This document shows positions 1 to 37,004 of a stretch of DNA of 37,004 nucleotides, in pieces (position 1 is the first letter of the stretch; each line of letters starts with the position of its first letter). Origin of the DNA: Candidatus Saccharimonadota bacterium. GTDB taxonomy: Bacteria; Patescibacteriota; Saccharimonadia; Saccharimonadales; UBA4665. Position numbers and translations under genes: made by a program. The notes under the pieces were generated by a model that was not told the origin of the DNA, searched no databases, and worked only from the letters and a program-made list of their open reading frames with translations. The DNA is taken from the NCBI GenBank assembly GCA_020427985.1, contig JAGQNR010000008.1, positions 1-37,004 on the forward strand, written 5' to 3'.

Positions 1-2
1 CC

Positions 3-290
3 AAGAAACTTTTTGACATCTACCTAGAAGGCGACATTGAGCAAAACGAGTACCAAGAACGACACGCCGAACTTATGAGTCATAAAAAGTCGCTTGAGGG
101 CAAAATTGAGCATATCGCGGTGCGGGCTGACTTTTGGATTGAACCTATGCGCGATTGGGTCAAAACAGCAATTTCACTCTGTGAAATTGACGAAAACGTG
201 CCACACGAAGCCTTGCGCGAGAGTTTACGCAAAATTGACGGGTTGAACCTGTTGCTGAAAAACAAAAAAGTCATCGCCAGCGATGACTAA
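3..290 (+). CDS. Large serine recombinase, C-terminal end (5' end outside window)
   Basis: The frame is open from the first complete codon at position 3 and stops at 288-290, so the start lies outside the window. The visible 95 residues are charged and helical (KKLFDIYLEGDIEQNEYQER, then a segment ending LLKNKKVIASDD). This looks like the coiled-coil tail that follows the zinc ribbon in large serine recombinases: a 'lyleGdI...ey..r...l' helix, then amphipathic helices. No catalytic residue is visible because the N-terminal domain is missing, so whether the full gene is intact is unknown. An att-like sequence lies about 80 nt downstream (372-393) and resembles the tRNA-Leu end at 2444-2465. 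That fits a recombinase gene sitting at the end of an integrated element. It could be another coiled-coil protein, but the second recombinase nearby makes this reading likely. Confidence 0.55.
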   Translation, partial: KKLFDIYLEGDIEQNEYQERHAELMSHKKSLEGKIEHIAVRADFWIEPMRDWVKTAISLCEIDENVPHEALRESLRKIDGLNLLLKNKKVIASDD

Positions 291-371
291 TTTCCCATTT
301 CCCCTTGAAAAACCCTTGGCTCGCGCTGCGCGCGGCTAAAGGAAAAATTACCCATGCGGGCGACAATTTCC

Positions 372-393
372 AGAAAAATCTCTTTTTGGTGCC
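372..393 (+). repeat. att-like repeat, left copy
   Basis: These 22 bases align without gaps to 2444-2465, with 16 of 22 identical, including an unbroken 9-base match TTTGGTGCC (385-393 versus 2457-2465). The right copy covers the 3' end of tRNA-Leu. Each copy lies just after the 3' end of a serine recombinase gene or remnant. The reading as an attachment-site scar is inference. Confidence 0.4.
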
Positions 394-420
394 CATAAGG
401 TTACTGTTGTTGAACCCGAT

Positions 421-546
421 ATGATACACGGATTGTATCAGTTACTAAGCAATTACGACACCTATCGAGATAGTCTAGAGCGTCTCAAGCAAACACTCAG
501 CGATCTTATCAAGCCAGATAGCGTCCTCAATAACAGCTTTATCTAG
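421..546 (+). CDS. Possible small ORF or coding remnant (41 aa)
   Basis: ATG at 421 opens a 41-residue frame ending at TAG 544-546, MIHGLYQLLSNYDTYRDSLE followed by a helical, lysine-containing tail. The same frame stays open upstream of the ATG (a segment including FPEKSLFGAHKVTVVEPD), so this may be the tail of a broken longer gene. No Shine-Dalgarno sequence is visible. A perfect 7-base inverted repeat (TGATACA/TGTATCA) lies at the start of the frame. I do not recognise the product. The rest of 291-562 holds only the att-like copy at 372-393. Confidence 0.25.
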   Translation: MIHGLYQLLSNYDTYRDSLERLKQTLSDLIKPDSVLNNSFI

Positions 547-562
547 CGTATAATAGCGGTAT

Positions 563-721
563 ATGAGCGACACCGATAACACACCGCAAGAAACGCCACA
601 GGCTCCCATAGAGCCAACACCTCCGCTAGCACCGGAGTCAAAAGTCAGCCAACCCGAACGGGTATCATACGACCCCAATGGCGATAGGTACATACGCACC
701 GACCCTAACGGCGACGAATAA
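563..721 (+). CDS. Small proline-rich hypothetical protein (52 aa)
   Basis: ATG at 563 opens a 52-residue frame to TAA 719-721. The N-terminal half is rich in Pro, Glu and Thr and looks disordered. The C-terminal part repeats a short motif, DPNGDRYIRTDPNGDE, with two DPNGD units seven residues apart. A perfect TATAAT at 549-554 ends 8 nt before the ATG, the spacing seen at many starts in this window, so a leaderless mRNA is expected. No family is recognised. Its position between the two att-like copies suggests cargo of the integrated element. The promoter and in-frame repeat argue that it is real; the short length argues for caution. Confidence 0.45.
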   Translation: MSDTDNTPQETPQAPIEPTPPLAPESKVSQPERVSYDPNGDRYIRTDPNGDE

Positions 722-729
722 GCCCCCCC

Positions 730-885
730 CTACCTACCAAAATCGTGCTGTTTAAAGCAAGTGTAAACGTACGGCTCACCTACATTTTTACGGCTTTCAA
801 AAAATACTTTATTTTCGCCGTTTGACCCAACAAATGCTAACAGGGGTGGACACGAAAAAATTGCCCAACAAGCAATAACAATCAT
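730..885 (-). CDS. Small hydrophobic N-terminus ORF (51 aa)
   Basis: On the minus strand ATG at 885 opens a 51-residue frame ending at TAG 732-730. The first ~20 residues are hydrophobic (MIVIACWAIFSCPPLLAFVG) and the rest is polar, so it could be an exported or membrane-anchored peptide. It begins 45 nt after the Nudix gene stop on the same strand and could be co-transcribed. A possible -10 (TATAAC) lies about 15 nt upstream. The stop abuts an eight-C run (723-730). No homologous family is recognised. Confidence 0.35.
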   Translation of the reverse strand: MIVIACWAIFSCPPLLAFVGSNGENKVFFESRKNVGEPYVYTCFKQHDFGR

Positions 886-930
886 AACAGAGGTAGCGTT
901 GTTATACTTGTTGGCTAAAAACCAGTTTTG

Positions 931-1344
931 TTAGTCGATTAAATCTTTTTGTTTAAGCAGTGGCATTACGTCGTGCTCAAAAATAGACCCCATTTTCACG
1001 CCCGTTGTTTGACTGTTTACCCACATCACTTCTTCAACTTCGCTCGTAGGTACTGGCTCGCCAGAGGCGTTATTGACCAAGAACACTTCCATTTCAACTA
1101 CTTTCGACTCATTACCAGCGGCTTGTGCCGTAAATGTTCCAATTTGTTCGACGTCTTGTTCTTCGACGCTCATTTGGACTTCTTCCATTAGCTCCCGTAT
1201 CAGTGCTTGCACGGCTGTTTCGCCGAGCTCAAGCTTACCGCCTGGTGCTACAAATACGTCTTTACCTTGTGCTCTTGTAACTAAAAAATGGCGGTCTTTG
1301 ATAATGACGCCGCCTGCTTTGTGAATATCGACTTGTTCGCTCAT
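931..1344 (-). CDS. Nudix hydrolase (137 aa)
   Basis: Nudix enzymes hydrolyse a nucleoside diphosphate linked to another moiety, often to clean up damaged nucleotides. The Nudix box is clear at residues 36-58: G-x5-E-x7-REL-x-EE (GKLELGETAVQALIRELMEE). The usual glycine after the EE pair is Gln. Substrate cannot be deduced. The start at 1344 (MSEQVDIH) is chosen because TATAAT at 1357-1352 ends 7 nt upstream; a further in-frame ATG at 1353 overlaps that hexamer. The gene is divergent from the recombinase remnant at 1445 and lies between the two att-like copies, so it may be cargo. Family confidence is high; role is unknown. Confidence 0.85.
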   Translation of the reverse strand: MSEQVDIHKAGGVIIKDRHFLVTRAQGKDVFVAPGGKLELGETAVQALIRELMEEVQMSVEEQDVEQIGTFTAQAAGNESKVVEMEVFLVNNASGEPVPTSEVEEVMWVNSQTTGVKMGSIFEHDVMPLLKQKDLID

Positions 1345-2412
1345 AAGTTCCATTATATCACTACTTAAAACGGTTAAAATCGCCACAGTCGTACATATAC
1401 CAAAAAACGGTTGAACCCATAAGCTAGACGGTATAATTACACGTATGGCAAGTGATAAAAAGACAAGGCGTAAACACGAGCGTATACCCGTCAGCCAAGA
1501 ACAGCTACGCAAAACTCAAGCGATAGTAGACGCTAGTCTTAAAGACAATCCCGATATGTTCAACTTGCCCGTGAGTAAACACAGTGTAGAGCTACTGACC
1601 GACTATTTTGTCAAGACGAAAGCCGACACTACTCGCATATTACCGAAAGAGAAACGCCGTTATGTTATCTACTGTCGCAAGTCTACCGACGACGAAAGTA
1701 AACAAGTCCGCTCGCTCGACGACCAAGAAAAAGAGTGTCTAGAGCTTGCCGAACAGCTCGATATCAAAGTGCGAAAAGAGAACATTTTTAGAGAAAGTGC
1801 GTCAGCTCATTAAAAAGGGCAAAAATAAGGGTAGTTACACTATTCGCTACTACTGTCGTAATCGGGCAAGTTGTGAGCGACACCTCAAGAAAGACGAGTG
1901 TATAGCCAAGTACGGCAGGGTGCTACCAAAAAGCGTCAGGCTTAAAACTATTGCCCCAGCTATCGAGGACACGCTACGCCACTTGACTAAGAACACCGTC
2001 GAGGCTCATAAGCGGTACATTGAACGCCTAGAGCAACAAATTATCGTCAATAAAGCCATAGCCGAACGCAAGTTACGACAAGCGACTACCGATGTAAAGA
2101 AACAACAAGTCGAGTATGATAAGTACCTCAATCTACATCTCAACCATACGTCGGACTACAACAAGTATCACAAGGGTAAACTAGAGCAAACAGAGACACT
2201 ACTAAACGCCTACCGAGCGACACAAGAGCAATCCAAGAAATATTTAGCAAAACTAAAAGAGCCGTTACCAACCCGTGAACAGTTTGTTGAACTCGTCAAT
2301 TCGTATCTTAAAATCGCAACTACAACGCAGGATTTGGTCGAGGAGGACGCAGTGTACAACGAGGTTGTGTTGAACCTTCGAGTTCGAGACGACGTCGTAT
2401 CTGTTATAAAGC

Positions 2413-2444
2413 TAAATCCACCATATGATTTAATGGTGGATTTA
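2413..2444. repeat. Perfect 12-bp inverted repeat beside tRNA-Leu
   Basis: Arms 2413-2424 (TAAATCCACCAT) and 2433-2444 (ATGGTGGATTTA) are perfectly complementary around an 8-base loop. The repeat lies inside the end of the recombinase remnant, 15 bases from the tRNA 3' end. No T-run follows on either strand, so a terminator is unlikely. A recombinase or regulator binding site next to the attachment site is possible. Confidence 0.6.
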
Positions 2445-2465
2445 GAGAAAATTACATTTGGTGCC
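2444..2465 (+). repeat. att-like repeat, right copy, overlapping tRNA-Leu 3' end
   Basis: This is the partner of 372-393 (16/22 identical). It covers the encoded CCA and the last acceptor bases of the tRNA, a classic integration target. The recombinase remnant overlaps it. The 9-base core TTTGGTGCC at 2457-2465 would be the crossover region if the interpretation holds. Confidence 0.4.
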
Positions 2466-2542
2466 GGGAAGAGGACTTGAACCTCCATGGGTTTCCCCGC
2501 TGGCTCCTAAAACCAGTGCGTCTACCATTTCGCCATCCCGGC
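2459..2542 (-). tRNA. tRNA-Leu(UAG)
   Basis: The minus strand folds as a class II tRNA of 84 nt. The acceptor arms GCCGGGA / TCCCGGC pair fully, followed by discriminator A and an encoded CCA. The anticodon stem is CTGGT/GCCAG with loop TTTAGGA, giving anticodon UAG. A long variable arm (GGGGAAACCC) and the T-loop TTCAAGT are present. A -10 (TACAAT, 2558-2553) with a TTTTAA-type -35 17 bp upstream lies ahead of the 5' end. The 3' end is overlapped by the recombinase remnant on the opposite strand. Confidence 0.95.
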
Positions 2543-2670
2543 GTACACTTACATTGTAGAGGTTCAAGGGCTATTTTAAAAGAGGACTTGGTCACCTTCG
2601 ACGACCCGTCGCAACATCTTCACAAACGAATCTGCAAGAGTTGACTCCCGAATCTCTAAGGTCCTAGAAA

Positions 2671-2772
2671 TTACGCAAATAGCCACCACAAAGTTATAAA
2701 TACAGCGAAAATCACTGAGGCAACAAGAAGAAACAATACTATCTTACGATTTTTAGCTCTCACATCCTTCAT
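2671..2772 (-). CDS. Small single-span membrane protein (33 aa)
   Basis: ATG at 2772 opens a 33-residue frame ending at TAA 2673-2671. A basic head (MKDVRAKNRK) precedes one hydrophobic span (IVLFLLVASVIFAVFITLWW), giving a predicted N-in membrane peptide. An AAAGGA Shine-Dalgarno sequence sits about 8 nt upstream and a TATAAT at 2803-2798 lies behind it, so it has its own expression signals just downstream of rsmD. No known family is recognised. Between it and the tRNA (2543-2670) there is an open minus frame with a possible GTG start that ends LRRVVEGDQVLF; I could not support it as a gene. Confidence 0.5.
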   Translation of the reverse strand: MKDVRAKNRKIVLFLLVASVIFAVFITLWWLFA

Positions 2773-2813
2773 CAAACTATCCTTTCTTTACGCAAGTATT
2801 ATACACGAAATGA

Positions 2814-3359
2814 CTATGTGGTCGCTACCGGACTTCTGCGGTAAAAAACAAGCTGAATGTCACCCAGTGGCTTGACACTCAGTCGCTCTAGCCCGCCCAA
2901 ATCTCGCACCGCCTCACTTCCCGGCCAAGACAGCACAAACAAACCTCCTTGCACCACATGCACTCCTAGTCGCTCAATTACATCTGGTCGAATGTCGTCA
3001 TACGGTGGGTCTGCTACCACAATGTCATACTGTTTTGACTGATTATTGCGCGACCAACCACTGGTGTTTTTGCGCAGCAACGTGATACTGTCTTCAAGCC
3101 CTAACTCCTTGATAGCACGAGAGACAGACTTTACCGCTTCAACATCAATATCAATCGCTGTGACATGCTTGGCACCACGACTGATTGCTTCGATAGCAAC
3201 GGCTCCACTGCCTGTGTATGCATCGAGTAGGGTTAACCCACCAATATCACCTAGTGCGTTAAATATCGCGCCTCGCGCCTTCTCGCTCATCGGATGAGTC
3301 CGGTGAGTGCGCGGACTATCAAATATACGACCGCCCAGGTAGCCGGCTATCACTCTCAT
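2814..3359 (-). CDS. rsmD: 16S rRNA (guanine-N2) methyltransferase RsmD
   Basis: RsmD methylates G966 of 16S rRNA using S-adenosylmethionine. The 181-residue protein has the family's N-terminal signature (MRVIAGYLGGR...PMSEKARGAIFNAL), an AdoMet-binding loop LLDAYTGSGAVAIEA at residues 44-58 and the catalytic DPPY at 117-120. Length matches the family. The start at 3359 overlaps the upstream gene's stop as ATGA, indicating translational coupling. A longer frame upstream of this ATG is shadow sequence. The recG - PLC-like - rsmD order suggests one transcript. Confidence 0.93.
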   Translation of the reverse strand: MRVIAGYLGGRIFDSPRTHRTHPMSEKARGAIFNALGDIGGLTLLDAYTGSGAVAIEAISRGAKHVTAIDIDVEAVKSVSRAIKELGLEDSITLLRKNTSGWSRNNQSKQYDIVVADPPYDDIRPDVIERLGVHVVQGGLFVLSWPGSEAVRDLGGLERLSVKPLGDIQLVFYRRSPVATT

Positions 3360-4213
3360 GGTTTCTCCTGCGCTTCCTGCAGTGCCGCATACCAAATAGT
3401 TGCCAATGTACCGATAAGCACCGGTAGTAGTTCCTTGCGAACTGTTTTTGCAAGTGCTGGCGTCCAACCAACCTGGTAAAAACGTTCGTATAGCTTCAAT
3501 TCAACAATTTTTTCAACTTGGTGCTGAAAATACTGTCTCACACCTTTCGACTCAATGACCTTGCTTTCGTCCTTGTCAATAACAACCCGGCTCATCCGAA
3601 GAGGCAGTGCAATAATTGTGACCCCCCATTCAAACGCAAAATGAGTTGCCAACAAGCCCTTATCACCCCACATTTGCCAGTTATTTTTCATTTTTTCTGA
3701 TATTGTGTCGCCGTGCATTAGTATTTTTTCTTTTGGCGTTACACGGCTTTCAATACTTGAACCACCACGCAAACGAATCAATTCTTGTTCGTATGGATAA
3801 TGATGCGCAGGCGTCAGCCCATCGACAACAGCATGAGCAAGCCAGGCCGCCTCAAAACCTGCACGAGTTTTGTTCTGAGTCCGCAACGAAGTAACTAGCT
3901 CACAATAATGTGACTCGATGATTTCAAGTAACTGAGTATCGTCCTCGTCGTGTGGGTTCAAAAAATGCCAAGGCTCGTCTTGAGCGGGTGTTTTGCGTTT
4001 GATGCCATCAGGCCCATCCATGCCTTCGAACGCTAGTATCTGTTTTCTGTCTGGAAACAACTTTATACTATCTTCGCTAGCATGTTGTCGAACCTTAGCA
4101 TAAGCAATTCTGTCAATTTTTTGATGTGCGCTTACCCAGGTATCTAATAACTTCAACGCCCGTAACGTAGACCCAGCGTACATTAGAAGTTCACTCCATG
4201 TAATACATTGCAT
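3356..4213 (-). CDS. Zinc-dependent phospholipase C / S1-P1 nuclease-like protein
   Basis: This 285-residue protein shows the zinc-hydrolase pattern of the phospholipase C/S1-P1 superfamily: an early His in SAHQKIDRIAY (His30), PWHFLNP (His83), then the core H-x3-D-x5-HH of LAHAVVDGLTPAHHYP (His127, Asp131, His137-138) and WGDKGLLATHFAFEW. The C-terminal helix (TLATIWYAAL) also resembles the family. Length is close to the ~245-285 residues usual for bacterial members. No signal peptide is seen, although these enzymes are usually secreted. Start 4213 lies 22 nt after the recG stop; ATG 4183 is an alternative with GGAG about 10 nt upstream. The stop overlaps the rsmD start by 4 nt. The fold is fairly likely; substrate is unknown. 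Confidence 0.65.
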   Translation of the reverse strand: MQCITWSELLMYAGSTLRALKLLDTWVSAHQKIDRIAYAKVRQHASEDSIKLFPDRKQILAFEGMDGPDGIKRKTPAQDEPWHFLNPHDEDDTQLLEIIESHYCELVTSLRTQNKTRAGFEAAWLAHAVVDGLTPAHHYPYEQELIRLRGGSSIESRVTPKEKILMHGDTISEKMKNNWQMWGDKGLLATHFAFEWGVTIIALPLRMSRVVIDKDESKVIESKGVRQYFQHQVEKIVELKLYERFYQVGWTPALAKTVRKELLPVLIGTLATIWYAALQEAQEKP

Positions 4214-4235
4214 CCAGTGGTAGCTACTTTTGGCT

Positions 4236-6272
4236 CTAGTTCAAATTGGTGACAGCACGAAGTCGTGTAACACGTTGGCATAGTTCTTTATATTGTACCA
4301 GCTTCTCACCCTTATCTACGAATGTCTGAGCGGCCTGTTTGGCGCGAGCTATTAGTTCTACATCAGTTAGTTTAGCTATGCGTAGGTCCAGCTCGCCGTG
4401 TTGCATAGCCCCGTAAATCGCCCCTGGCCCACGTAACTCAAGGTCAAGTTCAGCTAGCTTAAAGCCGTCTTGGCTCGACTCAATTGCCCGAAGCCGACGT
4501 GTAGCTGGCTTGCTATCACTGAGCACCAAATAGCAATGTGATTGGTGCTTGCCGCGGCCCACGCGGCCGCGCAGCTGATGCAGCTGTGCCAGCCCAAAAC
4601 GCTCGGCCGACTCGATCACCATGACTGTCGCATTGGGAACATCGACCCCCACTTCAATTACGGTCGTCGCTACCAACATTTGAATGTTTCCGGCCGCAAA
4701 ATGATTCATAATAGTGTCTTTTTCGGCAGACTTCATCTTGCCGTGCAGCAGCCCTACCTTATAGCCTGCCAGAATTCCTTTGCTGAGTTCTGCGTAAACA
4801 CTTTCGGCCGATTTGCCTTCTACAAGCGTCGATTCGGTCACGAGCGGACAGACGACATACACCTGACGTCCAGCGTCCATTTCACCGCGGATGTCATCGT
4901 ACAATCTGTTCCGTTTCACTTGGGATATAATTTTTGTAAGAATCGGCAACCGGCCACCTGGCTTGGTCTTGAGTACCGATATATCCAATTCGCCATACAG
5001 CGTGAGGGCTAGACTACGTGGTATTGGCGTGGCCGTTAGGCTGAGCACATGTGGCATATGTCCGGCTTTAGCCATCAGGCTCTTTCGTTGCTCGACGCCA
5101 AAGCGGTGCTGTTCGTCGACGACAATAAGCCCCAATCGGTGCATATCGACGGTCTCTTGAAATAAAGCGTGAGTACCCACGAGTAGTTTTGCTTGGCCCT
5201 TTGCAATGGCCACTTGTGTCTTCTTTTTTTGCGCTGCAGAAAGTCCGCCAACCAACAGCAACACTTCATCCTGAAGCCCAAGTGGCTTCAAAAGCTTGTA
5301 CAATGTTTCGGCGTGCTGGCGAGCCAGCAACTCAGTCGGCGCCATTACCGCCACCTGATAGCCCTGACGCATGACCATAAGCGCCGCCATGGCTGCGACC
5401 ACTGTCTTACCCGCCCCTACATCGCCCTCAACCAACCGATTCATAGGGTGTTTGGCTGTCATATCTTGATATATCTGCCAAACCACTCGCCGCTGATCAT
5501 CGGTCAGCTGAAACGGCAATTTACCCACAAACTCCCTCGCCAGCCGTTCATCAAAACTGATGGCCAGTGAGTGTTCACTGACGACCTCTTGCTTGTTGAG
5601 TAGACTGGCGAGACTGAGTTCAAACACTTCCTCAAACCCAAGTCGTCGACGCGCTGCAGCCAACTGCTCGCGCGATTGTGGATAATGCATCGCTTCGGTC
5701 GCTTCTGCCCGAGACAAAAGTTTTTCATCTGTTAGCATCCACCCCGGTAGTGTTTCAGACAGCTGCCTGAGCGACGGCACACATGCGCCAATGAGCTTGC
5801 GAATCTGGTTGGTACTAATTGCCTTGGATTGGCGGTAGACCGGTACAATGCGTGCTGTGTTAAGCGGAAAGTCCTTTACTAGCTCAGCACTCGGGTTGAT
5901 TACCTGAAACCGCTGGTGGCTTAACTCATAGATACCGCTAATGTAGTATTCCTGACCAGGCTTAAGGGCGCCGGCACGGTAGGGTTGGTTAAACCACACC
6001 ACCCGCACGCTGCCGCTGTCGTCACTAAATACTGCCTCAGTGATGTGCATGCCTCGGCGTACATAGCGACCAGTCGCCTGTTTCAATACAGCCTTGATAG
6101 TCACCGGTCCCGGCTTTAGCTGACTGACCTGAGACACTTCAGAATAGTCCTCGTACCGCCGCGGTAGATAGTCGACGAGATCAAAGACCGTCTTAATGCC
6201 CAGTGCCCGCAGACCCTGTGCCACCGCCGGCCCGACCCCCTTCACTACCTCAATATCATCTGTCAGCTTCAT
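4236..6272 (-). CDS. recG: ATP-dependent DNA helicase RecG
   Basis: RecG remodels stalled replication forks and Holliday junctions. The 678-residue protein is full length. It has an N-terminal wedge/OB region (DYLPRRYEDYSEV; later FNQPYRAGALKPGQEYYISG), Walker A GDVGAGKT at 283-290, the RecG-type DEQH box (VVDEQHRFG), the SLTATPIPR motif, and helicase C motifs ending QLRGRVGRG. The start at 6272 is supported by TATACT at 6285-6280, 7 nt before ATG, predicting a leaderless transcript. It heads the recG - PLC-like - rsmD run. Confidence 0.97.
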   Translation of the reverse strand: MKLTDDIEVVKGVGPAVAQGLRALGIKTVFDLVDYLPRRYEDYSEVSQVSQLKPGPVTIKAVLKQATGRYVRRGMHITEAVFSDDSGSVRVVWFNQPYRAGALKPGQEYYISGIYELSHQRFQVINPSAELVKDFPLNTARIVPVYRQSKAISTNQIRKLIGACVPSLRQLSETLPGWMLTDEKLLSRAEATEAMHYPQSREQLAAARRRLGFEEVFELSLASLLNKQEVVSEHSLAISFDERLAREFVGKLPFQLTDDQRRVVWQIYQDMTAKHPMNRLVEGDVGAGKTVVAAMAALMVMRQGYQVAVMAPTELLARQHAETLYKLLKPLGLQDEVLLLVGGLSAAQKKKTQVAIAKGQAKLLVGTHALFQETVDMHRLGLIVVDEQHRFGVEQRKSLMAKAGHMPHVLSLTATPIPRSLALTLYGELDISVLKTKPGGRLPILTKIISQVKRNRLYDDIRGEMDAGRQVYVVCPLVTESTLVEGKSAESVYAELSKGILAGYKVGLLHGKMKSAEKDTIMNHFAAGNIQMLVATTVIEVGVDVPNATVMVIESAERFGLAQLHQLRGRVGRGKHQSHCYLVLSDSKPATRRLRAIESSQDGFKLAELDLELRGPGAIYGAMQHGELDLRIAKLTDVELIARAKQAAQTFVDKGEKLVQYKELCQRVTRLRAVTNLN

Positions 6273-6312
6273 CTATCTCAGTATACTGCACGCCATTACG
6301 TGTTGCAGATAG

Positions 6313-7125
6313 CTAGGCCTTTTTGATAGCTCCAATCATAAATCTGGTCTGCTTATCAGTGGTACTAGCTGCCTTCTGTACACATTTCGAAATTGGACTT
6401 TTCGCTGCTGGTGTAGGCTGATTTGCACTTTCTGCTATTGTCAAAGCGTGTTTCAGCTCATAGTGCAGCATTTCTCTTTCCGAATTATCACATCGCCTTG
6501 CTAACAAACTGCACGTGTCAACTTTCGCATGTATGTCTCTTGTGCACTTGTGGCCTCCTCTCTCAACCAAGACACGTATAAACTTCCTAGCCGAGGGTTT
6601 GGCGCGAGCGTATGAAAAAAGTTAACTCCAGAAACTGAGAGAGAGTGGCTGCAAAAGTAATGGCATTAATATCTTGGACTGCGCTCGTTTGTTTTGGCAA
6701 TACCAGCTGAAGCACGCTAACGCCCCTCTTTTTTGCTCACTCACATCATCTAGGTCATCTATAAGTATAAGACTCCCCAGAAAATTAGCGAGCCGCGACT
6801 TCTTTTTGTCGTCCTTATCTGCCGTTAACAGAATCATCCGATATGTATAGTCTAAGCCGCTATTCTCATCTGCACCGGTATTGTAATCTGGCAATCGATA
6901 GACTTTTCCTTCTAGAACTATTACGCCAGTCCCAAGCAAATCCCTATTGATAGCCGCGCGTACTTGTTCTATTCCTGTTAAGTTTGTTGTCTGATTATGG
7001 GCACGGGCTTTAACAGCCAAACCACTAATAACCAGTCGGGTGGCGTCATAAGACAGCAGTCTTCGGGCCGATTGTTCGATATGAGGGCGAAAGTTTCGAA
7101 GCTTGGTGAGCCTGGAATCATATAC
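6313..7125 (-). pseudogene. Unknown gene split across frames (probable frameshifts)
   Basis: One frame runs from about 7125 to 6622 (VYDSRLTKLRNFRPHIEQSA... to DDLDDVSEQ) but has no ATG or GTG; the first usual start is TTG at 7020. At an A6 run on the minus strand (6734-6729) the better-looking continuation moves to the -1 frame: KKRGVSVLQLVLPKQTSAVQ, then DINAITFAATLSQFLEL and ETYMRKLTRAV, stopping at 6501. A third frame (to 6313) then gives MLHYELKHALTIAESAN and a Lys-rich tail. I read this as one gene broken by two frameshifts; a single A error or programmed slippage at the A6 run is the alternative. It starts 34 nt after the gatD stop. No domain is recognised. Confidence 0.5.
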
Positions 7126-7159
7126 TTATCCTATTCTACGCGACTGACAACTCAAAGTG

Positions 7160-7921
7160 CTAGCGGGGGCGGGATTTGGCAGTGGCGTGAGCAGCTTGCT
7201 CGATAGTGTCGTCAAGCAGAGCAAGTTCCGCATGACCATATTTGCGCTCTAACGCCAAACGTAGCAGTTCGTCGGCAAACTGCGGGTTTTTGACCAGGAG
7301 CGGTCCGTGGCTGTAGGTACCAAACACATTATTAACCCGGCAGCCCTCGGTGCCGTCCTGGCCATTATTGCCATCGCCCTGTACAACTTTCGCCAGTGCG
7401 GTTGCGGTATCATCAAGCATGGTTAAGCCGCTGTGGTTTTCGTAGCCGACTAGCTCTCCAAATGGAGTATCGTAGACGGTGTTGCCGATCATACGAGTCT
7501 CGCCACCAACTGTCTCTAGCGGTAGTACACCAATGCCCTTAATGAGTGTACCTTCGCTGGTGGTAAAAGCGCGGCCAAACAGCTGGTACATGCCACATAT
7601 CATCAGCATTACCACCCCGTTTTGAGCCATAGTATGTAACTGCTCGGCCTTAGTCAGTAAGTCGTCTTGAATAGTGCTCTGGCCGGCATCTTGACCGCCA
7701 CCGCCAATAATAATGTCAGTTTCACCTGGGATGGAGTCCCCAACACCGACAAGTTTTACCTGGATGGCCACTCCACGCCATGCGGCTCGTCGCTGCAATG
7801 CTAAGCGATTACCCGTGTCGCCGTAAATGTTCATTTCTTTAGGATACAAATGCACGATCGTTAGCGCCTGCTTGGCATTTCTCTGCTCTCTGTTCTCTGT
7901 TCTCTGTTCTCTTGGCTTCAT
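7160..7921 (-). CDS. gatD: Lipid II isoglutaminyl synthase, glutamine amidotransferase subunit GatD
   Basis: GatD hydrolyses glutamine and passes ammonia to MurT, which amidates the D-Glu of lipid II. The 253-residue class I amidotransferase has HLYPKEMNIYGDTGN, the GGGGQDAGQ loop (73-81), nucleophile Cys109 in MICGMYQLFG and His205 in FGTYSHGPLL. The usual GG after Cys is GM. Start 7921 overlaps the murT stop as ATGA, so translation is coupled. The first ~19 residues (REQRTENREQRN) are unusual: they are encoded by tandem 7-bp repeats (7881-7912), and family members normally begin near the LTIVHLYP strand. A change of one repeat unit would shift the frame. Confidence 0.93.
   Translation of the reverse strand: MKPREQRTENREQRNAKQALTIVHLYPKEMNIYGDTGNRLALQRRAAWRGVAIQVKLVGVGDSIPGETDIIIGGGGQDAGQSTIQDDLLTKAEQLHTMAQNGVVMLMICGMYQLFGRAFTTSEGTLIKGIGVLPLETVGGETRMIGNTVYDTPFGELVGYENHSGLTMLDDTATALAKVVQGDGNNGQDGTEGCRVNNVFGTYSHGPLLVKNPQFADELLRLALERKYGHAELALLDDTIEQAAHATAKSRPR
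7881..7912 (+). repeat. Tandem 7-bp repeat at the 5' end of gatD
   Basis: Three perfect CTCTGTT units (7888-7908) follow one with a single change, CTCTGCT (7881-7887); a partial unit, CTCT, follows at 7909-7912. The tract lies within codons 4-14 of gatD. Seven is not a multiple of three, so slipped-strand gain or loss of a unit would shift the frame, as in phase-variable loci. Confidence 0.85.
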
Positions 7922-9198
7922 ACCTCGTCTAGCCCTCCTTGTGCACCCAGATACAGTTCGCGTAGCCTTAGCATTGCTGTATAGGTGCAAAATATGATGC
8001 TGTCGCCACTGTTAGCCCCTGCGGCGGCAGAAAAACTGTTCGCAAAAGCTGCAAGGTCTGGTTCGGTTGCCTCAACGAGCACTTCATCATATTTAAGTCG
8101 GTTGGTCATATCGGCAGCTCGGTCACCACTACAGCGTATATGATAGCCGTTTTGCAGGCTTTCAAAATCAATATCCCAGAGCCATGAGACATCACGACCG
8201 TCTGGATAATCATCGTTTATAGCTATGCCGACTGTCTTGTATGATTTTAGTTCAAGCATCCGTAATGCTTGGGTAAAGCCCCCGGGATTCTTAACGAGCT
8301 GAAGAATGACTGTGTTGCCAGGAGCAAGTTGAATGGTTTCACCGCGTCCAAAAGCTGGTTCGACGGTCAGAATGGCTGCGGCGAGCTTGGCGGTGTCGGG
8401 CTGGGGCACAATTTGCTGTAGAACAGTGAGTGCAGCCGTAAGGTTGAGTGCGTTATGTCCACCAGCTAATTGAAATTTGTAATGATGAGGGGTCACACCA
8501 AGCCGCAGTGATACAGAGTTTTCGTCGTAACTAACAAGCTCGGCATTTGGCTTCCCTGCCAGAATATAAGCAGCCGATTCGGCATGATACAGTTGGTCAT
8601 CGGTTAAAAAGTCGGGCTGCAGGTCTTCGCTATGAGCATACCAAAGCTTATTGACGCCTTCTTTTACTTTAATGCGGCTGACTCGCTCGTCATTAGCATT
8701 TAGCACTACAAATTCTGTCGCACTTAATGCCAGTACTTGCAGCAGCTGCAAGGTAGTGTCGATTTCGCCAAATCTATCCATTTGATCCCGCATAATATTA
8801 AGGACGAGCACCCCGCGTGGCTTAACGGTTCGAGCAAAATGCACCGCATGAGCTTCGTCTTGCTCAAACACAGCGATGTCATACGGCAAACGCGCGCCCC
8901 ATGTGGCCTTATCTATCACCGCACTAATAGTGCCCCGCACAAAGTTGCTGCCAGTTGGATTGGTGAGGACACGAAGTCCCTGAGACTCAAGAAGTGCCGT
9001 AACGAGCTTGGTAGTAGTCGTTTTGCCATTCGTACCCGAAACTACAACCACTCCTTGGGGCAGTTGGGTAAGCATTGCTGCTAAAAACCGTCGGTTGGTC
9101 TTCTCGACCACAAGACCTGGTAGCGCCGAACCAGTTCGGTGTAGCGCTCGCAAACCCCAAAATACCGATTTACCAAGTACAACACTAGGAATATTCAT
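7918..9198 (-). CDS. murT: Lipid II isoglutaminyl synthase, Mur-ligase-like subunit MurT
   Basis: MurT activates the D-isoglutamate carboxylate of lipid II with ATP for amidation by GatD-derived ammonia. The 426-residue protein has the Mur ligase P-loop GTNGKT (55-60), a central domain with FEQDEAHAVHF and NIMRDQMDRFGE, and the C-terminal MurT domain (LVKNPGGFTQAL; YTAMLRLRELY). The Cys4 zinc ribbon usual in Gram-positive MurT central domains is absent: the corresponding stretch (KLWYAHSEDLQPDFLTDD) has no Cys. Start 9198 follows TATACT (9211-9206) by 7 nt. The hexamer lies at the end of tyrS, so murT-gatD has its own promoter. Confidence 0.93.
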   Translation of the reverse strand: MNIPSVVLGKSVFWGLRALHRTGSALPGLVVEKTNRRFLAAMLTQLPQGVVVVSGTNGKTTTTKLVTALLESQGLRVLTNPTGSNFVRGTISAVIDKATWGARLPYDIAVFEQDEAHAVHFARTVKPRGVLVLNIMRDQMDRFGEIDTTLQLLQVLALSATEFVVLNANDERVSRIKVKEGVNKLWYAHSEDLQPDFLTDDQLYHAESAAYILAGKPNAELVSYDENSVSLRLGVTPHHYKFQLAGGHNALNLTAALTVLQQIVPQPDTAKLAAAILTVEPAFGRGETIQLAPGNTVILQLVKNPGGFTQALRMLELKSYKTVGIAINDDYPDGRDVSWLWDIDFESLQNGYHIRCSGDRAADMTNRLKYDEVLVEATEPDLAAFANSFSAAAGANSGDSIIFCTYTAMLRLRELYLGAQGGLDEV

Positions 9199-9213
9199 AC
9201 TTAGTAGTATAGC

Positions 9214-10458
9214 TTATGCCAACTCAATCAGTGCGGAGTCTTTGTACGCTTTGCCGCGACGTAGTAGTAGCCGGCCTGACTGAAATAGTCTGGGATTAAA
9301 GTTTTCATCTGTTAGTTTTACCCCATTTACTGAAACGGCGTTTCCTTGCAATAGTCGTCTGGCTTGACCGTTCGACTGCGCCAATCCACTATCGACCAGC
9401 GCGGATATAACAGAACCGGTTTCATGCGTCATTGCAGTCGGAACCTCAAGTCGCAGCTCTGCCAGTACGTCTCCTGCCTCAGCCACCGGCAGGCGACCAG
9501 TTAATACGTCGGTCACTTTTTGGGCAATTCGCACGGCTTCATCCCCGTGAATAAGTCGTGTTACTTCCTCAGCCACCCGCCGTTGCGCAAAGCGCTCAGC
9601 CGGATTTTGGTGATGCTTAGTCATAATGTCCTCAAGCTCGTCGCGCGGCAGCATGGTATAGATTTTGGCATAGTCTTCTATGCCGTCATCGTCGCAGTTA
9701 ATCCAAAACTGGTAAAAGGCCGTGGGAGTGGTTTTGGTTGGATCAAGCCAAACGGCACCACCTTCACTCTTGCCAAATTTTTTGCCAGTAGCCTTGTTAA
9801 CTACCAGTGGCACAGACCATATATTAGCTTCGACGCCTTCAATACGACGAATCAACTCAACGCCAGCAATGCTATTGCCCCACTGGTCAGATCCACAAAG
9901 CTGAAGCGTCGCACCTTTGGTGCGGTAGAGATGAAGGAAATCATAACCTTGTATCAGCGCATAGCTAAACTCGGCGTAGCTGAGGCCTGAACCCATTTCG
10001 CCCAGACGATCTTGAACGAACTGCCGTCCCAACATCTGGCTCATTGGTACATGTTTGCCAACATCACGCAAAAACTCTAGATACCCTATATCTTTAAACC
10101 AATCATAGTTATCAACATGCTCAAACGATTGCCCTGCAAAAATTCGGTCGTACTGAGCAGCAATTTTGGTCTTGTAAGCTGTTACCTCTTCGTGCGATTT
10201 AAGTAATCGCTCATCGTCTTTGCCGTCGGGGTCACCAATCAAGCCAGTAGCCCCACCGACCAGCATGATAGCCCTGTGTCCATGGTCAATAAAGTGACGT
10301 ATCATCATTGCAACGGCAAGGTTGCCAATGGTCAGGCTATCAGCGCTTGGGTCCATGCCAAGGTAGAAAGTAATGGGGTCACCATCGAGTACAGAAATGT
10401 CCTTGTAGGTGGTTTGGTTAGTAAATCCGCGCCAGGTGAGTTCTTGTGATAATGTCAT
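9214..10458 (-). CDS. tyrS: Tyrosine--tRNA ligase
   Basis: TyrS charges tRNA-Tyr in the cytosol. The 414-residue enzyme has the class I fold with FYLGMDPSADSLTIGNL, LVGGATGLIGDPDG, the tyrosine pocket QGYDFLHLY, QLCGSDQWGN, a KFGKS loop (227-231) and a C-terminal S4 domain (NGQARRLLQGNAVSVNG). The HIGH motif is degenerate: TIGN at 43-46, so neither His is present. All other features argue for a working enzyme. Start 10458 is 7 nt after TATACT. Confidence 0.97.
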   Translation of the reverse strand: MTLSQELTWRGFTNQTTYKDISVLDGDPITFYLGMDPSADSLTIGNLAVAMMIRHFIDHGHRAIMLVGGATGLIGDPDGKDDERLLKSHEEVTAYKTKIAAQYDRIFAGQSFEHVDNYDWFKDIGYLEFLRDVGKHVPMSQMLGRQFVQDRLGEMGSGLSYAEFSYALIQGYDFLHLYRTKGATLQLCGSDQWGNSIAGVELIRRIEGVEANIWSVPLVVNKATGKKFGKSEGGAVWLDPTKTTPTAFYQFWINCDDDGIEDYAKIYTMLPRDELEDIMTKHHQNPAERFAQRRVAEEVTRLIHGDEAVRIAQKVTDVLTGRLPVAEAGDVLAELRLEVPTAMTHETGSVISALVDSGLAQSNGQARRLLQGNAVSVNGVKLTDENFNPRLFQSGRLLLRRGKAYKDSALIELA

Positions 10459-10465
10459 GATGGGT

Positions 10466-10494
10466 AGTATACAGAGTTGCGTATTAAGAGTTAA
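10466..10494 (-). promoter_or_regulatory. tyrS promoter (leaderless)
   Basis: On the minus strand, TTAACT (10494-10489), a 17-bp spacer and TATACT (10471-10466) form a sigma70-type promoter. The hexamer ends 7 nt before the tyrS ATG, so transcription should begin at or next to the start codon. No Shine-Dalgarno sequence fits. Confidence 0.75.
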
Positions 10495-10575
10495 GGGCTA
10501 ATCGCATCAAAACTGCCTGACTGCCAAAATGTGTAGAAAATGAATGTGATTGTGCTTGTTCGGGGCGAAATTTGC

Positions 10576-10609
10576 TATACTATCTGCATTAGCAAATGAC
10601 AGGGAGAGG
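10576..10609 (+). promoter_or_regulatory. -10 and Shine-Dalgarno of the penicillin-binding protein gene
   Basis: TATACT at 10576-10581 is followed by a ~33-nt leader with AGGGAGAGG at 10601-10609, 11 nt before ATG 10621. A good -35 is not obvious. This is one of the minority of genes here with a true leader. Confidence 0.6.
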
Positions 10610-10620
10610 CATTTTACTCT

Positions 10621-13614
10621 ATGAGTGATTCACCGCGTCCGCGCCGCAGCAAGTATACCCACGTGACTCGAAGTGGCAAGAGTTTTAAAATAAATCAAAC
10701 TATTGGCGACAAACGTCGCGCTGCTAAAGCAACTCGGGCCAATAAAAAAGCTGCTTACCTCAGTTCCCTCCCCGCTCAACCATTAAGACGGTTTGTTTAT
10801 CGCCTCCATCCTAAGCGCTTCTTTGCCTACTGGTTCAGCCGTGAAGGCGGCCTAATGGCGCTTAAAATTATGGGCGTTGGGTTAGTAGTGGGGTTTCTAC
10901 TCATCGTTGGGGTGTTTGCTTATTTTCGTAAAGATTTGCCAAAAGTAAAAGATGTTTCAGGCAACAACTTCGGCGGCAGCGTTACATATTATGACCGCAC
11001 GGGTCAAACAGTCTTGTTTCAAGATTATAATGACAAAAAACGTATGCCGGTAGAGGGTAAAAATATCTCTAATTACATGCGTCAAGCTACTGTCGCTATC
11101 GAGGATAAGAACTTCTACAAGCACGGGGCATTTGATACTAAGGGTATTATGCGCGCCGTTATTCACGATGTTTCCGGCAAGGGCGGAACTCAGGGCGGGT
11201 CTACTATCACCCAACAGCTGGTCAAGCTAAGTGAGGGCTGGACGAACGACCGCACTGTCACCCGCAAGATTAAAGAACTTATTTTGGCTGTTGAGCTAGA
11301 GCGCGAATACACAAAAGACGAGATACTTAACGGGTACCTTAACATGGCCCCTTACGGCAATGTTAACTACGGCGTTGAAACAGCGGCGCAAGATTATTTT
11401 GGTACGAGCGCCAAAAGCCTTACGCTCCCTCAGGCAGCTATGCTAGCGGCAATCCCTAAAGCTCCTGGCTCACTGTCGCCCTACAGCAGCCCCAAATACA
11501 ACCCCAGCCTGACGGCTGACTATTTTGACCCAGAGGCACTCACTGGGCGCCAACACTACATACTCGATCAGATGGCTGACCAAAAATACATTACCAAACA
11601 ACAAGCCGACGAAGCAAAGAAAGTCGATGTCCTAGCACAGATAAAACCGCTTCAATCGCACTACGCCAACATTAAGGCGCCCTATTTTGTGTTGGCCGCC
11701 CGCAGCGAACTTCGGCAGCTTTTTCCGGTTGCAGTAGTTAAAAATGGCGGCTGGAAGGTTATTACCACTATTGACCTCCGCATGCAAGATGTGGCCGAAA
11801 AGGCACTTGCGAGCGGACAAGCTCAAATGAGACGTCAGGGAGCCGATACTTCAGCCTTTGTCGCCGAAGATAATGATACTGGACAGGTCCTAGCACTTGT
11901 TGGCGGCATGAAAAGTCAAGGCTTTGACGGTGGGCTTAACTACGCAACAGATGTCAATATTTCACCCGGATCGACCGTAAAACCGTACGATTATGCCGCA
12001 TTTATCGACAACAATACCAATGTTGGGGCTGGAAGCGTTCTGTATGACAAGCAAGGAGCACTCCCTGGTTATCCGTGTACAGTCAAAAGCTTGCCGCAGA
12101 GTGGCGGTAACTGCCTGTTTGACTTTGACCGACGCTACCCAGGTCCGATGACACTGCGCTATGCGCTTGGTGGTTCGCGTAACGTTCCTGCTGTCAAAGC
12201 ATTTCTGTCAACAGTTCCTAATGACACCTCTTCAGACAGATCAAACTCAGCTAAAAAAAGTATGTCGGTTATTAATGCACTTATGCAGGGCGATGATGGC
12301 TACCGTTGTTTTAAGCAAGGGGTTGATGTTACTACAGCTACTAAAGACCTTGAAACACCGTGTGGCGGATCTGCGGGTATTGGAGATGGCGCCTACTTGC
12401 ATCTTGACGAACACGTCAATGGCATCGCCTCTATATCTCGTCTGGGCAAAGCCTTTAAAAACACTTACCTGTTAAAAGTTACTAATGCTTCTGGTAAAAC
12501 ACTCAAGGAATTTAAACAACCAGTAGGCCAACAGGCTATTAAACAAGACACGGCCTTTATTGTCAGCGATATGGCATCAGACCCTCGGGCCTCATATTTA
12601 GGTGGCAGCTGTAACGAAACAAACTGTTCGGGTTCAAAGTTCCATCGTTATAAGGGTTGGAAAATTGCCATCAAGACTGGTACAACCAACGACCTGCTGG
12701 ATGGATTGATGATGAGTTGGAGCAAAAAAATATCTGCCGGTATTTGGGTAGGTAACCATACCCGTACTGTTGCTTATTCTGGACAGCCAGAGTATATGAC
12801 CGCCCCAGTCATGAGCCAGTTTATGAAAGGTGCTCATGACATTTTAGGTGCTCCCGATAACTGGGTCCGTCCTGCTGGGGTAAAAGACGCTCAGGCCTAT
12901 GTAAACACTACCAAAACCGCGGCGGGCCAATCGGTCCCTAGTAGCCGAACCGACCTATTCCCCTCTTGGTATACGGGACTTAAAAGTACCAGCACAACAC
13001 AAACTATTGATAAAGTTTCTAACAAAGTCGCGACTAGCTGTACCCCAGAGCTCGCAAAGCAAACCGGTGCAAATAGCAACTCGGCGACCTGGAATGTTGA
13101 TGTTTTTGCCGGCGGCAGCACCGGTAACCGCGCACCTGTGATTGGAAACGACGATATACACAATTGTAACGACACTAAGCCAACTGTACGCATTACAACT
13201 GTCAATAGTGCAGTTGTTGGCAATGGCACCCCTACATGTCCGGCAACTGGGGCATGTGAACTGCGCGTCTATGTTGAACAGGGTACACACGCTCTTACCG
13301 AGGCTACACGGCCACAGTTCCCAGGTACGCTAAGCCTTAAGATCAATGGGCAGGTTGTGTCAAGTAAATCAGTGGGCAATACCGGCGACTACACTCTTAG
13401 CTTTACCGTCCCCTCTGGCTCAGGCTCTGCGACAATTGCTGTTGAAATAACAGACAGTGTTCTTTACTCGGGCAGTGACACCGTTACCGCCACCATCCCT
13501 GTTGCACCGTCTTCACCTAGTACCGATTCAAACCCAAGCACCCCTCCTACCTCTGGGCAGGTAAACAACCGCTCAAGAAACAATGGGAACAACGGCAACT
13601 CAGCCCAGGGATAG
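10621..13614 (+). CDS. Class A penicillin-binding protein (transglycosylase/transpeptidase)
   Basis: This bifunctional enzyme polymerises and crosslinks peptidoglycan outside the membrane. The 997-residue protein has a basic cytoplasmic head (~75 aa), one membrane span (~80-101) and a GT51 domain with catalytic Glu161 in EDKNFYKH and GGSTITQQLVK. The transpeptidase domain carries the three penicillin-binding motifs: STVK (Ser451, Lys454), SRN (519-521) and KTG (685-687). A long C-terminal extension (~770-997) includes an Ig-like beta-rich part and ends in a Ser/Pro/Asn/Gly-rich tail. Several Cys occur outside the membrane and could form disulfides. It is longer than typical PBP1A (about 700-850). 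Confidence 0.95.
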   Translation: MSDSPRPRRSKYTHVTRSGKSFKINQTIGDKRRAAKATRANKKAAYLSSLPAQPLRRFVYRLHPKRFFAYWFSREGGLMALKIMGVGLVVGFLLIVGVFAYFRKDLPKVKDVSGNNFGGSVTYYDRTGQTVLFQDYNDKKRMPVEGKNISNYMRQATVAIEDKNFYKHGAFDTKGIMRAVIHDVSGKGGTQGGSTITQQLVKLSEGWTNDRTVTRKIKELILAVELEREYTKDEILNGYLNMAPYGNVNYGVETAAQDYFGTSAKSLTLPQAAMLAAIPKAPGSLSPYSSPKYNPSLTADYFDPEALTGRQHYILDQMADQKYITKQQADEAKKVDVLAQIKPLQSHYANIKAPYFVLAARSELRQLFPVAVVKNGGWKVITTIDLRMQDVAEKALASGQAQMRRQGADTSAFVAEDNDTGQVLALVGGMKSQGFDGGLNYATDVNISPGSTVKPYDYAAFIDNNTNVGAGSVLYDKQGALPGYPCTVKSLPQSGGNCLFDFDRRYPGPMTLRYALGGSRNVPAVKAFLSTVPNDTSSDRSNSAKKSMSVINALMQGDDGYRCFKQGVDVTTATKDLETPCGGSAGIGDGAYLHLDEHVNGIASISRLGKAFKNTYLLKVTNASGKTLKEFKQPVGQQAIKQDTAFIVSDMASDPRASYLGGSCNETNCSGSKFHRYKGWKIAIKTGTTNDLLDGLMMSWSKKISAGIWVGNHTRTVAYSGQPEYMTAPVMSQFMKGAHDILGAPDNWVRPAGVKDAQAYVNTTKTAAGQSVPSSRTDLFPSWYTGLKSTSTTQTIDKVSNKVATSCTPELAKQTGANSNSATWNVDVFAGGSTGNRAPVIGNDDIHNCNDTKPTVRITTVNSAVVGNGTPTCPATGACELRVYVEQGTHALTEATRPQFPGTLSLKINGQVVSSKSVGNTGDYTLSFTVPSGSGSATIAVEITDSVLYSGSDTVTATIPVAPSSPSTDSNPSTPPTSGQVNNRSRNNGNNGNSAQG

Positions 13615-13659
13615 CCCTTGGGCAGAACTGGCTAGAACCGATTACTGACGTCTTTATGT

Positions 13660-13686
13660 ATTTACAGTAGAGCTACTTCTGTAAAT
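13660..13686. terminator. Hairpin between convergent PBP and radA genes
   Basis: ATTTACAG (13660-13667) and CTGTAAAT (13679-13686) are perfectly complementary around an 11-base loop. The hairpin overlaps the radA stop codon in the 58-bp convergent gap. Neither strand has a clear T-run, so it is at best a weak bidirectional terminator. Confidence 0.3.
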
Positions 13687-15025
13687 AGTGGTTAAGTGCA
13701 GTGCGTACATCTGTCACGGGTTCTACAATACTAGAAAGTGCCTTTCCTGTACCAGGTGGTGAGGGCGCAATAACATGTTTGAAGCCTAGTTTTTGTGCCT
13801 CGGCAATACGTTTTTCGGCATAAATTGCTCGGCGCACTTCGCCACTTAGGCCAACTTCTCCGTAAACAACCGCGTTTTGTTTTAGCTTGAGGCCTTTAGC
13901 CGCAGAACCAATTGCCATACATACTGCCAAGTCAGCAGCCGGGTCGTTAATACGCAGGCCACCAACCACGTTTACGTAAATATCTTTATCGGATAAGTCG
14001 AGCTTTGTACGCCGTTCAAGCACCGCTACCAATAGATTTAATCTATTCGGGTCTATACCACTCGCAGCACGCTTGGGGTAGCCATAGCTTGTTTTATTTA
14101 CCAGTGCCTGTACTTCGACTAGGATTGGTCGGGTGCCTTCCAGGGTCGCAAGTACCACCGATCCATCGGTAATTTGACGTTCCGACAACATAGCGGCCGA
14201 TGGATTATCTACCACTCGTAGCCCTAGCTCAGTCATTTCCATAATTGCGGCTTCGGTGGTTGGACCATAACGGTTTTTAAGAGCCCGTAGCACCTTAAAC
14301 CCTCCGTACTTTTCGCCCTCAAACTGCAAAACGACATCTACAATATGTTCGAGCAACTTGGGTCCAGCAATTGACCCTTCTTTAGTAACATGGCCGACGA
14401 TAAGGAGTGCAGTATTGGTCTGTTTAGCAGCGGTCATGAGAAGATGGGTACAGTTGGTGATTTGACTCACGCTGCCAGGTGACGCCGTCACGCCCGACAT
14501 GCTCATTGTTTGTATAGAATCAACTACCACTAGCTGGTGGTCTTTACTAGCAATCGTGGCAGCGACATCATCGGCGCTATTGGTGGTTGCAATCTGCACA
14601 TTGGTAGTAGAGATGCCAAGTCGCTGTGCCCGTAGGGCAACCTGACTCGATGACTCTTCACCGCTAACGTATAATACCGAATGTGCTGCGCCTACTCGCC
14701 CCGCTAGCTGGAGCAATAACGTACTCTTGCCGATACCGGGTTGGCCAGCCAGCAGCACTACGCCCCCCCGCACAATACCACCACCAAGCACCGTATCAAT
14801 ATCGGCAATTTTTGTGGCAATACGTGGCTCTGCCTTCTGAACACTCACTTCGATTGGCTGGGTGACAAGTGGCTTGCCGGACGATTTTGTGCCGTTCGCA
14901 TTTGTTACCAAACTCACCTCTTCGGTAATCGTATTCCATTCACCACATTGGGCGCATTTCCCCGCCCAAGCAGCGGTCTTTGCTCCGCAAGCATTACACA
15001 CAAACACTCTACTCGACTTTGCCAT
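13673..15025 (-). CDS. radA: DNA repair protein RadA
   Basis: RadA is a RecA-like ATPase that promotes branch migration in recombination. The 450-residue protein has an N-terminal C4 zinc finger (Cys10, 13, 24, 27), Walker A GQPGIGKST (94-102), the RadA signature KNRYG in ALKNRYGPTTEAA, and a C-terminal Lon-protease-like domain (YVNVVGGLRINDPAADLAV). Start 15025 is supported by AGGGAG 4 nt upstream and TATACT at 15056-15051, giving a short leader. Confidence 0.96.
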   Translation of the reverse strand: MAKSSRVFVCNACGAKTAAWAGKCAQCGEWNTITEEVSLVTNANGTKSSGKPLVTQPIEVSVQKAEPRIATKIADIDTVLGGGIVRGGVVLLAGQPGIGKSTLLLQLAGRVGAAHSVLYVSGEESSSQVALRAQRLGISTTNVQIATTNSADDVAATIASKDHQLVVVDSIQTMSMSGVTASPGSVSQITNCTHLLMTAAKQTNTALLIVGHVTKEGSIAGPKLLEHIVDVVLQFEGEKYGGFKVLRALKNRYGPTTEAAIMEMTELGLRVVDNPSAAMLSERQITDGSVVLATLEGTRPILVEVQALVNKTSYGYPKRAASGIDPNRLNLLVAVLERRTKLDLSDKDIYVNVVGGLRINDPAADLAVCMAIGSAAKGLKLKQNAVVYGEVGLSGEVRRAIYAEKRIAEAQKLGFKHVIAPSPPGTGKALSSIVEPVTDVRTALNHYLQK

Positions 15026-15096
15026 ATGACTCCCTAGCTATTATTCCTAAAGTATACCGCCAATCTTCTGCTTGCGCCATCTATCACCGCATAGCG

Positions 15097-16089
15097 TTAA
15101 CGCTGCTGAGGCAAGGTGTCACCCGACAGCGCCTTAACAAGTTGCTCCTCCTCAGTGGCAGTCGCGTTGCGAGACTCGACAATTGTGTTGTATTGTTCAA
15201 TGCTTTGACGCAAAGCACCCAGCAGCTGATTGTAGGATGCAACGGCGGTGTTGTAGGGTACAACCAGTGCATTATACTGCCCAATCTGTCCCTCGGCTCT
15301 GTACTTGGCCATGGTGGTCTGCATAGTATCGAGTGATTCTAGTTGACTTTGCAACTCAGTCTGTTGCGCATCGATACTTTGCTTTAACGTTTTTAGCTCG
15401 GCATCATAGCGTTTGACCCGGTCTTCACGAGAGGTAAACTCACGCTGATACTTTTGCATCTGGCCAATAACCCTTTGGCGATTAGTAAAGTACCGCTTAT
15501 AGTATGCCTCTAGCTCAGGGCTAAGCACCGGTACCTCGGTCGCAAAAATTGAATGCATTTCGTTAATGGTATCAGCTCCGCCCTGTCTATACGAGTCAAG
15601 TGTTCGACGAATACGGTCATCGGTCAGCTTAGTGTCGTAATACCGCTGTAGCATTGTCCCAACTCGCTTCTTTTCATCAGCCGATAACCGGGCATGTGCA
15701 GCATGAAGCATTTCATGGGCAGTGGTTGTCTGTACAATACCATTTAGCCGAGAATCGGCAACTTTATATATAAAAACACCGTTATCACCCGAACGATAGC
15801 AGCCAATCACAATTGTTTTTTCAAAATCAATCGGACAATTACTACGAAAGATTTTTTGGTCGGCAATCAACTCGGGGTGATTGACATACAGTAAGTGTGC
15901 ACCATAGTCTGTAAGGCCGGCATCTGCTACCACCGATTGAATTTCTTGAGATGGATGATACCCCCGCAATTTAAACCAATCAATTACACTCTGTTTTTGC
16001 CAAACGAGCAGTCCCATGCAAAGTAGAGCTCCTAGCCACATACTTGCCAAACCAAAGACAGCTCGTCGCTGTTCCTTACCTACCTGCAT
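15097..16089 (-). CDS. Membrane-anchored putative zinc metallopeptidase with coiled coil
   Basis: The 330-residue protein has one N-terminal membrane span (~11-30), then an outer domain with HEMLHAAH (His125, Glu126, His129, His132), a zincin-type HExxH. A Glu in INEMHSIFATE (Glu177 or Glu185) could be the third ligand. Cys85 and Cys97 might form a disulfide. Residues ~205-315 form a long coiled coil rich in Gln and Glu, ending near SGDTLPQQR. I do not recognise a named family. Start 16089 is 9 nt after TATACT (16104-16099), just past the clpC stop, so it has its own promoter. Protease activity is inferred from the motif only. Confidence 0.6.
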   Translation of the reverse strand: MQVGKEQRRAVFGLASMWLGALLCMGLLVWQKQSVIDWFKLRGYHPSQEIQSVVADAGLTDYGAHLLYVNHPELIADQKIFRSNCPIDFEKTIVIGCYRSGDNGVFIYKVADSRLNGIVQTTTAHEMLHAAHARLSADEKKRVGTMLQRYYDTKLTDDRIRRTLDSYRQGGADTINEMHSIFATEVPVLSPELEAYYKRYFTNRQRVIGQMQKYQREFTSREDRVKRYDAELKTLKQSIDAQQTELQSQLESLDTMQTTMAKYRAEGQIGQYNALVVPYNTAVASYNQLLGALRQSIEQYNTIVESRNATATEEEQLVKALSGDTLPQQR

Positions 16090-16106
16090 AGTAATTTTAG
16101 TATAAG

Positions 16107-18587
16107 CTATTCACTTATTACCGTATAGGCAAGTTTGTCGGCCCTGGCACTTACTTTTACTATATCCCCCCTAGTATAGGAGTCGCTAAGCAGTTGGCTA
16201 GCAATATGGTCCTCAAGGGTTTCTTGTATGAGACGACGCATGGGTCGAACCCCATTCAGTGCATCATAGCCGTGCCGCAACAAATAGTCTTTGGCACTTT
16301 TGGTCATTTGTAGCCCCACACCTTGCTTGCGCAACCGCGTTTCGAGCTCACCAACTTGCAAATCGATAATCCGGTAAATATCATGCTTGGTCAGCGAACG
16401 AAATACAATGGTTTTGTCGATGCGGTTAAGCAGTTCTGGGCGAAGCTCTTTTTTGAGCCTCTCGAGTACCTTCTCCTGGTTTTGTGCATGCAAAGCATCA
16501 AGGTCATCAAAGTCCTGTAGCCGTTCGGCTCGAAAACCAAGTGATGCCTCCTTTTGTAGCTTGTCGGCACCAATGTTACTGGTCATTATGACAATGGTAT
16601 TGGTGAAATCAATTCGTCGTCCTTTGGCATCGGTTAAGTAGCCGTCTTCTAAAATCTGTAGCAGCATATTAAAGGTATCTGGATGGCCTTTTTCGATTTC
16701 ATCAAACAGTACAAGACTATATGGCTGTCGGCGTATACGATCGGTCAGTTGACCGCCGTCTTCGTACCCCACATACCCTGCTGGCGCGCCTACTAGCCGA
16801 GCAACTGTATGGTGTTCGCTAAATTCACTCATATCAATTTTGACAAGTGCTGTTTCGCTGCCAAAAAACTCCCGAGCCAACACACGGGCAAGTTCTGTTT
16901 TGCCTACCCCAGTCGGACCCAAAAAGATAAACGAGCCAATCGGCCTAGTCGTTGCGCTTATACCACTGCGATTACGGCGAATTGCCTTACTTACTGCCTC
17001 TACCGCCTCACTTTGCCCAATGACATGCTTGATGAGGTTTGCTTCCAAATTAAGCAAATACTTTGCCTCAGACTTAATGACTTTTTTGACGGGTACTCCT
17101 GTAATACGCGCCACTACCGCGGCCACATCATCGTTTGTCATGGTAAGTGTTGCTTCAGTTTTGGTGGTTTGCTGCAGCTTAGCAAGCTGTTGCTGAATCT
17201 GTGAGGCACGGGTTTTGCTACGGGCTGCACGTTCATAATCTTCGGCGTCAACTGCCTCATCAATCTGAGCATTTACAAGCTTTAGTTCACGCTGTAAGCT
17301 ACGAGTTTCTGGGCTTGTCTTGGCCTTAAGCACTCGCAAATGTGCGGCCGTTTCGTCCATGAGGTCAATAGCTTTATCGGGCATAAACCTGTCTTGAATG
17401 TATCGTTTGGCAAGATGTACTGTATCTTCGATAACAGCGTCAGGGATAGTTACTCCATGAAACTCCTCGTAGTGCCCCCGTAGCCCCTTTAGGATAGCAA
17501 TAGTTTCGGTCACGGTAGCTTCGGGCACCTGCACTGGCTGGAACCGACGCTCTAGGGCTGCATCTTTCTCGATGTGTTTGGTGTATTCGGTGGTGGTAGT
17601 TGCGCCAATCAGCTGAATCTTACCCCGCGCCAAAGCTGGCTTAAGAATATTGCCAGCATCCATCGAACCCTCGGCCGCTCCCGCACCCACGATTAGATGT
17701 AGTTCGTCAATAAATACTATCGTGCGTCTGTCGTCTTCAAGCTCCTGCATAACCTTTTTAAGACGTTCCTCAAACTCACCCCGGTATTTCGTACCGGCAA
17801 TCATACCCGCTAGGTCAAGAATAACAATGCGCTTATCGAGCAAGCTGTCGGGCACGTCCTCGGCTACAATTCGTTGGGCAAGACCCTCTACAATGGCAGT
17901 TTTGCCGACACCTGGTTCACCGATGAGTACTGGGTTGTTTTTGGTGCGACGATTGAGGATAGTGATAACTCGTTTAACCTGGTCTTCTCGCCCCACCATT
18001 GGGTCTAGCTTGCCCTGCTTGGCTTGAGCAGTTAAATCAGTGCTATAGCCATCTAACGCCGAATGAGATTTACCACCCTTTTTTGATGGGCGTCGAACGC
18101 CCTGCTCGCTTCCTTCAAACTCACTACCTGAATAATCGCGACCAAAGAAGTTCTCTAGCTCCCTTACAATACCGTCACTATTTACTCCCATGCCACGTAG
18201 TACTACTGTGGCACGAGCGTTTTTTTGTGATAACAAACTGTACAGAATGTGTTCGGTTCCACAGTAATCCTGTCCGTATTCCTGAGAAACATCAAATGCC
18301 ATACGTAGCGTTAGCTTGGCAGTCTCGCTATAGCCACGCGCACCCGAACTCACCACCATATTGGCAGGTGCAAGCTTAAGCGAAACGCGTGCCTTTTCTA
18401 GCGTTACGCCTGCACTTTGCAATATTTTGGCCGCAATACTCGCATCTTGAGCCAGCAACCCTAGCAAAAGGTGCTCGGTGCCAATATAGGCATTGCCTAA
18501 ACCTCGAGCAATCGTGCCGGCATGTGCCAGGCTCTGCCGGGCGTTTTCGGTGAGTGAGTGAGAAAACTCTTGAAAGTCTGGGTTCAT
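16107..18587 (-). CDS. clpC: ATP-dependent Clp protease ATP-binding subunit ClpC
   Basis: ClpC unfolds proteins and feeds them to ClpP. The 826-residue protein has two Clp_N repeats (~1-145), AAA1 with GEPGVGKT (223-230) and [12 protein letters not shown], a UVR/M-domain stretch ([20 protein letters not shown]), AAA2 with [12 protein letters not shown], and the C-terminal D2-small domain. A ClpP-docking-like LGF is present in [10 protein letters not shown]. The start at 18587 has AAGGAG 9 nt upstream. A perfect CIRCE operator overlaps the promoter (18669-18707), so HrcA repression and heat induction are expected. ClpP itself is not in the window. Confidence 0.96.
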
Positions 18588-18668
18588 ACTATTTGACTCC
18601 TTCTATGAATCACTGTGCGCATTGTCTAAGACCGCACTACCGATTACCATTACGACTCAATGTAAACT

Positions 18669-18698
18669 AGTGTAGCAAAATTAGCACTCCTAGGTCAA
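18669..18698 (-). promoter_or_regulatory. clpC promoter
   Basis: On the minus strand TTGACC (18698-18693), an 18-bp spacer and TACACT (18674-18669) precede a ~75-nt leader. The -35 and part of the spacer lie inside the CIRCE repeat, so operator binding would block RNA polymerase. Confidence 0.8.
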
Positions 18699-18707
18699 GA
18701 GTGCTAA
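18681..18707. promoter_or_regulatory. CIRCE operator (HrcA site)
   Basis: TTAGCACTC (18681-18689), nine bases, then GAGTGCTAA (18699-18707) is an exact match to the CIRCE consensus. HrcA binds CIRCE and represses heat-shock genes in many bacteria. Here it controls clpC rather than groE or dnaK. Confidence 0.95.
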
Positions 18708-18722
18708 CACATTATGACGTAA

Positions 18723-19550
18723 CTATTTCTGACAACTAAACACCGGGTATAGCCGAGACAACGCATTCACCGCCAAATATCTATCTGGCTGATAATCGTA
18801 AGGAAACGCAGACCACCGACGATTTTGAGTCACAGACTGATTCACTTTACGCGCCTCTCGGGCCTGTTTCAAGAATTCAATGCCATATACTCCGCTCAAT
18901 ATAGCAGGATAATAGTTGACCTCTTGGTTTACAAACGATTGGATTCCTAAAATAGGAATACCAGAATAGAGATAATATCCAAGATATCGCAATGGCTTGT
19001 TTTCTTGATTGATTAACATTTCTCGAGCACCACTACGGAATGTCATTTCAAATGCGGTGTTCAGTCGCTCTGTCCAGGCTTGTTCTCTCGTTTTGCTACC
19101 TGTGTGTACTCTGTCACTCACTTGAGATGCCAGTTCTGGTTTATTAAACGACTGTATTAGCACGGCTCTTCCATTAGTACCATGTATAAGCTTGCTTATA
19201 CTAGGGTCAATGGCTGTTTTAGCCTCTCCCAATGGTTTTTTTTCGGCATGACCGGCTTTGCTGGCAAGTGCCGTGCCATCGGCCTGCATGCCGTTGATTC
19301 CAGGAGTAAAAGTGCTAACTTCACCCTGGTACTCCCGTATAATACTGCACGAAACAGCACCGACTCTTTGCAGTCGGCGCAACGCCTTACCGTTTACCAC
19401 AATCCGTTCGCTATCAACATTTGACGGCAGGTTAAAATCCCATAGCAGGGCATGAGGGTTATCACGGTCCCAAAATGACAACATGTCTGCGGGCTCAAAA
19501 TCACTACTTCGCGGCAAAGATTCGACTGATACTTGGCTGGCTTTATTCAT
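18723..19550 (-). CDS. Hypothetical protein (275 aa)
   Basis: No domain is recognised. The N-terminal third is polar and mixed (SVESLPRSSDFEPADMLSFW; VVNGKALRRLQRVGAVSC). The middle is basic. Residues ~185-225 are more hydrophobic (LRYLGYYLYSGIPILGIQSF; YPAILSGVYGIEFLKQ) but do not form a clear membrane helix. It starts 21 nt after the stop of the 19572-20147 gene with no strong Shine-Dalgarno sequence, so the two are probably one transcript. It ends just before the clpC regulatory region. Confidence 0.7.
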   Translation of the reverse strand: MNKASQVSVESLPRSSDFEPADMLSFWDRDNPHALLWDFNLPSNVDSERIVVNGKALRRLQRVGAVSCSIIREYQGEVSTFTPGINGMQADGTALASKAGHAEKKPLGEAKTAIDPSISKLIHGTNGRAVLIQSFNKPELASQVSDRVHTGSKTREQAWTERLNTAFEMTFRSGAREMLINQENKPLRYLGYYLYSGIPILGIQSFVNQEVNYYPAILSGVYGIEFLKQAREARKVNQSVTQNRRWSAFPYDYQPDRYLAVNALSRLYPVFSCQK

Positions 19551-19571
19551 CTCATATTCTCATGCGCTTTA

Positions 19572-20147
19572 TTAGAAGTACGGGGTAAACTTACCTGTTT
19601 TAGGGTCACCAATGTGCACTTGCGTGACGTCGGCAGTCATGGCACCAAATGGCAACCATTTCGCACGCCTTGTCCAGACGCCCTTACTGTCCTCAAAATA
19701 ATCTCCACCCGCAAGAAGTGACTCTCTGGTATAACCAAAGTCTTCAAACTGCGCCATATCAACATACATCCTTATTATCTTGTTATATTCGGCTGGAGTA
19801 TGGCGTAAAATCTTATCAGGCTTAAGTATAGATCGACCAAGAGTCGCTCCAAGCAAGATTGCTTCCTCGCCACTTTGTAGCGTATCCAGTGTAGTTTTGA
19901 TCACATGTATGTCTGTACCCCGCCGCACATTTGGGGACGTAATGACTGCACAATGCAAGCTCGTTTCATCAGCAAACTCAATTTTGAGCTCCTGCCCTGA
20001 AACAAGTTGCGCCAAATTCAAACTTGCAGAATGAAGCAAATCGAGCTGATACTGTATGGTTTCATCTAAATTTGGATGCGACTCAAATGGTGTGACGCCA
20101 CAAAACTCACTGGCTCCAGGTGGCAGGTTAGCATATATACTACTCAT
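19572..20147 (-). CDS. Hypothetical protein (191 aa)
   Basis: No family is recognised. The protein looks soluble, with an N-terminal helical region (DETIQYQLDLLHSASLNLAQ), a beta-rich centre (HCAVITSPNVRRGTDIHVIK) and a Trp/Phe-rich end (GDYFEDSKGVWTRRAKWLPF). I start it at 20147 (MSSIYANLPPG) because TATAAT at 20162-20157 ends 9 nt upstream; an in-frame ATG at 20165 lies ahead of that hexamer, so it would fall outside a transcript starting there. It is followed after 21 nt by the 275-aa unknown gene. The pair are likely co-expressed. Confidence 0.7.
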   Translation of the reverse strand: MSSIYANLPPGASEFCGVTPFESHPNLDETIQYQLDLLHSASLNLAQLVSGQELKIEFADETSLHCAVITSPNVRRGTDIHVIKTTLDTLQSGEEAILLGATLGRSILKPDKILRHTPAEYNKIIRMYVDMAQFEDFGYTRESLLAGGDYFEDSKGVWTRRAKWLPFGAMTADVTQVHIGDPKTGKFTPYF

Positions 20148-20213
20148 ATATCTTATATTATACACTATATTATGTAATAATACAAGTATAGTACTTGGAA
20201 TTAAACCTTTCGG

Positions 20214-21368
20214 CTATTCGCCGTGCTCTTCGATGGCGTCCAGCAGTGAACTTTCGAGCTGTTCCTTTTTCTTGAGTCGTGGCTGCTTAGGAAGCTCTGT
20301 TACTTGCACCTCACCCTCGACAACTGGTGTTGTTTCGGCCTCGATGTCAAGCTCGTAGCCAACAAGTTTGCTGGCAAGCCGCACATTTTGGCCACCACGA
20401 CCAATTGCAATACTGAGTTGGTCTTCGGGCACATACACTTTGGCTCGCTTGGCTGCTTCGTCTAGGACAACTCGGTTTACCCTGGTTGGGCTAAGCGCAT
20501 TAGTGATGTATTCAGTTGATGTTTCGGCCCAGACAACAATATCTATCTTTTCTTGCTCGCCTACTTCGCCCACAACAGCGTTTACGCGAGTGCCGTGACC
20601 ACCCACAAAAGTACCAACAGGATCAACACCTTGCACATTGCTGGCAACCGCTATTTTGCTGCGTACACCGGCCTCACGGGCGATACCTTTAATTTCTACG
20701 GCACCGCTCTCCATCTCTGGCACTTCAGCGCGGAAAAGTAGCTCCATAAACTCGCGGTTACCACGGCTTACAACCAGTTGCGGACCTCGTGGGCCACGTT
20801 CAACATCTTTTAGGTACACCTTAAGACGCTGACTAGGATAATATCGCTCGCTCTGTATCTGTTCGCTGCGCGGCATGATTCCTTGGGCTTTGCCCAGCTC
20901 TAGCCGAACAATGTTGCCCTCGACACGGCTCACCATAGCGTTCACAATGGTGCCGATTTTGTCTTCAAACTCGGTTAGCACAATCTCGCGCTCGGCTTCG
21001 CGCAGACGTTGCAATATAACTTGCTTAGCAGTCTGGGCGGCTACACGGCCAAAACTCTCTACTCGCTCATGAACCTCAACAAAGTCACCGACAGCGGCGT
21101 CTTTTTTGAGTGTTTGGGCAGCTGCAGTAGCAATTTCGTAGGCTGGGTTTTCGACCTCGCTGACTACTTCTTTGCTCACATAGGCATCTACCTCGCCGCT
21201 CTGCAGATTCATTTCGACCCGCACTTCTTGTTCACGGTCGCCGTAGTCACGACGGTAGGCGGCAGCAAGCGCCTGCTCAACAACATCCTTAACAGTGTCT
21301 TCTGGCAAGTTTTTTTCTTCGGCGATGGCAGTGATAGCCAGGGCCAATTGTTTAAAGTCCATATCCAT
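20214..21368 (-). CDS. nusA: Transcription termination/antitermination factor NusA
   Basis: NusA binds RNA polymerase and modulates pausing, termination and antitermination. The 384-residue protein has the NusA N-domain (~1-125), an S1 domain (KIGTIVNAMVSRVEGNIVRL) and two KH domains, the second with GRGGQNVRLASKLVG. A short acidic tail ends it; the E. coli acidic repeats are absent, as in many bacteria. Start 21368 has AAAGGAA 5 nt upstream. The leader carries a strong intrinsic-terminator hairpin (21431-21456) just after the promoter, suggesting attenuation. No rimP, which often precedes nusA, is present. Confidence 0.96.
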   Translation of the reverse strand: MDMDFKQLALAITAIAEEKNLPEDTVKDVVEQALAAAYRRDYGDREQEVRVEMNLQSGEVDAYVSKEVVSEVENPAYEIATAAAQTLKKDAAVGDFVEVHERVESFGRVAAQTAKQVILQRLREAEREIVLTEFEDKIGTIVNAMVSRVEGNIVRLELGKAQGIMPRSEQIQSERYYPSQRLKVYLKDVERGPRGPQLVVSRGNREFMELLFRAEVPEMESGAVEIKGIAREAGVRSKIAVASNVQGVDPVGTFVGGHGTRVNAVVGEVGEQEKIDIVVWAETSTEYITNALSPTRVNRVVLDEAAKRAKVYVPEDQLSIAIGRGGQNVRLASKLVGYELDIEAETTPVVEGEVQVTELPKQPRLKKKEQLESSLLDAIEEHGE

Positions 21369-21430
21369 AGTATTTCCTTTCTGTAACTATTCGATATTCG
21401 TTGTATGCGTACGATTATTCGATAAGCATG

Positions 21431-21456
21431 AAAAAAGTCGACCTTCCGGCCGACTT
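21431..21456 (-). terminator. Intrinsic terminator hairpin in the nusA leader
   Basis: On the minus strand AAGTCGGCC (21456-21448) pairs with GGTCGACTT (21443-21435) across a GGAA tetraloop, a GNRA loop. The 9-bp stem has one G-U pair and is followed by T6 (21436-21431). It begins only a few nt after the predicted nusA start site and about 62 nt before the nusA ATG. No older minus-strand gene lies upstream that it could terminate, so a leader attenuator is the simplest reading. Confidence 0.8.
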
Positions 21457-21467
21457 AGTACAGTTAT

Positions 21468-21495
21468 AGTATAGCAAAGTTTTGCTAAGTAGCAA
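21468..21495 (-). promoter_or_regulatory. nusA promoter
   Basis: TTGCTA (21495-21490), a 16-bp spacer and TATACT (21473-21468) on the minus strand. The -35 ends about 18 bp before the left end of the IS30 element, so the insertion spared the core promoter. Confidence 0.75.
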
Positions 21496-21513
21496 CCAGA
21501 TACCGCAAAAACC

Positions 21514-22590
21514 TGAATTCTCATTCAAATCGCAACATCCAAATAGGGCTTGAGTAGCTCGGCAGGGCTTCGGTAGCCATGTCGTTTACGGGGTCTAGTA
21601 TTGAGCAGGTTGACCGCCAGGTCAACCTGCTGGCTCCTTATGCCGCTGAAGTCGCTGCCCTTTGGGAAGAACTGCCGGAGCAATCCATTGAAGTTCTCGT
21701 TACTGCCGCGCTCCCAGCTGTGGTAGGGGTGTGCGAAGTAGATAGGCATGCTCAAGTGCTGCTCTAACTCCTCGTAGTCATTCATTTCTTTGCCGTTGTC
21801 GAGCGTTAGGCTTCGTTTTAGGTGTTTTGGTAGTGGTGCGAGCAGTTCTTCTGTCTTCAGTCGGAATGCTTCTTTGGTTGCATGAGGGATGAAGCCAACC
21901 AATGCATAGCCACTTTTTCGCTCCACGAGCGTCACCAGGTAACCGCTGGCATCTTTGCCGCGTACTGTGTCACCCTCCCAGTGTCCAAAGAACAGACGAT
22001 TATCTATGGTCTTGGGCCGCTCCTCAATCCAGCGCTTCTTCTGCAGCTCACGTTGTTGTTCACGGCGCTTGGTGCCATACTTCCGGCGTAGTTTCTTGTG
22101 GCGCAGGAACTGCCACATGCTCCGTATGAAGGCTTTACTCTGCGTCCAGAGCCAGCGATAGATTGTGCTATGGCTCAGGCCAACGGCCTGGCCTGCTTGG
22201 TCCGGGCTGTAGTACTGGCGTAGTAACGCCGTGATACGCTCGGCTTCTGCCGTATTGAGCCTTCGATGCTGCTGGTTGGCGGCACAACGGAGCTGCTTCG
22301 CTCGCTTCCGGGCAATGCGCACATCATAACCGCACGCGGTATCTGCCTTCCCATGTTTGAGCTCCCGGTAGACACTGCTCGGATGAAATCCAAGTATGCG
22401 TGCGCAAGAGCGCACGCTCAGCCCTGATAGTTTCAGTTTAGCTAGAAGAACCCGATCATCTCGGGTAAAGTGATGGTGAGCCATAGTGGTCACTCCTCTC
22501 GTATTAGTTGCTGTTTGCAAACAACAGGATACGGAGAAACCCTATGGCTCTTCAAGTTATTAGTAGTGTCGCATTTTGAGTGTTAATTCG
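21514..22590 (-). mobile_element. IS30-family insertion sequence
   Basis: The transposase is flanked by imperfect terminal inverted repeats: left TGAATTCTCATTCAAATCGC (from 21514) and right, read inward, CGAATTAACACTCAAAATGC (from 22590). They share the IS30-like TCAAA...GC..ACA pattern. Exact ends are uncertain. AATTC occurs at 21516 and 22585 and could be part of the ends or a target duplication. The element is about 1.08 kb and sits between the divergent promoters of nusA and the 22637 gene. Confidence 0.85.
21525..22484 (-). CDS. IS30-family transposase
   Basis: This DDE transposase of 319 residues starts at MAHHHFTRDDRVLLAKLKLS, with AGGAG 8 nt upstream; an in-frame ATG 36 nt further up lacks that signal. 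It has an N-terminal helix-turn-helix (LSVRSCARILGFHPSSVYRE), a second helix-turn-helix (YSPDQAGQAVGLSHSTIYRW) and the catalytic triad in FGHWEGDTV (Asp), TLDNGKEMND (Asp) and ERGSNENFNGLLRQFFPKG (Glu). The frame is intact, so the element may be active or recently so. The stop lies in the left inverted repeat. Confidence 0.96.
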   Translation of the reverse strand: MAHHHFTRDDRVLLAKLKLSGLSVRSCARILGFHPSSVYRELKHGKADTACGYDVRIARKRAKQLRCAANQQHRRLNTAEAERITALLRQYYSPDQAGQAVGLSHSTIYRWLWTQSKAFIRSMWQFLRHKKLRRKYGTKRREQQRELQKKRWIEERPKTIDNRLFFGHWEGDTVRGKDASGYLVTLVERKSGYALVGFIPHATKEAFRLKTEELLAPLPKHLKRSLTLDNGKEMNDYEELEQHLSMPIYFAHPYHSWERGSNENFNGLLRQFFPKGSDFSGIRSQQVDLAVNLLNTRPRKRHGYRSPAELLKPYLDVAI

Positions 22591-22601
22591 GGAAAAAAAA
22601 C

Positions 22602-22630
22602 TTGCTTTGTTTACAATTTTATGATATTAT
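22602..22630 (+). promoter_or_regulatory. Promoter of the 22637 gene (leaderless)
   Basis: TTGCTT (22602-22607), a 17-bp spacer and TATTAT (22625-22630), then 6 nt to ATG 22637. It lies 12 bp outside the right end of the IS30 element. Confidence 0.75.
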
Positions 22631-22636
22631 ACAGCT

Positions 22637-23023
22637 ATGAACACAATCCAGAGTTTTCTTGGCCGTATAGCTCCCGAGACAACAGTAGGTGTACTCGAGG
22701 AAGAACATTATACTCTCTACCGTTTCTCGAAGCCTATTACCATAGGAGACGGTATAATTGCCGACCACCCGCTGCCAGCAACCGAAGAAGAACTTGAATT
22801 TGCCTATGCAGGTGGCGAAAATCCTCAGCTCTACGATGCACTCCGACGTCTTGGCAAAGCTACCCTTAGCAACCCTGAAGCTCAAACATCCACTTTCACA
22901 ACCATCACTAGCGAACACATTGCTATTAACTTACAACGTACCCCCGCCCTCGATAGGGCGATCGGGCAAATTGTCCGCGGCGCACGACCGCTGGCCCGTC
23001 CTCGATTTGAGCAATTGACATAG
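22637..23023 (+). CDS. Hypothetical protein (128 aa)
   Basis: A small soluble-looking protein. The N-terminal half is acidic with beta character (VGVLEEEHYTLYRFSKPITI); the C-terminal half is helical with a basic end (RAIGQIVRGARPLARPRFEQ). No motif is recognised. Its promoter is good and leaderless. It is divergent from nusA across the IS30 insertion and is followed after 59 bp by the aminopeptidase gene on the same strand, which appears to have its own -10. Confidence 0.65.
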   Translation: MNTIQSFLGRIAPETTVGVLEEEHYTLYRFSKPITIGDGIIADHPLPATEEELEFAYAGGENPQLYDALRRLGKATLSNPEAQTSTFTTITSEHIAINLQRTPALDRAIGQIVRGARPLARPRFEQLT

Positions 23024-23082
23024 TATAGTCCGCTCTCTATTCACACAGTACCGGCACGTATGACATGATACAATATACCCCT

Positions 23083-25656
23083 ATGGGGAAATCAGTTACG
23101 CGTTTATACACACAGTATCAACCTGAACACTACGCGGTTACGTGGCAACTCGACGAAGCGGGTATGCGGTTCAGCGGCAGCGTTACCGTCACCGGCAAGA
23201 AAGTTGGTCGACCATCGCAGCGCCTTACCTTTCACGCAAATGGCATTAAGGTGACTACCGCGACCGTTACAAAGCACGACAAAAAAGGCGACACAACACT
23301 TGAGCTTACCCGCATTAACCACCAAAAATCGCTACACGAAGTTCGCCTGCATGCCGATGGCTTGGTCTATCCTGGCAGCTACACCGTCACTATGCAATTT
23401 GAAGGGCACATTACCGATGGCATGACCGGCATTTATCCCTGCCGCTTCAAAGACGCCGATGGCAATGAAAAGATGCTCCTGGCTACTCAGTTCGAAAGCC
23501 ACCATGCCCGCGAAGCATTCCCATGTATTGACGAGCCGGAAGCCAAAGCTACGTTTGATGTCACTCTCGACATCCAGCCAGAAAGAGAAGCACTTAGCAA
23601 CATGCCAGTGCAAGCAACCGACACATCGGCGAACCGCCAATTAGTGACCTTTGAGACCTCGCCCCGCATGAGTACTTATTTGCTGGCCTTTGTTTGCGGT
23701 GATATACATAAAGCTCATACCACAACTCACTCGGGGATCGAAGTTGCCGTGTGGGCCACAAGTGCACAACCAGCCAGCTCGTTTACTTTTGCACTTGATG
23801 TTTCAAGGCGTAGTATCGAGTTCTTTGAGCAGTATTTTGGCGTGCCGTATCCTCTTCCAAAAATAGACCATGTCGCTCTGCCAGATTTTAGTAGTGGCGC
23901 CATGGAAAACTGGGGACTCGTGACCTACCGTGAACGTTTACTGCTTGACTACGGCGACACTACTAGTCAGTCTACCCGTGAGCACATTGCTCTAGTGATT
24001 GCCCACGAAACCAGCCACCAGTGGTTTGGCAATCTTGTTACTATGCGCTGGTGGGACAACCTGTGGCTTAACGAAAGCTTTGCCAACATGATGGAATATG
24101 TGGCTGTCGATGCCCTGTTTCCTGATTGGCACGTTTGGGATAGCTTTGTCTCGGCCGAGGGACTTAGTGCCCTGCGGCGTGATGCCATTGCCGGCATCCA
24201 GGCAGTCCAAACGAATGTGCGCCATCCCGACGAAATCAGCACCCTATTTGACCCGTCGATTGTCTATGCCAAGGGAGGGCGGCTGCTCAACATGCTTAAA
24301 AATTACATTGGTGAAGCCGATTTTCGCCAGGGCCTAAGCGACTACTTTACCAAGCACGCCTACAGTAACACCAGCGGCGAAGACCTATGGGCCGCTTTAA
24401 GCAAGGCGAGCGGCAAAGACATTGCGCGCTTTATGAACCCCTGGATACTGCGGCCAGGCTTTCCCGTTGTTACACTAGCTGGCACCATACATGAGGTAAC
24501 GATTAGCCAAAAACACTTTCTCGAAGACACCTCCAAAGCCAATCCAAAAATGGTTTGGCCAGTACCACTTTTTGCAAACAAGACAAAGGTTCCGGAGGTA
24601 TTAGATGAGTCCCAGGTGAAATTAGTGGATGGCTCGAACGACCTGTTGGTTGACCCGAATGGATATGGTCACTACATTGTCGATTATGCTATACCAGAGC
24701 TGCAAGCGCATGTGCACAGGCAGATTGCCAGCAAAGCGCTTGGCAATAATGGCCGTCTGATGGCACTCAACGCTCAAGCCATGCTGGCCAAGGCCGGGTC
24801 TAAATCGTACACCGAAGTCCTACAGTTTCTTGATGCCTACCGCGAAGAAACTGCCGAATCAGTCTGGGATATTATATCGATGGTACTGGGTGAAACGCGG
24901 CGTTTTATCGACAGCAAAGAGGCTATCGAAGCGCCCCTTAAGCAATTTACCGCTGATATGGCTCGTACACTCTATGAGCAGCTCGGCTGGAAGCCGCAGC
25001 ACAATGAATCACCCCACGACACTAAACTACGCGCAACCGCCATTGGCGCCCTGCTCTATGCCGATGACGAGCCTGCCACTAACACTGCTATGAAGCTCTA
25101 TGCCGCCTGGGCAAATGATTCGGCTGAACCAACCGCAGAACTTCGTAGCTTGATACTGGCAACACCAATCAAACTCGGCAAGCGAGCCGCTTTCGACCAT
25201 TTGCTGCATATACATGACACAACAAGTAATGGCGACCTGCAGTCTGACATTTGCGATGCTTTAACTGCCACTCGCAGTTCAAAATGGGCGGCCGAGCTCC
25301 TGGCGCGGTTGCCAGACGGCAAACTCACAAAACCACAAGACGTTGACAGGTGGTTAGTATACCTGCTCCGCAACCGTTACACCCGCGAGACAGCCTGGCA
25401 ATGGATGGTTGACAACTGGCAGTGGCTCGAGGATACGTTTAGTAACGACAAGTCGTACGATTATTTGCCTCGCTACGCCGCGACATGTGTTACTACTCGC
25501 GAGTACGAGACAAAATACCGCGAGTTTTTTGAGCCAAAGACCAATCAACCACTGCTTCGTCGCAACATTGAACTAGGTATCGAAGAAATCTCTACTCGTT
25601 TGGCGTGGCTAGAACGCGATTTGTCTGAGGTGCAAAAGTTTTTTAACGTAAAATAA
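23083..25656 (+). CDS. M1-family aminopeptidase
   Basis: This zinc aminopeptidase releases N-terminal amino acids from peptides. The 857-residue protein has the substrate-binding GAMENWG motif and the zinc site HETSH-x18-E (HETSHQWFGNL ... NESFA), with the M1 catalytic Tyr expected later in VYAKGGRLL. The C-terminal half is the ERAP1-type helical domain. No signal peptide is seen, so it is probably cytosolic and may recycle host-derived peptides. Start 23083 (MGKSVTRLY) is preferred because TACAAT (23069-23074) ends 8 nt upstream; an in-frame ATG at 23065 overlaps that hexamer. It overlaps yraN tail-to-tail by 14 bp. Confidence 0.95.
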   Translation: MGKSVTRLYTQYQPEHYAVTWQLDEAGMRFSGSVTVTGKKVGRPSQRLTFHANGIKVTTATVTKHDKKGDTTLELTRINHQKSLHEVRLHADGLVYPGSYTVTMQFEGHITDGMTGIYPCRFKDADGNEKMLLATQFESHHAREAFPCIDEPEAKATFDVTLDIQPEREALSNMPVQATDTSANRQLVTFETSPRMSTYLLAFVCGDIHKAHTTTHSGIEVAVWATSAQPASSFTFALDVSRRSIEFFEQYFGVPYPLPKIDHVALPDFSSGAMENWGLVTYRERLLLDYGDTTSQSTREHIALVIAHETSHQWFGNLVTMRWWDNLWLNESFANMMEYVAVDALFPDWHVWDSFVSAEGLSALRRDAIAGIQAVQTNVRHPDEISTLFDPSIVYAKGGRLLNMLKNYIGEADFRQGLSDYFTKHAYSNTSGEDLWAALSKASGKDIARFMNPWILRPGFPVVTLAGTIHEVTISQKHFLEDTSKANPKMVWPVPLFANKTKVPEVLDESQVKLVDGSNDLLVDPNGYGHYIVDYAIPELQAHVHRQIASKALGNNGRLMALNAQAMLAKAGSKSYTEVLQFLDAYREETAESVWDIISMVLGETRRFIDSKEAIEAPLKQFTADMARTLYEQLGWKPQHNESPHDTKLRATAIGALLYADDEPATNTAMKLYAAWANDSAEPTAELRSLILATPIKLGKRAAFDHLLHIHDTTSNGDLQSDICDALTATRSSKWAAELLARLPDGKLTKPQDVDRWLVYLLRNRYTRETAWQWMVDNWQWLEDTFSNDKSYDYLPRYAATCVTTREYETKYREFFEPKTNQPLLRRNIELGIEEISTRLAWLERDLSEVQKFFNVK

Positions 25657-26005
25657 TATTTTCTAGACAGGCGGTAACTGCGTAGTCACCACTGAGCTCA
25701 ATGGCACCAAGTGCATATTCACCCGTATAGCCATTGGTTGCTACATACAGTTCGGCGGCAAATTGCATTTGCTGGAGTTTTTTGGCGGTAATATAGTCTA
25801 GTCCTGTACCTTGACGAGTAGTTTTGCGGTGCTTGACTTCAAAAAAGAGTAGTAGGGCTTTACCAAATAACCTTTTCTTGCGAGCAATGATGTCAATCTC
25901 GGCACGCGCGTGTCGCCAATTTATAGCAATTATTTCATAGCCTCTCTTACGCAAATAGTCGGCAGCAACCTGTTCGGCATAATGGCCAGTAGCGTAGTTT
26001 GTCAT
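25643..26005 (-). CDS. yraN: YraN/UPF0102 family nuclease-like protein
   Basis: The 120-residue protein has the UPF0102 layout of a restriction-endonuclease-like fold: GHYAEQVAADYLRKRGYEII, NWRHARAEIDIIARK (Glu-x-Asp), and FFEVKHRK (Glu-x-Lys). Role in DNA repair or uptake is proposed for the family but unsettled. Start 26005 follows TACACT (26018-26013) by 7 nt, so it is leaderless. Its 3' end overlaps the aminopeptidase gene. Confidence 0.88.
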   Translation of the reverse strand: MTNYATGHYAEQVAADYLRKRGYEIIAINWRHARAEIDIIARKKRLFGKALLLFFEVKHRKTTRQGTGLDYITAKKLQQMQFAAELYVATNGYTGEYALGAIELSGDYAVTACLENIILR

Positions 26006-26066
26006 GTTCTATAGTGTAGCGAATTATGCGTAGACTTGCGACGAAGTACTATGCTACCCTTTATCT

Positions 26067-26330
26067 ATGATAAAAAAATCAAAATCATTCGACCATAATA
26101 CCCTCTACGAAATTGCCGGTTGGTACGGTATGTTAGCGCTGATTAGTGCCTACGGGCTGGCTAGTTTTAAGAGTATACCCGCAGATGGGCTTGTCTATCA
26201 GTTGCTTAACCTAACCGGCAGCACTGGGTTAATGCTGATTGCATTCCATAAAGGCGTCACCCAGTCTGTACTACTTAATATTTTTTGGATTGCCATTGGT
26301 GTTGTAGCTATTGCTCGATTATTTTTGTAG
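26067..26330 (+). CDS. Small three-span membrane protein, CBU_0592-like
   Basis: The 87-residue protein has three hydrophobic segments (about 14-34, 43-60, 65-86): YEIAGWYGMLALISAYGLAS, YQLLNLTGSTGLMLIAFHKG and LLNIFWIAIGVVAIARLFL. The YQLLNLTGS and LNIFWIAIG signatures resemble the CBU_0592 domain of unknown function. No clear promoter was found beyond a weak TATGCT 11 nt before ATG. The 3' end overlaps rnhB by 12 bp, convergently. Confidence 0.75.
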   Translation: MIKKSKSFDHNTLYEIAGWYGMLALISAYGLASFKSIPADGLVYQLLNLTGSTGLMLIAFHKGVTQSVLLNIFWIAIGVVAIARLFL

Positions 26331-26912
26331 CATTTTTTGTATTGGGGCAAAGCTAATGCGGTGTAGATCGGTGACTCCGTATTTTGCCAGCGCGGCACTG
26401 TGCTGGGAAGTGCCGTAACCAACATGTTTCTCAAACCCGTAATCCGGATACCGAGCAGCTGCTTGGATCATGTAGTGGTCGCGTGCAACCTTGGCAATAA
26501 CGCTTGCGGCGCTCACCTGCCGTACGCTGTCGTCCGCACGTGCACGCGTAATGATTGTTTCTGTCCGCAGCCCTTGAACATTTTGTAAATAATTATAGGT
26601 ACCATCTATAACAACCTGGTCGTAGTGGCTACAAACTTGGTGCAGTGCCTTAACCGCACGGAGCATGGCCAGCTGAACAGATTTGGTCATACCGAGAGTA
26701 TCGATTTCACCTGGGAACACCCATCCAACACCGTACGATTTCATCTGGGATGTAATTTGTTTAGCAAAATCCTGACGCCTTTTGGCGCTCAGCTTTTTGC
26801 TGTCGCGTAGTCCTATGGGCCCGTCCCACAGGTCGTCAGCGGCTACGGCGGCTGCTACCAAAGGACCTGCCCAACAACCCCGTCCTACTTCATCAATCCC
26901 TACCGTGACCAT
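26319..26912 (-). CDS. rnhB: Ribonuclease HII
   Basis: RNase HII removes ribonucleotides and RNA primers from DNA. The 197-residue protein has GIDEVGRGCWAGPLVAAAV with the Asp-Glu pair (7-8), LRDSKKLSAKRR, VVIDGTYNYL (Asp) and the SAASVIAKVARDHYM segment, with conserved Asp residues. Length is typical. Start 26912 lies inside the end of the VanZ-like gene (13-nt overlap), so the two are co-transcribed and coupled; no Shine-Dalgarno sequence is seen. Confidence 0.96.
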   Translation of the reverse strand: MVTVGIDEVGRGCWAGPLVAAAVAADDLWDGPIGLRDSKKLSAKRRQDFAKQITSQMKSYGVGWVFPGEIDTLGMTKSVQLAMLRAVKALHQVCSHYDQVVIDGTYNYLQNVQGLRTETIITRARADDSVRQVSAASVIAKVARDHYMIQAAARYPDYGFEKHVGYGTSQHSAALAKYGVTDLHRISFAPIQKMLQK

Positions 26913-27379
26913 AGACGCATCGCACTTTTATATAGCACAAATCCTAGCGCCGCTCCTAGCGTGTTCGCCACTAAATCCCAGCTTGTATCGCTGATTCCGG
27001 CCGGCATCAATCCTACTCGATACAGCATTACCTCAAACAATTCGTTTGCTACTCCAAGCGCACTCACGAGAGCATATAACATAGCGGCCTCGTAGTACCA
27101 CGCATACCGAGTTGTACGTTTTGTTGCTAAAAGTATATAGGCTCCTAAAGTTGCCGTAAACAAACCGCCGCCTACAAAGTGCGTCATAAAATGTGTTTGC
27201 TCGCCGTTGACCAGTGGTGACGGCAGGTACCACGAAACCAAAAACAATAGACCTGCCAGCGCTAACACAGGTCGGTATGCATTGGATCGGACACTAATAA
27301 GCTGAGGCAGCACAAAATAAACAATGGTCGGCACGCCGAGAGAAAGTATGAGTGTAAGGACAAGCTGACCAATAGTCAT
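26900..27379 (-). CDS. VanZ-like membrane protein
   Basis: This 159-residue protein has four or five membrane spans (about 5-24, 37-52, 65-85, 93-113, 138-153). The C-terminal DTSWDLVANTLGAALGFVLY matches the VanZ-like 'D..WDl..N..Ga..G' signature. Members are linked to envelope stress or teicoplanin tolerance, but function is largely unknown. Start 27379 follows TATACT (27391-27386) by 6 nt, so it is leaderless. Its promoter abuts the rplS terminator. It is followed by rnhB with a 13-nt overlap. Confidence 0.8.
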   Translation of the reverse strand: MTIGQLVLTLILSLGVPTIVYFVLPQLISVRSNAYRPVLALAGLLFLVSWYLPSPLVNGEQTHFMTHFVGGGLFTATLGAYILLATKRTTRYAWYYEAAMLYALVSALGVANELFEVMLYRVGLMPAGISDTSWDLVANTLGAALGFVLYKSAMRLWSR

Positions 27380-27396
27380 GCAATCAGTATACCTGA

Positions 27397-27429
27397 CAAA
27401 ACAAAACGCCCGGGTACTTCCGAGCGTTT
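27397..27429 (-). terminator. Intrinsic terminator after rplS
   Basis: On the minus strand AAACGCTCGG (27429-27420) pairs with CCGGGCGTTT (27413-27404) around a 6-base loop, one U-G pair, 10-bp stem. It is followed by T-rich TTTTGTTTTG. It ends the rplS transcript, with the -10 of the VanZ-like gene immediately beyond. Confidence 0.85.
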
Positions 27430-27450
27430 AAAGTGCAGTAGATACTATTT

Positions 27451-27969
27451 TTAGGCAGCAGCTTTGTGAGCTTCTTCGACTGCCTGTTGTTTGGCGGTGA
27501 GTTTAGCTTCCTCTGCAGCTTTGTCGGCTGCTTTGGCATCGGCCTCGGCAGCAGCTGCAGCCTTGGCTTCGGCCTCGGCCTTTTCGGCCTCAAGGTCACG
27601 AACGTTATTTACAGCATGTCGGTCAAAGTCAACACTCGTCAAACGAGCGCTCTTGCCGGTCAGCTTACGCATATAGCTTAGATAGTTACGACGTACTTTG
27701 CTACGCTTGGTGACTTCAATTTTGAGCACTAACGGGCTGTGGAGCAGAAAGCTCTTTTCAACACCCACGCCACTGGCAATACGACGCACGGTAATGCGGC
27801 TGGTGTGGCTTCCTTTGCGGTCGGTACGAATTACCAACCCCTGAAAAATCTGCACACGCTCTTTGTTGCCTTCTTTAATTTTTTGATGCACTTTTACCGT
27901 GTCGCCACTGCGCACGTCGACGACTGCACCCTTTTTAAACGTCTGTTCCAACTCTTTAATAATTTCCAT
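27451..27969 (-). CDS. rplS: 50S ribosomal protein L19 (bL19) with Ala-rich C-terminal extension
   Basis: bL19 sits at the 30S-50S interface. Residues 1-112 match the family: FKKGAVVDVRSGDTVKVHQK, ERVQIFQGLVI, FLLHSPLVLKIEV, KVRRNYLSYMRKLTGKSARL. The usual length is ~115; this one is 172 aa, with a tail from ~113 that becomes almost only Ala, Glu, Lys and Asp (126-172), probably a helix or coiled coil. Start 27969 is 9 nt after TACAAT; the longer open frame upstream is not used. A strong terminator follows. Confidence 0.96.
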   Translation of the reverse strand: MEIIKELEQTFKKGAVVDVRSGDTVKVHQKIKEGNKERVQIFQGLVIRTDRKGSHTSRITVRRIASGVGVEKSFLLHSPLVLKIEVTKRSKVRRNYLSYMRKLTGKSARLTSVDFDRHAVNNVRDLEAEKAEAEAKAAAAAEADAKAADKAAEEAKLTAKQQAVEEAHKAAA

Positions 27970-27978
27970 ATCCAGCCA

Positions 27979-28007
27979 ATTGTACTCTATTTGACCTCTT
28001 AAATCAA
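27979..28007 (-). promoter_or_regulatory. rplS promoter (near-leaderless)
   Basis: TTGATT (28007-28002), a 17-bp spacer and TACAAT (27984-27979), then 9 nt to the ATG at 27969. The expected leader is only about 2 nt, and no Shine-Dalgarno sequence is present, although this is a ribosomal protein gene. Confidence 0.75.
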
Positions 28008-28067
28008 GTAGCGAATTTGCTGTACTGATATTGCGTATGGCTCTATATCCTTGTATGTTAGAGGTGA

Positions 28068-28730
28068 ATGTGTGAATCATTGAGAGATATCCAATCCCTT
28101 GCAAAATCATTTATTCCGAGCGAAAGACTTATTGCCTCGGGCGATACGCTTGCTTTATTTGAAAAAACATATAGTCCCGACGCAATCGTGAGAGCTATCC
28201 GTCTTGCAGGTCTTACATTTTCTGTTATGAACGACGAAATAAACGGAGTTAAAAGTGACATATCGTGCTTCGGGTTTGGCCCAATCTGCCTCACCCCAGA
28301 CGATACCCCATTAATAGGAGCTGAGTTTCAGGCACCCACCCCTACTATTCAAGAGATCGAACGAGGTGGTGCACTGATGCTTAGTTTTTACGGCAACATA
28401 TCTGACTTACGTACACTTCCAGAAAATATGGCACGTACGGTACATTTTTTGAACGAATCCGGTATGGGGAAACTCTGGCCATACATGTTTGGGTTTACTC
28501 ATCTGACCATGGCCAAGATGTGCGAAAAACGTGGCTTTGAGGTACATCCTCTAAGCAAGCCACCAAAATACGCTCGTAAGTACTTGAAGGCTATGAGCAC
28601 TGCCGTTCAACTTGCTGAACCTATAGCTAACCCCCGCAGCACGCCACAATTTTTCGGAGTCAGTATTAAGACCGCCGAATTTATTGATAGATTCTCGAAA
28701 AGGGGAGCTACCTATTCAACGACACGGTAG
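28068..28730 (+). CDS. Hypothetical protein (220 aa)
   Basis: No family is recognised. The sequence looks soluble and mixed alpha/beta: SERLIASGDTLALFEKTYSP, then GFGPICLTPDDTPLIGAEFQ, LMLSFYGNISDLRTLPEN, and a helical basic tail (PPKYARKYLKAMSTAVQLAE). TTGCGT (28031-28036), 17 bp, TATGTT (28054-28059) and 8 nt lead to ATG 28068. AGAGGTG lies too close to the ATG to be a normal ribosome site. Its 3' end overlaps pilB by 19 bp, convergently. Confidence 0.65.
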   Translation: MCESLRDIQSLAKSFIPSERLIASGDTLALFEKTYSPDAIVRAIRLAGLTFSVMNDEINGVKSDISCFGFGPICLTPDDTPLIGAEFQAPTPTIQEIERGGALMLSFYGNISDLRTLPENMARTVHFLNESGMGKLWPYMFGFTHLTMAKMCEKRGFEVHPLSKPPKYARKYLKAMSTAVQLAEPIANPRSTPQFFGVSIKTAEFIDRFSKRGATYSTTR

Positions 28731-30319
28731 ATTTCGTCTAAAGTCGTGCGCCCCGCTACAACGTGGAGCATGGCATCTTGCAACATAGTACGCATGCCAC
28801 TTTTGACTGCGGCAGCTTCGATAGTTTGTGCGGATAGCAGCGATCCTGGCGTTTCAAGAAGCGTGCGGATTTCGCCGGTCATACGGAACTGCTCGCGAAT
28901 AGCGATTTGCCCACTAAAACCAAAGGGATTTGCTGGTGAACTACCAGCTTTATACAGCTGGAGTCCCTCAAGGTTTGGCCTTTCGGTACCTTCGGGTAGT
29001 GACTCTATAACTTCACGAATTTTAGCCATTTCGGGCTCGGTGGGGGCGTAGGCTACTTTGCTAGCATCGTCAAGTCGACGTACTAGCCGCTGCGCCATAA
29101 CCAAGCGAATTGCCGAAACAAAGAGTGGGTTTTGGCCAATAATGTCTCCCAATCGAGTGAGGGCTGCTGCTGCTGACGAGGCATGAAAAGTGCTCAGCAC
29201 GAGGTGTCCGGTGAGGCTGGCCTGGAGTGCCGTTTTGGCGGTGTCGTTGTCACGAATCTCGCCTACCATGACAATGTCTGGGTCAAGACGTAAAATGGCT
29301 CGAAGCTTATCGGCAAAGCTACCGTCGTTGCCCGCTTCGGCACTATGAATCGGAATTTGGGTGATACCATCAAATTGATACTCGACTGGGTCTTCTACGG
29401 TAATGACTTTGCGCTCGTCGCTCACGAGACTGTTGAGCATAGAATAAAGAGTGGTTGTTTTACCTGACCCAGTGGGCCCTACCACCAGCACGAGTCCGCT
29501 TGGTTTAGCAATGATATCGTCTACCACTTTGCGCTGCTCATCAGATAACCCAAGCTGGTCAAGATTATACATTTCGCGGTTCATATTAAACAGTCGCATG
29601 ACTGCATCCATGCCATGAATAGTCGGCACTGTTTCGAGCCGCACATTGATATCGACTAGGGTACCGTCTGCCATGGTGACCTGCTGAGCGATATGCCCCT
29701 GCTGGGCCGTATCAGCATTTGTACTGACGTTGCCAGCGCTTGCGATTGCCCCAATAAGAATACGATATTTGTCGAAGTCAAGAGTTGCAATGGGGTGCAG
29801 CACTCCATCAATACGAAAACGTATGCGAATGTTGTTTGCTTGGGTTTCGAGATGAATGTCGCTAGCGTTGAGTTGATGAGCTTGGCTGACCAAATAAGCC
29901 AGCATGTCATCAGCCCGAACCTGCGATAGTAAGTCAGATATTTGCGAGACTTGTGCCGCACTTTCGCTTGAGGTGATGTCGATGTCATGATATTCCACTT
30001 GCTCGGGTGGGTCATAAAGCAACATATAGTCACGGAACCCAGTTTCAGATATTAGGGAAAAACTAATCTTATGGTCGGTAAAATGCTCGGTCAGAGCATT
30101 CATAGTTTGCTGCGATGTCGTCGTTGTTATTCCAAACAAAATAGTGTGGTCGTCGGCTTGAATAGGAATAATGCGGTACTGACGCATCTGGTCAATAGGT
30201 AGAATATCACGAAACAAAGGCTTCTCGCCCAGTTGCGAAGTATCGAGATAATTGACACGCAATATCTGGGCACGTCGTTCGGTAGACTGCTCTTCGTCTC
30301 GTCGGACATCTTGGCTCAT
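28712..30319 (-). CDS. pilB: Type IV pilus/type II secretion assembly ATPase (PilB/GspE)
   Basis: PilB/GspE ATPases drive pilin polymerisation at the inner membrane. The 535-residue protein has an N-terminal MshEN-like region, SDIHLETQANNIRIRFRIDG, Walker A GPTGSGKT (281-288), the Asp box EDPVEY, Walker B AILRLDPDIVMVGEIRD and the His box TGHLVLSTFHA. The C-terminal tetracysteine zinc site of PilB is gone: RLVRRLDDASKVAY and GSSPANPFGFSGQ replace the Cys pairs. No other pilus gene is in the window. Start 30319 follows TATACT (30332-30327) by 7 nt; an upstream in-frame ATG lies ahead of this hexamer. Confidence 0.94.
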   Translation of the reverse strand: MSQDVRRDEEQSTERRAQILRVNYLDTSQLGEKPLFRDILPIDQMRQYRIIPIQADDHTILFGITTTTSQQTMNALTEHFTDHKISFSLISETGFRDYMLLYDPPEQVEYHDIDITSSESAAQVSQISDLLSQVRADDMLAYLVSQAHQLNASDIHLETQANNIRIRFRIDGVLHPIATLDFDKYRILIGAIASAGNVSTNADTAQQGHIAQQVTMADGTLVDINVRLETVPTIHGMDAVMRLFNMNREMYNLDQLGLSDEQRKVVDDIIAKPSGLVLVVGPTGSGKTTTLYSMLNSLVSDERKVITVEDPVEYQFDGITQIPIHSAEAGNDGSFADKLRAILRLDPDIVMVGEIRDNDTAKTALQASLTGHLVLSTFHASSAAAALTRLGDIIGQNPLFVSAIRLVMAQRLVRRLDDASKVAYAPTEPEMAKIREVIESLPEGTERPNLEGLQLYKAGSSPANPFGFSGQIAIREQFRMTGEIRTLLETPGSLLSAQTIEAAAVKSGMRTMLQDAMLHVVAGRTTLDEIYRVVE

Positions 30320-30406
30320 GCGTACCAGTATACTCATTTCGTGCTTATGATTAAACCCTTTGTATTAACAGTCAGCCACAGAAAGATACGTTACAATACA
30401 CATAGC

Positions 30407-30907
30407 ATGAACCAGCTTGTCATTATTGCACACGATATAAGAAGCACTCACAATGTGGGCTCTCTGTTACGCACGGCTGAGTGCCTTGGCGTGGAACATG
30501 TTTATTTGACGGGCTATTCACCTTATCCCAGCCTACCAAACGACTCACGGCTACCACATATTCATAAAAAGCTCTCAAAAGATATTCATAAAACTGCCCT
30601 GGGGGCCGAGCATCTTATTGACTGGAGCCACGAGGATGACATTTTTGAACTTATCCAAAGATTAAAAAATGATAGCTATAGTGTCGTTGCGCTTGAACAG
30701 ACTGCCCAGAGCATACCTTTGCCAGAGTATCTACCGTCCAAAAAGCTCTGTATCATTCTGGGACGCGAAGTCGAAGGCATCGACCATACGCTGATCAGTG
30801 CCTGCGATGCAGCCATTGAAATTCCTCAGGCAGGACAAAAAGAATCGCTGAACGTTGTTCAAGCGGCAGCAATTGCGATATACCACTGCACGGCTTGCAA
30901 AACATAA
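30407..30907 (+). CDS. SpoU/TrmH-family RNA 2'-O-methyltransferase
   Basis: These knotted methyltransferases modify tRNA or rRNA ribose. The 166-residue protein has all three SPOUT motifs: NVGSLLRTAECLG (motif 1), CIILGREVEGID (motif 2) and IPQAGQKESLNVVQAAAIAI (motif 3). It lacks an extra RNA-binding domain, so the target base cannot be assigned. Start 30407 follows TACAAT (30392-30397) by 9 nt; a longer open frame reaching back to 30233 lies over pilB and is not used. It is divergent from pilB. Confidence 0.93.
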   Translation: MNQLVIIAHDIRSTHNVGSLLRTAECLGVEHVYLTGYSPYPSLPNDSRLPHIHKKLSKDIHKTALGAEHLIDWSHEDDIFELIQRLKNDSYSVVALEQTAQSIPLPEYLPSKKLCIILGREVEGIDHTLISACDAAIEIPQAGQKESLNVVQAAAIAIYHCTACKT

Positions 30908-30923
30908 GCGTTTGTGCTACAGT
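30895..30923 (+). promoter_or_regulatory. Promoter of the CAP-domain gene
   Basis: TTGCAA (30895-30900) overlaps the last codons of the SpoU gene, followed by a 17-bp spacer and TACAGT (30918-30923). The expected leader to ATG 30947 is about 17 nt. Confidence 0.75.
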
Positions 30924-30946
30924 GACCCTGAAAGTTGTATATAAAA

Positions 30947-32032
30947 ATGGCACTCACAAAACAAAAACCGATTACTCGTACACCTGTTCATCGTAAACGG
31001 ACCGGTCAGCACCACCGCAAAGGCGCAAAATACACTCGACCGTACTGGCCCTACCTTCCTATGGTAGTTATCATAACGCTGGGTATTATTGCTAACTCAT
31101 TACTTGGTTCACTTCGCACTGGAGTACTTGGCTATGCAACTAACACTACCATTGGCGGCCTGCTCGCTAGCACCAACTCTGAACGAGCCAGCAATGGCTA
31201 CAGCAGCCTACAGCTAAACACCCAGCTCAATGCTGCTGCGACTGCCAAAGCGAGAGATATGGCTATAAATGACTACTGGGCCCATGTTTCACCAACGGGA
31301 ATAACCCCATGGTACTGGTTCTCAAATGCAGGCTACAGCTACGCGACTGCCGGCGAAAACCTGGCCTACGGGTTTACCACCTCGGGCGAAACCATCACTG
31401 GATGGATGAATAGCCCTGGTCACCGAGCAAATATACTGAACGCCAATTTTCAAGAAGTTGGATTTGGAATTTATAACGCCGAAAACTATCAAGGTAGTGG
31501 TCCACAAACCATTGTTGTCGCCATGTATGCCCAACCAGCAGTTCCGGTTGCAACCACCCCAGCGCCTACCCCTGCTCCAGCCCCCTCCCCCACACCTGTG
31601 CCCGTTAGCGTGTCCACTACTCCTAAGGTAGCGCCAACCCCAGTCCAGCAAACCCCGCCGGCGGTACCCGCCGCGCCAACAGAACCCCAGCCTGCGGCCG
31701 CTCCAGCAGAACCGACGGCCCTTCCCGCTCCTCGCACAGATACAGCTATTGCCACACAAAACAAAGCTGAGCAAGTCCCTGGTGAAGTTTCGCTTAAGGT
31801 CTCTCGCGCCGAGACACTCCGAACCACCAATGTTGCCTGGAATAGCTTTGCTATTAGCATGATTACGGTGGTTGCCCTGCTCGTGTTCTTACTTCGCCAT
31901 AGTCTTGCCTGGCATCGCTTCTTGCGCCGCGGCGAAAAATTTGTGATTCATCACCCTCTCGTCGATATTGGCGTCGTTAGTCTCGTAGTTGTTGGGTTCC
32001 TTCTTATGCAAACGACCGGTCTTATTAAGTAG
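30947..32032 (+). CDS. Membrane-anchored CAP-domain (SCP/PR1-like) protein
   Basis: The 361-residue protein has a basic cytoplasmic head (1-35), a membrane span (~37-57), and an outer CAP domain (~68-197) with WAHVSP (His113), GENLA (Glu137), GWMNSPGHRANIL (His159) and the terminal VVAMYAQP. A Pro/Ala/Thr-rich linker (~198-265) follows, then two further spans (~293-312, ~338-358) separated by a basic loop. Bacterial CAP proteins are secreted; biochemical role is mostly unknown. This one is tethered at both ends. ATG 30947 is preferred over TTG 30935. It abuts dnaE convergently with no gap. Confidence 0.88.
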   Translation: MALTKQKPITRTPVHRKRTGQHHRKGAKYTRPYWPYLPMVVIITLGIIANSLLGSLRTGVLGYATNTTIGGLLASTNSERASNGYSSLQLNTQLNAAATAKARDMAINDYWAHVSPTGITPWYWFSNAGYSYATAGENLAYGFTTSGETITGWMNSPGHRANILNANFQEVGFGIYNAENYQGSGPQTIVVAMYAQPAVPVATTPAPTPAPAPSPTPVPVSVSTTPKVAPTPVQQTPPAVPAAPTEPQPAAAPAEPTALPAPRTDTAIATQNKAEQVPGEVSLKVSRAETLRTTNVAWNSFAISMITVVALLVFLLRHSLAWHRFLRRGEKFVIHHPLVDIGVVSLVVVGFLLMQTTGLIK

Positions 32033-35000
32033 CTATTGTAGCTTAACGTTCTCCAACCCAACCAATGTCTCGAGCTCGGTTTGAAGCGCTTGGCTAGCGG
32101 CAACTCTACCAGGAAGTCGAATCGGCTGACGCGCTGCATCGGGCCCTAGCACAAGCACAACTTCTTCGTTCCCAACCGTACTATCAAGCAACGCCTTAAG
32201 CTGTGCTAGTAACTGAGTGTCACTACTGTCTTTAATACGGATATATAATCTTTGCGCACTTTTTTGTTGTAGACTTTCACGAGCTGCATCCAGAGTGGGA
32301 GTACTACTGTTTTTGGTTCTAAGTTTAGGCACTTTTAGCACGCGCTGTTTTTTGCCGGTGGCTTGGTAGGCTGCAGCTTGCTCGTGAGTAATTTCCCGGG
32401 CATCATCAACTAGTATCTTTACCTCGTCAGTAAGATTGCCTTCGCGATCTTTTGCATTCACCTTCCCGCGTACAATAACTACTCGGTCGCGTTCCCACAA
32501 ACCGAGAGTTTGTTGGTACACGCTTGGAAACAGTATAAGTTCAATCTCTCCCGTCATCCCCTCAATTTTAACAAATGCCATTTTTTGCCCTTTTTTGGTC
32601 AAAATATCACGCGCATCGGTAATGGCGCCACCAACAACAACCTGCTTGCCATCATGAGCCGTCTTAATACTAGCTATAGGAATAGTCTGCTCCTCTAGCA
32701 CCGTTACAAACGATTCAAGGGGTTGCTGACTCAGATACAGCCCCATTAGCTCCCGCTCCCAAGTTAAAAGTTCTCGAGGCGAAGGTCGGGCCTCAGGTGG
32801 ACGCAGGTGAAGCACTGGCTTGCTGTTAGCTACTTCATCAATGAGCCCCCCAAACAAATCTGTTTGACCACTTGAGCGCTCTTTTTGCAGCCGCTGGCCA
32901 TACGCTAAAATAACATCGATGTTATGAAGTATGAGTGTGCGTTCATGAAACCCATCAAAGGCCCCAGCCTTGGCCAGGCTCTCGATGGCCTTACGATTGA
33001 CCAGCCTGGTATTTACCGCTCCCACAAAATCATCTAGCGTAGCAAACTTGCCTGTGTCTCGCGCGCGCAAAATCTCTTCTACGGCACCACTCCCGACGTT
33101 TTTGACTGCGTTCATTCCAAAGCGGATATTTTCGCGACCTGTCAGCTCACCTTCTCCCGGCACAACAGCAAATTCACCAAATGACTCATTGACGTCGGGT
33201 GGCAACACCTGAATACCCATTTTTTTGCATTCAGATATTTCAATGCTTAGCCGGTCTGTATCATCATAATCACTGGTCATCAGTGCCGCCATAAAGGCAG
33301 CTGGATAGTACGCCTTTAGGTAGGCGGTCTGATAGGCAATAAGCCCATAGCAAGCGGCATGAGACTTGTTGAAACAGTAATTGGCAAACTCTTCTAGCTG
33401 CGCCCAAAACTTTTCAGCCAGGCCAGCATCGGCTCCGCTGTGCTTGACCGCACCATCGACGAACTCCTTTTTCATCTTGCGCATGAGGTCGATTTTTTTC
33501 TTGCCGACAGCCTTGCGAAGTGTATCTGCCTGGCCACCCGTAAACCCACACCAGTCCTTGCTAATTTGCATAAACTGTTCTTGGTACACCAAAATGCCAT
33601 AAGTGTTTTCGAGCGCCGGTCGCATGCCTTCATGCAGATAGGTTATGTCTTCTTGGCCAAATTTGCGTTTAATAAAGCTATCGATAAACTGCATTGGTCC
33701 CGGACGATAAAGCGCTACCATGGCAATAATGTCATCAAATGACGAGGGCTTAAGTTCCCTAAGATAGCGCTTCATACCCGCCGATTCCAGCTGAAATACC
33801 CCAGTTGTGTCACCGCGGGCAAGCAATTCGTAGGCTCGTTGGTCGTCGAGCGGAATGGTAGTAATGTCGATATCTTTACCGTAGACACGCTTAATGATAC
33901 GAAGTGCATTTTTTATGATAGTCAGGTTGGAAAGACCCAAAAAGTCCATCTTAAGCAGCCCAAGCTCCTCGATTGGTCCCATGGGATATTGAGTTGAGAC
34001 GACGCCTTTTTGGGCCATCTCGAGTGGAACGAATTTGACAATATCATCAGGTGCAATCACCACACCCGCGGCATGAACGCCATGACTCCGTACTGTACCC
34101 TCTAGAATAACCGCGTAATCAATAACTGTTTTACTGGTTTCGTTGGTTTCGTACTCACGTTTGAGGTCGGGGTCCTGTTGGATAGAGGTCGCCAGCGGTA
34201 TATGCCTGCCTTGCACCGGTGCCGGAATCATCTTAGCCAATCGGTCAGCATCGCCATATGGCACCTCCAGCACTCGGGCTACATCACGCACGGCATTACG
34301 GGCAAACATCCGGCCAAAGGTAACAATATTAGCTACCCGTTCATGACCGTATTTTTCGGCGCAGTAGGCAATCACCTCGTCACGTCGAGTATCTTGAATA
34401 TCAATATCGACATCAGGCATTGATATACGATCGGGATTCAGAAACCGTTCAAACAGTAAGTCGTACTTGAGTGGATCCAGCTCGGTAATCTTCAACGCGT
34501 AGGATATGATTGATCCGGCGGCACTGCCACGACCTGGTCCAAAAACAATTCCTTTGTCTTTTCCCCAGTTAATAAAATCTTGAATAATGAGGAAGTAGCC
34601 GTTGAACCCCATTTTTTCAATAACATCAAGTTCGTATTCAGCCCGAACCAGCACGTGCTTGGGAATATATCTTTTAGCCTCTCTGACAGTCATACTCGTG
34701 GTATCGGCCTCGGCAGCGGTCCCATATCGCCAGGCAAGACCTCGATACGTTAAGCTGTCGAGATATGATTTTTCGGTTTCACCATCGGGCACAGGAAACT
34801 TTGGGATGAGAATGTGGCCCAGCTTAATCGTCACATTACATCTATCGGCGATTGCTTTGGTGGTTATAATTACCTCGGGATTAGTTTTGCCCCAGCGAGC
34901 AATTAATTCCTCAGGCGGAATAACATGCAGCTCGTAGTCCTTAAGACTCATACGTTTTTCATCACTCAAGAAAGCACCGGTACCAACGCAAAGTAAAATT

Positions 35001-35731
35001 TCGTGGGCATCTTGGTCGGCATGACGCAAATAGTGCGCATCGCAGGTCAGCGCAACCGGTATATCCAATTCTTCGCTCAGCTGAAACACTCCGTCATTGA
35101 CCCGTTTTTGCTCTGGACTATGACTTGGCGCATCAGGGTGACCGTGGTCTTGAATTTCTAGGTAATAACGGTCGCCAAAGACACTTTTATACCAGGTTGC
35201 GACCTCTTTGGCCTTGGCATAGTCATCGTTTTTAAGTGCATCACCAATCTCACCACCCAAACAGGCGCTGAGTGCAATGATGCCCTCGTTATACTTCTCA
35301 AGCAAATCGTGGTCAACACGCGGAAAATAGTAAAAACCATCGAGATTTGCTCGCGTACTTAATTGCATTAGGTTTTGATAACCCTTGTCATTCATGGCTA
35401 GCAATATCAGATGGTATCGATTTTTGTCTTTTTGTGGATCTTTGTCAGTGTGTTTACGAGCCGCCACATAGGTCTCGATACCGATAATGGGCTTAACGTC
35501 ATTATCTTTGCACTCTTTGTAGAACTCAATCGTACCGCTCAGTGTACCATGATCGGTCATAGCGACTGCTTCCATCCCTGTTTCATTGGCAAACTTCACT
35601 AGTTCGGGGATCTTGGTCAGCCCGTCTAGTAGACTAAACTGGGTGTGGTTATGGAGGTGCACATAATCAGACGTCTGCAGTTTCTTTGCAGGCTTTGCGC
35701 CAGACTTAGCATCAGCGGACTTAGCTGCCAT
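32033..35731 (-). CDS. dnaE: DNA polymerase III alpha subunit
   Basis: DnaE is the replicative polymerase. The 1232-residue protein has a PHP domain, the polymerase palm with MPDVDIDIQD (two catalytic Asp) and GRGSAAGSIISYAL, YQEQFMQISKDWCGFTGGQA, a tandem helix-hairpin-helix and a C-terminal OB fold (IASIKTAHDGKQVVVGGAIT). All nine PHP metal-binding positions known from active DnaE1 PHP domains appear present: His25, His27, Asp36, His61, Glu86, His107, Cys157, Asp231, His233. A proofreading exonuclease in this domain is therefore plausible. The start has GAGGGAG 8 nt upstream. Confidence 0.97.
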   Translation of the reverse strand: MAAKSADAKSGAKPAKKLQTSDYVHLHNHTQFSLLDGLTKIPELVKFANETGMEAVAMTDHGTLSGTIEFYKECKDNDVKPIIGIETYVAARKHTDKDPQKDKNRYHLILLAMNDKGYQNLMQLSTRANLDGFYYFPRVDHDLLEKYNEGIIALSACLGGEIGDALKNDDYAKAKEVATWYKSVFGDRYYLEIQDHGHPDAPSHSPEQKRVNDGVFQLSEELDIPVALTCDAHYLRHADQDAHEILLCVGTGAFLSDEKRMSLKDYELHVIPPEELIARWGKTNPEVIITTKAIADRCNVTIKLGHILIPKFPVPDGETEKSYLDSLTYRGLAWRYGTAAEADTTSMTVREAKRYIPKHVLVRAEYELDVIEKMGFNGYFLIIQDFINWGKDKGIVFGPGRGSAAGSIISYALKITELDPLKYDLLFERFLNPDRISMPDVDIDIQDTRRDEVIAYCAEKYGHERVANIVTFGRMFARNAVRDVARVLEVPYGDADRLAKMIPAPVQGRHIPLATSIQQDPDLKREYETNETSKTVIDYAVILEGTVRSHGVHAAGVVIAPDDIVKFVPLEMAQKGVVSTQYPMGPIEELGLLKMDFLGLSNLTIIKNALRIIKRVYGKDIDITTIPLDDQRAYELLARGDTTGVFQLESAGMKRYLRELKPSSFDDIIAMVALYRPGPMQFIDSFIKRKFGQEDITYLHEGMRPALENTYGILVYQEQFMQISKDWCGFTGGQADTLRKAVGKKKIDLMRKMKKEFVDGAVKHSGADAGLAEKFWAQLEEFANYCFNKSHAACYGLIAYQTAYLKAYYPAAFMAALMTSDYDDTDRLSIEISECKKMGIQVLPPDVNESFGEFAVVPGEGELTGRENIRFGMNAVKNVGSGAVEEILRARDTGKFATLDDFVGAVNTRLVNRKAIESLAKAGAFDGFHERTLILHNIDVILAYGQRLQKERSSGQTDLFGGLIDEVANSKPVLHLRPPEARPSPRELLTWERELMGLYLSQQPLESFVTVLEEQTIPIASIKTAHDGKQVVVGGAITDARDILTKKGQKMAFVKIEGMTGEIELILFPSVYQQTLGLWERDRVVIVRGKVNAKDREGNLTDEVKILVDDAREITHEQAAAYQATGKKQRVLKVPKLRTKNSSTPTLDAARESLQQKSAQRLYIRIKDSSDTQLLAQLKALLDSTVGNEEVVLVLGPDAARQPIRLPGRVAASQALQTELETLVGLENVKLQ

Positions 35732-35739
35732 TCGTGTTA

Positions 35740-35766
35740 CTCCCTCTCATCTGTCCCTTCAGTATA
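35740..35766 (-). promoter_or_regulatory. dnaE -10 and Shine-Dalgarno
   Basis: TATACT at 35766-35761 precedes a short leader with GAGGGAG at 35746-35740, 8 nt before ATG 35731. This contrasts with the leaderless genes nearby. Confidence 0.6.
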
Positions 35767-35830
35767 CCGTAAGCATTGCGCGGTAGGCAGTTTCAGTTTT
35801 ACAACAGGAAGAATTCAGTCATAGTCAAGC

Positions 35831-35919
35831 GCTCTCGTGAGCTAAGTCATGAGCTGAACCAACTATGGACAGTTTCACCTGGGACAGAACATACAACAGG
35901 TAACCACTTTACCTGGGAT
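35831..35919. repeat. Intergenic repeats between ytxH and dnaE
   Basis: The 235-bp gap (35732-35966) has no gene. It contains GCTC/GAGC (35831-35842), a GGACAG pair flanking a CACCTG core (35867-35887), a related direct copy TTTCACCTGGGA (35873-35884) versus TTTACCTGGGAT (35908-35919), and a perfect palindrome CAGGTAA/TTACCTG (35897-35903, 35909-35915). Repeated short units like these can be relics of insertion-sequence ends or a regulator site. I cannot assign them. Confidence 0.45.
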
Positions 35920-35966
35920 CACAAGCTATCGCATCGATTGCGCGTTCAATAGCCTAAAAGATGCTT

Positions 35967-36389
35967 CTATTTCTTGAGGTAGTTTCGGAGGTTCTCGACA
36001 GCTCTTGTTGCTTCAGCGATAGCCTTGCGGAGGTCTTTGTCCTCAACTTCGCCTTCGTGCAGACCAGTTAGTGCTTCACGAGCTTTTTCTTTGGCTACTT
36101 TGCCCTTGGACACCGCCTCATCAAGCGCCTTGCTGGCCTTGCCGCTCAAGTCTTTGATCTTACTCGCAGCTTCTGAGAGTGATGCATTGAGCTCTGTGTG
36201 TAGTTGCTTGAGCTCTTTCTCGGCAGCACCATAGGTTTCGCCAGCCTTGACCTTGAGCTCTTCTCGCGTCTCTTTGCCACTCTTTGGCGCTGTCAGTACG
36301 CCTGCGAGATATCCCGCTACCGCTGTAATCGCTGCACCGATCGCTACTTTACCTGCTACATTTTGCTTAGGAGGTTCTTTACGAAACAT
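35967..36389 (-). CDS. YtxH-family protein
   Basis: The 140-residue protein matches YtxH: a hydrophobic N-terminal span with a Gly-rich helix (AAITAVAGYLAGVLTAPKSGKETREEL), then a long Lys/Glu/Ala amphipathic helix. YtxH is a general-stress envelope-associated protein of uncertain role. Its start is 6 nt after the stop of the preceding membrane protein with a possible AAAGG site, so the two form an operon like ytxG-ytxH of Bacillus. Confidence 0.85.
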   Translation of the reverse strand: MFRKEPPKQNVAGKVAIGAAITAVAGYLAGVLTAPKSGKETREELKVKAGETYGAAEKELKQLHTELNASLSEAASKIKDLSGKASKALDEAVSKGKVAKEKAREALTGLHEGEVEDKDLRKAIAEATRAVENLRNYLKK

Positions 36390-36395
36390 ACTACG

Positions 36396-36659
36396 TTAGC
36401 CTTTCTTGTTAACTTTGTTGACTAGTTTGATAAGCTGCGTCATGGTGCGAATCAGGCCAGCCGCTCCAACATTCTGACGAATGGTTGAGACTGTGTTCTC
36501 GGCATTATCTACGAGCTGCTCACCCTTTTCGGCGATACCTCGAAGTATTTTCACTAGTTTGACAATCAATACACCTGCAACAATCGCGACAATCAGTGCG
36601 ATCAGCAACACAACACTCAAAATAATAACCAATATTTGCAATGCTAAATCTGTATCCAT
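36396..36659 (-). CDS. Small membrane protein, YtxG/DUF948-like
   Basis: The 87-residue protein has one long N-terminal hydrophobic span (LALQILVIILSVVLLIALIV), then an amphipathic helix (AEKGEQLVDNAENTVSTIRQ) and a basic end. This is the DUF948 (YtxG) plan, and it sits directly ahead of ytxH, which supports the assignment. Start 36659 follows TATAGT (36671-36666) by 6 nt; the in-frame ATG further upstream lies ahead of this hexamer. Confidence 0.65.
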   Translation of the reverse strand: MDTDLALQILVIILSVVLLIALIVAIVAGVLIVKLVKILRGIAEKGEQLVDNAENTVSTIRQNVGAAGLIRTMTQLIKLVNKVNKKG

Positions 36660-36684
36660 AGCCGTACTATAGCACACCCCTGCC

Positions 36685-36709
36685 GTGAGCAAACAGTGAG
36701 TTTGCTTAC
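36685..36709. terminator. Hairpin at the galU stop codon
   Basis: GTGAGCAAAC (36685-36694) pairs with GTTTGCTTAC (36700-36709) around a 5-base loop, with one G-T pair. It overlaps the galU stop. There is no T-run on the minus strand, so termination of galU is uncertain. Confidence 0.4.
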
Positions 36710-37002
36710 TTTTCTCGTAATCTGTTGGTCAAGTGTTCCCTTAGCAGTGGGCCTAGCTCGGGGTCATTAATACCAAAATCGAAAACGGTCTTTAAATATT
36801 CTAGGGGGTCACCTGTGTCATAAAAGGTTCCATTATGAATTTCGCATCCGTAAAAGTGGGCGCCGTCGTTAATCATAGCTTGCATAATTGGCTGAACCTT
36901 AAATTCATCATCACCAATAAATGTTTCTTGTGCTTTCTCCAGGTAGGTCAAGAAGGTACCTGGCATTAGATAACTACTGACGCTTGCCAAGTCTGACGGC
37001 GC
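36706..37002 (-). CDS. galU: UTP--glucose-1-phosphate uridylyltransferase, C-terminal part
   Basis: GalU makes UDP-glucose for envelope glycans. The 98 visible residues are the C-terminal part, open to the window edge: SDLASVSSYLMPGTFLTYLE, then FKVQPIMQAMINDGAHFYGC, GTFYDTGDPLEYLKTVFDFG and a basic end. The YDTGDP.eYLK segment is characteristic. The N-terminal nucleotide-binding domain lies outside. The gene precedes the ytxG-ytxH pair on the same strand. Confidence 0.9.
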   Translation of the reverse strand, partial: APSDLASVSSYLMPGTFLTYLEKAQETFIGDDEFKVQPIMQAMINDGAHFYGCEIHNGTFYDTGDPLEYLKTVFDFGINDPELGPLLREHLTNRLREK

Positions 37003-37004
37003 GT

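Follow-up and report, generated by a model that had tools for sequence, protein, structure and literature searches.

A seven-base repeat array in the first codons of gatD in a Saccharibacteria genome and its relation to dispersed heptamer arrays

In the genome of a Candidatus Saccharimonadota bacterium, the first codons of gatD carry an array of seven-base repeats. In the features tested here, this array matches the class of dispersed heptameric simple sequence repeats (SSRs) and is thus of a known kind, in a lineage (Saccharibacteria) that appears to be new for such repeats. We consider it probable that the gatD array is a member of this class, residing in a linker that tolerates insertions and deletions and having its reading frame kept by purifying selection. 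Since many unrelated genes of the genus have seven-base repeats next to or within them, a tolerated protein tail is a more likely interpretation than a purpose-built on/off switch. The array was found in a stretch of 37,004 nucleotides (the window), which is located on contig C44 of a 978-kb genome (G000); 685 kb of this genome (~70%) was surveyed for arrays.

The array and the murT/gatD junction

On the plus strand, a near-perfect CTCTGCT (7881-7887) is followed by three CTCTGTT units (7888-7894, 7895-7901, and 7902-7908) and a partial CTCT, which ends the array (Table 1). TRF reports period 7, 92% match, and a score of 61 for this region, making it the best-scoring array of the window. The lag-7 score is 23, far beyond chance, given that 60 dinucleotide-shuffled versions of the window reach at most 12 (lags 4-20). 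The coordinates and the TRF result confirm the three perfect units and one near-perfect unit of the first-pass annotation. Of the span it claimed (7881-7921), the plus-strand repeat is real, but position 7921 belongs to the start codon and not to the array, which ends at 7912. The pure tract covers 26 nt (~3.7 perfect units), after which comes the AGAGAGC unit. Elsewhere in the window, at 36172-36216, a 21-base unit is present in 2.1 copies (TCTGAGAGTAGATGCTTGAGC).

Table 1. Positions of the array and of neighboring features in the window
Feature	Position	Strand	Remarks
Heptamer array	7879..7912	-	unit AGAGAAC, 4.9 copies: three perfect, one AGAGAGC, one partial
gatD	7160..7921	-	glutaminase subunit of lipid II isoglutaminyl synthase, 253 aa
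GATase_3 domain of GatD	7286..7861	-	residues 21-212, E 2.7e-35
gatD start codon ATG	7919..7921	-	overlaps the murT stop as ATGA
SD-like AAGGAGG	7934..7940	-	12 nt upstream of the gatD ATG, within the murT 3′ end
murT	7918..9198	-	Mur-ligase-like subunit of the GatD complex; Mur_ligase_M, MurT_C

The assignment of GatD is based on the GATase_3 domain, a conserved Cys and His (Cys109 and His205, invariant in the alignment of relatives), and the neighboring murT. The closest solved relatives are GatD proteins of lipid II isoglutaminyl synthase, and the nearest named relatives belong to Saccharibacteria MAGs. Among NCBIfam models, those for GatD and MurT match best, yet their scores fall under the curated cut-offs. 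GatD copies resembling those of Saccharibacteria are also encoded at L115, L120, L121, L125, L126, and similar loci, on contigs filed as Ruminococcus, Arthrobacter, Clostridiales, and Coriobacteriales MAGs, which are perhaps mis-binned. In two other genomes, the gatD match is in two pieces (G049; L020/L022) or contains one TGA (G035; L010); in both cases, a frameshift, decay, an assembly error, or an upstream non-coding match is possible.

The murT stop codon TGA (7918-7920) shares bases with the gatD start codon. Translation from this ATG gives MKPREQRTENREQRNAKQALTIVHLYPKEMNIYGDTGN, in which the repeat encodes approximately REQRTENREQR, in frame and N-terminal to the GATase_3 domain, as the first-pass annotation had proposed. 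Pneumococcal GatD has a natural N-terminal stretch of a length similar to that of the array-coded tail.

Heptamer arrays in the genus

Genome-wide, period 7 exceeds its neighbors. The survey identified eight period-7 arrays in the 685 kb of the own genome (G000), compared to zero to two for each other period of 4-13, and the congener G004 has 37 in 393 kb, compared to zero to three. The numbers for other congeners are two in 157 kb (G002), one in 200 kb (G003), and zero in 200 kb (G006). Outside the genus, 37 other Saccharibacteria-type loci hold four period-7 arrays in 639 kb, confined to two loci, and 32 actinobacterial loci hold one in 642 kb. The units are diverse (TTAAGAG, AGAGATA, TAACTCC, TTAGTAG, GAGACAT, CCCAATT, and others), and several of them recur within one genome. 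Of the heptamer arrays in the surveyed part of the own genome, (TTAAGAG)7 at L051:11349-11397 on contig C11 is the longest; it is positioned between divergent ORFs, at a distance of 19 nt from one.

The unit of the gatD array is itself not common to the phylum. Among 380 sampled Patescibacteria genomes, exact (AGAGAAC)3 matches the own genome alone, and within that genome the exact two-unit string is found at the gatD site only; AGAGAAC was therefore rejected as a phylum-wide shared element. The unit is also present in 18 scattered viral contigs. A search of plasmids with the translated repeat peptide gave no match, where a low-complexity filter may mask matches.

On the basis of simple longest-ORF gene calls, 30 of the 47 arrays in the genus are intergenic, frequently 10-25 nt from a gene end, and a minority lie within genes. 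In the own genome, arrays directly precede rplF and gatA (named by sequence resemblance). In G004, in-frame arrays occur within the housekeeping genes tsaD, pepN, and purL, in the last case at an apparent linker position. A VKOR-family protein (L202:1623-1737) likewise has an in-frame array in its N-terminal tail. This VKOR tail and the GatD tail of the same species are built from the same units, AAAGGGC and ACCTACC, with different spacers. In the tsaD loop, which was resolved for four species, G004 has a composite array, G002 has one resembling (AACATCC)4, and G000 and G006 have none. Stop codons are absent in the sense direction from 13 of 15 coding units and, on the strand as listed, from 6 of 23 intergenic units; for random heptamers, the stop-free proportion is 69%. 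The stop-free coding units partly reflect survivorship.

At the gatD site, three of the seven genus species have an array, with the units AGAGAAC (G000), ACCATCC (G001), and AAAGGGC plus ACCTACC (G004), and all three arrays are in frame. The other four species have a short, repeat-free GatD tail. Hence, as in the tsaD loop, related species differ in length and sequence at the same position. None of the gatD-site units contains a stop triplet in any sense frame, whereas most intergenic units do. Among 88 murT-gatD junctions, lag-7 arrays are present only in G000, G001, G004, and locus L111, and the only other periods, 6 and 12, are those of two loci rich in GC. A tree of MurT, GatD, and PepN requires that the gatD array was gained or lost at least twice. 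With the modest support of this tree, an independent origin of the G000 array appears likely rather than proven.

Collectively, these data suggest the following scenario. Heptamer arrays of varied units are dispersed in the genus, chiefly at gene junctions, and would originate by replication slippage or by copying. The ATGA overlap of murT and gatD means that any array at this junction falls within the 5′ codons of gatD, and the present array may have landed there in this way. Selection on the frame would then retain only open, in-frame arrays. The product would be a normally working GatD whose N-terminal tail (MKPREQRTENREQRNAKQ) is probably unstructured and indel-tolerant, and any switching through loss or gain of units, which may occur slowly, would be incidental and rare.

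Translation, RNA-level roles, and phase variation

It is very improbable that the array is untranslated and that GatD begins downstream of it, although many relatives begin a few residues ahead of the GATase_3 domain and in G001 an ATG follows the array. In the window, neither ATG nor TTG occurs in frame after the array and before the domain, and a downstream start, named by the first-pass annotation as a finding that would speak against a switch, has little support. The sole alternative in-frame start is a GTG already within the first conserved stretch (LTIV), and its use would cut away part of the conserved first strand. Moreover, all seven genus species share the (A/G)TGA overlap start and, upstream of it, a purine-rich SD-like stretch, and GGAG-type stretches resembling AAGGAGG precede the gatD start in relatives. 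The lack of ATG and TTG codons and the genus-wide overlap start together make translation of the array very probable. Alternatively, the array might function in the mRNA, as a regulatory or structural element that governs translational coupling where murT and gatD meet. Paired arrays elsewhere form regular heptad hairpins (L067, z -5.4; L063, z -4.4; L061, z -3.3), and the TAACTGA repeats near start codons in Beggiatoaceae have been proposed as post-transcriptional sites (PMC4679880). However, no folding is seen for the gatD arrays (z -0.5 in G000 and +1.6 in G004), a hairpin role was rejected on this basis, and the units are wholly unlike between species, leaving no common binding motif. An RNA-level role is hence improbable, though less so than an untranslated array. 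Several arrays in the genus are arranged as opposite-strand pairs, and of four intergenic pairs folded, three gave clear hairpins and the fourth z -2.1. In G004, opposite-strand heptamer arrays surround GC-rich hairpin cores at L067:8545-8668, L216:16494-16616, and L074:6323-6443; the starts of these cores are partly alike (GGAA..CTG..CCGC..GCGG), as if they were a composite dispersed element.

The first-pass annotation suggested that the gatD repeat may be phase-variable and that gain or loss of units could switch lipid II amidation. In a genuine switch, slippage would shift the frame and turn amidation on or off in a sub-population. As in contingency loci, the array is positioned in the 5′ coding region, its unit length is not divisible by three, and both off frames hit early stops (5 and 12 codons past the array). 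Gain or loss of a unit would shift the frame, as predicted. Two further species have arrays of different units at the same site, and there is a precedent in E. coli K1 neuO, where a 5′ coding heptanucleotide repeat (AAGACTC) sets the frame by unit number (PMC13001214). The neuO tract, however, is long and measurably variable, with 20 units the commonest number and a range of 3-53, and belongs to a prophage-borne capsule-modifying gene (PMC13001214); a comparison figure for hmw1A is 20-24 units. In contrast, the gatD array lacks the long pure tract that is typical of fast slippage, is short and interrupted, and lies in a core cell-wall gene. Arrays of the same class are not concentrated in surface or contingency genes but occur at ribosomal-protein junctions and with gatA, tsaD, pepN, and purL; switching of tsaD, pepN, or genes at ribosomal-protein junctions makes little sense. 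A further point against a switch is that MurT/GatD has been described as essential in pneumococcus and that, in S. aureus, reduced amidation makes mutants less viable (PMC6085368, PMC6113224). For Saccharibacteria, no statement on gatD essentiality was found in the main text of a Tn-seq study (PMC10633639). The gatD arrays are in frame in all three species, as judged from one genome per species. The genome-wide spread of the class, its presence in housekeeping genes, and the short, interrupted array thus speak against a dedicated switch of lipid II amidation, and a genuine phase-variation switch is unlikely. In the part of the literature covered by our search, we found no paper that links Saccharibacteria with phase variation or with heptamer repeats.

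Relation to known heptamer repeats and implications

In many bacteria, heptamers are reported to be the most common of the long simple repeats. According to PMC4692102, which cites an SSR survey from 2007, they are over-represented in many species, e.g., as GGGAATC in Xanthomonas and GGGGA(C/T)T in Nostoc, and are mainly intergenic, form inverted pairs, and differ at the same junction between close species. The arrays described here are similar in the period-7 excess, the mostly intergenic location near gene ends with a minority within genes, the frequent inverted pairs, and the same-junction variation, and about four units is typical there as well. The differences are that here the units are many and not G-quadruplex-like, the lineage is Saccharibacteria, and several arrays are in frame in housekeeping genes. 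The Geobacter metallireducens elements likewise consist of ~4-5 heptanucleotide repeats between and within genes, but each element family has a single consensus (PMC2700814), whereas in the present genus the units vary from array to array. Similarly, the Beggiatoaceae TAACTGA repeats are short heptamer arrays closely 5′ of start codons, with one fixed unit (PMC4679880) in contrast to the many units seen here. In the Nostoc tRNA-Leu intron, degenerate heptamers in P6b form a hairpin of variable copy number (PMC3488679); these resemble the paired intergenic arrays of the genus and not the single gatD array.

Selection for a variable tail might account for the presence of gatD arrays in three of seven species. 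We regard it as rather doubtful, though less so than a genuine switch, that an active process in the genus places ever-changing heptamer arrays at fixed tolerant sites, resulting in fast-evolving tails and an occasional slow frame switch. If true, active generation of arrays would reach the starts and loops of core genes, such as the start of gatD. A 7-bp repeat in a coding region is not automatically a phase switch, and caution is warranted in reading it as one. The genus offers matched cases, i.e., sister species with different units at one codon position and in-frame arrays in housekeeping genes, which make the origin of the arrays, their turnover, and the selection on their frame measurable.
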